A DNA stretch of 64,000 bases from the NCBI GenBank assembly GCA_028532855.1, contig JAQQAL010000010.1, forward strand, positions 62,001-126,000. The letters are read 5' to 3'. Below are positions 1-64,000 of the stretch, piece after piece. The notes under the pieces were generated by a model, which was not told the origin of the DNA, made no database searches, and worked only from the letters and a program-made list of their open reading frames with translations. A program made the translations under genes and the position numbers. This stretch comes from Candidatus Thalassospirochaeta sargassi. Lineage in GTDB: Bacteria; Spirochaetota; Spirochaetia; UBA9216. Each line of letters starts with the position of its first letter. Positions within the stretch are counted from its first letter, which is position 1.

Positions 1-1
1 T

Positions 2-973
2 GTAATTGCATACCATCAGGCCGGTATTAAAAATACAATTGCACCTTTGGGGACTGCCTATACATCTGACCAGGCAATGCTGTTGAAGAGATATGCTGAT
101 AAGGCTGTACTTTCTTTTGATGGTGATGCCGCAGGGCAGAAAGCGATAAAGAAGGCGATAATAATAAATGAAGGCCGAGATATTAAAACGAAAGTAGCTG
201 TTTTTGGCGATAAGGAAGACCCTGCGGATTTACTGCTAAATAAGGGTGAAAAGGCATTGCATAAAGTATTAAAATCTACTATAAATAGCTTTGATTATAT
301 TCTGGAAAATGCAATAAATGTATCCAATATAAGAAGCCCGGAAGGTAAAGAGCAGATTATCCGCCTGATGGAGGACTATCTAAACAGTTTAAGCTCAGAG
401 GTTAGAAGAGCCGGCTGTATAAATGAGATAGCTGAAAGACTTGGCGTAGATAGCAGTTCGGTCCAGAAGGACCTGAGGCGCGGGCCTGGAGCACCGGAAC
501 GTAATCAACCTGCGGGACAAAGAAGCAACCGGCAGAATCGTCTAAGCTCAGAATTATTTCTGATGATTGCTGTCGTAGTAAGCAGGGAAGAATTTACATG
601 GGTTCGAGGCAGGATAGACATCGACGATCTTGAAGATGAAAGAGCAAGAAAGATTTTTATCGCCCTTGAAGAATGTTACAGAAACGAGGAAAACGGAATA
701 GATTCAGTTCTTAACAGATTAGCGGATGAAGAACTAACCTCTCTGATAGCTGAGAAAGTGACGTCCGAAGAATACAGTATAAACACTGAAGAACTGATAA
801 AAGATTCGGTCAGGAAGATAAAGAAAAATAGTCTGTTGAATAAGAGAGAGGAAATCGTTAGAAAGTTGAAGAACATCTCATCAAATACCGAAAGCGGTGT
901 TAATGAAAAAGATCTTCTCTCCGAAAAGATCTATATAGATCAGGAAATTGAAAAACTGAGGGTAGGGATATAA
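2..973 (+). CDS. dnaG: DNA primase DnaG, C-terminal part (5' truncated by window edge)
   Basis: Synthesises RNA primers at the replication fork. The reading frame is open from the first bases. It encodes the end of the TOPRIM catalytic fold, including the [11 protein letters not shown] motif whose acidic residues bind metal, and then the helical C-terminal region that docks on the DnaB helicase. The N-terminal zinc domain lies upstream of the window. The stop codon overlaps the rpoD ATG (TAATG), so the two are translationally coupled. This dnaG-rpoD arrangement is the classic macromolecular-synthesis operon. TTG at 47 is only an internal codon, not the start. Confidence 0.95.
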
Positions 974-2790
974 TGTCAGATTTGCAGACAGAACCTGCTG
1001 TAGAAAAACTGCTGGAATATGCAAAGAATAAGAAGAGCGTCACTTATGATGAAATAAATGATATGCTCCCCGATGAGGTCGTAAACTCCGACAAGATCGA
1101 GGAAATAATTGCCCTTCTTGAGAAAAATAAAGTAAGTATCGTAGAGGAATCTACTCTGCCGGGTGGGCCGCCGGAAGATCTGGATGAGATACTTGAAGAG
1201 AACGATGACGAAGATCTCCCGGATGATGAAATTGAAGAAGAGAGTGATGAGCCTGTAGCGGCGGAGGTTGAAGCCCCCGTAGAAAAAAAGAGAATTGTAT
1301 ACAGTGAAAAGGAAACATCTATTGATGATCCTATTCGTCTCTATCTTCGCGAGATAGGTAAAGAAAATCTTCTGACTGCAGAACAGGAAGTTGAGCTTTC
1401 GAAACAGATGGAAGAAGGCGAAAACATCATCAAGGAAGTTATAAAGAATTCGGGTATGGTTATACCTGAGTTCAATAACCTGATGCTGAAAACCTTCTCA
1501 AAGGTTGATCCTCGCGAACTTGATCTAAGCAAGAAGGAAATTTCTGAATTTCTTGCTGAGCGAAGAAGACTCACACAGTTTTATCGTGAAAAACTGAAAG
1601 AAATAAGACCTCAGCTGAAAAACTATATCGAACTTAAAAACGGTATTGTAGAAAAGGGCGGTAATGTAATAAACGATGAGGAGCTGTTGAAGAAGAGGAA
1701 AACTCTGCTTAAAAAGATAGATGATATTGATATTCATCAGGAGGAGATTCTATATTTCTCCGACAGGTTCACCATTGCAGCGGAAAAAATCAACAAATAT
1801 CAGAAAAAGCAGCAGAAAATTGAGCGGAGACTCAAGGTTAACAGTATGCGTGAGCTTCGAACCCTTGGAAGAGGACTTGCTCAGACAGCCAAAAGACGGG
1901 ATATTGAAGAAGAACTGGGGCTTAATTCCGAAGAAATAAAAGAAAAAATCAGACAGGTGCAGGTTGCTGATAAAAAGCTGAATCAGCTTGAAATCGAATT
2001 TGAAGAGAGTATCGACAGAATTATCGAACGTTCCGAAGAGATAGAACGCGGAAAGATAATGATGAAGAAGGCGAAAGATCGGCTCATTCAAGCCAACCTT
2101 AGACTTGTTGTCAGTATTGCCAAAAAATATACTAATCGAGGTCTTCACTTCTTCGACCTTGTGCAGGAAGGTAATATCGGTTTGATTAAAGCTGTTGAAA
2201 AGTTTGAATATCGAAAAGGTTATAAGTTTTCAACTTATGCTACCTGGTGGATAAGGCAGGCTATTACACGTTCGATATCGGATCAAGCCAGAACAATCCG
2301 TGTTCCGGTACATATGATTGAGCAGATTAATAAGGTTGTCAGAGAATCGCGACAGCTGATGCAGCTTCTAGGGCGTGAACCTTCTGATGAAGAGATTGCT
2401 GAAAGACTTGGATGGTCTGTTCTGAGGGTTAAATCGGTTAAGAATGTAGCCCGTGAACCAATTTCACTTGAAACACCGATAGGTGAGGAAGAAGATTCGC
2501 TACTAGGCGATTTTATCGAAGATAAGGATGTTGAGAACCCTGCAAATCAGACCGCATTCAAACTGCTTCAGGAGCAGTTACAGGATGTTCTCTGTACGCT
2601 TCCTCCGAGGGAGCAGGAAGTTCTTAAAATGAGGTTTGGACTTGAAGACGGATACTCTCTTACTCTTGAAGAGGTTGGTCTGTATTTCAATGTTACAAGA
2701 GAAAGAATCAGACAAATTGAAGCCAAGGCACTTAGACGATTAAGACATCCGAAAAGAAGCCGAAGGCTTAAAGATTATATAGATAATTGA
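973..2790 (+). CDS. rpoD: RNA polymerase primary sigma factor RpoD (sigma-70)
   Basis: Housekeeping sigma factor that directs RNA polymerase to -35/-10 promoters. The 605-residue protein shows region 1.1 at the N-terminus, followed by a very acidic linker at about residues 65-95. Region 1.2 follows ([12 protein letters not shown]), then a long lysine-rich non-conserved region. Regions 2.1-2.4 are textbook ([31 protein letters not shown]), and region 4.2 carries the [20 protein letters not shown] helix-turn-helix. It starts within the dnaG stop codon and is followed 30 bp later by the zinc-ribbon gene. The -35/-10 promoters seen elsewhere in the window fit this sigma. Confidence 0.98.
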
Positions 2791-2820
2791 TAAGGGAATC
2801 GATATAAAGGGGATGCCGTA

Positions 2821-3618
2821 ATGAAACATGACATTTTTGAAAAACTGAAAGAACTGCAGGATATTCTGTCGAAAAAATATGAGATAGAAAGGGATATTAA
2901 TGAGATTCCCAAGGCAATGGTTACAAAGACCGAACTTCTAAACAGACTCAAAAAGACTTATATCGAAAAGAACGAGAAAGTTGAGGGAACTAAGAAGAGA
3001 ATAGCAAATCTGCGTACACGACTGGCCGAAGCTGAAGCCCAGCGGGAGCAGTATGAGAAGCAGATGGACGAGATAAAGACTCAGCGTGAATATGAAGTGC
3101 TAGACAAAGAAATCAAGGATGCTACCGAAAGGGAGCAGGATTGCCGTAAGGACATTATAAAGTCCGAGAAGGATCTTGAAGAGTTCAAGTACATGCTCGA
3201 ACGAGATGAGCAACTCATCAATCAGCAGGAAGAAGAACTTGCTGCTGAAGAAGAAAAGAATAAAAATGAAAGTGAATCAAAACGTCAGCTTCTTGAGGAA
3301 CTCGAAGAACAGGAAAAACAGACGACCCCTGATATGGATAGTGAAATCCTATTTAAATTCGAAAGAATAATAAAAAGTAAATCTGGTGTCGGTATTGTAC
3401 CTGTTAAAAATGCAGTCTGTTCGGGTTGTCATATGATTCTTCCTGCACAGTTTGTTAATGAGGTGCGAAAGGGCGAGGAAATACATTTCTGTCCTTACTG
3501 CAGCCGTATACTGTTTTTTGAGGAAATCGAATCGGATGATAACTACGATATGACATTCCTTTCTGATGATGAAGCTGAAGGCCTTGCTGACCTGGAAGAT
3601 GACGACGACGACTTCTAG
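2821..3618 (+). CDS. Coiled-coil protein with C-terminal C4 zinc ribbon
   Basis: A 265-residue cytoplasmic protein. About residues 1-175 are charged heptad-like sequence predicted to form a long helical hairpin. A C4 zinc ribbon follows (CSGC ... CPYC), ending in an acidic tail rich in Asp. This matches the DUF164/zf-RING_7 family, whose members include chlamydial CT398/CdsZ and mycobacterial homologues. Their proposed roles (scaffold, nucleic-acid binding or secretion ATPase partner) do not settle the function here. An AGGGG ribosome-binding site precedes the ATG. It sits between rpoD and rnpB. Confidence 0.85.
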   Translation: MKHDIFEKLKELQDILSKKYEIERDINEIPKAMVTKTELLNRLKKTYIEKNEKVEGTKKRIANLRTRLAEAEAQREQYEKQMDEIKTQREYEVLDKEIKDATEREQDCRKDIIKSEKDLEEFKYMLERDEQLINQQEEELAAEEEKNKNESESKRQLLEELEEQEKQTTPDMDSEILFKFERIIKSKSGVGIVPVKNAVCSGCHMILPAQFVNEVRKGEEIHFCPYCSRILFFEEIESDDNYDMTFLSDDEAEGLADLEDDDDDF

Positions 3619-3642
3619 GCCAGGGATTTAAGTATCCTTTAA

Positions 3643-3671
3643 TTGGCAAAGAATGCTTCTTATGTTAAGAT
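3643..3671 (+). promoter_or_regulatory. Sigma-70 promoter of rnpB
   Basis: TTGGCA (3643-3648), a 17-bp spacer and TAAGAT (3666-3671). Initiation is expected about 7 bases downstream, at 3677-3679. That coincides with the first base of the P1 helix of RNase P RNA, which strongly supports both the promoter and the RNA 5' end. A sigma-54 reading of the TTGGCA was considered and rejected. Confidence 0.7.
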
Positions 3672-3677
3672 AGTCAG

Positions 3678-4149
3678 GACGGATCGGATAGCCGCTGGAA
3701 GAATTATTTTCTTTTAGAGGAAAGTCCGGGCTCCGAAGAACATGGTGCCGGCTAACTACCGGGCGGATCAGATAGCAGTTTTCAATGAAATCTGATTTCT
3801 GTTCTGACAGAAAGTGCCGCAGAAAATATACCGCTTGGTTATTGGCTTACGGGTTAATAACTATGGAGTTTGTCTGCAAACTCCTGAAAGTCGGCTCGCC
3901 GACTTTAGTAAGGGTGAAAAGGCGGGGTAAGAGCCCACCGCTTTGCCGGTAACGGCAAAGGCATGGTAAACCTCACCAGGAGCAAAGTTAAGCAGCAGAG
4001 GGTGTTCTCCCGGAAGTGAATGAGCTTGTGATTTCATTTCAGTCTGCGGGTAAACTGCTGGAATCGGAGAGTGATTTCCGGTGCAGATAGATGGTTATCG
4101 ATAGTTTTTCTTTGAAAAACTATTACAGAACCCGGCTTATAGATCCGTC
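3678..4149 (+). ncRNA. rnpB: RNase P RNA (class A)
   Basis: Catalytic RNA of RNase P, which trims tRNA 5' leaders. The conserved 5' core (AGAGGAAAGTCCGGGCTCC) and the 3' core (ACAGAACCCGGCTTAT) are both present. The terminal arms at 3678-3685 and 4142-4149 pair perfectly, giving the P1 helix. Strong internal hairpins are visible: GGAGTTTG/CAAACTCC, AAAGTCGG/CCGACTTT and, near the 3' end, ATAGTTTTTC/GAAAAACTAT, which is probably P19. At about 470 nt it is longer than the 377-nt E. coli RNA because several peripheral stems are extended. It has its own promoter. No classic hairpin-plus-U-run terminator is visible after it. Confidence 0.95.
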
Positions 4150-4176
4150 TCTTTAATAATTTGATAAGGCTGAAGA

Positions 4177-5127
4177 ATGATTCTACCTGAAGATAGATAT
4201 AGATTCAGCGGTACCAGGCCGAAACGCAGAAGACCGCTGGTTATTACATTGATAATAATAACAGTCTGCGCAGCCCTTGCAGCAGTTCTCTTTTTCGTTG
4301 TCATTCCCGGGGTCGAAAACTCTTCCGTGCAAAATCGGGAAGAGGTTCAGTCAATTGAAACACTGTGGACTAATCAGCATTACGAAGCAATCAATCTAAG
4401 ATGTGAAGAAATACTCAGCGAAGATCCGATGAATCAGAAGGCTTTAATTTATAATGGTTTTTCATATTTCTACCGTGGCACATCACAATATTCTTTGGAA
4501 GAAAAAATACCTTTATTCGACAGCTCATTGATAAATCTAAGGCGTGCTTTATTAGTCTGTAATGATGATATTCTTGGTAAGGTGAAGTATATTATCGGTA
4601 AGTGTTATTTTCAGAAGGGTAAATTCTATTCGGATCTTGCCGTTAAATATCTGGAGGAATCAATCAGCGCCGGGTATACTGGAGAAGATACTTTCGAATA
4701 TCTTGGTCTCTTGAATTCAAGACTCGGCAGATATATTGAAAGTGTAAATTATTATCTGAAAGCTGTCGAAATTAATGCAACGGACATGTTATATCTTGTT
4801 CTTGCGCAGACTTACTATCAGCTTGAGGATAGAGTGAAATCAGAAGAATATCTGAATCTGACGTTAAATATGACTACAGATTTCAGTGTTGAACAAAAGG
4901 CGAGGTATCTGCTTGGTAATATTCTGATTGAAAATGAGGAATATGAAAAAGCAGAGAATGAATATATAAAAATACTTGAAAAAAATGAAAAGGCTGCGGA
5001 TGCGCATTATTATCTTGGTGATATTTATGATAAGATGGGCGATAGTGTAAAAGCTAGATATCAATGGCGAAAGTGTTTAGAAATAGATTCTTATCACTAT
5101 GGTGCAAAGCTTAAACTATATGGTTAG
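4177..5127 (+). CDS. TPR protein with single N-terminal membrane anchor
   Basis: A 316-residue protein with a basic N-terminus, one transmembrane helix at about residues 26-50, and tetratricopeptide repeats over about 60-310 (for example NYYLKAVEIN and ARYQWRKCLEID). The TPR domain should lie in the periplasm. No enzymatic motif is visible. It sits 27 bp after rnpB and 19 bp before mreB on the same strand, so it is likely cotranscribed with the elongasome genes. It could scaffold the cell-wall machinery, but that is inference from position only. Confidence 0.8.
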   Translation: MILPEDRYRFSGTRPKRRRPLVITLIIITVCAALAAVLFFVVIPGVENSSVQNREEVQSIETLWTNQHYEAINLRCEEILSEDPMNQKALIYNGFSYFYRGTSQYSLEEKIPLFDSSLINLRRALLVCNDDILGKVKYIIGKCYFQKGKFYSDLAVKYLEESISAGYTGEDTFEYLGLLNSRLGRYIESVNYYLKAVEINATDMLYLVLAQTYYQLEDRVKSEEYLNLTLNMTTDFSVEQKARYLLGNILIENEEYEKAENEYIKILEKNEKAADAHYYLGDIYDKMGDSVKARYQWRKCLEIDSYHYGAKLKLYG

Positions 5128-5146
5128 CTGAACCTGGGAGGTTTTA

Positions 5147-6187
5147 ATGGGACTTGGCAAATTTTCAGATGCTTTTTCATCTGATATTGGAATTGATCTT
5201 GGTACGTGTAATACTCTGGTACATGTCAGAGGAAAGGGTATAGTTATATCAGAACCTTCCGTTGTTGCAGTTGAGCGAGGCACAAAAAAGGTAGTTGCTG
5301 TGGGTGCTGATGCAAAGAAGATGCTCTGGAAAACTCCCGGGGATATTATTGCAATAAGACCACTGCGCGATGGTGTGATTGCTGATCTTGAAACAACAGA
5401 AAAAATGATTAGATATTTCATCTCGAGTGTTATCCCGCGAAGGTTATTTGTAAAACCGAGGATGGTAATCGGTGTTCCGACTTGTATAACTGAGGTTGAA
5501 AGACGTGCTGTTGAAGAATGTGCACTAAAAGCTGGTGCCCGTGAGGTTAAGGTTATTGAAGAATCTCTCGCTGCCGCAATAGGTGCGAATATGCCGATTT
5601 TTGAGCCGGCGGGTCATATGGTCTGTGATATAGGTGGTGGTACTACTGAAATATCAGTTATTTCACTCGGTGGTATGGTAGTGACGAATGCAATAAGAAT
5701 CGGCGGAGACGAATTTGATGAGGCTATTATTAAACATGTTAGAAATGTACATAACCTTATCGTCGGTGAACAGACTGCTGAAGGACTTAAAATAAAGATA
5801 GGTAACGCCTCTCCTGACAAAAAGATAGAAAAGATGGAGATTAAGGGTACCGATGCAATTACAGGTCTGCCGCGCAGACTGGAAATTGATTCAGTAGAGG
5901 TCCGCGAAGCTCTGCAGGAGCCAATTAACGGAATTATAGAAGAGATCAAAAGTACTCTCGGACAGACTCCTCCGGAACTTGCAGCAGACATTGTTGAACG
6001 CGGAATAGTTATGACTGGAGGTGGTTCGCTTCTTAAGGGTATGCCTAAGCTTATTTCAAAGGAAACAGGAGTCCCTGTAATTCTAGCGGAAGATCCGCTG
6101 CTTTGCGTTGCAAAGGGTGCAGGAATGTATTACGAGCATACTAAAGATTTATCAAGCCGAACTATATACAACAGCCTCGACAGATAG
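5147..6187 (+). CDS. mreB: Rod shape-determining actin homologue MreB
   Basis: Forms membrane-bound filaments that orient lateral wall synthesis. The 346 residues show the actin-fold nucleotide motifs: phosphate-1 ([13 protein letters not shown]), the [14 protein letters not shown] segment, phosphate-2 ([13 protein letters not shown]) and the adenosine motif ([12 protein letters not shown]). Length is typical of the family. A GGGAGG ribosome-binding site precedes the ATG. It begins the mreB-mreC-mreD-mrdA-rodA set, all with short gaps or overlaps. Confidence 0.98.
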
Positions 6188-6196
6188 TTTAAGTGA

Positions 6197-7045
6197 ATGT
6201 TTGATTTTTTTTCATTCCTTAGAAAACACGGTGAAATTACGCTTCTCATCCTGCTGATACTTATTTCAAGTATCAGCATTGGTATTAATACCGATGGAGG
6301 GTTGATGACGCCCAAGGAAGCCGGTTTCACTGTTATATCAACATTGCAGAGAGGAGTTAACGGGATTGGAAGTTTCTTCTCAAACACTGTTAACTCAATT
6401 AATGAGCTCAGCGAACTTCGAGATGCATATAGACAGCTTCAGGAAAAAGTATCGGAATATCAGGAGATTGAACGTAACATTGAAGAGCTTACAAATGAAA
6501 ATAAGGCACTGCGGGAGCAGCTGGGTTTTTCCAGAACCAGCCCATACAGGAATATTCCTGCTGAGGTGATTGGAAAAGATCCGGGAAACACTTTTAATTC
6601 GATAGTAATTAATAAGGGTAAAAATGAAGGGATAGAGCGGGGAATGCCAGTGGTCGCACTCCAGGACGGCTATCATGGACTCGTGGGAAAAATAGCCGAG
6701 GTAGGGATGTTTACTTCGATTGTTTTGCCGATTTATGATGAGTCCGCCTACGTCTCCGCCAGGCTGCAGGAGAGCCGGTATGAAGGGCTTATCACAGGAA
6801 GCGGGTATTCAGATTCTATTCTGACTATGGATTACATTAAGAAGATAGCAAGGGAGTATATAAAATACGGAGACTTTGTGATTACATCCGGTATGAATTC
6901 AATTTTTCCCAAGGGTATCTATGTGGGACGTGTTACAGCAATAGAAGGCAAAGAATGGGATACCTCGCTGCAGCTTGAAATAGAGCCCATCGTTGAGTTT
7001 ACCACCCTTGAATATGTTTTTGTCCTTCAGCGGAGCGGAGAATGA
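6197..7045 (+). CDS. mreC: Rod shape-determining protein MreC
   Basis: Bitopic inner-membrane protein linking MreB to PBP2 and activating it. The 282-residue protein has an N-terminal transmembrane helix (LLILLILISSISIGI), a periplasmic coiled coil at about 60-110, and the double beta-barrel of the family (PAEVIGKDPGNTFNSIVINKG; ITSGMNSIFPKGIYVGRV). It starts 9 bp after the mreB stop and overlaps mreD by 4 bp, so it belongs to the same operon. Confidence 0.95.
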   Translation: MFDFFSFLRKHGEITLLILLILISSISIGINTDGGLMTPKEAGFTVISTLQRGVNGIGSFFSNTVNSINELSELRDAYRQLQEKVSEYQEIERNIEELTNENKALREQLGFSRTSPYRNIPAEVIGKDPGNTFNSIVINKGKNEGIERGMPVVALQDGYHGLVGKIAEVGMFTSIVLPIYDESAYVSARLQESRYEGLITGSGYSDSILTMDYIKKIAREYIKYGDFVITSGMNSIFPKGIYVGRVTAIEGKEWDTSLQLEIEPIVEFTTLEYVFVLQRSGE

Positions 7046-7548
7046 GAAGAAATAACTTTTTGTTCGGTTTAATAATTACAGTTCTCTTTGTAGTTATACA
7101 ATCTACTCTTCTTCAGAAAATTTCTGTTTATGGTGTGGTTCCTGATATTGCACTGATCATGATAGTCTTTATATCCAACAGCTGTGGTGCTATGAAGGGG
7201 CAGATGTTAGGCTTTATTGCTGGGCTTATACAGGATTTCCTGAGTGCTGGGCCGCTCGGTTTTAATGCACTTGTCAGAACTGTTGTAGGCTTCTTTTTCG
7301 GCAGAATGAAGGGAAAACTATTTCTTGATTCTATATTACTGCCGGTTCTGTTCATTATCGTTGCAAGTTTGATCAAAGAAGCAATGACGGCTTTGATAGG
7401 TCTTATTTTTATGGCTGAATCTAACCTCATAGTTTTCGGTAGAGATTTTTTAATTGAACTCGGGATGAACGCCTTCCTTGCTCCATTCTGCTTTGCGCTG
7501 CTGAAACTGCTGAAAATATACAGGTATAATGATAAGGACGGCTATTGA
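7042..7548 (+). CDS. mreD: Rod shape-determining protein MreD
   Basis: Integral membrane component of the elongasome. The 168-residue, very hydrophobic protein has about five transmembrane segments. It carries the family-typical GLIQDFLSAGPLGFNALVRT stretch, where the conserved Gln-Asp lies between helices. The start overlaps the mreC stop (ATGA) and the end overlaps the PBP2 start (TGATG). Sequence similarity in this family is weak, so context carries part of the call. Confidence 0.93.
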   Translation: MRRNNFLFGLIITVLFVVIQSTLLQKISVYGVVPDIALIMIVFISNSCGAMKGQMLGFIAGLIQDFLSAGPLGFNALVRTVVGFFFGRMKGKLFLDSILLPVLFIIVASLIKEAMTALIGLIFMAESNLIVFGRDFLIELGMNAFLAPFCFALLKLLKIYRYNDKDGY

Positions 7549-9464
7549 TGCCGGATAAGTTTCAGATTCCAAAAACTCAAATAATTTTTCTGATGGTCGT
7601 AATAGTTGCGGCTTTTATTTTTTATGCAATTAATCTTGCCAGTATGCAGATCATTAATTTCACTGAGTATGAACGAAGAGCAAAAGAAGTTGCAAGTAGA
7701 GAAACTACCATTCTTGCTCAGCGCGGTGAAATATACGATACGAGTAAAGATTATCCGATTGTAATGAACATTCCGTCTTTTGCAGTCTACGCTACACCGG
7801 GCGAACTTGATGAAGAGCAGAAGGAAGTTCTAAAAATTAATTTGAACGAGTACCTGAATATCAGTTTTAATGATCTGGATAGAAAAATACCGGCGGATAC
7901 GACGGGCAGTTTTCAGCCCGTAGAACTGAAAGATGCACTGCAATATGAGCAGATCACATATATCGCAGAACACATCGAAGACTTTCCCGGAATAACCTGG
8001 CAAAGCAAACCAATAAGGGGTTATCCGGAGCAGGGCTCTATTTCTCATGTTATAGGTTACGTGGGTAATATAACAAGCGAAGAATTCCAGGTTCTGTATA
8101 ACAAGGGATACGATAGGAACTCGACAATAGGTAAAAGCGGCATAGAAAAACAATATGACATGCTGTTGAGGGGCAAAGACGGTTCGAGAATGAGAATGGT
8201 CGATGTCAAAGGGCGTAGAATTGAAGAGGATGCCGTAATAAAACCTCCGGAGAACGGTAATAGCCTTGTTATCAGCATTGACATGGACATACAGAAGCTT
8301 TGCGAAAAGGCTCTGGGAGATCGAATTGGTTCGGTTGTCGTAATGAGACCATCTACAGGAGAGGTTCTCGCAATGGTTTCTTATCCTTATTATAATCCGA
8401 ATCTATTTTATACTGACCGAAGCAAGGAAGAGTATACAAAACTTTCTCTGGATCAAAGATTCCCGTTTTTGAACAGGGCAATTCAGTCCGGATATGCGCC
8501 GGCTTCTACCTTCAAGGTGATTATGACGGCCGCTGTCCTACAGGAAGAAGCTTTTCCGGTGGACAGGACTGTAACCTGTCACGGTTCGATGACGCTAGGA
8601 GACCGAACATTCAACTGTCACAAGCTGTCTGGGCATGGGCCTTTGACACTTGCTGGTGGACTTGCTCAGTCGTGTAATGTTTTTTTCTACACCATGGGAG
8701 TAGAGTATCTCGGGGTTGATAAAATTGCAGCTTATTCAGAAGATTTCGGGTTTGGTAACTATACAGGAATAGATCTTCCCGGTGAAAGCAGGGGGCTTGT
8801 TCCAACTCCTGCATGGAAGGAAGATGTGTATAATACAGTGTGGGTTGGCGGAGATACAATGAACATCTCCATCGGTCAGGGCGCAATGAATGTAACTCCG
8901 CTGCAGATGGCATCAGCAATATCCATGATAGTAAATGAAGGTGTTGCATATAAACCCCATATTTTAACTGAAGTTCTTGACCAGACTACCGGGGAAGTGA
9001 TTTCAGAAGTACAGCCGGAAATACTTCATACATCCGACATAAGCAAGGATACATTTCGAACACTGAAGGATTATATGCGGGGAGTTATAACTGATGGAAC
9101 GGCTAAATATGTAATAACTACGCAGGCTGTTGACGCCGCAGGAAAAACTGGAACCGGACAAGCTGGTTATGATGAGCAGTGGGATTCGTGGTTTGCGTGT
9201 TTTGCACCATATGAAACTGATAACCCTGAAGAACAGATAGTCCTGGTTGTGAATGTTGAAGCTGTAAATGAATGGGAATGGTGGGCTCCAAAAGCCTCGG
9301 ATATGATTCTGCAGGGAATATTTGCTGATCAGACATATGAAGAAGTTCTTGAAGAATTTGATCGAAGATGGTATTTGATTGACCTGCGCAAACGGCAGCA
9401 GGAGGCGATGGAAGCTGAACTGGCTGAATCCGAGGCTGAAACCTCTGTGGAGGGTCTGCAATGA
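7548..9464 (+). CDS. mrdA: Penicillin-binding protein 2 (elongation transpeptidase)
   Basis: Periplasmic DD-transpeptidase that crosslinks peptidoglycan during side-wall growth. It has an N-terminal membrane anchor, a pedestal domain containing the GYVGNI segment, and a transpeptidase domain with all three active-site motifs: STFK (catalytic Ser at about 319), SCN (at about 375) and KTG (at about 532). I use ATG 7548, which overlaps the mreD stop, rather than TTG one codon upstream. The length of 638 residues is typical. It is paired with rodA downstream. Confidence 0.97.
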   Translation: MPDKFQIPKTQIIFLMVVIVAAFIFYAINLASMQIINFTEYERRAKEVASRETTILAQRGEIYDTSKDYPIVMNIPSFAVYATPGELDEEQKEVLKINLNEYLNISFNDLDRKIPADTTGSFQPVELKDALQYEQITYIAEHIEDFPGITWQSKPIRGYPEQGSISHVIGYVGNITSEEFQVLYNKGYDRNSTIGKSGIEKQYDMLLRGKDGSRMRMVDVKGRRIEEDAVIKPPENGNSLVISIDMDIQKLCEKALGDRIGSVVVMRPSTGEVLAMVSYPYYNPNLFYTDRSKEEYTKLSLDQRFPFLNRAIQSGYAPASTFKVIMTAAVLQEEAFPVDRTVTCHGSMTLGDRTFNCHKLSGHGPLTLAGGLAQSCNVFFYTMGVEYLGVDKIAAYSEDFGFGNYTGIDLPGESRGLVPTPAWKEDVYNTVWVGGDTMNISIGQGAMNVTPLQMASAISMIVNEGVAYKPHILTEVLDQTTGEVISEVQPEILHTSDISKDTFRTLKDYMRGVITDGTAKYVITTQAVDAAGKTGTGQAGYDEQWDSWFACFAPYETDNPEEQIVLVVNVEAVNEWEWWAPKASDMILQGIFADQTYEEVLEEFDRRWYLIDLRKRQQEAMEAELAESEAETSVEGLQ

Positions 9465-10774
9465 GGACTAAATCTTTTCTGAGATTTGAAATAATCATAT
9501 TACTTGCAGCTATAGGTCTCTCTGTAATAGGCATAATGTTTATTTATTCCAGCGCTATATCATCGGATGGTATCCTGCAAAATAATGAATATATAAAACA
9601 GATTGTCTGGGTCAGCGTTGGGCTTGTTGTATTAATTGGCGGTTCATTTTTTGATTATGAAAGACTACGGTCGCTGTCTCTTTATATATACCTGACTTTG
9701 ATAGGACTTTTATTGCTAGTACTTGTACTAGGCGAGGTTGTTAATGGTGCGAAATCCTGGCTTAGTCTAAGCGGCGTTGGTATTCAACCCTCGGAATTTA
9801 TGAAGATAGCACTGATTCTACAACTGGCAACCTTTCTAGAAGCCAGCGGAAGTAAATATTCAGATTTTGTAAGATTTATAATCAGTTTGATTATTATGGC
9901 TATACCTATGGGCCTTGTGCTTATCCAGCCGGATATGGGAACAGCTATGGTATATATACCTATATATCTTGTGATGGCCTTTGTCGGTGGGATTAAAAAG
10001 CGTTATCTGATATTCATACTTGCTACAGGCGCTCTTGTTATTATAGGTACGATTATTCCAGCGTGGGACATATTTATAGTCACTGAAAAAAGTGTAAAAC
10101 TGGCAAAAGTCTTTTCTGAACCAAAATTACTGCTTATCATTATTGGTGCGGCTGCGGCTGTATTCCTTTTGAGTGGTGCCGGGTTTATATTCCTTAAAAA
10201 AAGGTATTTTTACTGGATAGGATTTGCAGCTTTGATTATTATTGTTGCCTCAGGTATGACTCTCGGGGAATCGAACTTTATTAAAGATTATCAGCTGAAA
10301 AGATTGATAATTTTCATGGATCCTCAGGTAGATCCAAAAGGCGCCGGATGGAATGTAATACAGTCAATAACCGCCGTAGGTTCAGGCGGGCCGGGCGGTA
10401 AAGGGTTTCTTAAGGGGACACAGAGCCATTATAGATACCTCCCGCAGCAATCGACTGATTTTATTTTTTCAATAATCGCGGAAGAACTGGGTTTTGCAGG
10501 ATGTCTGCTTGTTTTTGTTTTATTTCTCGTTATATTAATGCGAAGCCTTTTTATCCTGTTGAGTGCGAAAGATTATTTTGCCTTATACATTGGCTCGGGT
10601 GTGGTAGCAATGATTTTCTTTCATTTCATTGTTAATATCGGTATGGCTATGGGGATAATGCCAATTACCGGAATTCCTCTGCTTCTTGTCTCATACGGGG
10701 GATCCTCAATGTTGACCACGATGACCGGGCTTGCGCTGGTATCAAGCATATATCTTCATAAATATAAATATTAG
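9461..10774 (+). CDS. rodA: SEDS peptidoglycan polymerase RodA
   Basis: Glycosyltransferase that polymerises lipid II together with PBP2. The 437-residue polytopic protein has SEDS hallmarks: GGSFFDYE, the GIQPSEFMKIALI motif, the LIQPDMGTAMVY loop, the QSITAVGSGGPGGKGFLKGTQ periplasmic region and the C-terminal GIPLLLVSYGGSSML. It is longer than E. coli RodA (~370), with extra hydrophobic sequence at about residues 210-280. It overlaps mrdA by 4 bp. Confidence 0.96.
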   Translation: MRTKSFLRFEIIILLAAIGLSVIGIMFIYSSAISSDGILQNNEYIKQIVWVSVGLVVLIGGSFFDYERLRSLSLYIYLTLIGLLLLVLVLGEVVNGAKSWLSLSGVGIQPSEFMKIALILQLATFLEASGSKYSDFVRFIISLIIMAIPMGLVLIQPDMGTAMVYIPIYLVMAFVGGIKKRYLIFILATGALVIIGTIIPAWDIFIVTEKSVKLAKVFSEPKLLLIIIGAAAAVFLLSGAGFIFLKKRYFYWIGFAALIIIVASGMTLGESNFIKDYQLKRLIIFMDPQVDPKGAGWNVIQSITAVGSGGPGGKGFLKGTQSHYRYLPQQSTDFIFSIIAEELGFAGCLLVFVLFLVILMRSLFILLSAKDYFALYIGSGVVAMIFFHFIVNIGMAMGIMPITGIPLLLVSYGGSSMLTTMTGLALVSSIYLHKYKY

Positions 10775-10785
10775 GTTGGATTTTT

Positions 10786-13269
10786 ATGAAAAATATCATT
10801 CCTGAAAAAGATTTGCATGGAGCTCTTCTAAGGGTTAACATGCCCGGAAGGTATGTCGGAGGAGAATTCGGCATAATTGTAAAGAAAAAAAGCGACTTCA
10901 GTACTGCTCTTTGTTTTCCTGATCTTTATGAGATCGGTATGTCGAATCAAGCAGTAAAAATTATATATGAAATGATCAATAATGAGACTGAAACAGCCTG
11001 TGAGAGGGTTTTTAATCCTGCACCTGATTTTGAGGCTGTACTAAGAGAAAAAAAAATACCTTTATACAGTTTAGAAACCGGAAAATCGGTGAAAGATCAT
11101 GACCTGCTGGCGTTTACTGTCGGGTATGAGCTTGCTGCCACAAATATGCTCGCTGTATTAGATTTAAGCGGCATTCCTTTACTAAATGATGAACGCGGCG
11201 AAGATGATCCTCTGGTAATTGCCGGGGGGCCATCAATGACAAACCCGGCGCCTTTCGGATCTTTTATAGATGCTGTATTTATCGGTGAAGCTGAAGAGAT
11301 TTTTACGCATATTGTAAAAGAGATGTCTGATATGAAGAAAAAAGGCGCCGGAAGAACTGAAATGCTTGAATACATACATCGTTCTGATTATTTCTGGTAT
11401 AAAGGCAGAGATAAAACTGTGAAAAAGGCAGTATGGAAAAATTTCAGCAGCACAAAAAATAAAAGGAAGATTCTTGTGCCTTCAATCAGCAGTGTACAGG
11501 ATCACGGTGTTGTTGAAATAATGCGCGGATGTCCTAACGGTTGCAGATTCTGTCATGCAGGAATATTCTATAGGCCGTATAGAGAAAAAGAAATCGATGT
11601 AATTCTTGAAGAAGTTGAGTCGATGATTGAAACCTGCGGTTATCGTGAGGTTACACTTTCTTCACTATCTAGTGGTGATTATAAATATATAACAGAATTG
11701 ATTACAATACTGAATAAAAAATATGAGGATAGAAAGATTTCATTCTCGTTTCCATCAATAAGAATTAATAGTCTGACTCTGCCAATTATCAGTGAAATTT
11801 CTAAGGTCAGGAAGAGCGGCTTGACATTTGCTGTAGAGACACCTGAACTTGTAAGACAGCGTGGTCTTAATAAAGAGGCTCCAAAAGAAAGAATAATTGA
11901 GATATTGAAAGAAGCCAAAAAACTCGGATGGAATAAGGCCAAATTCTATTTTATGGTTGGATTACCTTTTTTTGAAAATGAAGAAGAAACGGATGCCATA
12001 ATAGATTTCCTGAGAGAAGTAGGGCGGGAAACTAAGATGCAGCTTAATATCAATGTTGGTACTTTTATTCCTAAACCGCATACCCCCTTTCAGTGGTCTT
12101 TTCAGCTTGACGAAAAAACAGCTTTCGAGAGATTAATTAAAATAAAACGTGCATTGCCGGAGAAGTTTTTCAAGGTGGGGTTTCAATCTCCATTTATTTC
12201 ATTTCTTGAAAGTATGATCAGTCGTGGCGATGAGCGCTCCGGTAAGCTGATTATCGAAGCTTATAAAAACGGTGCCAGACTTGATGCCTGGGACGAGTAT
12301 CTGAAAAAACAGGTATGGAGTGATGTGATTGAAAATGCTGACTGGGATGTAGAAAAGGAAGTTTGTAGAAAAAGAGATCTAGAAGAAGTTCTTCCATGGG
12401 ATAATATCCTTTTGGGTGCAGGTAAGGGTTTCTTCAAAACAGAACTGGAAAAAGCTTTCCACGGGGAATTAACAGGGCAGTGCGCTGCTTTATGTAATCA
12501 TAATTGCGGTGCATGTAACTCCGAAAATGAAGTTCGAATAAATGAAAGTTTAGATATCAGCAAATATATTGGTGCATCCAAAAGCTGCGAGGCTGATAAA
12601 AAGAGAGAGATAAAACTTCTTTTTAAGTTTACAAAAAATGGCAAGGCTGCTTTTTTATCACATATAAACGTTATGAATGTGTTTGAACGCTCATTTCTCA
12701 GAGCCGGGCTTGAATTAAAATACAGCCAGGGTTTTAATCCTAAACCCAAACTTGAATTTGCCAATCCTCTTACTCTCGGGTTTGAATCAAAGCAGGAATT
12801 AGCAGCGGTTGAAATGATAACAGGTGAAAATACAACAAACGATGATGCTGCAAAAGTATTTAAAGAAAAAATGAATAAATCACTTCCTGAGGGTATGAGC
12901 ATTACCGATGCAAAAGTTATTAAAGCAGTTGCATCAGCAGAAACAGGAAAAAAGGTGAAGTCTTTGATGGCCTCATATAATGGGGGCGAATATATCCTGC
13001 GATGTAAGAATAGTGAAGCACTGGATATATTACAAAAGGTTTTGAATGTTGAAGAGAGTGTAGAATATCATATTGAAGATAACAGGCTTGTGTTATTAAC
13101 AAGGAAAAACAGCAGGGGCAATATTCTGAATATTTTTAAAATGATGAAAGAAAAAGCCGGTTGGGAACATCCTTTTGATCATATTGAGGTTATACGAACA
13201 AAGACCTGCTGCGCTGTTTTGAAAGAACAGGAGCAGGCTGCGATGGACTATTTCAGTTGTTATAAATAG
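10786..13269 (+). CDS. Radical SAM protein fused to DUF2344 (TIGR03960/TIGR03936 type)
   Basis: An 827-residue two-part protein. The N-terminal half has a cobalamin-binding-like region and a radical SAM domain whose iron-sulfur Cys motif is MRGCPNGCRFCHAG (C-x3-C-x2-C). About residues 600-827 match the DUF2344 family (LSHINVMNVFERSFLRAGLELKYSQGFNPKPK). The family is widespread and its substrate is unestablished to my knowledge. In many Firmicutes it lies beside RNase G/E and ribosomal protein genes. Here it follows rodA by 11 bp and converges with mazG with almost no gap. Confidence 0.88.
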   Translation: MKNIIPEKDLHGALLRVNMPGRYVGGEFGIIVKKKSDFSTALCFPDLYEIGMSNQAVKIIYEMINNETETACERVFNPAPDFEAVLREKKIPLYSLETGKSVKDHDLLAFTVGYELAATNMLAVLDLSGIPLLNDERGEDDPLVIAGGPSMTNPAPFGSFIDAVFIGEAEEIFTHIVKEMSDMKKKGAGRTEMLEYIHRSDYFWYKGRDKTVKKAVWKNFSSTKNKRKILVPSISSVQDHGVVEIMRGCPNGCRFCHAGIFYRPYREKEIDVILEEVESMIETCGYREVTLSSLSSGDYKYITELITILNKKYEDRKISFSFPSIRINSLTLPIISEISKVRKSGLTFAVETPELVRQRGLNKEAPKERIIEILKEAKKLGWNKAKFYFMVGLPFFENEEETDAIIDFLREVGRETKMQLNINVGTFIPKPHTPFQWSFQLDEKTAFERLIKIKRALPEKFFKVGFQSPFISFLESMISRGDERSGKLIIEAYKNGARLDAWDEYLKKQVWSDVIENADWDVEKEVCRKRDLEEVLPWDNILLGAGKGFFKTELEKAFHGELTGQCAALCNHNCGACNSENEVRINESLDISKYIGASKSCEADKKREIKLLFKFTKNGKAAFLSHINVMNVFERSFLRAGLELKYSQGFNPKPKLEFANPLTLGFESKQELAAVEMITGENTTNDDAAKVFKEKMNKSLPEGMSITDAKVIKAVASAETGKKVKSLMASYNGGEYILRCKNSEALDILQKVLNVEESVEYHIEDNRLVLLTRKNSRGNILNIFKMMKEKAGWEHPFDHIEVIRTKTCCAVLKEQEQAAMDYFSCYK

Positions 13270-13270
13270 A

Positions 13271-14071
13271 TCAATCAGGTTCCTTCTGTAGTTTTGCTTC
13301 CTGCCATAGCTCCTCCAGTTTTTCTAGAGGAGTTTCTTTCATTACCTGATTCGATTGTTTTATCTTTTGCTCAATATATTGAAACCGATTGGTAAATTTT
13401 GTATTTGTTTTTGAGAGTGCAGTAGAGGGGTCGACAGATAAAAATCTTGCAATATTGACTATTGTAAAAAGAATATCACCAAGCTCAGCTTCAATCTCAG
13501 ATTTATCTTCTGCTGCAACAGCCTCTTTGAATTCATGGATTTCTTCATCGAGTTTTAATATTACATCATCAATTTGATTCCAGTCAAAACCGGATTTTAC
13601 AGCTTTCTTTTGTAGTTTTTGAGCTTTCAGTAGGGGAGGGAAATGTTTAGGTACAGAATCAAGAACTGAGTTGTCATGAACTCTTCCTTCAACATTCTGC
13701 TTTATTTCCTCCCACTGATGTACAACCTCCTCGGATGAATCTGCTACAGCATCAGCAAAAACGTGGGGATGTCTTCTTATCAATTTGTCAGAAATACCTT
13801 TAAACACAGCATCAATACTGAATTTGCCATCTTCTTCGTACATAATAGATGTAAAGGTCGCAAGAAGGTAAAGATCGCCTAATTCCTCGCAAACATGAGA
13901 AGTGTCATCTTCAATAATGGCATCTATACACTCATATGCTTCTTCAATAATATTTTCTTTGATACTGTCGGGGGTTTGTTTTCTGTCCCATGGACAGCCA
14001 TCTGGTGAACGAAGTTGTTTTATTATGTCATACAGTTTGTTAAAACCTTCTGAGGGTGTATTATAATTCAT
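13271..14071 (-). CDS. mazG: Nucleoside triphosphate pyrophosphohydrolase MazG
   Basis: Hydrolyses (d)NTPs to monophosphates and pyrophosphate, a house-cleaning and stringent-response role. The 266-residue protein has two MazG domains. The first starts GCPWDRKQTPDSIKENIIEEAYE with the metal-binding EExxE and EELGDL motifs. The second has EIHEFKEAVAAED and EIEAELGDILFTIVNIAR. Length and layout match E. coli MazG. It stands alone on this strand after a 333-bp gap and converges on the radical SAM gene. Confidence 0.95.
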   Translation of the reverse strand: MNYNTPSEGFNKLYDIIKQLRSPDGCPWDRKQTPDSIKENIIEEAYECIDAIIEDDTSHVCEELGDLYLLATFTSIMYEEDGKFSIDAVFKGISDKLIRRHPHVFADAVADSSEEVVHQWEEIKQNVEGRVHDNSVLDSVPKHFPPLLKAQKLQKKAVKSGFDWNQIDDVILKLDEEIHEFKEAVAAEDKSEIEAELGDILFTIVNIARFLSVDPSTALSKTNTKFTNRFQYIEQKIKQSNQVMKETPLEKLEELWQEAKLQKEPD

Positions 14072-14404
14072 ACAATGATAGTAACATAATTAGTAGAAAA
14101 GTAAAAGATGAGGGAGGCTGCCTTGTTTTTCGCGCTCTATATGTGAAGCATTGTTAAGATGTATGATATTGTATACATATTAAGAGGTATAGATTTTTGT
14201 CCTGCTGTTTTGCCCTCCGGATGTATGCGTTTTTGGGGTTATGGATGAAGTAATTTTGGTAATGTTTTAAAATTCTAAAAAACCTCATCTGAGAGTAGAC
14301 AGAATATACATTATCAGAAGTAAAGAGTTTGATTTTTATAATATATACTGTGACAAAATACAGTTAAGTAAATAGCCGCGAATATAAGTAGAAATATCAA
14401 CTAC
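14072..14404. other. AT-rich intergenic region upstream of mazG
   Basis: I see no credible gene here. It must hold the end of the 96-residue-protein transcript and the mazG promoter, but no convincing -35/-10 pair or terminator stands out. An imperfect dyad (ATGTAT / ATACAT with an 8-base centre) lies at 14159-14178 and could be an operator. It is the longest non-coding stretch in the window apart from the RNase P RNA locus. Confidence 0.5.
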
Positions 14405-14695
14405 TTAGTAGCTGTTGTCAAATGCCTTACTGTACAGAAATAGAACCGTGAAAGAAAATACAGACGGCCAGAATATCCCTATTGTAAATATGTCTCTGAA
14501 AAAAGCAATGTATTTTAATGGATCAAAGTTTATCATAGTATCGAAAAACACCCCAAGGAATGAACCTATTATTCCAAATAGAAGACAGAAAAAATAATTT
14601 TTGAGAATATCTTTTTTAATGAAAAAATAGAAAAGAGATGCAAATAAAACACCTATTAGAATATAGGTAATTAAAAGATTATAGTAAAAATTCAT
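14405..14695 (-). CDS. Small four-helix membrane protein, unknown function
   Basis: A 96-residue protein that is almost all transmembrane. There are helices at about 8-26, 33-52 and 72-92, and a possible fourth around 60, with a GIIGSFLGVFFD glycine-rich turn. A real ribosome-binding site (AAGGAAG, 7 bases before the ATG) supports translation. It starts 18 bp after the lipoprotein stop codon, so it is probably the last gene of the cyclase-lipoprotein transcript. The glycine pattern faintly recalls the transglycosylase-associated/GlsB family, but this is not enough to name it. Confidence 0.6.
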   Translation of the reverse strand: MNFYYNLLITYILIGVLFASLFYFFIKKDILKNYFFCLLFGIIGSFLGVFFDTMINFDPLKYIAFFRDIFTIGIFWPSVFSFTVLFLYSKAFDNSY

Positions 14696-14713
14696 GTTGT
14701 TACTTCCTTAAGG

Positions 14714-15559
14714 CTACTCTGTCGTAAGCTGGCAGTTGAATTTAAGTGTTCCAAGATAAACAGGTTTACTGTATATGAGTTTTGAAACATCATCCTGCTC
14801 CTTTCCGAATGATAGAATGTAAAAAGTGATATAGAGGTAATAACCACCGTCTTCATTAGTCGAACTGGTATAGCTATCGATATCGATCGATTCAGGCATG
14901 TCGCTGTCGTAGATACTGAAATTATCAGTGAAAAAGAATTTATTATTGTATTCACCGGTATCACTGTTCTCTACATGCCTGTAAATATATGTTTCCATAT
15001 CAGAGGAAAATGAAACGGATCCGTCTGATTCAGCTAAAAAAGTGCTGCCTGGAGATAGATCCTGGTTGAAATTCAGTACAATATTAAAATCCTCTTCTAA
15101 GATATCATCATCCAGAGCAAAAGAAGGCTTAGTCTCTGAATGCGAAATAGAATTTGATATATAACTGTAATCAAAATACAGCCTTTCAAAGCCAAGATTT
15201 TCAAGTGATGATTCATCGGCGGTTGAATAATTATCTATTGTCGTTTCATCAGTCAGGTATTCTGTTTCAGAGTTTGCTGCATCCAGAGGGTCATATATCT
15301 TGTAGTACAATTCGTAGCCGTAAAAAATACTGCTTTGATTGTCATAAGCGTTGGTGAAAACAAGGTTGTTTTCCTGGCTGATATCATCAGGATTATCCCG
15401 TGTATAAACAAGCTCGGGCGCTATCAGCACCGAGTATGTTGGCAGACCGCAAGAATTGCACAATACAGCTGAAAAGAGAATAATTAACAGTTCTGCAGTA
15501 ATGCAGTACTGTTTAATTTTTATAAAAATATTATTATTCGACAATATCAATAAGCTCAT
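14714..15559 (-). CDS. Putative lipoprotein, unknown function
   Basis: A 281-residue protein with a hydrophobic signal (LLIILFSAVLCNSC). The relaxed lipobox Cys is at about residue 37, consistent with the looser spirochaetal lipobox. The mature part is acidic, beta-rich and has many Ser, Asp and Tyr residues. I recognise no domain. The chosen ATG overlaps the cyclase gene by 26 bp; TTG codons at positions 4 and 6 of the frame are alternative starts, and no strong ribosome-binding site decides. The overlap implies coupled expression with the cyclase. Confidence 0.65.
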   Translation of the reverse strand: MSLLILSNNNIFIKIKQYCITAELLIILFSAVLCNSCGLPTYSVLIAPELVYTRDNPDDISQENNLVFTNAYDNQSSIFYGYELYYKIYDPLDAANSETEYLTDETTIDNYSTADESSLENLGFERLYFDYSYISNSISHSETKPSFALDDDILEEDFNIVLNFNQDLSPGSTFLAESDGSVSFSSDMETYIYRHVENSDTGEYNNKFFFTDNFSIYDSDMPESIDIDSYTSSTNEDGGYYLYITFYILSFGKEQDDVSKLIYSKPVYLGTLKFNCQLTTE

Positions 15560-17918
15560 AGATCAGTACGGGCTTATTCTTACCTTTTACTCTGATATTG
15601 TCAAGCTCACGGACAAGAACCTGATCTTTTACAAGACCGTATGTATATTCACTGATAATAATCTGAGTCCGGTACTGCTTATTTGTGCCTTCAAGGCGTG
15701 CCGCAAGGTTAACATTATCCCCTATCAGGGTGTAATCCATACGCTGGGTTGAACCCATGTTGCCTACAGTCATTATGCCCGAATTTATACCAATACCTAT
15801 GTTTATCTGTTTCTCAGGCGGAAGTGTTGTATTAAGCTTTTTAAGCGCTGTAATCTGCTTGACTGCGGCACAGCACGATCGGAATGCATGATCTTCCTGA
15901 GGCAGAGGTGCTCCCCAGAAACACATAATAGCGTCGCCCTCGTATTTATCAAGGGTTCCTTCGTAATCGAGGATTATGTCTGTCATGGCTGTAAGGTACT
16001 GGTTCAGAAGCTGAACCAGTTCCTGCGGCGGCATTGATTCCGAAAGTGTTGTAAATCCGCGAATATCGGAAAAGAAAACCGAGAGGTTTTTATCTACTCC
16101 GCCGAGTTCAGGCGGTGTTTCGATAATCTGCTCTACTACCTTCGGGCTTAGATAAGTGCCGAACATACCCTTGATTTTTTTCTTATCACGCTCTTCTGTC
16201 ATTGCGCGGTAAGCAATAAGAAGCAGAAATGTGAGAACAATTGCAATTGCCGGTTCGAAGAAAGAAATAACGTAGTTGTAGTTGTCGAAGATATAACTTG
16301 AACCGAAAAACATTGCCAGAATCATTACAAGCGAGACGAATAAGGTGGGAATTGTAGAAAATCGCGACGCAAGAAAGGCTGTCAGCATAACGAAGAATGC
16401 CATAATTACGAAATCTATCCAGTAGGGCGCCTTGGTGAGGAAATTGTTCATTAGAATGGTATTTAATGCGTTTGCATGAACTTCAACCCCGAACATAAGA
16501 CCGTAGGGCGTCGGTTTCTGGTCTGCAGCCATACCCTTTGTAAAGGCGCCAACCATTACAATCTTATTGCTCAAAGCCTTTGTTCTGGGCCATCTTGAAC
16601 CTATACCAGGGGGATTTGAAGCATATCCGGCATACGAACGTACGGGATAGGTTTGCTTCTCTCCGCTGGCTGCAAAAGAAGGATAGCCCATGAAGTTAAT
16701 CAGCATCTTGCATTCTTCATCAATGGGAATTCTTATTTCTTCAACAAGGTGGCTTTCCGCCTCTTTTACAAGATTTCCATCATCATCAATTTCCGGCGGC
16801 TTATCAACAATTCGATACGGTTCCCAACTGCCGGTTCTGGAATTATACTGTTCGGGATCGGAAATAAGAATGTACTCCCCTATTACGATTTCAAGATCAC
16901 TGAGCTGCTTGTTAAAGTAATTACAGGCGAGAGAAAGTGTAATGGATGGCACAAGATGATCGCGATATTTTTCGACTATGTAATATGAATCATCAGGTTC
17001 TCCGTCACCGTCGATGTCGTCGCTCTTCATAGGCGCATCTTTCTGCATGCTGTTTATAATATCGTTAATCACGCTCTCGGTGAGAGGATATTCAATATTA
17101 TGCTTGATTCCGTAGCTGTCGCTCCAGGCCAGGCGCTCAAATCGTGTTACATCAACAGGATAATCAACACTAAGCTCATCAAGGCGTATAGTTTCGACAA
17201 GCATGCTTGATTTCCCGAGCAGCGGCTGTCGTCTGTAAACATCATCATGATCTTCTTTGAAATTTGCATGTCCATAACCGCGGGCCGCATCTGCATAGGG
17301 TGCGAGCGGGGGTTGAAGCCCATAGAACGCCGGTACGTCCCGCCATTCTCCGATGACCTTCTTATAGTCCACATCACCATAGCCGTCATACAGAATTTGC
17401 TGTCTTTCGTAGTATTCATCATAGATGCCGGCGGGAGGCGGAAATTCATCAAGGAATGTTTCCGTAAAAACCTTACCGTGCTCTTTAAAAGCGTCAACCA
17501 GAAGTCCGTCATAGGTAGGATTATCAATTGAATCACCAAAGAGGAGGTCTAGAAATACAGAGTTTTCTCTTTCATTCTGATTCTCAATTCTAGAAAGAGA
17601 TTTCAGAAAATCTGCGTGCCGCCATCGTGGAAAAGGAAAACGGCCGAATCTTTCGAGGGTTTTGAGATCTATTCCGACAATAAGTATGTCAGGTGAAATA
17701 TTAGGGTTGAATCCCTCATAACTTACACCGACCTGTAGATCTTCCTCTACCCTGTCAGTGCGGTATTTGAAGAACGTGTCGAGCATACCGTTATCAAGAC
17801 GATCAAAAATTACTGTGAAATTTGAAAGTAGATAAAACGCCAGGAGAATAAGTCCCCCGATTACAAAGCAGAAATGCTTTGCGTCCAAAATTTTTAAACG
17901 ACTTTTTTTTGCGCTCAT
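15534..17918 (-). CDS. CHASE2-domain class III adenylate cyclase
   Basis: Membrane-bound enzyme predicted to make cAMP from ATP in response to an extracytoplasmic signal. The 794-residue protein has one N-terminal transmembrane helix (~15-35) and a large CHASE2 sensor in the periplasm (~40-480, with LIVGIDLKTLERFGRFPFPRWRH near its start). Three close transmembrane helices follow (~490-575), then a cyclase domain from ~610. The catalytic domain has both metal-binding aspartates (FFSDIRGF and YEGDAIM), the adenine-selecting Lys (LDKYEGD) and Asp (MDYTLIGD), and the transition-state Asn/Arg (NVNLAARLEG). It therefore looks like an active adenylate rather than guanylate cyclase. Confidence 0.92.
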   Translation of the reverse strand: MSAKKSRLKILDAKHFCFVIGGLILLAFYLLSNFTVIFDRLDNGMLDTFFKYRTDRVEEDLQVGVSYEGFNPNISPDILIVGIDLKTLERFGRFPFPRWRHADFLKSLSRIENQNERENSVFLDLLFGDSIDNPTYDGLLVDAFKEHGKVFTETFLDEFPPPAGIYDEYYERQQILYDGYGDVDYKKVIGEWRDVPAFYGLQPPLAPYADAARGYGHANFKEDHDDVYRRQPLLGKSSMLVETIRLDELSVDYPVDVTRFERLAWSDSYGIKHNIEYPLTESVINDIINSMQKDAPMKSDDIDGDGEPDDSYYIVEKYRDHLVPSITLSLACNYFNKQLSDLEIVIGEYILISDPEQYNSRTGSWEPYRIVDKPPEIDDDGNLVKEAESHLVEEIRIPIDEECKMLINFMGYPSFAASGEKQTYPVRSYAGYASNPPGIGSRWPRTKALSNKIVMVGAFTKGMAADQKPTPYGLMFGVEVHANALNTILMNNFLTKAPYWIDFVIMAFFVMLTAFLASRFSTIPTLFVSLVMILAMFFGSSYIFDNYNYVISFFEPAIAIVLTFLLLIAYRAMTEERDKKKIKGMFGTYLSPKVVEQIIETPPELGGVDKNLSVFFSDIRGFTTLSESMPPQELVQLLNQYLTAMTDIILDYEGTLDKYEGDAIMCFWGAPLPQEDHAFRSCCAAVKQITALKKLNTTLPPEKQINIGIGINSGIMTVGNMGSTQRMDYTLIGDNVNLAARLEGTNKQYRTQIIISEYTYGLVKDQVLVRELDNIRVKGKNKPVLIYELIDIVE

Positions 17919-17978
17919 TTATATCTCCCACTTAATTATTACCTGAAATAAGTGAAAATAAAAGGTTTTTTTTACATA

Positions 17979-18008
17979 GCCCCCTTAAAACATCTGAATA
18001 AGGGGGGC
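17979..18008 (-). other. GC-rich hairpin between TPR gene and cyclase
   Basis: Arms CCCCCTTA (17980-17987) and TAAGGGGG (from 17999) can form an 8-bp stem in the 156-bp gap before the cyclase. Read on the minus strand it is followed by an A-run, not a T-run. It is therefore not a canonical intrinsic terminator; it may be a processing or attenuation structure. Confidence 0.4.
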
Positions 18009-18074
18009 CCGGATTAACTGATTGTATCTTCAGTTGATAAAGATCAAATGGTGATTACAATCAGCATATTATCA

Positions 18075-18755
18075 CTAATCCAGCTGTATAACTTTTGTTC
18101 GTGCGAAGGAAGCCCAGCCGCTTCCCGGATACTCATCAAGCAGATTATTGTAAGCATCAATTGCAGCGCTCTTATCCCCAAGCTGTTCGTTCAGTCTTCC
18201 GATTGAAAGCATTGCCCTGGGAACATCCGGGTAGATCTTGTCGTAGTTTTTATAAACATCAATGTAGATATCAAGAGCTTCATGATATTCACCTGCATTT
18301 TCATATGAAGATGCAGAAAGCATTAGTGCGATTGGAGCCAAATAACTGTTTCTGTTAACTTCAGCGGAAGCTTTGAAAAATTCAGCAGCCTTGGTCCATT
18401 CCTCGTTTTGGAAGTACACTCCGCCTTTCAGATAGTCTGCTCTTTGAGCTGCATAGGATGCCGGATAATCATCTGTAACTGAGTCGAGTTTATCGAAGAG
18501 TTCCTGCTGTTTTTCGTTTTTTTCGTCTTCCTCAAGCCTCATCCATTCTTCGTAATCTTTCTGAACTGATTCAATTCTCAAAGCTGATTCATTCGCTTTT
18601 CTATCAGATACAGAATCAATTACCGCTACAATAACAATTGCGGCTACGATGACCGCAAGAATAATCCATAATACTGTTTTGTTCTTCTCCAGAAAAGAAG
18701 TAAGCTGAGAAAGGAACTTTTCCTTCCCTTTCAGTTCGTGTCGCTTGTCCGTCAT
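18075..18755 (-). CDS. Membrane-anchored TPR protein (YfgM-like layout)
   Basis: A 226-residue protein with about 28 mostly charged cytoplasmic residues, one transmembrane helix (VLWIILAVIVAAIVIVAVI), and a periplasmic domain of helical TPR-like repeats ending YNNLLDEYPGSGWASFARTKV. The size and topology match the TPR_21/YfgM type of periplasmic chaperone partners of the Sec translocon, but similarity cannot be confirmed by eye. It lies 35 bp after the sigma-54 activator gene. The AAGGAG ribosome-binding site is 12 bases from the ATG. Confidence 0.75.
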   Translation of the reverse strand: MTDKRHELKGKEKFLSQLTSFLEKNKTVLWIILAVIVAAIVIVAVIDSVSDRKANESALRIESVQKDYEEWMRLEEDEKNEKQQELFDKLDSVTDDYPASYAAQRADYLKGGVYFQNEEWTKAAEFFKASAEVNRNSYLAPIALMLSASSYENAGEYHEALDIYIDVYKNYDKIYPDVPRAMLSIGRLNEQLGDKSAAIDAYNNLLDEYPGSGWASFARTKVIQLD

Positions 18756-18790
18756 AAGTTCAAAAGACTCCTTTGTGGTATAATAATAAC

Positions 18791-20296
18791 TCAGGTCTTA
18801 ATATCAAGTTCTTTTATAAGCCTGGATAGATAGGTGCGCTGAATGCCCAGTTTTGAGGAGGTTTCAGTCTGATTCCAGCCATTGGATTCCAGCGCTTTCC
18901 TGATAAAATGTTTCTTAAAGGTGTTTAGGGCATCTTTAAGATTTTTATTGTCATATTCATTATCCTCACTAAGACTGCTGACAAGCAGCAGATGCTGAGG
19001 TTTGATGAATTCATCATCGCAAATTACCACGGATCTTTCAATAACATTTTCGAGTTCACGTACATTTCCTGGCCATGAATAACTCATTAAAGCCTCAAGG
19101 GCTTCATTCGAAAAACCGTGTATCGAACGCTTAAGTTCTCTGTTAAATTTCTCCAGGAAGAAATCAGCGAGCACCGGGATGTCTTCCATCCTTTCCCGAA
19201 GCGGCGGTATGAAGAAAGGTAGAACATTCAGTCTGTAATAAAGGTCTTTTCTGAACTTTCCTTCTTCAATTGCGTTTTCTATGTCTTTATTTGTAGCAGC
19301 AAGAACCCGGACGTTAACACTCGTAGGTTCACTGGCTCCAACCTTCTCAAATACCATATGTTGTAGTACACGCAGTAGTTTGCTCTGCAGGTTGTAAGGC
19401 ATGTCGCCGATTTCATCCAGGAAGATTGTTCCTCCGTTTGCAAGCTCAAAACGCCCCCTTCTGTCCGATGTTGCGTCCGTGAATGCTCCCTTGACATGTC
19501 CGAATAACTCACTTTCAAGCAGATGTTCAGGCAGCGCAGCGCAGTTGACCCTGATGAAAGGTCCGTCGCACCTTCTGCTTTGAAGGTGAATCTGCTCTGC
19601 AAAAAGCTCTTTACCTACCCCGCTCTCTCCGAGTATAAGAACGGATGAATCCGTGGCGGCTATTTTCTCAACGAGTTTGAGCTTTTCTTCGATGAGTTTT
19701 GAGCCGCTGACGAAGGCATGATACCCCTTATCTTCCTTTATTTTATCCTGAAGGACAAAGAGCTCATTACGCAGTTTACTGTAGGAGCGTGCGTTCTGAA
19801 TGGCAAGAGCAGCCTGTACGGCAAATCTCTCAAGCCACATCAGATCATCATTATTAAAGTTCTTTCCGTCTCTGCGATTGATTATTTCAATAACTCCAAC
19901 GCATTGGTCCTTAATCCGCATAGGTGCAGCAAGAATAGAGCTTGTAGCATAGCCGGTTTTTGAATCTATACTTTTCTGATGCCTTCCGTCTTTATCTACA
20001 TCGTTTACTATTAGGCCTGTATTGTGTTTTGCAACCCAGCCGGCTATGCCCTCACCCATTTTGAGCGAGAATTTCTGTACATCGGGCCCCTTGGGTCCTA
20101 AAGATATTTCAAAATACAGTCTGTCTGTTTCATGATTTAGAAGCAGAAGTGAGGAAGACTCCCCTGAGGTAAGTCTTGATGCGGATTCAAGTATATGAGT
20201 TAGAAGCGCCTTGTCGTCGGTATAATTTGAATTAATAAGTGTATTAATTTCAATCAGAGTTTCAAGGCGCTCTACATCAATTGAAGATGCCTGCAT
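18791..20296 (-). CDS. GAF-domain sigma-54-dependent transcriptional activator
   Basis: Bacterial enhancer-binding protein that opens sigma-54 promoters. The 501 residues comprise an N-terminal GAF sensor (~10-165), a linker, an AAA+ domain with Walker A (GESGVGKE) and Walker B ([11 protein letters not shown]), and R-finger region [20 protein letters not shown] Fis-type helix-turn-helix ends the protein ([20 protein letters not shown]). The sigma-54 contact loop reads GAFTDA instead of GAFTGA. There is no response-regulator receiver, so the signal is probably a small molecule or cyclic nucleotide bound by GAF. No sigma-54 promoter was found nearby to name a target. Confidence 0.94.
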
Positions 20297-20307
20297 GGCA
20301 AATCCTC

Positions 20308-20345
20308 AGCGTTCGCAGTAAGACCTGAGGCCTTACCCGAACGCT
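20308..20345 (-). promoter_or_regulatory. Strong intercistronic hairpin between rpsA and sigma-54 activator
   Basis: Perfect 8-base outer arms (AGCGTTCG 20308-20315 and CGAACGCT 20338-20345) enclose a second stem (GTAAG/CTTAC). It starts 1 bp after the rpsA stop codon and ends just before the GAGGA ribosome-binding site of the activator gene. No T-run follows on the minus strand, so it probably protects an mRNA 3' end or lowers downstream expression rather than being a full terminator. Confidence 0.6.
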
Positions 20346-20346
20346 C

Positions 20347-22056
20347 CTACTCGTCGTCCAGATTTATTTTATCTTTAAGCATATCGCCTAAAGTGAAATT
20401 TCCTTCTTCTTCACTGTCGTGAATGTACTTGGAAAGTTCCTGTCTCTGAAGGCTTCTCTGATATTCTCTGATAGAAAGAGAAAGTCTCTGAGTGTCGGAT
20501 TTAATCTCTGTAACAAGACATTTGACCTTGTCCCCGACATTGAATTTTTTGAGAAGTTCATCTTCGTCAACTCTTTCGGGGCCAGTTTCAGCAAGGTTGA
20601 ACTTGTTGACAAGTCCCTCAATTCCACCCGGTACTCGGACGAAAATACCGAAATCAGTGATATTGGTAATTTCACCGTCAATAACACTTCCTCTGGGATA
20701 TGACTTTTTGAGTGCATCCCAGGGATCGTCGGTAAGCTGTTTAACGCCGAGGCGAACTCGCTTTGTATCGGGTTCAATTGCTATTACGACTGATTCAATC
20801 TCTTCACCTTCTTTTAGTACGGAGGAGGCATTCTTTATCTTTCTGGTCCACGAATAATCGTCAATATGCAGGAAGGCGTCAATACCTTCTTCAAGCTCAA
20901 CGAATGCTCCTGAATTTGTCACCTTCTTGATCACCTTCTTGAGGGTCATTCCAACCGGGTATTTATCTTCAAGATCATCCCAGGGATTCGGAAGAACCTG
21001 CTTGAGACCGAGTGAAATACGTCCTTCGTCAAGATTGAAAGCGAGGATTTTCACCTGAACCTCATCGCCGATTGAAAGTATTTCCTTAGGGTGATTAACA
21101 CGCTTGGTCCAGGAAAGCTCTGAAATATGAGCAAGACCTTCAATACCTTCCTCAATCTCGATAAAAGCTCCGAAATCGGTAAGTTTTGTAACCTTGCCGT
21201 TAACAATGTCATCAATATGGTATCTATTCTCGAAAGTGTTCCATGGATTGTCAGAGAAGTGCTTTAGAGAAAGATTGATCTTCTTATCTTCAGGGTCAAT
21301 CTTGATAACCTTGAGCTTAATGACCTGTCCTTTCTTGACATAGTCTTTGGGCTTTGTAACATGGCCCCAGCTCATATCGTTAATATGAAGAAGTCCGTCG
21401 AAACCGCCGAGGTCGATGAAAGCTCCGAAAGAAGTAAAACTCTTTACTGTTCCTTCGACATCGTCACCTATCTGAGTATTTTCAAAAAAGGTTTTTTTTG
21501 CTTCTTCAGCAGCTGATTCAAGATACTGTCTTCTTGATACAACGATTCTCGCTTTTGCGGAAGTACTGAACTTATCGATGATAAACTTGGACTTGAGGTT
21601 GAGGTACTCCTCCGGAGTCTCAACTCGTGTAACATCAATCTTTGAAATTGGATTGAAGGCTTTAACATCAAAACCCAGATCAACTTCGAAGCCACCCTTG
21701 ATTACCTTGCAAACAGTACCGTCAATCGGTGTTTTTGCTTCGGAAGCTTCCTTTAAGTTTTTCCAGAATACCCTTGAATCCGCTTTCTTCTTAGAAACGA
21801 CGACCTGTCCGCCTCTACCTTCTTTCTTAATCAGTATTACACTGACCTTGTCTCCGATTTCCGGTGTCTTATCAAACTCATCAAGGGAGATTTTACCTTC
21901 AGATTTGTAGCCTACATCTATAAATACCTGATCCGGGGTTATTTCAATTATAACTCCCTCAATCAGTCCGCCCTCTTCGATATCTTCGAAGTTCTTCAGG
22001 TACTCTTCCTGAAGGGCTAAATTGTTATTGTCGGCAGTAACATCTTTGTCTGTCAT
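20347..22056 (-). CDS. rpsA: 30S ribosomal protein S1
   Basis: Binds mRNA leaders and helps initiate translation on the 30S subunit. Six S1 OB-fold repeats are visible in order: GGLIEGVIIEI, IDGTVCKVIKGGFEVDLG, VEGTVKSFTSFGAFIDLGG, VNGKVTKLTDFGAFIEI, LKKVIKKVTNSGAFVELE and IDGEITNITDFGIFVRV. Repeats 3-5 carry the best RNA-binding signature (GLxHIxxxSW). I choose ATG 22056 (569 residues), 12 bases from AGGAGA. TTG at 22065 lies only 3 bases from it. It follows cmk, the common cmk-rpsA pairing. Confidence 0.95.
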   Translation of the reverse strand: MTDKDVTADNNNLALQEEYLKNFEDIEEGGLIEGVIIEITPDQVFIDVGYKSEGKISLDEFDKTPEIGDKVSVILIKKEGRGGQVVVSKKKADSRVFWKNLKEASEAKTPIDGTVCKVIKGGFEVDLGFDVKAFNPISKIDVTRVETPEEYLNLKSKFIIDKFSTSAKARIVVSRRQYLESAAEEAKKTFFENTQIGDDVEGTVKSFTSFGAFIDLGGFDGLLHINDMSWGHVTKPKDYVKKGQVIKLKVIKIDPEDKKINLSLKHFSDNPWNTFENRYHIDDIVNGKVTKLTDFGAFIEIEEGIEGLAHISELSWTKRVNHPKEILSIGDEVQVKILAFNLDEGRISLGLKQVLPNPWDDLEDKYPVGMTLKKVIKKVTNSGAFVELEEGIDAFLHIDDYSWTRKIKNASSVLKEGEEIESVVIAIEPDTKRVRLGVKQLTDDPWDALKKSYPRGSVIDGEITNITDFGIFVRVPGGIEGLVNKFNLAETGPERVDEDELLKKFNVGDKVKCLVTEIKSDTQRLSLSIREYQRSLQRQELSKYIHDSEEEGNFTLGDMLKDKINLDDE

Positions 22057-22086
22057 AATCGGCAACTATCTCCTAAAACGTGTATT

Positions 22087-22719
22087 TCATTCCTGAATTT
22101 TATCTAATACTTTCTCACAAACTTCATCTATGGTCAAGTCCGATGTATCTAAATAAATCGCATCGTCGGCAATTTTAAGACTGCCGACAGGTTTACTTTT
22201 ATCAATCTCATCGCGTTTTTTTATACTGTCAATAAGCTCTTCAAGAGTCTGTGAACTTGTTCCCTGTTTGAAGCGCCTTTCAGCCCTTATCTCCACTCTG
22301 GCGTCCATGTAGAACTTGTAATCGGCGTGGGGAAATACGACCGTTGTTATATCGCGGCCCTCTGCAACCACGTCAAGGCTAAGGGCTGTTTTTCTGAGTG
22401 CAGCTGTAACTATTTCCCTTACTTCAATAATGGCTGAATGCTGGGCTACCCAGGCATCGACCCTGTCGTTGTGGAGCTTTGCGTCAACATCTTCATTATT
22501 CAGATGAATTCTGCCGTCGATTATCGATATATCGATACCACCGGCATTTTCGGTTATTGCTTTTTCATCTTCAGGGTTAATTCCTGCATTTAGGGCCGAA
22601 AGAGTAACCGCCCGATAGAAATTTCCCGAATTCAGGTAGAAAAAACCCGCTTTATCAGCAATTGCGGATGCAATTGTACTTTTTCCTACTCCGGCAGGGC
22701 CGTCTAATGCCACAATCAT
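22087..22719 (-). CDS. cmk: Cytidylate kinase
   Basis: Phosphorylates CMP and dCMP with ATP in pyrimidine nucleotide recycling. The 210-residue protein has an intact P-loop (GPAGVGKST), the YRAVTLSAL substrate segment, EGRDITTVVFPHADYKFYMDA with the conserved Gly-Arg-Asp, and a C-terminal lid region (RDEIDKSKPVGSLKIADDAIYLDTSDLTIDEV). It overlaps the pseudouridine synthase gene by 4 bp and precedes rpsA by 30 bp. Confidence 0.96.
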   Translation of the reverse strand: MIVALDGPAGVGKSTIASAIADKAGFFYLNSGNFYRAVTLSALNAGINPEDEKAITENAGGIDISIIDGRIHLNNEDVDAKLHNDRVDAWVAQHSAIIEVREIVTAALRKTALSLDVVAEGRDITTVVFPHADYKFYMDARVEIRAERRFKQGTSSQTLEELIDSIKKRDEIDKSKPVGSLKIADDAIYLDTSDLTIDEVCEKVLDKIQE

Positions 22720-23456
22720 TTTTTATGAACTCCTGATTTTAACAGTTTCTTAACCTCAGTTTCTGTTAAGAATCTGTATTCACCGGGCCGCAGTCCCCCT
22801 ATAGAGACGCTGCCTATACGAATCCGGTGAAGTTTTTTTATTTTAAAACGCTTCGAGTTAAAGAGGTTTCTTATTTCGCGATTTTTACCTTCCCTGAGAG
22901 TAAGAGTGACTCTTTTATTGGTCTTTATTTCATATTCTTCTATTTTATATCTAACACCCTCAATGGAAACTCCGTGTTTCCATTCGTCAAGCATGTCCTT
23001 TGGAATATCTTCACGTGTCTCAACTGTGTAGGTCTTAAGAATGCCTGAAGCCGGATGGGTAATTGATTTTGTAAACTCACCATCGTTGGTGAAAAAGATT
23101 AATCCGGATGACATGAAGTCGAGGCGGCCAACATTGTAAATACGACCCGGCCAGGCCTTTCTGACAAGTTCAATTGCAGTGGAACGTCCTTCGGGGTCGG
23201 ATGCCGTACAAAGATAGCGTACAGGCTTGTTAAGGGCTATGTAGACCATTTTTTTAGCAGGATAAACAGGTCTGCCGTCAAAGGTAACGTTCTGGTCGAC
23301 TATTCTTATACCCTGGGTAAAAACCTGCTCACCGTTGACGGCGACACGTCCTTCTGAAATAAATTCTTCACATTTTCGTCTTGAGCCTATACCTGCCTTG
23401 GCCAGGTAGACCTGAAGCCTCAGGCCTTCTACTTTTCCATTGTCTTTATCAGCCAT
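22716..23456 (-). CDS. RluB/RsuA-family pseudouridine synthase
   Basis: Converts a specific uridine in rRNA (usually 23S, helix 93 region, for RluB) to pseudouridine. It has an N-terminal S4 RNA-binding domain (RLQVYLAKAGIGSRRKCEEFISEGRVAVNG), then the catalytic motif NVGRLDFMSSGLIFFTNDGEF with its nucleophilic Asp, and the C-terminal EGKNREIRNLF. I start at ATG 23456 (247 residues), which overlaps the scpB end by 8 bp and has an AAGG ribosome-binding site. It sits in the usual scpA-scpB-rluB order. Exact uridine target is not certain. Confidence 0.9.
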   Translation of the reverse strand: MADKDNGKVEGLRLQVYLAKAGIGSRRKCEEFISEGRVAVNGEQVFTQGIRIVDQNVTFDGRPVYPAKKMVYIALNKPVRYLCTASDPEGRSTAIELVRKAWPGRIYNVGRLDFMSSGLIFFTNDGEFTKSITHPASGILKTYTVETREDIPKDMLDEWKHGVSIEGVRYKIEEYEIKTNKRVTLTLREGKNREIRNLFNSKRFKIKKLHRIRIGSVSIGGLRPGEYRFLTETEVKKLLKSGVHKK

Positions 23457-23988
23457 TGAGTTCAAACCTTACTTGCTGGACATCATCCAGCTTCGGCAAA
23501 TCTGAAATACTGTTGAGACCGAAGATCTTGAGGAAATCTTTTGTTGTTCCAAATAGCACCGGTTTGCCCGGAATGTCTTTTTTGCCGACATGTTTGATAA
23601 GATTGCGATCAAGAAGCATTCGAATCATGTTATCTGCGGAAACTCCGCGGATGTTCTCGATTTCGGCCTTGGTTATTGGCTGAGAATAAGCAATTATAGA
23701 AAGAGTTTCCATTGCAGCTCTGGATAATCGCTTATCATTTTTCTGACCGTAACGCTCTTTAAGGAAATCCCAGAGATGCTGTTTAGGAGAAAGCGTGTAT
23801 CCTCCTGCAAACTGTATAAGCTCAAGGCCGCTGCCGGCTGAGGAATATTTTTCTTCAAGCTTTTCTATTGCCTGTTCAATTATTTCTTTTGGAAGATCGG
23901 TTATCTTTACAAGTGTTTTCATCTCTACTGGATCGGATTCAAGAAAGAGTACCGCCTCAACAAGCTCAATTTCATTCGTCAATTCCAT
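23449..23988 (-). CDS. scpB: Segregation and condensation protein ScpB
   Basis: Winged-helix kleisin-associated subunit of the SMC-ScpAB condensin. The 179-residue protein carries the family signature LSRAAMETLSIIAYSQPITKAEIENIRGVSADNMIRMLLDRNLI, followed by GKPVLFGTTKDFLKIFGLNSISDLP. It overlaps scpA by 17 bp upstream and rluB downstream, so all three are likely translated from one mRNA. Confidence 0.96.
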   Translation of the reverse strand: MELTNEIELVEAVLFLESDPVEMKTLVKITDLPKEIIEQAIEKLEEKYSSAGSGLELIQFAGGYTLSPKQHLWDFLKERYGQKNDKRLSRAAMETLSIIAYSQPITKAEIENIRGVSADNMIRMLLDRNLIKHVGKKDIPGKPVLFGTTKDFLKIFGLNSISDLPKLDDVQQVRFELNG

Positions 23989-24757
23989 CTAACGATTCCT
24001 CCTGTTCCAATTCGGGATTTTCTTCTTCGTTCCTTTGCCTTATAAGGATATCTCCGAACAGTTTGTTCTGAAGGATGAAAATCCTCTTCTGTTTTACACT
24101 CTCAAGAAGGGCGAGAAAAGCGCAAACAATATCCATCATGGAATTACTGCGCGTAATAAGCTCGGTGAAATAGAATTCCTGCTTTTTCTCAAATAATTCG
24201 TACATCAGCGCAACCTTTTCATTTATGCTGACTTCCTGGTACATATCGATAACTCTTTCGGATGAAAGCGAGGTGATAATACTGGAGAATGTCTGAAAAA
24301 GGTCCCATATATCAATCTGTTCCCAGAGGCTTTCGTCTTCAGGAAACGGAAGGGTTCGCTGCTTTTTTGTCCGCTCTATTCGCCATTCCGATTCTTTTTC
24401 CTGCTCGGTCATTAAATCGGAAAGCTTTTTGAATTTCTGATATTCGATAAGTCTGTCGACAAGTTCTTTTCGGGGATCCTCAAGCTCATCATAGACATCT
24501 ATTTCAACCGGCAGTAGCATTCGGCTTTTGATATAAAGCAGTGTTGATGCCATGACGTAGAATTCCGTAAGATTATCAAGATTAACGGAAACTGCGTATT
24601 CAAGAAACTCAATATACTGTTCTGTTATTTGTGAAATCGGAATATCGTAAATATTTATCTCGGATTTTTTAATGAGAAACAGCAGAACATCTAAGGGCCC
24701 TTCAAAATCATTGATTTTGAAGTTGTTCTGCAGTTCGCCGTCAGCTTTCTGCTCCAT
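23972..24757 (-). CDS. scpA: Segregation and condensation protein ScpA
   Basis: Kleisin subunit that bridges the SMC heads in bacterial condensin. The family N-terminus is clear: FEGPLDVLLFLIKKSEINIYDIPISQITEQYIEFL. The C-terminal winged helix follows (SINEKVALMYELFEKKQEFYFTELI ... IVCAFLALLESVKQKRI). I choose ATG 24757 (261 residues) rather than the upstream ATG at 24817, because the latter would overlap folK by 77 bp and adds non-homologous sequence. Neither start has a clear ribosome-binding site, suggesting translational coupling with folK. Confidence 0.93.
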   Translation of the reverse strand: MEQKADGELQNNFKINDFEGPLDVLLFLIKKSEINIYDIPISQITEQYIEFLEYAVSVNLDNLTEFYVMASTLLYIKSRMLLPVEIDVYDELEDPRKELVDRLIEYQKFKKLSDLMTEQEKESEWRIERTKKQRTLPFPEDESLWEQIDIWDLFQTFSSIITSLSSERVIDMYQEVSINEKVALMYELFEKKQEFYFTELITRSNSMMDIVCAFLALLESVKQKRIFILQNKLFGDILIRQRNEEENPELEQEESLDGIDE

Positions 24758-25319
24758 GAGATTTAATATATCGGACTGTATCAAAGGTGTAAATACCCTG
24801 CCCCGAAAGCTCTTCATTTATAGTCGAATACAATACTCCGCTTTGCGGATCCGTAAGTCGGGGCGAAAGTTCAATGAGGGGAACTAGTGCGAATCTACGG
24901 TTTTTGAGTCTTTCATGTGGAATCCTTAGCCAATTTCCCTCCCCATCGGCTTCGTTTCCGGAATTTATTATCATACCGCCGAAATAAAGGATATCTATAT
25001 CAATGAGTCTTGGACCCCGGCGCTGTTCATTACTCCGGTTACGTCCGAGGCCGGCTTCAATCTTACTGATGCCGGAATGAAGCTCGAAGGCTGTACCGCT
25101 GAATACACCTCGGCAGGCGGCGTTTATAAAATCAGGCTGTTTTTCAACATCCTGAGGTTCGGTGATATAAAGCGAGGAAAGTTCAGCGTTGCTGAGAACA
25201 CCAGTCTTTATCCTTTCAAATGCAGTAAGAATATTGGAAACAGAATCACCTATATTGGCACCGAGCCCGAGAAAAACCTCAACGGGCCCGTAGTTTTTAT
25301 CTGGGGATGCTGTTTCCAT
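24741..25319 (-). CDS. folK: 2-amino-4-hydroxy-6-hydroxymethyldihydropteridine pyrophosphokinase (HPPK)
   Basis: Transfers pyrophosphate from ATP to 6-hydroxymethyl-dihydropterin in folate synthesis. The 192-residue protein has VFLGLGANIGDSVSNI at the start, the signature RGPRLIDIDILYFGG (paired Asp residues bind Mg), and IPHERLKNRRFALVPLIELSP. It starts 2 bp after the recA stop and runs into scpA. No other folate gene is nearby, so its presence in this operon appears incidental rather than pathway-based. Confidence 0.95.
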   Translation of the reverse strand: METASPDKNYGPVEVFLGLGANIGDSVSNILTAFERIKTGVLSNAELSSLYITEPQDVEKQPDFINAACRGVFSGTAFELHSGISKIEAGLGRNRSNEQRRGPRLIDIDILYFGGMIINSGNEADGEGNWLRIPHERLKNRRFALVPLIELSPRLTDPQSGVLYSTINEELSGQGIYTFDTVRYIKSHGAES

Positions 25320-25321
25320 GA

Positions 25322-26467
25322 TTAGAACAGATCGCCGTTTTTATTATCTCCTGCCTGTTTTCCCAGGGCAGTATCGGCTTCAGCCTTCTTTTCTTTGGTC
25401 TTTTTTTCTTCTTCAGCAGGTTTGGCGGGTTCTTTCTTCGCGAACATTATTTCCCTGAGTTTGTTCTCAATCCCGAGTGCTGTTTCGGGGTTATTTTCAA
25501 GGAAGAGCTTGGCATTCTCACGACCCTGTCCAATTCGTTCTTCACCGTAAGAGTACCAGCTGCCGCTTTTGTCGATAAGTTCGTATTTAATTGCAGCGTC
25601 AAGAAGACTGCCTGTCATAGAAATGCCCTTGCCGAACATTATTTCCATTTCAACTTTTTTGAACGGAGGCGCGACCTTGTTTTTAACAATTTTAACACGC
25701 ACACGGTTACCTATTGCATTGTCGGTACCCTGTGTCAGGGTTTCTATTCGTCTTATTTCAATTCTAACTGAGGAATAGAATTTGAGTGCGTTACCGCCTG
25801 TGGTTGTTTCAGGGTTACCGAACATAACACCTATCTTCATTCTTATCTGGTTTATAAAAACAAGACAGCAGCCTGATTTAGAAATTGTTCCGGTAAGTTT
25901 TCGCAGTGCCTGACTCATAAGACGAGCCTGAAGTCCCATATGAGAATCACCCATATCGCCTTCAATCTCAGCCTGAGGGGTAAGTGCCGCGACAGAGTCA
26001 ATCACTACTATATCAACGGCGCCGGAGCGCACAAGTGATTCCGCAATTTCAAGCGCCTGTTCACCTGTATCAGGCTGAGAAACCCAAAGTTCATCCGTGT
26101 TGACACCGAGGGCTTTGGCGTAGGTCGGGTCTAGAGCATGCTCGGCATCAACAAAGGCTGCAATGCCGCCGGCTTTCTGTGCCTCGGCAATGGCGTGGAG
26201 AGCCAGAGTTGTTTTACCTGAAGATTCAGGGCCGTACATCTCAATTATTCTGCCCTTTGGATAACCTCCGACACCGAGAGCTTCATCAAGAAGAATCGAG
26301 CCTGAGGGTATTGACTCAATATTGAGATCAGCAGTGGTCCCAAGCTTCATTAAAGAGCCTTTTCCGAATTGTTTTTCGATCTGAAGACGGGCAGCTTCTA
26401 ATGCCTTACCTTTCTCAGCGTCATCTGTAATTACCTTAGTCTCTGGAAGACTGGATTTTTTTGCCAT
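25322..26467 (-). CDS. recA: Recombinase RecA
   Basis: ATP-dependent strand-exchange protein for homologous recombination and DNA-damage signalling. The 381-residue protein has Walker A (GPESSGKTT), the VDAEHALDP segment, Walker B ([10 protein letters not shown]), the L1/L2 DNA-binding loops ([48 protein letters not shown]) and a lysine/glutamate-rich C-terminal tail. The ribosome-binding site AAGGAG lies 6 bases before the ATG. It has its own promoter and a leader with competing hairpins. It heads the run recA-folK-scpA-scpB-rluB-cmk-rpsA. Confidence 0.98.
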
Positions 26468-26472
26468 AGTAT

Positions 26473-26500
26473 ACTCCTTAGGAGTGGTTTTACACTCCTA
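26473..26500 (-). promoter_or_regulatory. recA leader: alternating hairpins covering the ribosome-binding site
   Basis: In mRNA order the leader contains TAGGAGTG (26493-26500), CACTCCTA (26479-26486) and GGAGT (26473-26477). The middle element can pair perfectly over 8 bases with the first. It can also pair over 5 bases (ACTCC/GGAGT, loop TAA) with the third, which includes the Shine-Dalgarno GGAG. These two pairings exclude each other. No consensus LexA box was recognised. Confidence 0.55.
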
Positions 26501-26568
26501 CCTCCCATATACCGCGAAAATTCAGCGGTGCTTCAGGAATATCTTAATTATTAAGAAAATAGGTTTTA

Positions 26569-26598
26569 ATAATATCCGTCAGTGGATGTTTGAGTCAA
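26569..26598 (-). promoter_or_regulatory. Sigma-70 promoter of recA
   Basis: Reading the minus strand: TTGACT (26598-26593), an 18-bp spacer and TATTAT (26574-26569). Predicted start is near 26562, giving a leader of about 95 nt. This leader also contains a small ACCGC/GCGGT hairpin around 26511-26529. It lies between the TPR gene's stop codon and recA, so recA can be expressed independently of the upstream genes. Confidence 0.65.
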
Positions 26599-26604
26599 GG
26601 ATAA

Positions 26605-27690
26605 TTAAAGACGATGTAAGGAAATGCCCTCAAGATGCATAATACCATCGTCGTTTATAAGAAGTTTTCCGAGGATTTCTACCGGCTGGTCAGGAATAAT
26701 CTTGACTGAATAGTTAAAATCAACAGGTATAATTCCGTCGAGAGCTTTTTCTTCATGATAGCCTACAAGCAGATCACAGCTGATTTTCTCCGTAGTTTCA
26801 ACGAGGTTTGTTGTTTTGCCTTTCCATAATACATAGCAGTTTTTATAGAGCAATGGTGAGGCTGTAACCTCTCTGTAATCGAAATTGTCTTTGAAGTTTA
26901 CCATATCCGGAGCCTGAACATACTTCTCCAGGAGCCTGGCTCTGTCTTTTACGTATTCCGATGCATTAGACAACAGGATAGTATTAATATCACGCTGTGC
27001 CAGATTGTCGCGATACTCATAGAGGTAATCCTGGATGTTCCGGAACAAATCTTCCACCTGTTTTTCGGTCAGGATCAAGCTGTGTTCGCCCTTCAGGTTA
27101 AGAAAATCCTTGCGCTCGTCAAGATTCATTTCAGCAATGCCGGGGCGTGTTTTATCGCCAACTGAGGGTATCAGGTTTGAAATATAATTTCTTGATGCAG
27201 GTATTAGTGCCGCTGCGGCAATTAAAAAAATAATTCCAGGAACAATAATTAGGGCAGGTTTTAGTTTCTTTTGTCCCTTTGACTGAGGAAGAAAGCGGGA
27301 TATCTTGTCCTCACCTGAGAAGGAGGTAAATTCATCGGTATCGCCGTTTTTTTTCAGATAGTTGAGTCCGCGCTGTGCCTGTATGTTTGAAGGGTCTATA
27401 TCGATGATATCGAGCCATAATCTAAGAGCATTTCCAGTGTCGCCGCGTTTGAGATAGACTGCTGCAAGACCCAGGAGTACATTTACATCGTTTTCTCGCA
27501 GATCCACTGCCCGGCGGAGATATGAAAAGGCTCCGCCGTAGTCGCCCTGATGGAGACAGGACATTCCAAGCAGATAAAAAAAGTTGAAATTTTCCCTGAA
27601 CCTGAAAACCTGCGGCTCAAGTATACGTATTACGTCAGAGTATTTTTTTTTATTGAATAACAGATATGAGTCTTTTAGTGTATCAGACAT
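26605..27690 (-). CDS. TPR protein with central membrane helix
   Basis: A 361-residue protein with about three tetratricopeptide repeats at residues 1-115 (GDYGGAFSYLRRAVDL, DTGNALRLWLDIIDIDP). One transmembrane helix follows at about 147-167 (PALIIVPGIIFLIAAAALI). The C-terminal domain of about 190 residues resembles nothing I can name. There is no signal peptide, so the TPRs should face the cytoplasm and the unknown domain the periplasm. It starts 2 bp after the preceding periplasmic protein gene, forming the last member of a three-gene unit. Confidence 0.7.
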   Translation of the reverse strand: MSDTLKDSYLLFNKKKYSDVIRILEPQVFRFRENFNFFYLLGMSCLHQGDYGGAFSYLRRAVDLRENDVNVLLGLAAVYLKRGDTGNALRLWLDIIDIDPSNIQAQRGLNYLKKNGDTDEFTSFSGEDKISRFLPQSKGQKKLKPALIIVPGIIFLIAAAALIPASRNYISNLIPSVGDKTRPGIAEMNLDERKDFLNLKGEHSLILTEKQVEDLFRNIQDYLYEYRDNLAQRDINTILLSNASEYVKDRARLLEKYVQAPDMVNFKDNFDYREVTASPLLYKNCYVLWKGKTTNLVETTEKISCDLLVGYHEEKALDGIIPVDFNYSVKIIPDQPVEILGKLLINDDGIMHLEGISLHRL

Positions 27691-27692
27691 TC

Positions 27693-28754
27693 CTAATCTT
27701 CAAATTTATTCCTGGTGTTTTCAAGCGTTTCGATCAAAACCTTCAAAGTGTCAAGCTCATCATCCGATAAAGGCTCATCACTGTCAATAAGCCTGTCGAT
27801 ATGCGTGATGAAATCCTCTGTGAGCGTAAGTTCATTCTTAATGATGTTGTCTACGCTCTGCAATCCGGTGCTGTCGGTTGATACTCTATTATAAAGATCG
27901 ACAAGTGTTGATGCATCTTCAGTCTTTCCTGTACCGATAAAACCGGATTCTGAAACATTTCCCAGTACCAGGGTAATTTTTCTGCTTCCGCCTTCAGGAA
28001 TTCTGACGGGTTCATAATAGTGACTTACCGCAGAATCATTGATGGAATAAGGAAGAAGATTGAAATTCCTGTTCGGTTTTGTATTAAGTGTCCAGCCGCT
28101 TTCATCAAGCCGCTTCCAGTTTGCAAAGATTACCTTATCAGGCTGAGTCACAACCTTATTGTCCATCATCATAAGAAGCCCTGTGTCGGCATTGATGCTT
28201 TCGGCGGATACCCAGTAATCGGGCAATATTCCCTGAAGTACTGTTTCCGAAGAAATATCGGCATCTTCAGAGGTATAGAAATGAGCTTTGCCACGATTTT
28301 CCTCACCGAGCCATGTATCAAAAAGGTATTTAAGGCCGACAGACATAGTCTCTTCGGATATATTTGTTATTTCAATCTCTATTTTAATCCCGTCGGCAAT
28401 ACTGTTGTTTTCAGAGGTTACGAATGAAAAACTCTCAGTCACTTCAAGGGTTTTTGATTTCCAGATAAATTGTGCGCCTGAACGTGTTTCAACCAGCTGC
28501 TGATCGTATTCGAAGGTGTCGCCCAGTCTCTGTGTTTTATTATCGACAAGTAGAATAATACCGCTGGTTCTGGGATCCTGTTTAAGAAGCAGTGACGTAA
28601 ACTCTTCAGATACGAGTTTATTCTGATAATATACTGATATTCTTCCGCTGGATTCATGCAGAATGAGCTTCATTCTGCCTTCCTGGAGTTCCAGGGCGCA
28701 TAAGCTGAAAGAAATAAAGAAGACGATAAGTACTGCTGTAATATTTTTTTTCAT
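27693..28754 (-). CDS. Secreted periplasmic protein, unknown function
   Basis: A protein of about 353 residues with a clear signal peptide (KKNITAVLIVFFISFSLCALEL, cleavage near Ala-Leu-Glu). The mature body is beta-rich, with alternating hydrophobic strands and few Cys, and the C-terminus is an acidic helical tail. I do not recognise a domain. I take ATG 28754, 1 bp after the upstream stop codon (TAGGATG), rather than a start inside the upstream gene. It is flanked by two TPR proteins in the same transcription unit. Confidence 0.7.
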   Translation of the reverse strand: MKKNITAVLIVFFISFSLCALELQEGRMKLILHESSGRISVYYQNKLVSEEFTSLLLKQDPRTSGIILLVDNKTQRLGDTFEYDQQLVETRSGAQFIWKSKTLEVTESFSFVTSENNSIADGIKIEIEITNISEETMSVGLKYLFDTWLGEENRGKAHFYTSEDADISSETVLQGILPDYWVSAESINADTGLLMMMDNKVVTQPDKVIFANWKRLDESGWTLNTKPNRNFNLLPYSINDSAVSHYYEPVRIPEGGSRKITLVLGNVSESGFIGTGKTEDASTLVDLYNRVSTDSTGLQSVDNIIKNELTLTEDFITHIDRLIDSDEPLSDDELDTLKVLIETLENTRNKFED

Positions 28755-28755
28755 C

Positions 28756-29823
28756 CTAGTTCCCCACATTGCTCAGATATTTAAGATAGAAGCTTTTGAC
28801 TTCCTGTGCTCTCGTTTTTAATTCGAGAAGTTTTATCTTGTCGTCGGAACTCAATATGTCAGAATCGGATTTCTCAGGTTCAACGATAATATCTTCAATT
28901 TTTTCAGTTTCGGTTTTAACAACGGCTGTTTCCGGGTTTACCTCAATAATCTTTGCTGCTTCAGCAGCTTCAGCAGCCCTTGATTCAGCAGTAGTTAATC
29001 TATACTCGAGTTCGGCTATTTTACGTTTAAGAGCCATAATTTCGTTATCTTTGTTCCTGATCTCCGTCTGAAGGTCAAGGAGTTCAAGAGAGAGTGTTCG
29101 GCTGCCCTGGCTGTTATCTCCGTCTCCGTCAATAAGAGACAGTTTTTTCTGATATGAATCAAGCGCGTTCTCATACGTTTTTTCCCGCACCTGAAATTCT
29201 TCTATCGATTTAAGATATTCCTCATGAGTGAGTTTTAGCAGTTCAACAAGAGATTCTTCCCTGTATTTCTGTTCAATCATAGAGAGTCTGTAATTAGCTG
29301 ATTCAACCTTATAGCTGGAAGGAAAAGTATAGATAATATGAGTATAAAGACTCTCAGCCTCTTCCAGTCTTCCGAGAGCATACAGGGATTCTGCTGTCCA
29401 GAAATATGCGTTTGATGCATAGGGTGAGTCCGGGTATTTTTCAAGAAAGTTATAACTTTCCAGTATGCAGTTCTCATAATCGTTCTGAAGAAACATGAGG
29501 CGACCCTTTTGATAAAGGGCTTCCTGATAGAATGGGTGATCCGGGTAATTGAGAATGAAGAATTCAAGATTCTCTTCAGCATTGTCAAGCTGCCTGAGGG
29601 CAATATATGATTTGGCAATCCAGAAGTATGCATCTGAATGATATTCCCGCTGATTAGAATCGATAACGACATCCCGGAAATATGTAAGGCTTGTACTGTA
29701 TTTTCCGCTTTTGAATTCGGCTATCCCCTTATCTATAAGGCTGTTTCCGCTCTGAGCAAAGAGAACTGAAGCAGCAGAAAGGAAAATTGCCAGCAATAAG
29801 GTCTTTTTAACAATTGATTTCAA
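28756..29823 (-). CDS. Periplasmic TPR/coiled-coil protein (BamD/YbgF-like repeats)
   Basis: A 355-residue protein with an N-terminal signal peptide ending SAASVLFAQS, then several TPRs of the outer-membrane-lipoprotein type (AYFWIAKSYIALRQLDNAEENLEFFILNYPDHPF; NAYFWTAESLYALGRLEEAESLYTHIIYTFPSS). A coiled coil over about 225-290 follows, with an Ala/Glu-rich C-terminus. TTG at 29823 is the start, 6 bases after AGGAG. The fold fits periplasmic scaffolds such as YbgF or BamD, but there is no lipobox Cys at a cleavage site, so it is not BamD itself. Confidence 0.75.
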   Translation of the reverse strand: MKSIVKKTLLLAIFLSAASVLFAQSGNSLIDKGIAEFKSGKYSTSLTYFRDVVIDSNQREYHSDAYFWIAKSYIALRQLDNAEENLEFFILNYPDHPFYQEALYQKGRLMFLQNDYENCILESYNFLEKYPDSPYASNAYFWTAESLYALGRLEEAESLYTHIIYTFPSSYKVESANYRLSMIEQKYREESLVELLKLTHEEYLKSIEEFQVREKTYENALDSYQKKLSLIDGDGDNSQGSRTLSLELLDLQTEIRNKDNEIMALKRKIAELEYRLTTAESRAAEAAEAAKIIEVNPETAVVKTETEKIEDIIVEPEKSDSDILSSDDKIKLLELKTRAQEVKSFYLKYLSNVGN

Positions 29824-29859
29824 GGTATACTCCTGTACTAAATTTCGACCCTTTTATGC

Positions 29860-29865
29860 ATTATA
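29860..29865 (-). promoter_or_regulatory. Candidate -10 element for the TPR/periplasmic three-gene unit
   Basis: A perfect TATAAT on the minus strand, 37 bp upstream of the TTG start at 29823, in an AT-rich gap. The matching -35 region is poor (GTTTTT-like), so the assignment rests mainly on the -10. Confidence 0.4.
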
Positions 29866-29878
29866 TAAAGGATACAAA

Positions 29879-29913
29879 AATAAAAACAGTAGAATTTTAT
29901 CGTTGTTTTTATT
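29879..29913 (-). terminator. AT-rich inverted repeat after rpe (possible weak terminator)
   Basis: Perfect 10-base arms AATAAAAACA / TGTTTTTATT flank a 15-base loop and overlap the rpe stop codon. Read on the minus strand, the stem is followed by a short T-run. The stem is nearly all A/T, so termination would be weak. Confidence 0.35.
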
Positions 29914-30571
29914 CTATACCCTGTATAATTCTAACCTCAGCAGGGGAATCCTCAGCATTAAAGAATGAACTTCCGCATACTGCGACATCGATTCCCGCAT
30001 CTCGAACGGCTGAAGCGGTTTCCCGGTTAATACCGCCGTCGGCTGAGATAAGATATTCATAGCCGTATTCTTTTCGAATATCGTCAAGCTGTTTGATTTT
30101 ATCCAGACAACGTGGAATCATCTTCTGTCCGCCGTAGCCGGGGTTAACAGTCATAACAAGAACCTGATCTACAACAGGAAGAAGTTCAGAAAGTGCGGAA
30201 ACTGGAGTGGACGGTACTATTGCTATACCCGCTTTCATTCCCAGCTCCTTTATTCTGTTTATTATCCGGTCAGTATGGATTGTATTTTCAAGATGTACGG
30301 CAACGTAATCCGCACCAGCTTCAGCGAGGGCGTCCAGCTGATTCCCCGGGTTGTCGATCATGAGATGAGCGTCCAGGATAAGATCCGTGATGTTTCGAAT
30401 AGATTTAACCATCTGGTGACCGAAGGTGATTGGGGGAACAAAGCTGCCGTCCATGATGTCGAGATGAATCCATTCACAGGAGGCGTCTTCTATTTTTCTT
30501 ATCCCCTGCTCCATGTTCACAAAGTCCGCTGCAAGGACAGAGGGGGCAATGCTGATTATTTTGTTTTCCAT
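29909..30571 (-). CDS. rpe: Ribulose-phosphate 3-epimerase
   Basis: Interconverts ribulose-5-phosphate and xylulose-5-phosphate in the pentose phosphate pathway. The 220-residue TIM barrel shows the family motifs: APSVLAADFVNMEQGI, WIHLDIMDGSFVPPITFG with metal-binding His and Asp, DAHLMI, VLVMTVNPGYGGQKMI and SADGGINRETA. Start ATG 30571 has no obvious ribosome-binding site, and the gene is divergent from the TPR-greA operon. Confidence 0.96.
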   Translation of the reverse strand: MENKIISIAPSVLAADFVNMEQGIRKIEDASCEWIHLDIMDGSFVPPITFGHQMVKSIRNITDLILDAHLMIDNPGNQLDALAEAGADYVAVHLENTIHTDRIINRIKELGMKAGIAIVPSTPVSALSELLPVVDQVLVMTVNPGYGGQKMIPRCLDKIKQLDDIRKEYGYEYLISADGGINRETASAVRDAGIDVAVCGSSFFNAEDSPAEVRIIQGIE

Positions 30572-30668
30572 AATTTAAGACTATCAAAATTGAGATAAAG
30601 GTGCAAGAACGGACAAATGTTTAATGGGATCGTATGTTAACGCAATCGCTCTAATTTTATTCACATGA

Positions 30669-30696
30669 TTGACTAATAATACCCACATGTTATAAT
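30669..30696 (+). promoter_or_regulatory. Sigma-70 promoter of the TPR-greA-vWA operon
   Basis: TTGACT (30669-30674), a 16-bp spacer and a perfect TATAAT (30691-30696). Initiation is expected at about 30702-30704, only 4-6 bases before the ATG at 30708. The mRNA is therefore nearly leaderless, which agrees with the absence of a Shine-Dalgarno sequence. Confidence 0.7.
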
Positions 30697-30707
30697 GAAA
30701 GACGCAC

Positions 30708-31640
30708 ATGAATAATGCTATGAAAACATCTCTCCTGGATGAAGCATATAGTTGTTTTAATAAGGGCTTATTTGGAGAGTCGGCAAAAATTTTGGATAAA
30801 GCCCTTTCAATCGATTTCGAAGATGATAGAATTATATGCGCTCTGAAATGTGCGAATTTCTGGAAAGGAAAAGAAGAAAAACTGGAGTCAATCTCCGATC
30901 ATTTCGCTAAGGGGGAATTTCTCCTAAAGGAATGGATTAACTTCTCTTCCTTTTTCAGCGGCTTCAGTGAGTCGGATGAGAAATGCCTGAACACAATCAG
31001 GCAGTGGTGTTTCGGAAACGCACTGAAAGCATATGAGAAGGTCTTTTATGATTCGGGGGGGAATGATTCAGGAATCCTTTTCAGAATAGGACGCTGCTAC
31101 AAGAGTATCGGCGATTACGAAAACGCTTTGAGTTTTCTTGAGCGGACATTCAGGCTGCAGAAAGAGAACCCGACGGTAATTGCGGAACTTGCAGATTGTT
31201 ATGCACTTATAAATGAAGTCAAAACTGCAAAGATCTTCTTCAGAGAGGCATTTTTTATTGATCCTCAGGAGATCGAATTCGCCTTCCTCGAATCAATGCT
31301 GATTGAGAGGCTGAGCGGGCAGTTGAAAGATAAGGGGTTCACTGGAAATGACGCCAAGGAATGGCTGCCTGTTTACGGTGTGGTATACGGCGTTTTCAAT
31401 ATTAAACGTGAACTGAAACCCCTTGAGCTTGGAAAGCTCAAACAGTCTATATTTTCGTATGAAAATAGACTTGACGAAAACGGTGAATCCGGTCCGGAAA
31501 CGATGCCGAGACTGTTGAACTATTATTTCAGATTGGTAGATCACTATATTTGCGTGGGGGAAGAACGCGTAAAGATAGAAGACATACTTAGAAAGATAAA
31601 AAGACTCAATAATGAGATCTTTATGGAGTACATTAACTAG
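30708..31640 (+). CDS. Cytoplasmic TPR protein, unknown function
   Basis: A 310-residue soluble protein without signal peptide or membrane helix. TPR motifs are seen at about 10-45 (AYSCFNKGLFGESAKILDKALSID) and about 120-200 (LFRIGRCYKSIGDYENALSFLERTFRL; AELADCYALINEVKTAKIFFREAFFIDP). The first ATG is used; ATG at 30720 is an alternative. It precedes the TPR-GreA fusion gene by 12 bp and shares its promoter. A role as a partner of that fusion is inference from position. Confidence 0.75.
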   Translation: MNNAMKTSLLDEAYSCFNKGLFGESAKILDKALSIDFEDDRIICALKCANFWKGKEEKLESISDHFAKGEFLLKEWINFSSFFSGFSESDEKCLNTIRQWCFGNALKAYEKVFYDSGGNDSGILFRIGRCYKSIGDYENALSFLERTFRLQKENPTVIAELADCYALINEVKTAKIFFREAFFIDPQEIEFAFLESMLIERLSGQLKDKGFTGNDAKEWLPVYGVVYGVFNIKRELKPLELGKLKQSIFSYENRLDENGESGPETMPRLLNYYFRLVDHYICVGEERVKIEDILRKIKRLNNEIFMEYIN

Positions 31641-31652
31641 CAGGAGTGAAGA

Positions 31653-34346
31653 ATGTCCGCAGATTGCGTGAAAACTATTACCGAAATTCTAAATGAAGAG
31701 AAATGGACGCGAGCAACGCTCAACAACTATTCGATTAATAATTTTAAAGAACTTGATGCTCTTATCAAGCTTGCTTATGAAGAAGAGCTTCAGACCGAGG
31801 TCAAGGAACTCTGTGATGAGCATCTGACACATACAAAGAACAGTATTGCCGCCCTATATATCTCAGGTATTCTGGGCTTGAGACGCCAGCTTATAGATGA
31901 TACGAATCTTGTTATTCTGATAACGATATTTGCAGATAATCATAAGTGGAATATTGTCGAATTTCTCTGTAGCAGCATCCTCGAGTTCGGTGAAAATAAA
32001 TATGCTTTGCGAACACTCGCCGACTGTTATGAAAATGAAAACGAGGAAGACAAGAAGTTTGAAGTCTGGGAAAGACTTATAAAGGTTGATTACGAAGAAG
32101 CTGAAATTGTTAAGGTTCTCGCTGAGAAACGGGAAGAAGACGGAGATATTGAAGGTGCAGTTGAACTGTATAAGAAAGCAATTCATCGATTTGTAAATAA
32201 AAAGCTTTTCAGCAGTGTTAAGGAAATATGGAGTAAGCTCATCCAGTATTCACCTGAAGAAGTCGACTTTTTTGAACATGTAAACCGGAAGGTAAGCACT
32301 ATAATAAGCGATGAGCGTGCATCTCAGCTACTCGAGGATCTTTACGGCTACTATAAGAGTCAGGAAGACTGGAGCAGATGTATCGATATACTTAAAGAAA
32401 TTCTGATGTACGATTCGAAGAATGCCTGGGCCCGTAAGGAAATTACAGACAGTTATAAGGCTAAATACAGCTACCATAGTCAGCTTGATGAGTATATTCG
32501 TCTTTCTAACCTTAATCAGAGCTGGAGAAACGTTCATGATGCGATTGCCGATTTTGAAAAGCATATTTCGTTTGATGTGGGCTCATTTGTAAGCCATAAA
32601 GCCTGGGGTATAGGTAAAATCAGAAAAATAAACGGCGATGAGATTACAATCGACTTTGTTAAGAAGCGGGATCACAAGATGTCGCTGAAAATGGCTGTAA
32701 ACGCCCTTACAAGTCTTGCATCTGATCATATTTCGGCTCTCAAAGTTAGAAAAAAGAAAGAAGTCCTGAAAAATAAGATAAAGAGTGATGTTCCATGGGC
32801 TCTTAAGATTGTAATAAAGAGTTTTGATAATGCTGCAAACATGAAGCAGATCAAAGCTGCCATTGTTCCGAGTATTCTTACCCCCGGTGAATGGTCAAGC
32901 TGGAGCACGCAGGCAAGAAACATACTGAAAGAAGATCCTGTATTCGGTAATCATCCCGACAAGATTGACGTATTCATGGTCAGGGATAAACCGATATCAA
33001 AAGAAGAGAAGATATACAACAAATTCAAGGCAGAGAAGAATTTCTTCAACAAGATAAAAGCCCTTGATGATTTTGTTAAGATAAGTGATCCGGAATCGGA
33101 TTTATTCAACGAAATGTTCACATACTTTGCAAACCTGCTGAAATCCTACACTAATGCTGATGAGCAGGTGGCAGCAAGCTTTTTTGTAGTTAAGAAGCTG
33201 ATTGATCAGTATCCCTTTCTGAACTCAGCTGAGTTTAACCTTGATTTTCTTAATCTCATTGAGAACATTGAGGATCTTGAGTCGGTATACGTGGGTATTG
33301 ACAATGCAGACATCAGAAAGCAGTTTCTAATTGCGCTTAAACAAAAGGAAGAATGGCCGGACATATATGTAAGGCTTTTTCCGAAGGCTATGTCAACCTC
33401 AATCATCGACGAGTTGTCAAATTCCGGACACCGCGAAAAGATAGAAGCACTTTTTCTATCAATCGCTGACAGATATAGAGAATTCCGTGAAACTTTCATA
33501 TGGATTGTTAAGAATTACGTTTCTGAAAAATGGTGTGAAAAACATAATGTGAGCTATGAAAAAATACTCATTAACATGATTCACCTTCTTGATATTACTT
33601 ACAGGGAAATATCAGATAAGCGTGATGTCAGTGACAATAGAAGATTGAATAAGCAGATTCTTACCTTCCTTATTAAGGATGAGAACCTTGTTAATTATAT
33701 CAATGAAGCGGATCAGGATTCTGTAAACAGAATATATACCCTGATTTCTGATGTTAAAGACCTTGACGTGAAACTCAAGCAGGAGCTTAAACAGCTTATA
33801 AAAGAACGATTCAAGGGCTTCAAGTTCTACGATGAGGAATCTCCCAAAGCTGATGTCAAAGCGGCTGTTCGCGGTCTGCTTGTTTCTGAAAAAGCTTTTA
33901 AAGAAAAACAGAAAGAACTTAAACATATTATTGAAGTCGAAATACCGACAAACTCAAAGGAAATTGGTGCAGCCATTGAGCTCGGTGACCTCAGTGAGAA
34001 TGCGGAGTACAAGGCTGGTAAAGAAAAGCAGGAACTTCTCCAGATTGCAGTTGGTAAACTTCAGGAAGATATTGATAAAGCGAAGGTTATTGATCCCAAA
34101 TCAATTACAAACGATAAGATAGCCTTTGGAATTGTTGTTACTCTTAAAAATAATATCAGCGGTGAGAATGAGGTTTTTACTATCATGGGCCCGTGGGAAT
34201 CTGACCCCGCAAAGAATATTATTTCATACCAGTCGCCGTTTGCCGGTGAACTTCTTGGTCATGGAAAGGGCGAACAGCTCAAATTTACAATTAACGAAAG
34301 AGAATACGATTACAGCGTAGAGGAGCTTGTTACAGCTGATTTCTAA
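31653..34346 (+). CDS. greA: GreA transcript-cleavage factor fused to large TPR/Tudor-like N-terminus
   Basis: An 897-residue fusion. About residues 1-300 are helical repeats of TPR character. About 307-356 form an SH3/Tudor-like segment (FVSHKAWGIGKIRKINGDEITIDF) resembling the RNA-polymerase-binding C-terminal Tudor domain of PcrA/UvrD. About 360-735 are helical. About 740-897 are a full GreA: a coiled coil with the catalytic tip ELGDLSENAEYKAGKE (Asp779 and Glu782 match the E. coli cleavage residues) and the C-terminal polymerase-secondary-channel domain. GreA rescues backtracked RNA polymerase. Similar long GreA proteins are annotated in Borrelia and Treponema. A GGAG ribosome-binding site precedes the ATG. 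Confidence 0.93.
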   Translation: MSADCVKTITEILNEEKWTRATLNNYSINNFKELDALIKLAYEEELQTEVKELCDEHLTHTKNSIAALYISGILGLRRQLIDDTNLVILITIFADNHKWNIVEFLCSSILEFGENKYALRTLADCYENENEEDKKFEVWERLIKVDYEEAEIVKVLAEKREEDGDIEGAVELYKKAIHRFVNKKLFSSVKEIWSKLIQYSPEEVDFFEHVNRKVSTIISDERASQLLEDLYGYYKSQEDWSRCIDILKEILMYDSKNAWARKEITDSYKAKYSYHSQLDEYIRLSNLNQSWRNVHDAIADFEKHISFDVGSFVSHKAWGIGKIRKINGDEITIDFVKKRDHKMSLKMAVNALTSLASDHISALKVRKKKEVLKNKIKSDVPWALKIVIKSFDNAANMKQIKAAIVPSILTPGEWSSWSTQARNILKEDPVFGNHPDKIDVFMVRDKPISKEEKIYNKFKAEKNFFNKIKALDDFVKISDPESDLFNEMFTYFANLLKSYTNADEQVAASFFVVKKLIDQYPFLNSAEFNLDFLNLIENIEDLESVYVGIDNADIRKQFLIALKQKEEWPDIYVRLFPKAMSTSIIDELSNSGHREKIEALFLSIADRYREFRETFIWIVKNYVSEKWCEKHNVSYEKILINMIHLLDITYREISDKRDVSDNRRLNKQILTFLIKDENLVNYINEADQDSVNRIYTLISDVKDLDVKLKQELKQLIKERFKGFKFYDEESPKADVKAAVRGLLVSEKAFKEKQKELKHIIEVEIPTNSKEIGAAIELGDLSENAEYKAGKEKQELLQIAVGKLQEDIDKAKVIDPKSITNDKIAFGIVVTLKNNISGENEVFTIMGPWESDPAKNIISYQSPFAGELLGHGKGEQLKFTINEREYDYSVEELVTADF

Positions 34347-34361
34347 ATAATCGGAGTCGAA

Positions 34362-36011
34362 ATGAAAAAAAGTATACTGATAGTCTTACTTATCCTGATT
34401 ACGTCGGCATCCGTTTTCGGTGCCGACAGAACGGATATGATTATACTGCTGGATAATTCGGTAAGCGTTCTGCCCTACTACGATAATATCCAGAATTCCC
34501 TGATAAAGCGTATAATCTCCGAGCATTTATTACCTGGAGATACCTTCAGTCTTATAACCTTCGCAGATTATCCTGAGGTCGAGATCTCGAGGGAAATAAG
34601 GAATGATGAAGATATAAGCGAGGTTCTTGCATATTCAGCTATACTCCAGCCGATGGGCAATCATACCGATCTTGTTCTTGCGCTGAGGTTTCTCTATAAA
34701 TACGCACTTGATCTACCTTTAAACAATCGAAAAAAAATTGTTATTTTAACCGACGGAATACACGATCCCCCTCCGGGAAGTTCTTATATTATTGATTCTG
34801 ACGCTGTACGGGCGGAGATTGAAAAGGCTTCTGCTGATATACACCGTGAGGGATGGGACGTTTCTATCGTCGAACTTGAAGACGGTCCTGAAGAAATAGA
34901 AGCATTGACAGGTGAAAATAGAACTGATGTTATTGATACAGTCTCACAGACACTGGGAAGTAAGCCTAGCGCCTTTGTGAACGACGGCACAGATATGGCA
35001 GGTATTGCACTAGGTATTCCTCTTGTTGGTATTCCTTCTCATTTAGGAGAATCATCCGGGGAACTTAAGGTTCCACTCAGCATAAAAAACCGAAGCAACG
35101 AAGCCCTGCTCTTCAGTCTCTCCGCCGTAAACTCTGATGGAAATGACATACTAGCCGAAAAGGCATCGATCAGGCTTGACCCTGGTGCGGAGGATGTTCT
35201 TGATATGAAGTTGAAACTTCCCGCAGAACTCGCTCCGGGAGAATACTCTGATGAAATTAATCTGAAACTCATCGGCGGGCTGAATACTGAACCCAAGACA
35301 TTGAAACTTAATTATACCCTTATCGAGAAAGGCAGCCTGAACCGGGGTCTTGAATTCATTCTTGACTGGCGGGTTATTGCTGTAATTGTAGCAATCATTA
35401 TCGCTGTAATTATAATTCTGCTTATTAAACGAGCAGGTACAGGCAGGATCGGAGGGTATTATGAAAATGAAGACGGTGAAAAACTAACGCCTCTGGATAT
35501 CAAACATGAAGACGAAGCATCTGTTGAAGAAAAAGCTGTTAAAGAAGAAGAATCTGAAAAGCGTGAGCCAGAAGAATATCTGATTGCAGCCATGGCGTCT
35601 GAGTCGGAGGATGTAATCCCGCACAAGAAGAACCGTCCTGTGCAGATGCTTGTATACGGCCAGAATACTAAACTAGGTATTTCTAACGTAAAATGGCTTG
35701 GTCTGAACAAAAAGCGCAGTATCGGTAGTTCGAGTTCTTCAATCTTCAGGATTTTCTTTATTAAGGTTCCTTCAGTAATTGCACATATTGAATGTACCGG
35801 TGATGATTTCATCCTTACTCCCGTAAAGGAAGAATTCTTTCCTGATTTGAGCGGACCCCTGCATAATTGTCTGAATAAAAAGATCAAGATTGTCAGTCAG
35901 GAGAACAAGATGTTTTATATTGAGTTCAGGCAATGGATTTCAGAACTTGAGAAACTTAACAGACTTTTATCAATGACTAAACACAGCGGTTCACCGGATA
36001 TGGAGTTCTAA
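34362..36011 (+). CDS. vWA-domain membrane protein with possible degenerate FHA-like C-terminus
   Basis: A 549-residue protein. It has a signal peptide (ILIVLLILITSASVFGAD), then a von Willebrand A domain with a complete MIDAS (DNSVS, the Thr of GNHTD, LTDGIHD). A beta-sandwich-like region follows at about 220-325, then one transmembrane helix (VIAVIVAIIIAVIIILLI), an acidic linker, and a cytoplasmic domain of about 130 residues. The stretch RSIGSSSSSIFRIFF...VPSVIAHIECTGDDF loosely follows an FHA layout. The vWA domain should be periplasmic and bind a ligand through a metal ion. It is cotranscribed with the greA fusion (15-bp gap). Confidence 0.75.
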   Translation: MKKSILIVLLILITSASVFGADRTDMIILLDNSVSVLPYYDNIQNSLIKRIISEHLLPGDTFSLITFADYPEVEISREIRNDEDISEVLAYSAILQPMGNHTDLVLALRFLYKYALDLPLNNRKKIVILTDGIHDPPPGSSYIIDSDAVRAEIEKASADIHREGWDVSIVELEDGPEEIEALTGENRTDVIDTVSQTLGSKPSAFVNDGTDMAGIALGIPLVGIPSHLGESSGELKVPLSIKNRSNEALLFSLSAVNSDGNDILAEKASIRLDPGAEDVLDMKLKLPAELAPGEYSDEINLKLIGGLNTEPKTLKLNYTLIEKGSLNRGLEFILDWRVIAVIVAIIIAVIIILLIKRAGTGRIGGYYENEDGEKLTPLDIKHEDEASVEEKAVKEEESEKREPEEYLIAAMASESEDVIPHKKNRPVQMLVYGQNTKLGISNVKWLGLNKKRSIGSSSSSIFRIFFIKVPSVIAHIECTGDDFILTPVKEEFFPDLSGPLHNCLNKKIKIVSQENKMFYIEFRQWISELEKLNRLLSMTKHSGSPDMEF

Positions 36012-36024
36012 TTTATAGGTCAGC

Positions 36025-37410
36025 TTATTCAAGCTGTTCGAGGGCTCCGAGGGCTGCTTTTCGAACGGCGTTGTTTACCTTTTCATCAGTAAGCTGCTCA
36101 AGTCGTTCATTCATTGTTTTGAGTCCGTTCAGCTGTATTCCTCTTATACCGTAAATCTTGATGGCCACGTCCTTATGATTCAACATCATCTCAAAAAGTG
36201 AGGCAAGTCCGGAATGTTCCGTTTTACTGAGGAACTGACAGGTGTAGCTTAGAACAGGTGAACTGTCTTTCTCCCATTCCTCGTTCAGTACGCCGGTTAT
36301 AACCTCAAGAGAACCTTTTATATCTTTTTCAATGATAATCTGAGCAGCCATGGTTCTTACTGACTGATTGGTATTACTCTTCTTATACAGTTCCTGTAAA
36401 AACTCAATAGCCGTTGCATCGCCTATTTCGCCCAAAGCCTTTACAGCGGCGAGTTTAACATTGTTTTCCGGGTCTTTTTTGGCCTTATATATTAGAATAT
36501 CAACGGCATCAGAACTTTGCATCTCGCCAAGGGCCTCAGCAGCGCTTACCCGAACACGCCAGAACGAATCCCTTAGTGATTGAATGAGGGTCGCTTCAAT
36601 ATCTTCACCCTCGAAAGAGGCCAGCGCTTTAACAGCATAGGATCGCAAATAGGTATCACTGTCCTGAAGCGCGTTTTTAACAACCGGCAGAGCATCGACA
36701 TGTCCTATCTTTCCGAGAGCCTCACAGGCCGTCCATCGCCATGATTTTTCCTCATCAACATCATCCAATATATCAATAAGGGTATCCAGAGCCTGTTCGG
36801 AACCGATTTCGCCGAGGGCCCTAATTATTGTGGGTTTAAGCTCATCGTAGTAATCGTCGTCATCAAGGAGATCAAGAAGCGGGTCAACGGATTTCTCACT
36901 GCCGCATTTCCCTAATGCTGTTAGAGCGGCTGATGCAAGGGTTTTTGTATCATGATCAACCAGCTGAAAAATAACATCTTCGGCATCTTCGCCGGGATAT
37001 GCAGAATAATACCTGAGCGAAGCCTGAAGAGTATTGAATGACTCGTCTTCCCAGTTTTCTATCCTGACGGCAGCACTTTCGGCTGCTTCACCGTAATCGA
37101 TTTTAATGAAATAATCGACAGCTGCATCCATAATTGCTGAATTGGTAGTTTGATCATAGATTTTAGCCACGTCTTCAGCATAGATTGCGTCTTCCTCCTC
37201 GGTAATTTTTTCTATAAGAGTAATAACTTCAGAGTCTATTCCGTATTTTAGGGTTTCACGCCTTTCTTCAGTAAGGGAGATGAGTTCTTCCTTCTCTTCC
37301 GAGGTTTTATCATCTGTTGTATCTGCTGAAACGGATTCATCCGCAGCAGTAAAAGAAAATGGCATTAGCAAAAGAAAAGATATCAGTATAAGCCGGTGTA
37401 CACTATTCAT
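36025..37410 (-). CDS. Secreted HEAT-repeat protein
   Basis: A 461-residue protein with a signal peptide (LILISFLLLMPFSFTAAD) and about eight to ten HEAT repeats (for example SAALTALGKCGSEKSVDPLLDLLDD, VSAAEALGEMQSSDAVDILIY, LAAVKALGEIGDATAIEFLQELY). These repeats form an alpha solenoid used for protein binding, expected here in the periplasm. No catalytic residues are evident. It overlaps murJ by 4 bp and is the last gene of the tgt-murJ transcript, converging with the vWA gene across a 13-bp gap. Confidence 0.82.
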   Translation of the reverse strand: MNSVHRLILISFLLLMPFSFTAADESVSADTTDDKTSEEKEELISLTEERRETLKYGIDSEVITLIEKITEEEDAIYAEDVAKIYDQTTNSAIMDAAVDYFIKIDYGEAAESAAVRIENWEDESFNTLQASLRYYSAYPGEDAEDVIFQLVDHDTKTLASAALTALGKCGSEKSVDPLLDLLDDDDYYDELKPTIIRALGEIGSEQALDTLIDILDDVDEEKSWRWTACEALGKIGHVDALPVVKNALQDSDTYLRSYAVKALASFEGEDIEATLIQSLRDSFWRVRVSAAEALGEMQSSDAVDILIYKAKKDPENNVKLAAVKALGEIGDATAIEFLQELYKKSNTNQSVRTMAAQIIIEKDIKGSLEVITGVLNEEWEKDSSPVLSYTCQFLSKTEHSGLASLFEMMLNHKDVAIKIYGIRGIQLNGLKTMNERLEQLTDEKVNNAVRKAALGALEQLE

Positions 37411-38966
37411 GCTTTTTTTCTCCCTCTCCTGAGTATATCATCAAGCATCTCAATTTTAAGAAATTTATACATTGATAATATAAGTATACAGCTACCGGTA
37501 AAGCCACAGGCAAGAAGTATCAGGTTTTTCAGGCTGCTTCCGCTGACCCACCAGTTTCCGGTGAAATTTCTTAAAATGTTTAGAAAAATGATGAAAGGTA
37601 TCATTGCAAGAATGATTTTACAGAAAGTGATAAGGATTCTACGGCCGTGAAAGCGCCCTTCTCTTCTTCTTACGAGAATAAGAAGTACCACCAGTCCTGC
37701 AGTAAATGCTGCCGAATTTGCAATCGCCAGGCCGCCAACCCCCAGAAAAGTCTCTTTCAGCCAAAGTGACAGTGCAACGTCTATTACAGCAACAACTGAT
37801 GTTACGATAAAAGGGGTACGGTAGTTTCCTCCGGAATAAAAATAGCGCTGAAGGAAGTTGTAAGCTCCCGTACTGAAAAGGCCGAGGCTGTAAGCAGTTA
37901 ATACTCTCGCTGTCATACTGGTATTTTCGGCACTGAAGTGTCCCCGCTGAAGGGTGACTGAAATTATCTCATGTCCATACATGGAGAGAAAAATCGCTGA
38001 GGGAATAAGCAGGACTGCGAGATATCTGATTCCGTACTGGATAGTGTCAAGCAGTCCTTCTCCGTCATCTACTGCAATCTGTTTAGCCATCTTGGGGAAA
38101 AGGACTGTTGATATGGATGCTGAAAAAATGCCGTAGGGGAACTGCCAGTAAACAATTGCGTATGTAAGAGCTGATGTGCTGCCCTCTGCAAGTCCTGAGG
38201 CGAATCTGAACGCAATGGTCTGGGTGATAGTTAAAATAGAACTGGTCGCGAGTACGGGAAGCCATTGTCGGACTATCTGCCGGAATTCTTCATTTCGCAA
38301 TGAAAAATCAGGTTTGAGATCAAATCCGTATTTACTGAACTTCGGGAGTTGAAACAGTATTTGAGCCAGCCCGCCTGCGACAACACCTACCGCCATTGAA
38401 TAAGGGCCGATTGATTGGTGAAGCAGCAGGATTGAGCTGATTACACAAATCGAAAAAAGAATTGGTGTAATTGCCGGTATTAAAAAATGGCCTGATGAAT
38501 TAAGGGCACCGATAATTACGGCACTTATGCTGATAAACAGCAGATAGTTTATAAACCATCTGAAAAGACCGGAGGAAAGTTCAATCTGCCAGGGTTCATT
38601 GAATTCGGCCAGAACCACCCTGATAAGCGGCTCAGAAAAAATAATACAGATGACGGATAATGGTACAAGCAGAAGAAGCTGAAAGCCTATAAGATTTCTG
38701 ACAATTTTTTTTGATTTCACACCGTTTTTCTCTGCGGCAATTGTACGGGACAGTACTGGAATGAAGGCAGAGGAAAGTGCCCCTTCCGCTGAAAGTTTCC
38801 TGAGATTGTTCGGAATTGAAAAGGTAAGATTTATAACATCAGCCTTTCCTCCCGCCCCGAATACCGCGGTAATAACTCCTATTCGTACGAATCCGAGTAT
38901 ACGTGATATCAGCGTGCAAACCATAACGGTAAAGGCGGTTCTGCTTGTGTTCTGTTTTGCCATCAT
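37407..38966 (-). CDS. murJ: Lipid II flippase MurJ (MviN)
   Basis: Moves lipid II across the inner membrane for peptidoglycan synthesis. The 519-residue, ~14-helix MOP-superfamily protein has the diagnostic N-terminus (TVMVCTLISRILGFVRIGVITAVFGAGGKADVINLTFSIPNNLRKLSAEGALSSAFIPV), including the conserved Arg residues of the central cavity. ATGATG at the start overlaps the tgt stop; the second ATG (38963) is equally possible. Together with mreBCD-mrdA-rodA it completes the elongation machinery encoded in this window. Confidence 0.96.
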   Translation of the reverse strand: MMAKQNTSRTAFTVMVCTLISRILGFVRIGVITAVFGAGGKADVINLTFSIPNNLRKLSAEGALSSAFIPVLSRTIAAEKNGVKSKKIVRNLIGFQLLLLVPLSVICIIFSEPLIRVVLAEFNEPWQIELSSGLFRWFINYLLFISISAVIIGALNSSGHFLIPAITPILFSICVISSILLLHQSIGPYSMAVGVVAGGLAQILFQLPKFSKYGFDLKPDFSLRNEEFRQIVRQWLPVLATSSILTITQTIAFRFASGLAEGSTSALTYAIVYWQFPYGIFSASISTVLFPKMAKQIAVDDGEGLLDTIQYGIRYLAVLLIPSAIFLSMYGHEIISVTLQRGHFSAENTSMTARVLTAYSLGLFSTGAYNFLQRYFYSGGNYRTPFIVTSVVAVIDVALSLWLKETFLGVGGLAIANSAAFTAGLVVLLILVRRREGRFHGRRILITFCKIILAMIPFIIFLNILRNFTGNWWVSGSSLKNLILLACGFTGSCILILSMYKFLKIEMLDDILRRGRKKA

Positions 38967-40102
38967 CCTGCCTTTCCGGTAGATGCGGCTGAATTGTATT
39001 TACTCAGGAAGTTTTTTTTGTAATCAGTAAAACTACCTTCCGAAATACTTTCACGGATTTCCCTGACCATATTGTTAAGGAACCACAGGTTATGTTCGGA
39101 AGCTAGCATGGGGCCGAGCATTTCACCGGCTTTGAACAAATGCCTCATATAAGCCCTGGAATAGCTGCGGCATGCTCTGCAGCCGCATCCTGTTACAATA
39201 GGTTCATGTGATGATGTATGTTTCGCTTTTTTAAGTGATATTGTTCCATCAGGTGTGAACACCGTTCCGTTGCGTGCTATACGGGTTGGTAATACACAGT
39301 CAAAAAGATCAATGCCGTTCTCAACTGCATCGAGTATGTATTCCGGAGTTCCTATTCCCATGAGGTAACGAGGCTTTTCTTCCGGTAGAAACTCAGCGGT
39401 GTATGCAAGGAAATCAGTAAACGCACTGTATTCTTCGCCTACGGACAATCCTCCGATTGCTGTACCCGGCAGATCAAGGGCGCTAATTTCTTCAGCGCTT
39501 CTTTTCCGAAGATCCTTGTAAAAATTACCCTGTACAATTCCGAAGAGTACACCTTTATAATCCGGTGTTTCTTTCATCCATTCAAGCTTGCTGCGTTCTG
39601 CCCACCTGCTTGTTAATTCAAGTGCTTCAAGGGCTTTTTTATATGTGAGTTCCGGCGGCGTGCATACGTCAAGCTGCATCATTATATCGCTTCTGAATGC
39701 TTTCTGCAGCTGAACAACTTTTTCGGGCGTTAGCGTATGATAAGAACCGTCTATATGTGAGCGAAAATAGACACCTTCTTCTTTGATTTTACGGAATGGA
39801 GCAAGTGAAAAAACCTGAAATCCACCGCTGTCGGTCAGTATATTATGTTTCCAGTTAGAGAATTTATGTATTCCGCCGAACTCATCAATCAAGTCCATAC
39901 CGGGCCTGAGATAAAGATGGTACGTGTTTGCAAGGATGAGTTTGAATCCGGTCTTGTCGAGGCTGTCGTGATGAACGCCCTTTACTGCGGCATTTGTGCC
40001 AACCGGCATGAACACCGGCGTTTCGAGTTTGCCGTGAGGGAGTTCAAGAACAGCAGTTCTTGCCTCACTTTTTTTATCCCTGGCTGTTATCGTGAATTTC
40101 AA
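38963..40102 (-). CDS. tgt: Queuine tRNA-ribosyltransferase (TGT)
   Basis: Exchanges G34 for preQ1 in GUN-anticodon tRNAs. The TIM-barrel sequence contains the catalytic DSGGFQVFSLA and GLSVGEE segments, LPTRIARNGT, and the zinc site TGCGCRACRSYSRAYMRHL (Cys-x-Cys-x2-Cys and His). The start is TTG 40102 (379 residues), because AGGAGA lies 5 bases upstream and homology begins at KFTITARDKK. The longer frame to 40186 would run into lptG. TGT has further use here as a neighbour of murJ in spirochaetes. Confidence 0.95.
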   Translation of the reverse strand: MKFTITARDKKSEARTAVLELPHGKLETPVFMPVGTNAAVKGVHHDSLDKTGFKLILANTYHLYLRPGMDLIDEFGGIHKFSNWKHNILTDSGGFQVFSLAPFRKIKEEGVYFRSHIDGSYHTLTPEKVVQLQKAFRSDIMMQLDVCTPPELTYKKALEALELTSRWAERSKLEWMKETPDYKGVLFGIVQGNFYKDLRKRSAEEISALDLPGTAIGGLSVGEEYSAFTDFLAYTAEFLPEEKPRYLMGIGTPEYILDAVENGIDLFDCVLPTRIARNGTVFTPDGTISLKKAKHTSSHEPIVTGCGCRACRSYSRAYMRHLFKAGEMLGPMLASEHNLWFLNNMVREIRESISEGSFTDYKKNFLSKYNSAASTGKAG

Positions 40103-40122
40103 AACTATCTCCTGAATGTTGA

Positions 40123-41211
40123 TTATGACTGCGCGAAGCGGTACAGAAAAAATCCGATGACACAGAAAAATATAAAGGGTATCCAAGCTCCGGCGGCAGG
40201 TGAAATATACCCCAGATTGGCCAGAATGGTAAATACCAGCTGAAGAACATAGTAAACTACGGATATTACAAGACTTGTAAGCAGGCTCATCAAAAGGATA
40301 TTTTTTCTGAATCGTCCGCCGATTGCCGCCGACAGCAGACAGACCACAAAGGGGGTAAGAGAAAATGAAAACCGTCGATAGTAGGCTGTCAGAGACTCTG
40401 CATAGGGCAAGCCGGCCTTGCGAAGTGATTCAATCCAGAGTTTGGCGTCGCGGATTTTCATTTCACCTACGTCCCGTATTACCCTTCGGAAGGTAAACGG
40501 ATCTGTTTTGAAAACGGGATCGGTGAAAATATCATCATATTCAGATACAAAAAATCCGCTTTCAGGATCATGATGGTAGCGCCGGCATCGATGAAACTCC
40601 CAGAGCTGCTCATCTGTATTCCACTCGGCCCATTCCGCATTAATCGTTTTCAACATGCTGCCGTTTTCATCCTTATGGATGACGATGATGTTTGAAAGAG
40701 TGATATCCTTATCATTATAGAAATCGGCGCTGTAGATTATTGTACCGTTATTATCAATTACTGTCGGATTATTGTTATTAAGGCTCGTCGACTGCCTGAG
40801 AAGTTTGTTTGTTAACTCGTTTTTCAGTTTAAAGCTGTCTATTACTACCCTTTCTTCAAATATGAATGAGGCAAAACTGAAGAGCAGGCCGAAAAAAACA
40901 AGGGCAATGACAAACCTGAATAGAGGAACGCCTGAGCCGAAAATTGCAATCAATTCATTATTTGCGTAGTAATTTCCAAGTGTGAATGAAACTGAAAACA
41001 GAAGTGACATCGGAAGGGAAAAGTTGATGCAGCTTGGCAGGTAGTAAAGGAATACCTGCATCATCTCAGTGATTGTGACTCCGTTATTTATATATCTCCA
41101 GAGATTTGAGAAAAGTTCAACCATTTCGAGGATAAGAATGAAAAACAGCATCGATACTAGAAGAGTCGGTAAAAACTGTTTTATTATCATTCGGTCAAGT
41201 GTCTTAATCAC
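40123..41211 (-). CDS. lptG: LptG-type permease (YjgP/YjgQ family)
   Basis: Transmembrane subunit of the lipopolysaccharide-exporting ABC transporter. About 362 residues: the N-terminal helices include RMIIKQFLPTLLVSMLFFILILEMVELF, a periplasmic jellyroll domain occupies about 110-270, and three C-terminal helices follow. I use GTG 41211, 6 bases after AGGAG and 2 bp beyond the lptF stop. The order lptF then lptG follows other bacteria, but which paralogue is F or G cannot be settled by eye. What the transporter exports in a spirochaete is open. Confidence 0.85.
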   Translation of the reverse strand: MIKTLDRMIIKQFLPTLLVSMLFFILILEMVELFSNLWRYINNGVTITEMMQVFLYYLPSCINFSLPMSLLFSVSFTLGNYYANNELIAIFGSGVPLFRFVIALVFFGLLFSFASFIFEERVVIDSFKLKNELTNKLLRQSTSLNNNNPTVIDNNGTIIYSADFYNDKDITLSNIIVIHKDENGSMLKTINAEWAEWNTDEQLWEFHRCRRYHHDPESGFFVSEYDDIFTDPVFKTDPFTFRRVIRDVGEMKIRDAKLWIESLRKAGLPYAESLTAYYRRFSFSLTPFVVCLLSAAIGGRFRKNILLMSLLTSLVISVVYYVLQLVFTILANLGYISPAAGAWIPFIFFCVIGFFLYRFAQS

Positions 41212-41213
41212 CT

Positions 41214-42482
41214 TTATCTCCTGAACCTGATTGCTGCAGCTACCGTAGCTGCTACGGCTATAACAATGTCGGGCATCCACATTGCAATCCCGGCTGACGC
41301 GTTATTCTGTATGCCGAAGGTCTGTCCCGCGAAAAGCATTCCCCAGTAGGAGACAGCAACAAGCAGTCCGACAGCAAAACCTACTGAGCGTCCACTACGT
41401 TTGGTAAAAAGGCCGACAGGAAAGGCAAACATAACAAATACAAAACAGGCGAAAGGCAGTGAAAACTTTTTATAGTATTCTACAAGGTAGCCCTGGAGTG
41501 AACGGTCGCTTATTGTTTTGTTAATTTTAGCAGTATAATCCTTATTATGTGATGAAAGGAACTCAAGCGAGCGCTGCTGCACCGGACGTGAAAGCTGGTA
41601 AATATATTCAGTGTTCAAATTGTAGCCTGCTCTATCTGCTTTCTGAAAATTAGCATCTTTTTTCTGATTAAGAACTTCTCGTTTCTTATCTATTTCGGTT
41701 TTAACATCTCTTGAACTCATCTCCCGCGGTCCCGGTGAAGACATGGCGAATGATATATCGCGCAGCAGAATATTATATGTCATCAGCTCGGATGAGAGAT
41801 AGTTGAAATCGTTCTTCTTCTGTTTATCGAAGGTTTGAATGAATACACTGTCAAGTTCAAGCGAAATTACACCGTTCTGCTCTTCTAACTTATTCAGAGA
41901 AGCAGTGTCTGCAAGAATTAGCCTTCTATTCTTTTCCGGGGTTTTGTCTATTATTACCAGATCATTTATGCCGTTTTCATTAATTGCTCCGGTGATAATG
42001 GTGCTGCTCTGATAACGCTTGATTGAGTAAGGTGATAATTCTAGCTCAGGGTTTGAGTAGAGGATTTCCCGGTACAGCTGGCTGAATTTAATCTGGCCCA
42101 GGGGGAGGAATATATCGTTTATAACAAAACTACCGAAAGAAAACACCAGACCAAGTACTGCGATAGGCAGCAGCAGTCTTGAATATGGAATACCGCATGC
42201 CTGAAATGCAAGTACTTCGTTGTCGGACGATAAGCGGCCTATTGCCATTAAAGCTCCTACGAGGGCTCCGAATGGAAATGCGAAGGAGACAATGGCAGGG
42301 AGTGAGTAAAAAAGCAGTTTGAGTACGGAGAATAAATTTATATTTTTAGAAAGAATTTCTTCTGCAATCAGGAGTATCTGGTTAACGAAAAAGATAAAGA
42401 AAAAGAAAAGAAACGCGACGAAAAATGAGAATAGAAATTCGCCCGCTATATATCTATATATTCCCTTGAATTTTCTAGCCAC
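41214..42482 (-). CDS. lptF: LptF-type permease (YjgP/YjgQ family)
   Basis: Partner transmembrane subunit of the Lpt exporter. The 422 residues show three N-terminal helices (FLFSFFVAFLFFFFIFFVNQILLIAEEIL; SLPAIVSFAFPFGALVGALMAIGRLSSDNEVLAFQACGI, the family hallmark), a periplasmic domain, and C-terminal helices ending AVAATVAAAIRFRR. The SSDNEVLAFQACGI stretch is the coupling-helix region that meets LptB. The start overlaps the dut stop by 8 bp. No lptB ATPase is in the window. Confidence 0.88.
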   Translation of the reverse strand: MARKFKGIYRYIAGEFLFSFFVAFLFFFFIFFVNQILLIAEEILSKNINLFSVLKLLFYSLPAIVSFAFPFGALVGALMAIGRLSSDNEVLAFQACGIPYSRLLLPIAVLGLVFSFGSFVINDIFLPLGQIKFSQLYREILYSNPELELSPYSIKRYQSSTIITGAINENGINDLVIIDKTPEKNRRLILADTASLNKLEEQNGVISLELDSVFIQTFDKQKKNDFNYLSSELMTYNILLRDISFAMSSPGPREMSSRDVKTEIDKKREVLNQKKDANFQKADRAGYNLNTEYIYQLSRPVQQRSLEFLSSHNKDYTAKINKTISDRSLQGYLVEYYKKFSLPFACFVFVMFAFPVGLFTKRSGRSVGFAVGLLVAVSYWGMLFAGQTFGIQNNASAGIAMWMPDIVIAVAATVAAAIRFRR

Positions 42483-42918
42483 TTATTCCCGTGGAGCCGA
42501 ATCCGCCGATTCCGCGTTCGGAGTCGTTCAGTTCGAAGGTTTTCTCAAACTGTGCCCGTACAACCGGAGCGAATACCATCTGAGCAATTCTATCGCCACG
42601 GCTGATTGTAAAATCATCTTTTCCGAGATTGATCAGTATCACCTTCACCTCGCCCCTATAGTCGGCATCAATCGTGCCGGGGGTGTTTAATACGGTCACG
42701 CCGGCCTTTGCTGCAAGGCCTGATCTGGGTCTTACCTGGGCTTCAAAACCGGTAGGTATTTCGAGGAAAATACCCGTAGGTACAATAGCTGTTTCACCGG
42801 ACGCAATAATTATGTCTCCCGAAATATCCGCCTTAATATCAGCACCGCTTGCGGCTTCTGAAGAATAGACTGGTTCGAGTTCCGAGTCGGTTTTAAAATG
42901 AACTAATATTTTCTGCAT
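42475..42918 (-). CDS. dut: Deoxyuridine 5'-triphosphate nucleotidohydrolase
   Basis: Hydrolyses dUTP to dUMP and pyrophosphate, keeping uracil out of DNA and feeding dTMP synthesis. The 147-residue trimeric-type enzyme has all five motifs: SGADIKADI, PRSGLAAKAG, NTPGTIDADYRGEVKV (catalytic Asp), RGDRIAQMVF and the C-terminal GIGGFGSTG arm. Its GGAG lies unusually far (13 bases) from the ATG. GAGC/GCTC in between could fold to bring it closer. Confidence 0.96.
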   Translation of the reverse strand: MQKILVHFKTDSELEPVYSSEAASGADIKADISGDIIIASGETAIVPTGIFLEIPTGFEAQVRPRSGLAAKAGVTVLNTPGTIDADYRGEVKVILINLGKDDFTISRGDRIAQMVFAPVVRAQFEKTFELNDSERGIGGFGSTGISG

Positions 42919-42941
42919 GAGCTTAAGTCTGCTCCTTTTTT

Positions 42942-42971
42942 AAAAAAATACCCGGTGCAGAACACCGGGTA
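42942..42971 (-). terminator. Intrinsic terminator after pnp
   Basis: A perfect 9-bp stem, TACCCGGTG (42949-42957) and CACCGGGTA (42963-42971), with a 5-base loop. Reading the minus strand, it is followed directly by seven T's. It ends the rimP-to-pnp transcript and separates it from dut-lptF-lptG-tgt-murJ. Confidence 0.88.
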
Positions 42972-42991
42972 ATTATTATATCATAAAAGAA

Positions 42992-45091
42992 TTATTTTTT
43001 TTCTTTTTCGAGATCTTCAACTGCTTCAATGTAACTGAGATTAATTCTGCCCATTCGGTCAATCTCGATTATCTTAACCGGGATTTCCTGATTCATTGAC
43101 AGAACATCATCAACCTTATTGATTCTCTTGCGTGAAAGTCTTGAAATATGACAAAGGCCTTCTTTTCCTGGGAGGAATTCAACAAATGCGCCGAAATCTA
43201 CGATTTTCTTTACAGTACCTGTGTAGATAGTGCCGACCTCAGGGTCTTCAACAAGTCCCTTGATTGCGGCAAGAGCTTCATCGGCGGTAGCCTTGTTCTT
43301 GCCGTAAACGGTTGTAGTACCGTCCTGCTCAATGTTGATGTTAACATCAAATCGCTCAGAAAGGGTTTTTATTGTCTTGCCACCCTGACCGATTACTGCT
43401 CCGATTTTATCTTCCGGGATACTGATATTTACAATTCTCGGTGCAAATTCAGAGACATTTGTACTTGGCTCAGAGATTGTTTGATTCATAATCCCCAGGA
43501 TATGCATTCTGCCCTGTTTTGCCTGCTCTAGAGCTATTTTCATTACTTCTGAGCTTACATTAGAAATTTTAATATCCATCTGGAATGCTGTGATACCATC
43601 TTCTGTACCGCAGACCTTGAAGTCCATGTCACCGAGGTGGTCTTCTTCTCCAAGGATATCGGAAAGTACGACAGTGTTGGTATCATCAGTTATAAGACCC
43701 ATTGCAATACCGGCAACCGGCTTCTTAATAGGAACACCTGCATTAAGCAGTGAAAGTGTTCCTGAACAAACCGTGGCCATTGAAGATGAACCGTTTGATT
43801 CAAGAATCTCTGATACAACCCTGACTGTGTACGGGAATTCTTCTTTATTAGGAAGAATGCCTTCAAGTGCACGCTGAGCAAGGTGTCCGTGACCAATCTC
43901 CCGGCGTCCTGTACCCATTCTTCCACACTCTCCAACAGAAAAGGGAGGAAAGTTGTAGTGCAACATGAAGTTTTTATATCTCTTCTCGCCGTCAATATCA
44001 TCAACCATCTGTTCATCGAAAACAGTACCGAGTGTAGTAACACCGAGACTTTGAGTTTCTCCGCGTGTAAACAGTGCGCTTCCGTGTGCACGGGGAAGAA
44101 CTCCGATTTCACATGTGATATTTCTGATATCCTCAGGTCCGCGTCCATCGGTTCTAATCTTCTTCTCCAGAATAGATTTTCTAACTATTGTAGTTTCAAC
44201 CTCTTCCATGAGAGCATCAAAGAGTTTCATCTGATCTTCATCAAACTCTTCGCAGTAGGTTTCTTTTGCTTCGTTTTTAACAACTTTGATTGCAGCGTAT
44301 CTTTCAAACTTACCCTTTACGAAACATGCTGTTTCCATTTTAGGATAAACATCATTGTAGATGGCATCTTTGTTTTCAAGAACAAGCTCACTCTTTGTCA
44401 GCGGAAGTTTTTCTTTACCGCATTTCTCAACGAGTTCTCTCTGCATTTTACAGATTCCGTCGATTACAACCTTGGCTCTGTCGATAGCTTCAAGAAGAAT
44501 CTCCTCAGATACTTCTTTTGCACCGCCCTCAACCATGGTAATGCCTTCTTCTGAGCCTGCAACCATGATTTCCAGAGCTGAATCTTCAATCTGCTGAAAA
44601 GTCGGATTGATTACATATTCGCCGTCAATATAACATACCCTGACTGCTCCTAAAGGCCCCTCGAAGGGGATATCTGAGATAGCAACAGCTGCGAAAGAGG
44701 CAACCATAGCGATAACATCGGGAGTGTTCTCCTGGTCGGAAGAAACAACGGTTGGAACAACCTGAATCTCTCTTCCAAATTCCTTATGAAACAGTGGGCG
44801 CATCGGTCTGTCGATAAGTCTACATACAAGTATTTCCTTATCTTTGGGTCGCCCCTCTCTCTTTAAAAATCCGCCTGGAATCTTTCCTGCAGCATAATAT
44901 TTTTCATTATATTCAACCTGCAGCGGAACATAATCGAGACCTTCAACCGGCTTGGAGCCGCAGCACGCTGTTGCGAGAACAGCGGAGCCGCCGTAGGTTG
45001 CATAAACTGAACCATTGGCCTGCTTTGCCATTTTTCCGGTTTCAATAACCAGTTCCTTTCCTTCAATTTCCAGACTAACTGTATTAACCAT
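42992..45091 (-). CDS. pnp: Polyribonucleotide nucleotidyltransferase (PNPase)
   Basis: 3'-to-5' phosphorolytic exoribonuclease of the RNA degradosome. The 699-residue protein has two RNase PH domains. The first begins [35 protein letters not shown]. The second contains [27 protein letters not shown] and the catalytic [19 protein letters not shown] domain ([22 protein letters not shown]) and an S1 domain ([29 protein letters not shown]) follow. The rpsO-pnp pairing is conserved in most bacteria. A terminator follows. Confidence 0.98.
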
Positions 45092-45106
45092 ATAAAATTC
45101 CTATTA

Positions 45107-45373
45107 TTACTTTCTAAGATTAAGCTTCTTGAGAATCTCTCGGTATGATTCGAGATCATTCCTTTTGAGATACTTAAGTAGAGATTTTCTCTGACCAACG
45201 AGCTTCAGAAGACCTCGTCTTGAACTGTGGTCCTTTTTGTGTGCTTTGAAATGCTCGTTGAGATCGTGAATTCTTGCTGTAAGAAGTGCAATCTGCACCT
45301 CTGTTGAGCCAGTATCCTTGTCGTTCAGTCCAAACTCTGTAATGATTTCCTGTTTTGCTTCTTTTGTTAACAT
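45107..45373 (-). CDS. rpsO: 30S ribosomal protein S15
   Basis: Binds the central domain of 16S rRNA during 30S assembly. The 88 residues match the family throughout: [33 protein letters not shown], then [29 protein letters not shown], whose His/Asp/Ser-Ser segment contacts rRNA. A GGAG ribosome-binding site precedes it. It lies between ribF and pnp. Confidence 0.98.
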
Positions 45374-45378
45374 TAAAA

Positions 45379-46170
45379 CTACTCCTGCAAATTACTATTA
45401 AAAGTCAGTGTATCGGCTTGAAAATCAGGTTTATTTTCAAACTCTATCCTGTCTTCATAAATTTTTATTTTTGTGGCAAAGGTCTTTCCTTCCTTTTCAA
45501 GTGTGACAGCATATCCACCTGAAAACGGAATAACCTGTTTTATATTATTTCTCCTTAGATAGGGAGAATTATCTTTAGTTTCAACCGGTATACCGGCTAA
45601 ATCAATTACGTGTCTGCGTCCCAGAAGCCTTCTGGCTGTAATAAAATCGCCAATTTCTATAGCGCTTCTGATTCTAGTACTGCTGACAGGTTTACCGCCG
45701 TCAATCAGCGGTTCTACAATATCAACTGTAATTCCCTCTGGTCGGAGCATCGATCTTGCCTGAATGGCTGTTGTATCTCCGCCCTTGCCAAGTTTGTGAT
45801 CTTTTCCCAGAACCAGGTGGCTCATATCCAGATGCCGCCTGATAATATTTAAAAAATCCCTTCCTGACAGTTTACTGAATTCCAGAGAAAAGTCAATCAG
45901 GATAACGACTTGGCAGCCCCTGTCATCCAGGAGTTTAAGCTTCTGAGAGGCTGTTGAAATATCACCTTTATAGATGTTCGGTCGTAGTAAACGAAATGGA
46001 TTTGAAACAAAAGTAGCGACAACAGGCATATTTTCGGGTACTGATGTAAGGCAGTCAATCAGCTGATGATGCCCTCTGTGAAGACCGTCGAACACTCCTG
46101 TCGTAAATGAAACAGGCCCATTGCTTTCCAGTCCTTCATCTACGAATTTATTCCAGTCTATTACTATCAT
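45379..46170 (-). CDS. ribF: RibF-type FMN adenylyltransferase with degenerate riboflavin kinase domain
   Basis: The N-terminal nucleotidyltransferase domain (FAD synthetase) is intact: [11 protein letters not shown] supplies the H-x-G-H motif, with [23 protein letters not shown] and the SSTRIR motif. The protein is only 263 residues, against about 300-320 for bifunctional RibF. After LLGRRH the ~80-residue tail lacks the flavokinase Gly-Phe-Pro-Thr-Ala-Asn motif and most of that fold; only a segment like the barrel strand [17 protein letters not shown] remains. It probably makes FAD from FMN but not FMN from riboflavin. Confidence 0.88.
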
Positions 46171-46173
46171 TTT

Positions 46174-47076
46174 CTATCCTACAAAATGGTAACTGTACTT
46201 ACCGTTTTCATACTTGATATATGCAATAAAATCATCATCGATAAAAACCGCATAGGAACCGTTATCTTTAGGCGGAATTTTAAAAAAAGAATCACGAATT
46301 GTCACGCCCTGCCTGAGTTTTGCCGCTCCGTCTACATCGGTCTCGATTATTCTGAAATGGAGGGCGTCCGATTTTCCAAGTTTTTCAAACGTACCACGGC
46401 CTCTTATAAGATGTTCCGAGGGATTAAAATCTTCGGCTTTAATGCTGTCAGCCAGATTAAAAGGGCCGACGCTGATTCTTGTTAATGCTCGAAGATGAGC
46501 ACAGCTGCCAGAAAGCCGACCGAGGTCTCTGGCAATAGATCTAATATAGGTGCCCTTTGAACAGTCTATTCTGCATTTCAGAACAGGAGAGGTCCAATCG
46601 ATTATTTCGAAATTATAGATATGAACATCACGTTCAGGCAGTTCGGTTATCGTTCCGTTAAGGGCTTTTTTATAGGCGCGCTCGCCGTTTACATGTACAG
46701 CTGAAAATATCGGCGGTCTCTGTCTGACGGCGCCTTGAAAACTGGGGAGCACGCTTTCAATGGTTTTATACTCTGGTATTTCTGCGGTTTTTATGGTGTC
46801 TCCGGCAGGATCAAGGGTGTTTGTTTCGGTCCCGAAAATGATATCTGCTTCATAGGATTTATCAAACGCTGTAAACACGGGGTTGAGTCTGGTGAATCGC
46901 CCTGCAAGGACAACGAGGAGCCCCTCAGCAAAACTGTCAAGGGTTCCTGTATGGCCAACCTTCACCTTTGCACCGCTATATTCTTTCAGCTTTTTTTTAA
47001 GAGTTCCGAGTGCTTTGAAAGATGTTAATCCTGCGGACTTATTAAGAAGTATAATACCGTTTGTATCAGTCGTCAC
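46174..47076 (-). CDS. truB: tRNA pseudouridine-55 synthase TruB
   Basis: Makes pseudouridine 55 in the T-loop of tRNAs and acts as an RNA chaperone. The motifs present are NGIILLNKSAGLTS, KVGHTGTLDSFAEGLLVVL with the catalytic Asp, RPPIFSAVHVNGERAYKKA and CSKGTYIRSIARDLG, followed by a short C-terminal domain. I choose GTG 47076 (about 300 residues), which overlaps rbfA by 11 bp. A TTG at 47115 would extend it but adds non-homologous residues. The start remains somewhat uncertain because the ribosome-binding site is weak. Confidence 0.92.
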   Translation of the reverse strand: MTTDTNGIILLNKSAGLTSFKALGTLKKKLKEYSGAKVKVGHTGTLDSFAEGLLVVLAGRFTRLNPVFTAFDKSYEADIIFGTETNTLDPAGDTIKTAEIPEYKTIESVLPSFQGAVRQRPPIFSAVHVNGERAYKKALNGTITELPERDVHIYNFEIIDWTSPVLKCRIDCSKGTYIRSIARDLGRLSGSCAHLRALTRISVGPFNLADSIKAEDFNPSEHLIRGRGTFEKLGKSDALHFRIIETDVDGAAKLRQGVTIRDSFFKIPPKDNGSYAVFIDDDFIAYIKYENGKYSYHFVG

Positions 47077-47443
47077 TTTCTTCGGGGGGTGCAGGCTCAA
47101 TATGCATTGATTCAAGTTTTTTGGTCATCTCAAACCCGTCCTTAATGGAGCTGTCAAAGATAAACTTAAGCTTAGGTGTTGTTCTGGTATGCATTTTTTT
47201 ACCGAGATTTTTCTGGATAAAGCCAGCGGCGCTGTTAAGCCCGTCGACACTGGATTTAATCTTCCTCTCACTTTCAATCCCGGAAATATAGATCCTGGCA
47301 AAAGACAAATCTTTTGATACATCAACCTTGGAGATTGAAACAAGTTTTGAGATTCGGGGATCCTTTACGGTTCCCCTCATTATCATCTCACTTATAGCTT
47401 CACGCACCATATTATCGATGCGCTGCATTCTGAATTCTGACAT
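47066..47443 (-). CDS. rbfA: Ribosome-binding factor A
   Basis: Cold-shock 30S maturation factor that binds near 16S helix 1. The 125-residue protein has the KH-like fold sequence RMQRIDNMVREAISEMI, DPRISKLVSISKVDVSKDLSFARIYIS, LNSAAGFIQKNLGKKMHTRTTPKLKFIFDSSIKDG. It sits in the standard infB-rbfA-truB order, 8 bp after infB. Confidence 0.96.
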   Translation of the reverse strand: MSEFRMQRIDNMVREAISEMIMRGTVKDPRISKLVSISKVDVSKDLSFARIYISGIESERKIKSSVDGLNSAAGFIQKNLGKKMHTRTTPKLKFIFDSSIKDGFEMTKKLESMHIEPAPPEESDD

Positions 47444-47451
47444 CTGATTTC

Positions 47452-50100
47452 CTAACTGAGGTTACGTGCAGTTTCCTTTATCACGTAAACTTCAAACTGG
47501 TCTCCAACCTGAACATCAAGATAGTTTTCTATGCCGATACCGCACTCAAAACCCGATTCAACCTCACGGGCATCGTCCTTGAATCTCTTAAGGGACGATA
47601 TTTTGCCTGAGTGAATGATAACTCCGTCTCTGATAACGTGAGCGTTTTCATTACGTCTTACCTTGCCGGAAAGAACATAACAACCGGCGATAAGGCCAAT
47701 CTTCGGTACTTTGAATACATCCCGCACCTCTGCCGTTCCAAGTGTCTCTTCAGAGAGTTCCGGAGCAAGCATGCCTTCCATTGCTGCTTTTATATCGGCT
47801 ACAGCATCGTAGATGATGTTATATTTTCTGATATCAACCTTTTCTCGTTCGGCAAGTACAAGTGCCTTGGCTGTCGGTCTGACATGAAATCCTACAATAA
47901 TCGCATTAGAAGCGGAAGCAAGCGTAATGTCGTTTTCTACAATTGCTCCTGCCGCAGCATGAATTGGTGTAAGTTTAATCTCGTCGGTACTCAGTTTCTT
48001 AAGTGATGTAGTGAGTGCTTCTACAGAGCCGTGAACATCACCCTTGATAATAACCTTGAGTTCCTGTATTTCACCTTCCTGAATTGAATCGTAAAGGTTA
48101 TCAAGAGTAACCTTGGTGAGGTTCTCTGCTCTTCCCTGTTTTTCAAGTTCCTGGCGTTTTTCACCTACCATTCGGGCGGTTTTTTCATTCTCAGTTACCT
48201 GGAATGGTGCACCTGCATTAGGAATACCTGTAAATCCAAGTATCTCAACAGGGGTTGCAGGCCCTGCTTCGGTAATTTTATTACCCTTGTCGTCAAACAT
48301 TGCCCTGACCTTTCCCGGGTAAATGCCTGCGACAAAGCTATCGCCAATCTTGAGGGTACCGCGCTCAACAATAACAGATGAAACGATACCGCGCCCCTGG
48401 TCAACCCTGGATTCAATAACAGAACCTTCTGCTCGGCAGTCGTAATTAGCCTTGAGCTCAAGCAGTTCCGCCTGAAGGATGATTGTGTCTAGTAATTCCT
48501 TGACTCCGGTGCCTTTAAGGGCAGATATCTCATTAAATAGCGTAGTTCCACCCCAGTCTTCAGGAATAAGGTTATACTCGGAAAGCTGCTGCTTAACCCT
48601 GTCTACATTAGCTTCGGGTAGGTCGCATTTATTAACTGCTATGATAATAGGAACCTCAGCCTCTTTTGCGTGGTTGATAGCTTCAATTGTCTGGGGCATA
48701 ACACCGTCGTTTGCTGCAACAACAAGGATAACTATATCAGTAACCTCGGCTCCTCTGGCTCGCATCATTGTAAATGCTTCGTGACCCGGAGTATCAAGGA
48801 ATACGATTGAGCCCTGTTCAAGGTCAACCTTTGAAGCACCGATGTGTTGTGTTATTCCGCCGTGCTCGTCGGAAACGATGTCGGTCTTACGAATTGCATC
48901 TAACAGCTTCGTTTTACCATGGTCGACATGTCCCATAACTGTAACAATCGGCGGTCTTGGTTTGAGGTCTTCCTCGGAATCTTTTTCACTCTCAATAAGT
49001 GTTTCATCATAGAGAGACACTATCTTAACCTTACAGTTGTATTCACCTGCGAGGAGGCTGGCTGTATCAGAATCAATCTGCTGATTCATTGTTACCATCA
49101 TGCCCATGCCCATCAGCTTAGCGATAAGCTCTGATGCCTTCAGGTTCATTTTTCGTGCAAGATCTGAAACTGTTATAACTTCCATCATCTCAATCTCTGA
49201 AGGTACAGGATTGGTTTTCTGGATAGATTTCTTCTTTATCTGAAAGTCTTTTTCCTGCTGGAAATCGTTTTTCTTCTTATAATCAGTCTTCTTTTTGGTC
49301 TTGAATACCTTTCTGCCGGCAGATTTCTTATTTTCACCGCCGGGAGCTGGCATTCCACCGCCTGTACGATTCTGTCCCGGACGACCCTGACCCGGTCTAC
49401 CGGTTCCTCCCGGTCTTCCCTGGTATCCACCCTGCTGAGGTCTGCCGGTACCGCCCGGACGCCCCTGATAGCCGCCAGGTCTGCCCTGGTATCCGCCCTG
49501 ACGGTTGTCTGAACGTCCCTGGTATCCGCCCTGACGGTTGTCTGAACGTCCCTGGTATCCGCCCTGACGGTTATCTGAACGTCCCTGGTATCCGCCCTGA
49601 CGGTTGTCTGAACGTCCCTGGTATCCGCCCTGACGGTTGTCTGAACGTCCCTGGTATCCGCCCTGGCGGTTGTCGTTTCTATTTTCGCCGCGGTCTGACT
49701 GCGGCCGTGTTTTTTCTGTACCGGATGATGCTTTGGATTCAGGCGCTGCTTTATCCGGTGATTTAGCCGGTGCAGGCGCAGCCGTTTCTTCAGCTGTCGG
49801 TTTATTTGCAAAAATATCGTCTTGAGATCTGCCCTTGCGTGAACCCCCGATAGGCCTGTCGCCTTTCTGCTGTTTATTTCCTGCAGGCTTACTAACGGGG
49901 GAAGCCTTTGCAACCGGTTTTACGCCTTCCGACTTTGATTTGTCTGATGCAGGCACAGCCTTTGCAACGGGTTTTTTCTTTTTCTTAACGACAACAACCT
50001 TCTTCTTCTCCGCTTTAGAAGCGTCCGATTCGGCTGCCGGTTTTTTGTGTTTAATCAATGTAGCTTTGGGCATATTTTTCTTCTCAAGTTCTTCTGACAT
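47452..50100 (-). CDS. infB: Translation initiation factor IF-2
   Basis: GTPase that places initiator tRNA on the ribosome. The 882-residue protein has a long low-complexity N-terminus: Lys-rich at first, then Gly/Arg/Gln-rich tandem repeats at about 140-210. The IF2 N-domain follows (EVITVSDLARKMNLKASELIAKLMGMG), then the G domain with G1 GHVDHGKT, G3 DTPGHEAF and G4 NKCD, then domains II-IV (GTAEVRDVFKVPKIGLIAGCYV). It lies in the nusA-infB-rbfA order. Confidence 0.98.
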   Translation of the reverse strand: MSEELEKKNMPKATLIKHKKPAAESDASKAEKKKVVVVKKKKKPVAKAVPASDKSKSEGVKPVAKASPVSKPAGNKQQKGDRPIGGSRKGRSQDDIFANKPTAEETAAPAPAKSPDKAAPESKASSGTEKTRPQSDRGENRNDNRQGGYQGRSDNRQGGYQGRSDNRQGGYQGRSDNRQGGYQGRSDNRQGGYQGRSDNRQGGYQGRPGGYQGRPGGTGRPQQGGYQGRPGGTGRPGQGRPGQNRTGGGMPAPGGENKKSAGRKVFKTKKKTDYKKKNDFQQEKDFQIKKKSIQKTNPVPSEIEMMEVITVSDLARKMNLKASELIAKLMGMGMMVTMNQQIDSDTASLLAGEYNCKVKIVSLYDETLIESEKDSEEDLKPRPPIVTVMGHVDHGKTKLLDAIRKTDIVSDEHGGITQHIGASKVDLEQGSIVFLDTPGHEAFTMMRARGAEVTDIVILVVAANDGVMPQTIEAINHAKEAEVPIIIAVNKCDLPEANVDRVKQQLSEYNLIPEDWGGTTLFNEISALKGTGVKELLDTIILQAELLELKANYDCRAEGSVIESRVDQGRGIVSSVIVERGTLKIGDSFVAGIYPGKVRAMFDDKGNKITEAGPATPVEILGFTGIPNAGAPFQVTENEKTARMVGEKRQELEKQGRAENLTKVTLDNLYDSIQEGEIQELKVIIKGDVHGSVEALTTSLKKLSTDEIKLTPIHAAAGAIVENDITLASASNAIIVGFHVRPTAKALVLAEREKVDIRKYNIIYDAVADIKAAMEGMLAPELSEETLGTAEVRDVFKVPKIGLIAGCYVLSGKVRRNENAHVIRDGVIIHSGKISSLKRFKDDAREVESGFECGIGIENYLDVQVGDQFEVYVIKETARNLS
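49486..49683 (-). repeat. 33-bp tandem repeat inside infB (six near-identical copies)
   Basis: Six copies of a 33-bp unit begin at 49486, 49519, 49552, 49585, 49618 and 49651. They differ by only one or two bases and encode the 11-residue unit NRQGGYQGRSD. The copies are contiguous and in frame, so this is a coding repeat and not a CRISPR array. The product is an RGG-like, Arg/Gly/Tyr-rich disordered region. Confidence 0.95.
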
Positions 50101-50111
50101 AGTCCCTTCTT

Positions 50112-51665
50112 CTATTCTTCGTCTTCGTCTTCATCTGCTTCTTCTATTTCAAAGCTGATACCGACCCCGCAACTGGGGCAGGCGGTCATATCGAGGGTGA
50201 TGGGTGCGCCGCATTCAGGGCATTCATAACCTTCATCCTCTTCAGAATCTTCAGATTCGTCGGAGGTTTCTTCATCATCATTCTCTTCTGCAGGATCTGA
50301 TGAAAACTCTTCTTCGCTATAATCATTTTCAGAAGATTCGTATTCTTCTTCAATATAATCTTCTTCTTCTTCGATAATGTCAACATTGTCCGCGATAATT
50401 GATCTTATCAAATCTACATCCTCATCTGAGAGGTCGCTGAAATTAGTAAGCTCATCATCGGATAATGCAATAAGGTCTTCTATAAGTTCAATGTTGTGTT
50501 CTTTTAGAACTGATATGATTGAATCAGTAATTCCGGGAAGTTCGGAAATTGACGTGATCTCTTCAGAATCGTCTACTTCTCCGAAGAGCTCTGAAACTGC
50601 ACGTCTTGTATCAACAGCAATGTCCATTTCTTCGAACTGTTCTTCAGTCTTGACATCAATGTTCCAGTCGGCAAGCCGATTTGCAAGACGAACGTTAAGT
50701 CCCTGTTTTCCGATTGCAAGAGAAAGCTGACTGTCGCCTACTATAGCAAGAGCTTGTCGTTTCGCTTCATCAAGTACGATAATATCGTTTACTTCTGCTG
50801 GGGAAAGTGCGTTCTTGATAAAGACACGCGGGTTAACATCATATTTGAGGATATCGATCTTCTCACCCTCCAGTTCACGAACTATAGCCTGGATTCTAAC
50901 CCCCTTCATACCAACACATGCGCCCACCGGATCAACATCGTCACGATTTGAATAAACTGCGATTTTTGTCCGGTAACCCGGTTCCCGGACTATTTTGAAT
51001 ATCTCAACTGTCTTGTCATAGATTTCAGGTACTTCAAGTTCAAATACTCTCTTAACAAAATCGGTATGTGTTCTGGAAAGTACAATCTGCAGCCCGGAAG
51101 GAGTCTTGTTAATCTCATATATAAGGGCCTTAATTCTGTCATTAGGTCTGTAGACCTCTCGAGGCGACTGAAATCTCTTCGGAAGGATACCTTCTGTTTT
51201 GCCGAGATCAACATAGATGTTACCGTTTTTTTCTCTCTGGTAATATCCAATAATCATTTCTCCGAGTTTCTCGTTATACTCAGAAAAAAGAGTGTCTTTT
51301 TGAATCTCTCTAAGAGTCTGTTTTGCCTTTTGCTTGGCGCTCTGAACAGCTACCCGGTCGAATTCCAGCGGATCGATAGGTATTAGCAGCTCGTCACCTA
51401 TTTCGCCCTCCTCGTTTAACACGAGAGCATCTTCGAGAGCTATTTCAGCAACAGGATCATAAACGTCTTCTACAATTACCTTCTGTGCGTATAATTCAAC
51501 TTCGTTTCCGTCTTCTGAAAACTGTACAACAGCGTTGTCCACTGTTCCGAAAGTCCGCTTATAAGCAGCCAGGAGAAAATCTTCTATAGTTTTAATTACA
51601 AGATCTTCGGATATTCCCTTGTCCTGTACTAATTGTTTAATTGCTTCAGCTATGCCTGACGACAT
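50112..51665 (-). CDS. nusA: Transcription factor NusA with C-terminal acidic linker and zinc ribbon
   Basis: Binds RNA polymerase and nascent RNA to control pausing, termination and antitermination. The 517 residues comprise the N-terminal polymerase-binding domain, an S1 domain (~130-200), two KH domains (~230-345; VGACVGMKGVRIQAIVRELEGEKIDI, LAIGKQGLNVRLANRL) and one helix-hairpin-helix domain (~375-425). An Asp/Glu-rich stretch of about 55 residues follows, and then a C4 zinc ribbon (Cys482, 485, 496, 499) with an acidic end. The ribbon is not part of standard NusA. It starts 17 bp after rimP. Confidence 0.96.
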   Translation of the reverse strand: MSSGIAEAIKQLVQDKGISEDLVIKTIEDFLLAAYKRTFGTVDNAVVQFSEDGNEVELYAQKVIVEDVYDPVAEIALEDALVLNEEGEIGDELLIPIDPLEFDRVAVQSAKQKAKQTLREIQKDTLFSEYNEKLGEMIIGYYQREKNGNIYVDLGKTEGILPKRFQSPREVYRPNDRIKALIYEINKTPSGLQIVLSRTHTDFVKRVFELEVPEIYDKTVEIFKIVREPGYRTKIAVYSNRDDVDPVGACVGMKGVRIQAIVRELEGEKIDILKYDVNPRVFIKNALSPAEVNDIIVLDEAKRQALAIVGDSQLSLAIGKQGLNVRLANRLADWNIDVKTEEQFEEMDIAVDTRRAVSELFGEVDDSEEITSISELPGITDSIISVLKEHNIELIEDLIALSDDELTNFSDLSDEDVDLIRSIIADNVDIIEEEEDYIEEEYESSENDYSEEEFSSDPAEENDDEETSDESEDSEEDEGYECPECGAPITLDMTACPSCGVGISFEIEEADEDEDEE

Positions 51666-51682
51666 CAGTCTCCTCCGTTTTA

Positions 51683-52147
51683 TTAATCTAATTTGGCCTT
51701 CTGAATCTGTTCGTACATGTATTCGGATTCCCCGCTCGCGGTTTGAAGCTTCATTTTACTGTTATCAGCATCAGAAATTTTTCCTTCAATCCAATTATTA
51801 TCGATGAGCAGGTTGATATTTTCATCTTTAAAGATCTGAAATTCCCAGGCATCTTTCAGTGTTCTGCCCACACCGGGTGAAGAAACTTCCAGATTCACGT
51901 CTCTATTATCAGCCCAGACCTCTATTCGGGGCATTACAGCCCTGGAAATCTGTGTACAAGTGTCAATATTAATTCCGCCCTTTTTATAGAGAACAATCCT
52001 CACCTGAAGGTTAGTGTTCACTACTGCAGAGTTGAGCTGCACTATTCCTGTTTTAAAACCATCACAAATCGGTTTAACAATTGAGAATAGCTCATTTTCT
52101 TCGTAACTGCTGAATTTCAATCGATCTTCCTTAATAATAATCAGCAT
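51683..52147 (-). CDS. rimP: Ribosome maturation factor RimP
   Basis: Assists assembly of the 30S head. The 154-residue protein has the two-domain family pattern: LQVRIVLYKKGGINIDTCTQISRAVMPRIE, then NRDVNLEVSSPGVGRTLKDAWEFQIFKDENINLLI, and a C-terminal Sm-like barrel. GGGAG lies 5 bases before the ATG. It is the first gene of the rimP-nusA-infB operon and lies directly downstream of an intrinsic terminator in the leader. Confidence 0.95.
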   Translation of the reverse strand: MLIIIKEDRLKFSSYEENELFSIVKPICDGFKTGIVQLNSAVVNTNLQVRIVLYKKGGINIDTCTQISRAVMPRIEVWADNRDVNLEVSSPGVGRTLKDAWEFQIFKDENINLLIDNNWIEGKISDADNSKMKLQTASGESEYMYEQIQKAKLD

Positions 52148-52162
52148 AAAAACTCCCAGCCT

Positions 52163-52191
52163 ATAAAAAAAGAAGTCGTGTTCGACTTCTT
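52163..52191 (-). terminator. Intrinsic terminator in the rimP-nusA leader
   Basis: Arms AGAAGTCG (52171-52178) and CGACTTCT (52183-52190) form a perfect 8-bp stem, extendable by one A-T pair, with a 4-base loop. On the minus strand, seven T's follow. It lies after comF but also between the promoter at 52219-52247 and the rimP ATG. It can therefore act both as the comF terminator and as an attenuator of the nusA operon. Confidence 0.85.
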
Positions 52192-52218
52192 CAGGCGGTG
52201 TTCTTAAGCTGTCGTCTT

Positions 52219-52247
52219 ATTGTATATCCAATAGGGTTAAAGGTCAA
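52219..52247 (-). promoter_or_regulatory. Sigma-70 promoter of the rimP-nusA-infB operon
   Basis: Reading the minus strand: TTGACC (52247-52242), a 17-bp spacer and TACAAT (52224-52219). The -35 overlaps the last codons of comF. Start of transcription is expected near 52212, giving a leader of about 65 nt that contains the intrinsic terminator at 52163-52191 and no evident reading frame. Confidence 0.72.
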
Positions 52248-52974
52248 TAGCCATGGCAAGGCAGACAACTGTGCTGCAGCCGGCTTCTTTCAGGACGCAG
52301 GAACATCGGTTCATGGTTGCTCCGGTTGTAAATACATCATCCAGGAGCAGAACCTTATCAGGAACAGCTGTACCGTAGCGTAAGCTTATTCCATTTTCAA
52401 GATTCGTAAGCCTGTCTTCATAATTCATAGTTTTCTGAGCCCTGCCGTTAATGCGTTTCAGGCAGTAACTGGTTTTATAACCATACTTTTTATTTAAAAT
52501 TCTGCATATTGCTTCCACCTGATCCCAGCCTCTTTTTCGTTTTGCCGAGGGTCGGAAAGGGACCGGTACTATAGTGAAACCCTGTCTGCGGTATAATTGA
52601 AGTTCAGCTGCTTTTTCAGCAAAATAATGCGATAAGGCTTTTCTATTGTCAAACTTATAGGCTCTGATCAGCTGTTTCCCGGTATCAAGATAGAGAAATA
52701 GAGATGTTGCTGAATCAAAACTCCATTCCCTCTCCCGGCAACGGCTGCATATTGACTCTTCAGAGCTTAGAGGAAATCCACAGTTCGTGCAGCGTGATAT
52801 AGCAGGGTAAGCCCTGGAAAAAATGGAATTATCCGCCTTGTCACGACACTCGCGGCAAAGAGGTATATTCCATCCATCCCCTGTTCGCTGTAGCGAAAGT
52901 GATCTGCCGCAGATTGAACAGGTATCAGGGAGTAAAAGATCCGCAGCCAGTGCCGCAATTTTTCTAAGGGTCAT
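52237..52974 (-). CDS. comF: ComF/GntX-family phosphoribosyltransferase-like protein
   Basis: About 245 residues. The N-terminal part has zinc-binding Cys pairs (CSICG, CREC, CTNCG, CSRC). A type I phosphoribosyltransferase-fold domain follows with the PRPP loop VLLLDDVFTTGAT and the PVPFRPSAKRKRGWDQVE segment. ComF homologues are needed for DNA uptake in competent bacteria; GntX is linked to utilisation of DNA. I start at ATG 52974 (MTLRKIAALAADLLLPDTC), which fits the family, instead of a start inside mutS. Ribosome-binding site is weak, so coupling to mutS is likely. Confidence 0.9.
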   Translation of the reverse strand: MTLRKIAALAADLLLPDTCSICGRSLSLQRTGDGWNIPLCRECRDKADNSIFSRAYPAISRCTNCGFPLSSEESICSRCREREWSFDSATSLFLYLDTGKQLIRAYKFDNRKALSHYFAEKAAELQLYRRQGFTIVPVPFRPSAKRKRGWDQVEAICRILNKKYGYKTSYCLKRINGRAQKTMNYEDRLTNLENGISLRYGTAVPDKVLLLDDVFTTGATMNRCSCVLKEAGCSTVVCLAMAIDL

Positions 52975-53008
52975 ACAGTATTCTATAACCGGATAATTTA
53001 ATCCTGAT

Positions 53009-55591
53009 TCAGTTTTTATATTTTTCTTTCCATGCGGCAATGGTATTCAATGCCTGAAGAGGTGTGCAGTTATTTAAATCAATGCCCATAACCTCGCTTT
53101 TAAGCATCTCCTCAGCCGCAAATAATTCCACCGTTTTTGATTCGCCTGAATCTGGTGTTCTACTGCCTGCTTTTTGTTCCCTTTCCTCGAGGCTGCTTTG
53201 TATTTCTTCTGCCCGGGCAATTACTTCCTCTGGCAGACCCGCAAGGCTTGCAACATGGATACCGTATGAGGCATCGGCTGGACCGTCTTTGATTCTTTTT
53301 AGAAACACAATCTCTCCGTGGTTTTCACGAACATCGAGTGACAGGTTCTTTAATCGTTTATGTTCAAGCGTTGTAAGTTCATGATAATGGGTTGCGAACA
53401 GGGTCTTTGCTTTGATTTGGTTAAGAAGATATTCAGATACCGCCCAGGCAATGGACAGGCCGTCGTTTGTCCCCGTTCCACGGCCTACCTCATCCATAAT
53501 AACAAGGCTTCGAGAGCTGGCCGAGTTTAGAATGTTCGCGGTTTCATTCATTTCTACCATAAAAGTTGATTCGCCGCGCGCCAGGTTATCGGATGCACCG
53601 ACCCGGCAGAATATACGGTCCACAATTCCAATAACAGCGCTGTCGGCGGGGATGAAGCTTCCGGCTTGGGCCATGAGAATAATCAGCGCATTCTGGCGCA
53701 GATAGGTTGATTTTCCGGCCATATTCGGTCCGGTTATCAGGGCGAAGCTGGTTTCGGCATCATTGAGACTCAGGTTGTTCGGGATAAACTCTCCCGAAGG
53801 AATATTAGCTTCAACAACCGGATGTCTGCCGTTAATTATTCTGCATTCACTTCCGTCGCTGATAGTGGGTTTCACCCATCCGTATTTGGTCGCGGCTGAT
53901 GCAAGAGAAGCGAGGCAGTCTATTTCAGAAATATAGGCTGCCAAACTTAGCAGGATCTCTATCCTGATTTTTATTTGATCGCGCACCTCTAAGAACAGCT
54001 GTTTTTCGAGCTCTACTGCCTTGTCGGATGCTGAATTAAGGTTTGTTTCAAGTTCAATCAGTCTGTCAGTTGTAAAGCGCTCGGCCGCAACAAGGGATTG
54101 TCGTCGAATGAAGTGTTCAGGCACAAGATCAAGGTTCGTCTTTGTAACCTCTATAAAGTAGCCTATTATCCTGTTATATCGAATTTTCAGCGATGTTATG
54201 CCGGATTCCTCTTTTTCCTGTTCGAGGTATGCAGTGAGAATTTCCTTGCTGTGCTGTTTGAGATTTTTCAGCTCATCAAGTTCCATGCTGTATCCGCTCT
54301 TTATCATCCTGCCTTCGGTTAGTAATGTAGACGGGTCTTCATCAATTGAGTCATCAAGAAGTTTCAGTATTTCAGCTGCCCCTGTTGCAACCTCATTGCT
54401 CAGGGTCCCCGGGCCGTCATTGGATTCCCATTCAACAAGCAGTTCGTTGAGTTCGAAGGCGGAGCGAAGCGAGTTTCGGACTGCAAGCAGGTTTTTAGCG
54501 TGGGCCTTGTCCATGCCTATCCGCGAACTTAATCGTTCGATATCGAGTATAGACGAAAGTTTTTCATTTATTCCAGACAGAAGAATCTGGTTATGATAAA
54601 GAAACTCTACCCGTGTCTGTCTTGTTATGATTTCAGATTTTTTCAACAGCGGATGCAGCAGCCAGTTTTTCAGCCTTCGCGAACCCATTGCAGTCCTGGT
54701 CTGATCAATTACCTCCAAAAGAGAGTAACGCTTGCCTCCGTCCTGCAGGTTTCCGGTAATTTCGAGATTTTTAAGGCTTGATTCATCAAGCAGCAGAAAG
54801 TCTTCATCTCGAATGATTCGCAGCCGTCGTATATGGGGAAGCAGGCTTTTTGATGTGTCGGCAATGTATTCAAGAATAATTCCGCAGGAAAAAACCGCCG
54901 GGTCATAATCATTTATACCAAAGCCTTTTAAGGTCATTAAATTGAATTGCTTCTTAAGCAGCATAGAGGAGTTTTCGATATCGAAGGCCCAGTCGGGGTA
55001 GCGATTTACAAGCAGCTCTGTCCGCTCGTCTAAAATCCTGGCCACCTCATCATTCTCCTCCAGCAGGGATTGCTGAATAAGAAGTTCACCGGGGGAAAGG
55101 CGTCGCAGTTCACGCTTAAGGATGTCGGCAGCCTTGGATGCATCGAAAGCCGAGGCAAAGAACTCGCCGGTTGATAAATCGGTATATGCAATAGATAGCG
55201 AATCGCGGCAGATCCCTGCTGCAAAAAGATAGTTGTTTCTGTCCTTATCAAGGAAGTCTTCATCAACGACGGTACCGGGCGTTATAATCTCGACAACCTC
55301 ACGCTCGGCAATTCCTTTTCCGCCTTCCGGCATTTTTGTCTGTTCGCAGATTGCAATCTTTTTACCGGCTTTTAGAAGCCTGGCGATGTAGGAATGGGCG
55401 GCATGATAGGGAATTCCGCACATGGGTATATTGTGCCGTTTCGTCAGTGTCAGGTTGAGAATTGAAGATGCTTCTTTCGCATCGGAAAGAAACATCTCAT
55501 AAAAATCTCCAAGCCTGAAAAACAGGATGGAATCGGTGTGTGATTGTTTGATGCGCTTGTATTGGCGCATCATTGGGGTATCGGCCGGCAT
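53009..55591 (-). CDS. mutS: DNA mismatch repair protein MutS
   Basis: Recognises mismatches and recruits MutL. The 860-residue protein has the mismatch-binding Phe-x-Glu (RLGDFYEMF), the connector, lever and clamp regions, and the ABC ATPase (Walker A GPNMAGKST at about residue 622, the signature region NLARGESTFMVEMNETANIL, Walker B LVIMDEVGRGTGTNDG). The C-terminus (LNTIAAWKEKYK) is the family's usual end. It is upstream of comF in the same orientation, separated by 34 bp. Confidence 0.98.
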   Translation of the reverse strand: MPADTPMMRQYKRIKQSHTDSILFFRLGDFYEMFLSDAKEASSILNLTLTKRHNIPMCGIPYHAAHSYIARLLKAGKKIAICEQTKMPEGGKGIAEREVVEIITPGTVVDEDFLDKDRNNYLFAAGICRDSLSIAYTDLSTGEFFASAFDASKAADILKRELRRLSPGELLIQQSLLEENDEVARILDERTELLVNRYPDWAFDIENSSMLLKKQFNLMTLKGFGINDYDPAVFSCGIILEYIADTSKSLLPHIRRLRIIRDEDFLLLDESSLKNLEITGNLQDGGKRYSLLEVIDQTRTAMGSRRLKNWLLHPLLKKSEIITRQTRVEFLYHNQILLSGINEKLSSILDIERLSSRIGMDKAHAKNLLAVRNSLRSAFELNELLVEWESNDGPGTLSNEVATGAAEILKLLDDSIDEDPSTLLTEGRMIKSGYSMELDELKNLKQHSKEILTAYLEQEKEESGITSLKIRYNRIIGYFIEVTKTNLDLVPEHFIRRQSLVAAERFTTDRLIELETNLNSASDKAVELEKQLFLEVRDQIKIRIEILLSLAAYISEIDCLASLASAATKYGWVKPTISDGSECRIINGRHPVVEANIPSGEFIPNNLSLNDAETSFALITGPNMAGKSTYLRQNALIILMAQAGSFIPADSAVIGIVDRIFCRVGASDNLARGESTFMVEMNETANILNSASSRSLVIMDEVGRGTGTNDGLSIAWAVSEYLLNQIKAKTLFATHYHELTTLEHKRLKNLSLDVRENHGEIVFLKRIKDGPADASYGIHVASLAGLPEEVIARAEEIQSSLEEREQKAGSRTPDSGESKTVELFAAEEMLKSEVMGIDLNNCTPLQALNTIAAWKEKYKN

Positions 55592-55601
55592 CCGTCAGAG
55601 A

Positions 55602-56141
55602 TTAATTGCCCGATTCTCTTGCAGCCTGCCATCGCAGACGTTCTAGAACAATGTCGGTAACATCAATCTCATGGTTATACCAGAGAATGTTGGGGTCCTG
55701 TGTTCTCATTATCATAGAAAAACCTTCAGATTCGGCAATATATGTGATTGCATCGAGAATTTCTGCGGTAAAGGTAGAAGACTGGTATACTCCCTGAATC
55801 TTGTTGTTGATCCTCGTCTGCCAGATTGAATGAAATTCTTTAAGGTATTCCTGCTTATTGTAGATCTGATCATCAAGTTTTAACGCTTTACGCTCATCGT
55901 TATCATTTTCCGCTTCGAGCTTTTCAAGCTGCAGTTCATTTATCTCATCGAGGATTTCGTCTTTTCCCTCGTCGTATTTTTCTCGCATGCTGTCGATTTC
56001 ACGCCAGGCGGATGATTCCGCAAAATAATCCTCAACTATTCGTGAAAAGTTTACAATACCTATCTTGGAGAGCTGCTCGGCGGAAAGGCTGAATACTGAT
56101 ACTGCAAGTATCAGGGCTGTTAAAAATATACGCTTTGTCAA
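55602..56141 (-). CDS. OmpH/Skp-family periplasmic chaperone
   Basis: Binds unfolded outer-membrane proteins in the periplasm. The 179 residues comprise a signal peptide (ALILAVSVFSLSAEQ), the family opening IGIVNFSRIVEDYF, two long charged helices that form the tentacle arms, and the C-terminal beta/helix segment. It is placed directly after bamA, as in many Gram-negatives, with an AGGAG ribosome-binding site. It is somewhat longer than E. coli Skp (161). Confidence 0.9.
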   Translation of the reverse strand: MTKRIFLTALILAVSVFSLSAEQLSKIGIVNFSRIVEDYFAESSAWREIDSMREKYDEGKDEILDEINELQLEKLEAENDNDERKALKLDDQIYNKQEYLKEFHSIWQTRINNKIQGVYQSSTFTAEILDAITYIAESEGFSMIMRTQDPNILWYNHEIDVTDIVLERLRWQAARESGN

Positions 56142-56180
56142 TTTAAATACTCCTAAAATTTCTGTAAAGTCTGTTAAAGT

Positions 56181-58868
56181 CTAAAAATAATCAAGATCAA
56201 AGGTTATGACAAGATCAAGACCCCACGGTGAATCTTCATCATCCGGAACAAAGAGATCATCTCCCTGCTGCCAGGTAAATACTCCATCCTCATACTTCGC
56301 TCGCTTGACGAGGAAAAATGATATAGGAAAGCTTGGTATATCAAGCTGTAATCCGGTACCGAGGCTGAAGTAGTAATCGTCTATCGACATATCCTTCATA
56401 TCCGATAATTCTTCCCATAGGCCAGTTCCGCTTATGAATGTATTCCAGGATACAAGGCCTTCGGCTAGCGGGGTTGTAAAATCAACAACGAGGTCAAAGA
56501 GAGCCTTGTTACCGTAATCAGTATCCCAGCCCCTTGCTATGAACATGCCGTCTATATAAAGCTCGTCACTGCTTGTTGTTGTATTGCCCCAGCTCCATGA
56601 TCCGTCCGAATAGTAATACTGAGGCAGAATCATTGAATACTGGGCATGAATCCCCATGACAGTCGAGAAGTTCCAGACGTCAGTTACCGGGAAGTCGAAG
56701 AGTTCAAGATAGAAATCAGCGTCGGTAGTAGTTTTAATATAATCCTTGCTTCCAAACAGCAGCCCGCCCGTGTATGTCAGGGTTTCCTTAAGGATGAAAC
56801 CCTTCGTGGGCGAATAGATCAAATCTCTTGTATCCCAGCTGGCGGTAAGCCAGAGTTTATTTGTAAGCAGAAGCGTGTTCAGGGCATCTCTGATGTCTTT
56901 ATCAAAGGGGCGGTAGAGAGAATCGTCATATGTCAGGTAAGAAAGTGCCGTGCTTGCGCCTGTTCCGAGGCTTACCCTGCCATTGGACGTATGAACCGTA
57001 TAACCCCCGCTTGCGGATAATGATGCGGTGTAGGATTCATAATCCATAAGGTATTCTGAGTCTATGCTCTCATCATTGTCCATAGCGTAGTCATAGTCGG
57101 TCTGGATTGTCTCATTTTCAGCCAGTTCTTCAAGCTCATCATCGGTATAATCATCAGTGTCTACGGCATCACCGGCGGAATATGAGTTGTCATCTGCATC
57201 GTCGGCCCAGACCCAGTGGCCGTCATAGGGATCGGGAACAACCTGATCGTTTTCAGTATCGTCGTCATCATCATCATAGTCATCATCGTCGTCATCAAGA
57301 CTGAAGATGGGCAGAAGTATGTCCTGTTCAACAGATGTGTAGGAATCATGGCTGAATGAAAGTTCGACACCGCCGGAAATCCGTCTGTCGAAGAGCCAGC
57401 TGTCTGTGTATGAAAAGGATAACTCCTGACTTGACGATGAAAGTTCAAGCCCTACACTCAGATCCTTTCCTTCTCCCTTGAAGTTGGATTCGTTCCACTT
57501 CAGGAAAAGGTAGACCGGAATAGAACTTGAGGTATCAGTAAATGTGAGACCGAACTGTACATCGGTGGTATTTTGTTCTTCTACATTTATCACGACGTCC
57601 ATAAGTCCTAATTCGCTTCCATAGGGCATTTCAGGTACTACCGAGGAGAAATAACGCGTGTTGTAGAGGTTGTTGAGGCCCTCCATTATTGCGGATTTAC
57701 TGAATACATCACCTACTTCAAGCGGAATTTCACGAAGAATAACTTCATCCTTGGTTTTTTCATTCCCGTTTATGATTATGTTTTCAATATGGGCGCGATT
57801 TTTTTCGGTTATGATAATCTGAAAGGAAATTTCATTAGTTTCATCGTTTCGGATTTCCTTTGTGGCCATATTATTATAGATGTAACCGTCGTTGTAGTAG
57901 ATGTCTCCGATCGCTATAAAGTCTGATTCCAGCCTTGATTTATTGATACTCTTTCCAACCGTCGAAGATGTTACCTTGAGAAGTTCTTCATCAGAAAAGA
58001 GGGTGTTACCTTCGAATTCAAAACCTCCGAATAGCCATTCTTCACCCTCTTCAAGATAGAATACGATATCTATGTAGTTTCGTTCTTCCTTATTCTCAAC
58101 CTCTGCTTCAGTAATAACGGCATCAATAATCTTTATATCAAGAAAACCGGAATCGGAATAATACTTACTGATGGCGGCCTTGTCCTTTTCAATCAGCCCT
58201 TCCTGGAAAATTCCTTTGGAAAAGAAGGTTTGTTCCTTTGATTCGAGCTGACTCTTGAGTGTATTATCGGATGCGAAGGTGTTGCCGGAAAAGGATATTG
58301 AATTGATTCTTGTCTGTGTTCCTTCGACAATACTAAAAAAGAGTTCGACAAATCCTTCTTCAACGGCATCTTCAACACTGCTTTCTACAGTGACGTCAGG
58401 ATATCCTTCATCAATATAGAGCTCCTTGATTGCCGCCTCATCCATTCTAATCCTGGCATTATTTACTATATCATCCTGCTTGAGGCTGATAACCTCAAGG
58501 ATTTTCGATTTGGTAATACTCAGGTTCCCCCGGAAAATGATGTTCTTGATCAGGGGTCTTTCGGTAACTGTGAATTCTATAATAACCTTTTCTCTGCTCC
58601 CGTCCATGGGGACAGCGTTTGCAGTGAAATTATCGAAATAATTTAAAGAATACAATTTACTTTGAAGATCCCAGAACAGGGTGTCTGTGAAGTTCTTACC
58701 GATAAACTGATCTGTTATGCCGTCCAGTTCTGACTGATCGATATTTACCAGTCCAATAAATCTGATCTCGCTGATAGGTTTATCGACATACCATTCCGCA
58801 GATTGCGCAAATGCTGCTGTAGACAATGTGATAACTGCAATAAAGGCAGATAGAAAAACTTTCCGCAT
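56181..58868 (-). CDS. bamA: Outer-membrane assembly factor BamA with acidic loop insertion
   Basis: Core of the machine that inserts beta-barrel proteins in the outer membrane. About 895 residues: signal peptide (FIAVITLSTAAFAQS), five POTRA domains (~25-415) and a 16-strand barrel ending in the Phe signal YF with aromatic alternation. I choose ATG 58868, 5 bases after AGGAG and beyond the tamB stop. At about residues 523-613 there is an insertion rich in Asp/Glu, including two runs of six Asp. By position it lies between strands 5 and 6, predicted extracellular loop L3. Neighbours tamB and ompH support the role. Confidence 0.95.
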   Translation of the reverse strand: MRKVFLSAFIAVITLSTAAFAQSAEWYVDKPISEIRFIGLVNIDQSELDGITDQFIGKNFTDTLFWDLQSKLYSLNYFDNFTANAVPMDGSREKVIIEFTVTERPLIKNIIFRGNLSITKSKILEVISLKQDDIVNNARIRMDEAAIKELYIDEGYPDVTVESSVEDAVEEGFVELFFSIVEGTQTRINSISFSGNTFASDNTLKSQLESKEQTFFSKGIFQEGLIEKDKAAISKYYSDSGFLDIKIIDAVITEAEVENKEERNYIDIVFYLEEGEEWLFGGFEFEGNTLFSDEELLKVTSSTVGKSINKSRLESDFIAIGDIYYNDGYIYNNMATKEIRNDETNEISFQIIITEKNRAHIENIIINGNEKTKDEVILREIPLEVGDVFSKSAIMEGLNNLYNTRYFSSVVPEMPYGSELGLMDVVINVEEQNTTDVQFGLTFTDTSSSIPVYLFLKWNESNFKGEGKDLSVGLELSSSSQELSFSYTDSWLFDRRISGGVELSFSHDSYTSVEQDILLPIFSLDDDDDDYDDDDDDTENDQVVPDPYDGHWVWADDADDNSYSAGDAVDTDDYTDDELEELAENETIQTDYDYAMDNDESIDSEYLMDYESYTASLSASGGYTVHTSNGRVSLGTGASTALSYLTYDDSLYRPFDKDIRDALNTLLLTNKLWLTASWDTRDLIYSPTKGFILKETLTYTGGLLFGSKDYIKTTTDADFYLELFDFPVTDVWNFSTVMGIHAQYSMILPQYYYSDGSWSWGNTTTSSDELYIDGMFIARGWDTDYGNKALFDLVVDFTTPLAEGLVSWNTFISGTGLWEELSDMKDMSIDDYYFSLGTGLQLDIPSFPISFFLVKRAKYEDGVFTWQQGDDLFVPDDEDSPWGLDLVITFDLDYF

Positions 58869-58882
58869 GCTTTCTCCTCGAA

Positions 58883-61800
58883 TTAATATGAAAAGCGCCA
58901 TGATAAACCAAGGCTGGTTTTACTAAGACCCTCTACAGGATCCTGAAAATCAGGATAGAAGTTTAATTCAACATTGGCAACAGGCCCTTCCCATTCCAGC
59001 GTAATTTCGCTGTCAATGTTCATATCAAGGTCTTCAGAATAACCTGTATCATTATAAAGATCAAACTGAATCATACCCTGTAAGAATATATCATCTGAAA
59101 AATACTTTCCCAGGTAAAGGGTTGTATTATCGAAATAATCACCGAAATTTATATCCGAACTGTCGTCTGATGAAGAAAGAACCGCACCCTCAAGAAAATT
59201 ACTTAAAAATGATGTTCTGATTGAAAGAAGATCAAGCCCCAGGCTCGATTTCAAACCGTCTTCGATACTTTGCATAAGAGTAAACTGGGTAAATATGTCA
59301 GCAGCCAGAAGCCCGGCTTCTTCGTACAGTGCAAGACTGTCATCGTTATTAAAACTGTCAAAAATATTACCGCCCACAATAGAAATAATTTCAGAGGTTG
59401 AAAGTGACGGTTCGGATTCAAACCGGGGAACGAAGGAGCTTAGAGGAGATGGATCTACGATGAGGTAAATTTTAGTCATTTCTCCTTCAGAGCTGATATC
59501 CCTTATTTCAGCAATAGTATTCAGTAAGGGATCAATTGTTGTTGTTGTGCTGTTAAAGTTGATGCCGCCTTCTTTAATGTAGAAATTTCTTTCAAAATAA
59601 AAAATTTCACCGCCCTTCATTGTCATGTCGCCAATAAGTTCAAGGGAACCGGGGCCGTCGAAACTGCAGTGGAGTTTGTTTCCTACAGCAACGTAGGCTT
59701 CAAGTACCGGTACTTCAAGATTCGGCCAAAAGAACTGATTATTTTCTCCTGTAGTTATATTCAGATCACAGGTAACAAGCTCGATGGGGTTTTTGCCCAT
59801 TTCTTTAACATACGCTTCATTTATCATGAATGTACCCTCAGAGGCTGTGATATCGCCGGAAACGTGCATATGTTGAAAGTTACCGCTTAGGCTGATGTCG
59901 CCCTCACCGAATGCATCTAGATATAAAGGTTTCACGAATAGAAATGTTGAGATTGCCTCACCCGGGGGAATATTAATATTTATCTCATAATTACGTGGTA
60001 GCCACCTTTCCATTGCAGCGGTTATATTCACATAGGCCAGGCCGTTCTCTGTTTTAACCCGGGTTGCCGGTACATTCAGTTCTTTTCCGCTTAGGAAAAA
60101 TGATGTCGTTAGCGGTTCGGTCCGTTCAGCCATCACAGGCGGTTTGAAGATTACATCGTGAAAATCAATCTGACCGTAGAAGTCCGGGTCATTCAAAGGG
60201 CCCTGCAGCCTGAATTTGCCCGTGAAGCCGCCTTCATAAAAGCCCATATCAACAAATTCCAGGTTATCGAATTCATAGCTCAGCTCACTGACTGTGGCGT
60301 TTATATTTCCTTCATTTATAGTTCCTGAGGCTGCTGCTCTGACTGGAAAGGGCGCAAGGGCGTCTATTGTAAAGTATCCGTCACCGAAGAAACTGCAGGC
60401 TATTTCGTTATCAATGCCGCCGGTGATGGTTATCAGTTTTTCACGTTTATCCAGGTTTAATTCCCACGGCTCCTTATATTCTTCATTCAGTTTAATGCTG
60501 TTTACGAATAAATCAACACTGTAGTCATCTTCGAGTAAGACCGCTATATCAGAGATTTCATCGATATTCGCTGTCTTTGCCTTGATGTTGACGGATGAAG
60601 TCATTTGGAGCATTCCGGCTGAGCTTGTGAAACGTCCGCCGAGGTTGTGTATACCGTTATCGAGATTGAAAACGCCGGTTACATCAGTCAGGGCGTAATC
60701 ACTGTATTCCGCATTAATTTCCTCGATTTTCAGTTTTAAATCTTCATATGAAAGTGCGGCGTTAAGGCTGACATACTGCCCGTTAAGGTTTGCGTCATTG
60801 CTGTTGAGTGTTGCCCTGAGCTGAGGTGAGCCCAGACTTCCTGCCAACTTTACATTTCCGGATATTGCGCCGTCGATTGGTGATTCTTCAAGAGCACGCC
60901 GGATTGGGAAACCGGAAAAATCAATGCTGCCTTCGAGAATCCCCTCGTTGAAGCCGAGAAGAAGTCTGTAGTTTTCATTTGTTTCATCGGAATTTATGTT
61001 GAAATGGAGCCTGCCTGACGGCCCGGGCAAGATGCTGTTCAGTATTACACTTCCGCCGCCTGTGAGCTGCGTGTTCCTGTCTGTATAGTTGAGTTTGTAG
61101 ATATTGCCGCCATCTTCGGAAAGGATTGCGGCAAGGCTGATGCCGGCCTGACCGAATCCGGTCTGCAGACCGTTAATTGAAAGATTATTCAGCAGGATAC
61201 GCCAATTATCCGGGGATGAAAAATATCCGGCGATGTTTGTACTGATAAATGCAGTGTTTTCGGCTGAATTTATGGGAAGTCTCTCAGTCTTCAGACTGAA
61301 GCTGTTCATTTCTCCAATGGAGAAAAGATTGAATTTAAGTCCGTAGTCCCCCACAAGGCTAAGGGTTCCCGACGGGGAATACACTCCGGAGGTGTTCACG
61401 GCTGCCCCGTTTAAATCAAGTCCGGTCTGCACAATGATGTTTCCCGTTTCGCTTATATCAGTTGATATCTTTCCGTTCAGGTTGTAATCATCCCAATTAA
61501 GTACTATATCCGACAGTCTTGCCCCGCTGTTATTACCTGAGAGCGCGAAACTGAGGTTTCTGCTGTCATTTTCTCTGTCTCTGATTATAATATCCGGTGA
61601 GGCAAAGGCCAGCTGGCTGAAACTGCCAGAGAAGAATAGTTCGGTTGTGAGCTCGAACTGTTCAAGTGCTTCGGGCAGGCTGAATGAAACAGGGAGAGCA
61701 TCGAGCACTGGAAAAACGAGGAGGTTGTTTATATCGAGCGATGCCTGTAGATAAGGATCACCGCCAAGCTGGACGATTCCCTCGCAATAAACGGAATCAT

Positions 61801-63217
61801 TACCCTCAGCCCCTGTTATAACATCGGAACTTAAAACAAATTCAAGGTTTTCGCTGTAAGGGCTCAGTTCAGCCTGCAAATTGGTTAGGAGAAGTCCATT
61901 GATGATAATGCTTCCGGAGGATAGTCTGTAGGCTCCGGAAGCTGATGTATTTATCTGCATTGAGGTTCTCAGGTTTATGTCCATGTAATCTATTCCGGGG
62001 ACATCAAGCCGGCCGTTTATTATTGGTAGTTCGTTTGTAAAATTGACGGTACCCTGAAAAGCTGCTGAGCCGGGTGCCGAAGAAACCCTTGATTCGGCAA
62101 TATTAATAATTCGATTTTGTCCATTGGCGGAGAGAGATGCATTGACGGGGGAATCTAGGAGACCGGCAATATTTAAAATATTCAAATCTGCGCTGTAGCT
62201 TAAATCATCATCTTCTCTGATATATCGCAGATAGGCCTCACCGTTGACAGACGCATCCAGGAAATTGCTGAAATCATTAAGAAAACCGCTGGTTTCGAAA
62301 TACTTATTAAAAATGAAATCCTGTGCCTGCAGGGACGCGTTGAAAACTCCACTCTCAAACTGAGCTGAAATATCAAGATCAACCGGGATGTTATCACCCG
62401 TCTTTACTATCTTCAGGCTGCCTGATTCATCATACTGGAGATTCCATGCGATTCTATCAATAGAGACTATATTGCTATGAAAGTTTTTGGTTCGCAGGTT
62501 GACATCCGCCCAGCTGAAATCCGAAGAAAGCCTGCCGTTCAGGCTCAGTTCGGTCTCCAGATTCAGGCTGTTGAATGGCAGGCTGTCTACCGGTACTGCT
62601 GCTGAAGTATATATGTTCGACCTGAGCGAAATAATCAGGTCGTTTTCCGGTGATTTACTCAGGGTGAAGAAGATTTTGCTGAGCTCTGCTGAAATTTCTT
62701 CGGTTATGATTTTTATGCTGAGATTGCGCCCCTTGATAAAGAAATCGTCAGGCAGGAGGAGTCCGTTTTCTGACTGTAGATTGTTTCCGTTTCCGGAGAA
62801 TCCCTCAAGAATATCAATAAGTTCGGCATTGTGGGTGCTGTTATAGCTGACCCTGCTGTTTACGAGCAAAAGCCCTCTGAACGCATTGAGTGGATTTTTA
62901 GACCTGTATCTGAATAAATCAAAGCTCAACCTCAGTCTTTCAATCTCCAGAAGGGGTTCCTGGGGTTCTTCAGTCGACAATATTGTAAAGTCTCTAATTT
63001 CAAATGCGTGCAGGATTGATGGTGATATACTGCTGTATGTGATTTTATGTCCCAGTCTGTCTTCGAGCAATTCGATTGTTCTGATTTTACCATCGGTTAT
63101 AATTTTCCCGAGGCTTATTCTTACAGGAAAAACCAGAATTATCAGTGAGCTTAGTAGAATTGCCGTTATTAGTAGTTTAAAGCCGAAGCTCCTGGTAAAC
63201 TCAGGTTTCAGAACCAT
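58883..63217 (-). CDS. tamB: TamB/DUF490-family bridge protein
   Basis: A very large inner-membrane-anchored periplasmic beta-taco protein linking inner and outer membranes (outer-membrane protein assembly and/or phospholipid transfer). The 1444 residues have one N-terminal helix (LLITAILLSSLIILVFPV), long repetitive beta-strand sequence, and the conserved C-terminal DUF490 region (GEGDISLSGNFQHMHVSGDITASEGTFMI; EIISIVGG; LGLSWRFSY). In B. burgdorferi the homologue next to bamA was reported to bind BamA. No tamA is seen, so BamA probably serves as its partner here too. Confidence 0.93.
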   Translation of the reverse strand: MVLKPEFTRSFGFKLLITAILLSSLIILVFPVRISLGKIITDGKIRTIELLEDRLGHKITYSSISPSILHAFEIRDFTILSTEEPQEPLLEIERLRLSFDLFRYRSKNPLNAFRGLLLVNSRVSYNSTHNAELIDILEGFSGNGNNLQSENGLLLPDDFFIKGRNLSIKIITEEISAELSKIFFTLSKSPENDLIISLRSNIYTSAAVPVDSLPFNSLNLETELSLNGRLSSDFSWADVNLRTKNFHSNIVSIDRIAWNLQYDESGSLKIVKTGDNIPVDLDISAQFESGVFNASLQAQDFIFNKYFETSGFLNDFSNFLDASVNGEAYLRYIREDDDLSYSADLNILNIAGLLDSPVNASLSANGQNRIINIAESRVSSAPGSAAFQGTVNFTNELPIINGRLDVPGIDYMDINLRTSMQINTSASGAYRLSSGSIIINGLLLTNLQAELSPYSENLEFVLSSDVITGAEGNDSVYCEGIVQLGGDPYLQASLDINNLLVFPVLDALPVSFSLPEALEQFELTTELFFSGSFSQLAFASPDIIIRDRENDSRNLSFALSGNNSGARLSDIVLNWDDYNLNGKISTDISETGNIIVQTGLDLNGAAVNTSGVYSPSGTLSLVGDYGLKFNLFSIGEMNSFSLKTERLPINSAENTAFISTNIAGYFSSPDNWRILLNNLSINGLQTGFGQAGISLAAILSEDGGNIYKLNYTDRNTQLTGGGSVILNSILPGPSGRLHFNINSDETNENYRLLLGFNEGILEGSIDFSGFPIRRALEESPIDGAISGNVKLAGSLGSPQLRATLNSNDANLNGQYVSLNAALSYEDLKLKIEEINAEYSDYALTDVTGVFNLDNGIHNLGGRFTSSAGMLQMTSSVNIKAKTANIDEISDIAVLLEDDYSVDLFVNSIKLNEEYKEPWELNLDKREKLITITGGIDNEIACSFFGDGYFTIDALAPFPVRAAASGTINEGNINATVSELSYEFDNLEFVDMGFYEGGFTGKFRLQGPLNDPDFYGQIDFHDVIFKPPVMAERTEPLTTSFFLSGKELNVPATRVKTENGLAYVNITAAMERWLPRNYEININIPPGEAISTFLFVKPLYLDAFGEGDISLSGNFQHMHVSGDITASEGTFMINEAYVKEMGKNPIELVTCDLNITTGENNQFFWPNLEVPVLEAYVAVGNKLHCSFDGPGSLELIGDMTMKGGEIFYFERNFYIKEGGINFNSTTTTIDPLLNTIAEIRDISSEGEMTKIYLIVDPSPLSSFVPRFESEPSLSTSEIISIVGGNIFDSFNNDDSLALYEEAGLLAADIFTQFTLMQSIEDGLKSSLGLDLLSIRTSFLSNFLEGAVLSSSDDSSDINFGDYFDNTTLYLGKYFSDDIFLQGMIQFDLYNDTGYSEDLDMNIDSEITLEWEGPVANVELNFYPDFQDPVEGLSKTSLGLSWRFSY

Positions 63218-63264
63218 TCTCTCCCAACCATAATCATTTTAACTTACACCAAATAAGCTATAAA

Positions 63265-63304
63265 GTCATAAGTAATTGTGTAAAAACACACAATACTTTA
63301 TTAT
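63265..63304. promoter_or_regulatory. Overlapping divergent promoters of tmk and tamB sharing a dyad
   Basis: The dyad ATTGTGT (63275-63281) / ACACAAT (63288-63294) supplies both -35 boxes. On the + strand: TTGTGT (63276-63281), 17 bp, TATTAT (63299-63304) for tmk. On the - strand: TTGTGT (63293-63288), 17 bp, TATGAC (63270-63265) for tamB. The two promoters overlap almost completely, so polymerase can probably use only one at a time, and a dimeric repressor could block both. Confidence 0.55.
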
Positions 63305-63311
63305 CGGTATT

Positions 63312-63929
63312 ATGAATGAAAAGCGGAAGATTCTGAAAGATTTTATTGTCCTTGAGGGACTTGACGGAAGCGGTACAACCACACAGTTGAAGTTATTGAC
63401 TGAAGCGCTGTTATCCCATGGTTCTAGCGTTTTCTCTACCTGTGAACCGAGTCCGCTTCCTACCGGAAAGATTATTCGCCAGGTTCTGGAAAAGGAAATC
63501 TCTGTAGAGGCCGAAACCCTTGCCAGGATGTTTTCAGCCGACAGGTACGAACATCTGTATGGAAAATCAGACGGTATAATAAAACATCTTAAGGATGGAG
63601 ATGTTGTAATTACCGATCGTTACCTCTTTTCTTCACTGGCTTATCAGTCGCTTGGATGTGATTTTGATTTTGTAAAGCAGCTAAACCCCTATCCCCTGCC
63701 TGAATATCTGGTTTATGTTGATGTAACACCTGAGACCTGTCGGGAAAGAATGACCGGAAGGGAGCTTGAAGAGCTGTTCGACGGTGATGATATCCAGATG
63801 CGGATAGTTTCTAATTATGAGCGCGGAATGGCTGCATTTCCCGAAAGCGGTATGAAATTGCTGAGAATTGACGGACATCAGGGGCCTGATGAAATATGCA
63901 GTGAAATCCTTGCGGGTATCGGCCGATAA
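63312..63929 (+). CDS. tmk: Thymidylate kinase
   Basis: Phosphorylates dTMP to dTDP for DNA synthesis. The 206-residue protein is recognised by FIVLEGLDGSG, TDRYLFSSLAYQ (the Asp-Arg-Tyr motif), LPEYLVYVDVTPETCRERM and the lid GRELEELFD. The P-loop reads GLDGSGTTTQ, with Thr22 where the invariant Lys normally sits. The start is ATG 63312, 7 bases after the -10 element, so the mRNA is probably leaderless; no ribosome-binding site is present. The upstream in-frame TTG at 63276 is part of the -35 and is rejected. Confidence 0.94.
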   Translation: MNEKRKILKDFIVLEGLDGSGTTTQLKLLTEALLSHGSSVFSTCEPSPLPTGKIIRQVLEKEISVEAETLARMFSADRYEHLYGKSDGIIKHLKDGDVVITDRYLFSSLAYQSLGCDFDFVKQLNPYPLPEYLVYVDVTPETCRERMTGRELEELFDGDDIQMRIVSNYERGMAAFPESGMKLLRIDGHQGPDEICSEILAGIGR

Positions 63930-63936
63930 TAAAGAT

Positions 63937-64000
63937 GTGAAGAAATGTCTGATAGTAATTCTTATTCTGGCTGTTCTGCCCATCTCCGGGCTCTACTCAT
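63937..64000 (+). CDS. Start of a secreted or membrane protein (truncated by window edge)
   Basis: From GTG 63937 the frame reads VKKCLIVILILAVLPISGLYS, a convincing signal peptide, and runs open to the edge of the window. An alternative start is ATG 63889, inside tmk, preceded by AGGGG at 4 bases. It would add 16 residues and overlap tmk by 41 bp. The product cannot be identified. Confidence 0.55.
   Translation, partial: MKKCLIVILILAVLPISGLYS

Follow-up and report, generated by a model that had tools for sequence, protein, structure and literature searches.

The stretch of DNA analysed here, referred to as the window, is a 64,000-nucleotide segment of Candidatus Thalassospirochaeta sargassi. 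Within it lies the gene for a long GreA protein, flanked upstream by the gene for a TPR protein (Table 1). The GreA frame starts with ATG and is free of internal stops, and residues 312–335 of its product read FVSHKAWGIGKIRKINGDEITIDF. Reading frame and translation thus confirm both the gene and the motif reported in the initial annotation. The product is a full-length member of the family PRK14720/NF011309, the match extending over residues 6–895. The TPR protein said to be encoded just upstream is present as well, and in 53 of the 78 relatives with enough flanking sequence, GreA-less forms (see below) included, its gene is the immediate neighbor and runs in the same direction.

Table 1. Features of the long GreA locus (window coordinates).
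Feature	Position	Strand	Evidence
TPR protein, candidate partner	30708..31640	+	12 bases upstream of long GreA; TPR_8 1.9e-09
Long GreA protein, 897 aa (PRK14720/NF011309)	31653..34346	+	NCBIfam 1073.8 bits against a cut-off of 714; AlphaFold2 mean pLDDT 88.8
TPR-like helical array, N-terminal, residues 1–290	31653..32522	+	Helices throughout the AlphaFold2 model; family profile against designed TPRs 1.3e-33; single-sequence Pfam TPR weak
Predicted PcrA/UvrD-type Tudor (SH3-like) barrel, residues 307–356	32571..32720	+	AlphaFold2 strands; PDB fold ranks 1–7; hhalign 91.9%
His315 to Trp318, equivalents of PcrA His681/Trp684	32595..32606	+	Alignment of relatives; PcrA mutants (PMC5397179)
Second helical region, residues 357–735, without Pfam family	32721..33857	+	Model helices; PRK14720 match; weak PRK06330 match
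GreA domain, residues 741–897	33873..34343	+	PF03449 and PF01272; fold match to E. coli GreA 1grj
GreA cleavage tip, Asp779–Glu782	33987..33998	+	Read from translation; D 72/73, E 72/72

The GreA portion is straightforward. Its N and C domains match PF03449 and PF01272 at 2.2e-16 and 1e-18, respectively, and its fold resembles that of E. coli GreA (1grj; TM 0.80 by target). The coiled-coil N domain, the globular C domain and an acidic tip with Asp and Glu are all found. The tip residues, Asp779 and Glu782, lie within GDLSENAEY. Among relatives with a residue at the column, Asp779 is conserved in 72 of 73 and Glu782 in all 72; the earlier claim of an intact cleavage tip is thereby supported by computation. 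Besides the long fusion, no protein carrying a GreA tip was found in the genome. A second PF01272 protein, of 163 aa, is missing the tip; it has a GreA/GreB C-domain and looks Rnk-like by eye. The fusion is therefore the single cleavage factor that the search brought up. Judged from its sequence, the long protein is most likely a GreA transcript-cleavage factor built on a TPR/helical scaffold, and it is predicted to stimulate cleavage.

The scaffold is less readily classified. The full-length AlphaFold2 model, built with 76 relatives as input, consists of helices between residues 4 and 305. Although the TPR array is weak in single-sequence Pfam searches, the match of the family profile to designed TPR proteins, together with the helical model, bears out a helical/TPR scaffold, as the initial annotation had proposed. 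For residues 357–735, a Pfam search returned nothing above cut-off. A fold search with the full model retrieved mostly generic TPR proteins and GreA, and was uninformative on the segment between the two helical regions, which is considered next.

A barrel is predicted at residues 307–356, the segment on which the initial annotation had staked its reading of a PcrA/UvrD-type Tudor domain. The refuting outcome that it had named for the structure, a prediction lacking an SH3/Tudor barrel there, did not occur. In the full-length model, strands at residues 312–315, 319–327, 330–335, 341–344 and 353–355 form a five-stranded barrel with a block pLDDT of 91–93, and residues 296–372 modelled alone, from a 78-sequence alignment, adopt the same fold. 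When the segment was searched against 350,542 PDB chains, the top seven were all PcrA/UvrD Tudors (5dma, three chains of 9dqs, 7egt, 6yi2 and 7egs), with TM scores by target of 0.66–0.87 in six of them; the best superposition, on 7egt, has a TM of 0.87 by target, 1.3 Å and 33% identity. The Foldseek E-values of the isolated barrel are modest (0.0085–0.033), and the ranking of folds is the stronger argument. Sequence profiles point the same way. A PDB sequence-profile search of 177,635 sequences has UvrD and PcrA Tudors in its first two places, and the C-terminal end of the pcrA model TIGR01073 aligns to the segment. Against 14 PcrA/UvrD tails, hhalign gave 91.9% with a score of 32.1, whereas 100 shuffles reached a maximum score of 16.1 and at most 7%. 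Neither column shuffles nor sliding windows elsewhere in the protein gave comparable hhalign scores, and chance similarity is rejected.

In Pfam searches by member over 78 family segments, CarD_TRCF_RID is matched by 61, PF21196 (PcrA_UvrD_tudor) by 54 (best 1.8e-5) and DUF3553 by 40 (best 2e-6). The Tudor of the long GreA protein itself stays below threshold in every library searched: PF21196 scores 15.6 bits with the full-length protein and 20.4 bits with the segment against a gathering cut-off of 23.9, and PF02559 scores 17.5 bits with the segment against a cut-off of 23. A search of 60 spirochaete genomes with PF21196 hit the same gene in at least 27, as verified by coordinates, and one relative passes the cut-off at 24.8 bits. 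Taken together, the models and the profile comparisons strongly support the Tudor reading for residues 307–356; that is, computation supports both the fold and the homology. The likeness to the PcrA/UvrD Tudor (PF21196; 5dma, 7egt, 6yi2, 9dqs) comprises the fold, the V-x-H-x-x-[WF]-G-x-G motif, the cage positions H and W/F, and a strand with a terminal Phe. The domains differ in location, since the PcrA/UvrD Tudor sits at the end of a helicase and the spirochaete Tudor within a helical scaffold, and in the replacement of Lys712 by His.

Studies of the helicases indicate which residues of the Tudor matter. RNAP binding by PcrA is poor in every one of the single mutants at H681, W684, K712 and L714 (PMC5397179); in UvrD, the aromatic cage consists of H678, F681, W709 and Y714 (PMC7585439). 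Alignment of the motifs places UvrD H678 at H315 and F681 at W318. Gapless alignment from the shared Phe (UvrD F702, F335 here) places K708 at H341 and L710 at M343. Among 82 relatives, position 315 is His in 80, and position 318 is aromatic in 72 (Trp in 64, Phe in 8), Trp and Phe being the residues of PcrA and UvrD. H341, in place of PcrA Lys712 and UvrD Lys708, is His in 69 of the 82, and the M343 position, corresponding to PcrA L714, is Met, Ile or Leu in 80. To summarize, of the four RNAP-binding residues of PcrA, the His and Trp are kept, the Leu is conservatively replaced by Met, and the Lys is replaced by His. As read from the alignment, the putative partner-binding face is conserved, except for the key lysine. 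Among 50-residue stretches compared over the 73 fused relatives, the Tudor segment ranks second in conservation, exceeded only by the surroundings of the GreA tip. The mean majority-residue fractions are 0.594 for the Tudor, 0.494 for the TPR array, 0.416 for the second helical region, and 0.559 and 0.528 for the two GreA halves. A motif in the second most conserved segment is not expected to be there by chance.

The long GreA family of spirochaetes is already known; the Tudor within its scaffold is a strongly supported reading. The family model PRK14720/NF011309 is named for GreA alone, with no mention of a Tudor, and the barrel is shared by the entire family rather than peculiar to this stretch. 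Our literature searches turned up no paper that says what the long region ahead of the GreA domain does in spirochaetes, and nothing relevant on a GreA–Tudor fusion. Of 296 Spirochaetota genomes, 291 have a match to the family model, which in some of them covers just the GreA domain. TPR-Tudor proteins without GreA, mostly of about 740 aa, occur in families f19, f25, f27, f28, f36 and f53. Their genes sit beside the same upstream TPR gene, and a separate short GreA is found in most of these genomes. In a tree of residues 1–730, the nine GreA-less sequences represent one change of state with a support of 73, so that one fission or fusion event may account for them. The existence of split TPR-Tudor and GreA forms shows that the Tudor need not be covalently joined to GreA.

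A related architecture is described by PRK06330/NF004969 (transcript cleavage factor/unknown domain fusion), which we take to consist of chlamydial proteins. It combines a C-terminal GreA with a related helical N-terminal part and aligns to residues 235–879 at 3e-49. It is shorter (718 positions), the first TPRs are missing, and it gives no match to the isolated Tudor segment. Because of this alignment, it is uncertain, from sequence comparison, whether the architecture is spirochaete-specific, and the spirochaete-specific hub proposed in the initial annotation is overstated.

The C-terminal Tudor of PcrA and UvrD binds RNA polymerase. By analogy, this suggests that the scaffold Tudor may serve as a second grip of GreA on polymerase, and a three-step arrangement can be proposed. 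The Tudor barrel would grip an exposed β-hairpin on the RNA polymerase β subunit. The scaffold would keep the complex together and present a surface for a partner, e.g., the upstream TPR protein, by inference only the strongest candidate for that role. In this way, the coiled coil of the C-terminal GreA domain would stay near the secondary channel, where Asp779 and Glu782 would promote cleavage of backtracked RNA. Docking, docking site and partner are what we infer here, and we consider this account about as likely to hold as to fail.

The docking site is the difficult point. On polymerase, the PcrA Tudor attaches to the β SI1 domain at a TGE hairpin, the helicase interaction motif of the VDPETGEIL type (PMC8318588). 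This motif was not found in SI1 of the RpoB of this genome. Among 25 spirochaete RpoBs it is strictly present in 3, with two further near matches; that is, it is recognizable in about 5 and absent in about 20. Its loss or degeneration in most sampled spirochaetes also bears on the polymerase binding of PcrA itself in these organisms. UvrB of this genome keeps a near-perfect hairpin motif, LHAVTGEVL, whereas the RpoB motif is lost. In a scan of 30 UvrB loci, a partial count in that the region was located in 19 and not in the other 11, the TGE motif is present in 1 of the 19 readable UvrBs and absent in 18. Contrary to expectation, spirochaete RpoBs and UvrBs thus mostly lack the helicase interaction motif. 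As for the helicase, the 724-aa PcrA-like protein of this genome has a divergent Tudor-like tail of its own, YHEDYGSGII, in which Tyr takes the place of the Trp; given that the tail is retained, transfer of a Tudor from PcrA to GreA is unsupported.

An unlikely but coherent alternative is that the barrel docks on polymerase β1, as do CarD and the Mfd RID, rather than on SI1. CarD and the Mfd RID (PF02559) have an SH3-like, RNAP-binding barrel with weak profile similarity to the segment; besides the CarD_TRCF_RID matches given above, hhalign gives 78% for spirochaete CarD and 47% for the Mfd RID, and at the Mfd/CarD site, a TGE-type turn is seen in most of the aligned spirochaete β1 loops. In the fold ranking, however, these barrels come below PcrA/UvrD, the first Mfd appearing at ranks 15–16, and the segment has the PcrA/UvrD positions of the aromatic cage, while the Mfd RID is without a cage (PMC7585439). 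Moreover, CarD-like and Mfd-like proteins are already encoded in the genome.

A broader proposal, which we judge distinctly unlikely, is that the Tudor links backtrack rescue with a repair or surveillance partner, replacing or competing with PcrA/UvrD, via a docking site new to bacteria. It is also improbable that the barrel serves the helical scaffold as a structural insert, kept for folding and partnerless. Core positions probably account for many of the invariant residues (F301, G321, F335, A348 and L352), and the helix before the barrel is conserved along with it. Yet His315, the aromatic residue at 318, and His341, which lie on what is the partner-binding face in PcrA, are conserved nearly as well as the core, which is unexpected for a pure spacer. 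Quite improbable, too, is a Tudor that does not hold polymerase and instead recruits a repair or other partner, such as UvrB or another hairpin-bearing protein, to GreA-engaged polymerase. The UvrD Tudor binds UvrB as well (7egt; PMC8318588), and the state of the two hairpins in this genome favors UvrB. Against this, the target would be non-conserved and the Tudor conserved, as seen from the 18 UvrBs lacking TGE, and the divergent Tudor of this genome's PcrA could account for the UvrB motif. Least probable by far is binding of nucleic acid close to polymerase: at 1.9–3.8 μM, the C-terminal Tudor of UvrD binds DNA in both single- and double-stranded form (PMC7585439), but the RNAP-binding role of PcrA/UvrD Tudors is better established.

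We return to the tethered GreA as the preferred reading. The long GreA is conserved across a phylum with important pathogens, and a Tudor with most of the polymerase-binding face of PcrA leads to a concrete hypothesis, namely that a second domain keeps the Gre factor on polymerase, and this is open to a simple test with a two-residue mutant. It also raises the question of where a Tudor would dock, given that most of the phylum has lost the known motif from RpoB.

Two further genes complete the neighborhood. A VWA-domain protein is encoded directly downstream of GreA (34362–36011), an adjacency found in part of the class only. It is followed, on the opposite strand, by a HEAT-repeat protein (36025–37410) with a hydrophobic, signal-like N-terminus, which is often encoded near the GreA gene.

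Follow-up and report, generated by a model that had tools for sequence, protein, structure and literature searches.

An extremely acidic predicted extracellular loop in the BamA of Candidatus Thalassospirochaeta sargassi, with a class-wide skeleton and a short species-specific poly-Asp insertion

The bamA locus

The window (the whole stretch of DNA analysed here, 64,000 nucleotides from Candidatus Thalassospirochaeta sargassi) carries a bamA gene encoding a protein of 906 aa (56181..58901, minus strand, to which all other features given below also belong). A sequence-only reading of the same DNA had already named the product BamA, and this identity holds, as its score against the BamA equivalog TIGR03303 is 429.7 bits (curated cut-off, 297.15) and Pfam finds POTRA (four stretches), POTRA_2 and Omp85 in the ORF, with the POTRA domains preceding the barrel. 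BamA is an essential protein whose surface loops, in spirochaetes, are targets for both drugs and vaccines. Upstream of bamA lies tamB (58883..63217; ORF list and Pfam), which marks a BAM/TAM neighbourhood, and on the other side are an OmpH/Skp-family gene (55602..56141; ORF list and Pfam) and mutS (53009..55591; Pfam). The order tamB-bamA-ompH-mutS is also kept in L002. The start of the bamA ORF overlaps the end of tamB (58883-58901), and Met12 (MRKVF...), which is followed by a signal-peptide-like stretch, is probably the likelier true start.

Elsewhere in the window, NusA (50115-51665) carries a C-terminal stretch whose net charge is -42 over 90 residues, together with a Pfam match at 479-502 that resembles a zinc ribbon. 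The adjoining ORF (47452-50100), which we read as IF-2-like, contains near its N-terminus about six near-identical copies of the 11-residue, Arg/Gly/Gln/Tyr-rich GRSDNRQGGYQ (repeat at 49463-49674), whose charge is opposite to that of the NusA tail.

The acidic stretch and its position in the barrel

Residues 533-624 of BamA (57030..57305) form a hyperacidic stretch in which, by residue count, 40 of 92 residues are acidic (31 Asp and 9 Glu) and none is Lys or Arg; in fact, the run free of Lys and Arg extends over residues 508-641. Near the beginning of the stretch is DDDDDDYDDDDDD (residues 536-548; 57258..57296), in which two runs of six Asp are separated by a single Tyr. The recount thus agrees with the figures originally reported, and the acidic stretch is a real observation. 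An assembly error was considered as its source and rejected, the BamA ORF being intact. Chance origin is also set aside, since (GAY)6 runs are found in only two places of the 3.84-Mb genome, both of them inside the bamA tract, and since 90-residue windows as acidic as this one (-40) are rare, the NusA tail being the only other case in a sample of 88 ORFs from this genome.

The position of the stretch in the barrel was assigned with an alignment of E. coli K-12 BamA (L172) and 32 spirochaete sequences, the window included. In it, the stretch is preceded by the counterpart of E. coli GGRLFYND and followed by that of SYGTDVTLGF, two strands that we take to be 5 and 6 in the numbering of the published structure. 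By homology, the stretch is thus assigned to extracellular loop 3 (L3), whose region runs from H518 to Y621 (57039..57350), as the sequence-only reading had placed it. In Omp85 barrels the loop after an odd strand is extracellular, and it is because L3 follows such a strand that it is predicted to face outwards.

A long loop common to the class Spirochaetia

The wider comparison comprised 169 sequences, made up of the window and 168 of 171 loci, of which 149 belong to the class (window included) and 20 are outgroups from the phylum. Three loci were left out before counting: L001 is the same gene as the window, L002 is the same as L004, and L003 is from Bacteroidales. As some genomes are present twice (e.g., G155 as L054 and L085), there are 142 distinct class loops besides that of the window, and the sequences read are part of the 377 class genomes with a match.

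Alignment of these loops indicates a skeleton of conserved residues inherited across the class. It consists of Q526-D527 (57321..57326), conserved in 84% and 90% of the 142 loops, P556-D557-P558 (57228..57236; 96%, 91% and 85%) and, just before strand 6, M619-x-Y621 (57039..57047; 99% and 98%). A TDYDYA block at residues 601-606 (57084..57101) is conserved to a lesser degree (Y603 in 79%, A606 in 62%). The window has QD, PDP and MxY in this order between strands 5 and 6 and belongs to the group that we define here as the long class L3. Among the 20 outgroups, Asp is found at the 527 site in one and at the 557 site in four, and the Met in three, whereas the Tyr is present in 16, so that this last residue probably predates the rest of the skeleton. 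Most outgroups have a short L3, with 14-19 residues from H518 to M619 in 15 of them and 26-49 in the other five, against a class median of 51.

Within this set the loop of the window is extreme in two respects. It ranks first of 169 in length (152 aa in the compared region; the next has 144) and in acidity, with a net charge of -43, followed by -31 in a member of the same genus (L006), when the class mean is -6.8 (s.d. 6.3). The spacer between QD and PDP has 28 residues in the window, the class median being 14 and the next largest value 19 (n=149), and that between PDP and MxY, with 60 residues, ranks sixth.

The species-specific part

The sequence-only reading had described an insertion of about 90 residues, a size that must be reduced considerably. 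Most of the stretch is common to relatives, as L3 is present in all six members of the family compared, and the species-specific part amounts to the 11 residues of the poly-Asp core (539-549; 57255..57287), which alone are missing from all six. Nine of the 40 acidic residues lie within this gap, and at the site of one more none of the relatives is acidic; the others are matched by an acidic residue in one or two (11 residues), three or four (13) or five or six (6) of the relatives. The variation expected among relatives was indeed observed, both in this insertion and in the net charge of L3, which in the six relatives is -23, -14, -33, -23, -18 and -12. It had also been proposed that an acidic stretch uniform and common throughout the phylum would speak against its being distinctive; the loop itself is common in the class, but its acidic excess is not, nor is that excess uniform. 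The alignments thus present the BamA of the window as the extreme member of a class-wide loop, in which only the short poly-Asp insertion is special to the species.

The DNA of the tract mixes GAT and GAC codons, and its longest pure triplet run is GAT x3. This composition fits an in-frame gain of triplets, with synonymous change either after it or alongside it, and is not switch-like. A phase- or length-variable tract that switches the surface charge, as suggested previously, would draw some support from an imperfect repeat with 9- and 12-bp period at this place; however, no long pure repeat whose slippage would change the frame or the expression was found, GAT and GAC are scrambled, and any change of whole triplets keeps the frame, so that we regard this suggestion as exceedingly improbable. 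(GAY)6 runs are also found in three of six sister genomes, at sites other than bamA. In one of these genomes (G001), for instance, a protein that we read as RpoC-like (L175) has a run of nine Asp in its C-terminal tail.

The same features bear on a neutral origin, in which triplet slippage would have lengthened a permissive, disordered loop whose acidity is tolerated and functionless. The absence of the 11-residue core from every family relative, its GAY-rich repeat and its location in a spacer that ranges from 3 to 28 residues among the 149 class sequences are all as this explanation would have it. By contrast, 30 of the 40 acidic residues have an acidic match in at least one relative, the PDP-MxY spacer is acidic without any repeat, and the loop of L006 is strongly acidic too. 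We therefore consider a purely neutral hypertrophy unlikely, albeit worth keeping in mind.

Acidity of the proteome and of neighbouring proteins

L3 could also be acidic as part of a salt-adapted acidic proteome, with nothing particular to BamA. The sampled proteome is not unusually acidic and is close to that of most relatives: the median pI is 5.53 in the window genome (88 ORFs) and 5.39, 5.51, 5.56 and 5.80 in four relatives, with 7.37 in a fifth of which only 8 ORFs were available, all these samples being small (8 to 58 ORFs outside the window genome). Neighbouring proteins are, in favour of this explanation, more acidic than their counterparts in L002, with net charges of -108 vs. -61 for part of TamB, -14 vs. 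-8 for OmpH and -25 vs. -18 for MutS, and because of these three proteins part of the L3 acidity may belong to a wider acidic shift. Nevertheless, the samples from the genus are alike (median pI of 5.39-5.56 in four genomes) and not halophile-like, and the remaining loops of the window BamA have net charges of only -6 to +1, which makes a proteome-wide cause of the loop's acidity very improbable.

Possible roles of the acidic loop

We favour, with some confidence, the reading that the stretch is the hypertrophied acidic middle of the class-wide L3 and acts as a flexible polyanion that loosely holds divalent cations. According to this model, the class Spirochaetia would have inherited a long L3 with QD after strand 5, PDP in the middle of the loop and MxY before strand 6, and the two variable spacers between these conserved residues would both have turned acidic in this genus. 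In this species, the QD-PDP spacer would then have gained about 11 codons in frame, most of them for Asp, and so reached twice the class median. The skeleton would anchor L3 over the mouth of the barrel, while the spacers, flexible and exposed to the solvent, would maintain a strong negative charge on the exposed side of BamA and leave its role in outer-membrane protein insertion unchanged. As the sole structural model, obtained with AlphaFold2 from three sequences (the window, L002 and L003, the latter from Bacteroidales), has a mean pLDDT of 39 and is too weak to use, we infer the lid-like position of the skeleton and the flexibility of the spacers. Diffuse association with cations is a plausible role of L3, which may also serve as a charged shield.

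A specific calcium site is a narrower version of cation binding. DxDxDG calcium-binding loops are known from TSP3, dockerin and EF-like domains, and L3 might be a loop of this type built on the PD motif. A DxDxDG-like motif that ends on the conserved PD is in fact present in four class members (L058, L136, L143 and L145). These are, however, only four of 169 sequences, about one chance match would be expected in such an acidic region (a rough estimate, made with no computed control), and the regular expression finds no match in the window. Additionally, Asp or Asn occupies the would-be ligand positions in 27-37% of 114 distinct contexts, so that these positions are not conserved (the context scan used a PD[PGN] pattern, which 16 of the 149 class sequences lack). 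Since the window has no motif and the ligand positions are so variable, a specific calcium site is unsupported and, in our opinion, improbable. A more ambitious extension of the polyanion model is equally speculative, and we would assign it little likelihood: here the QD/PDP/MxY skeleton would form a lid common to the class, and its acidic spacers, by sensing or storing divalent cations at the surface, would tune how the BamA barrel opens, this species having an extreme form of the lid.

Comparison with known BamA loops and significance

The closest likeness is with BamA of T. pallidum (TP0326), whose ECL3 likewise lies between strands 5 and 6. In the sections available of one study, this loop is longer in an AlphaFold3 model than in earlier models and varies between strains, with six of nine differences between Nichols and SS14 located in it (PMC12369335). 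In a treponeme-like sequence (L179, added later and outside the 169), the segment that aligns with the PDP region contains the published T543 and R545 (PMC12369335, same sections). With the offset of 6 set on these two residues, F656, Q605 and K612 agree with the published numbering and D841 and L589 do not; the predicted epitope at 533-550, as given in those sections, then maps to the PxPYTSRE segment of L179 (PMC12369335). Despite the shared position, the treponemal loop is far shorter and not acidic, and L179 has LPHPYTSREQW without spacers.

Pathogenic treponemes also have, according to the text available of another study, a poly-serine tract in ECL7 of BamA (PMC8407342), which is present in loop 7 of L179 as well. 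The two cases are alike in that one spirochaete lineage bears a homopolymer-like tract in a surface loop of its BamA, but they differ in residue (Ser vs. Asp) and in loop (7 vs. 3). Loop 3 of E. coli BamA, at the homologous position, also contains several Asp, although it has about 15 residues and no QD/PDP/MxY skeleton. In the accessible part of a paper on the Borrelia BAM-TAM system, the loop terms searched for do not appear (PMC13382580), and titles and opening lines of abstracts yielded no literature on an acidic, Asp-rich or motif-bearing BamA loop.

The class-wide skeleton would distinguish the constrained part of a long L3, at QD, PDP and MxY, from the spacers that are free to vary between these residues. 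In turn, this species would show what length and charge such spacers can attain, and this may be useful for grafting loops into the BamA of laboratory E. coli.
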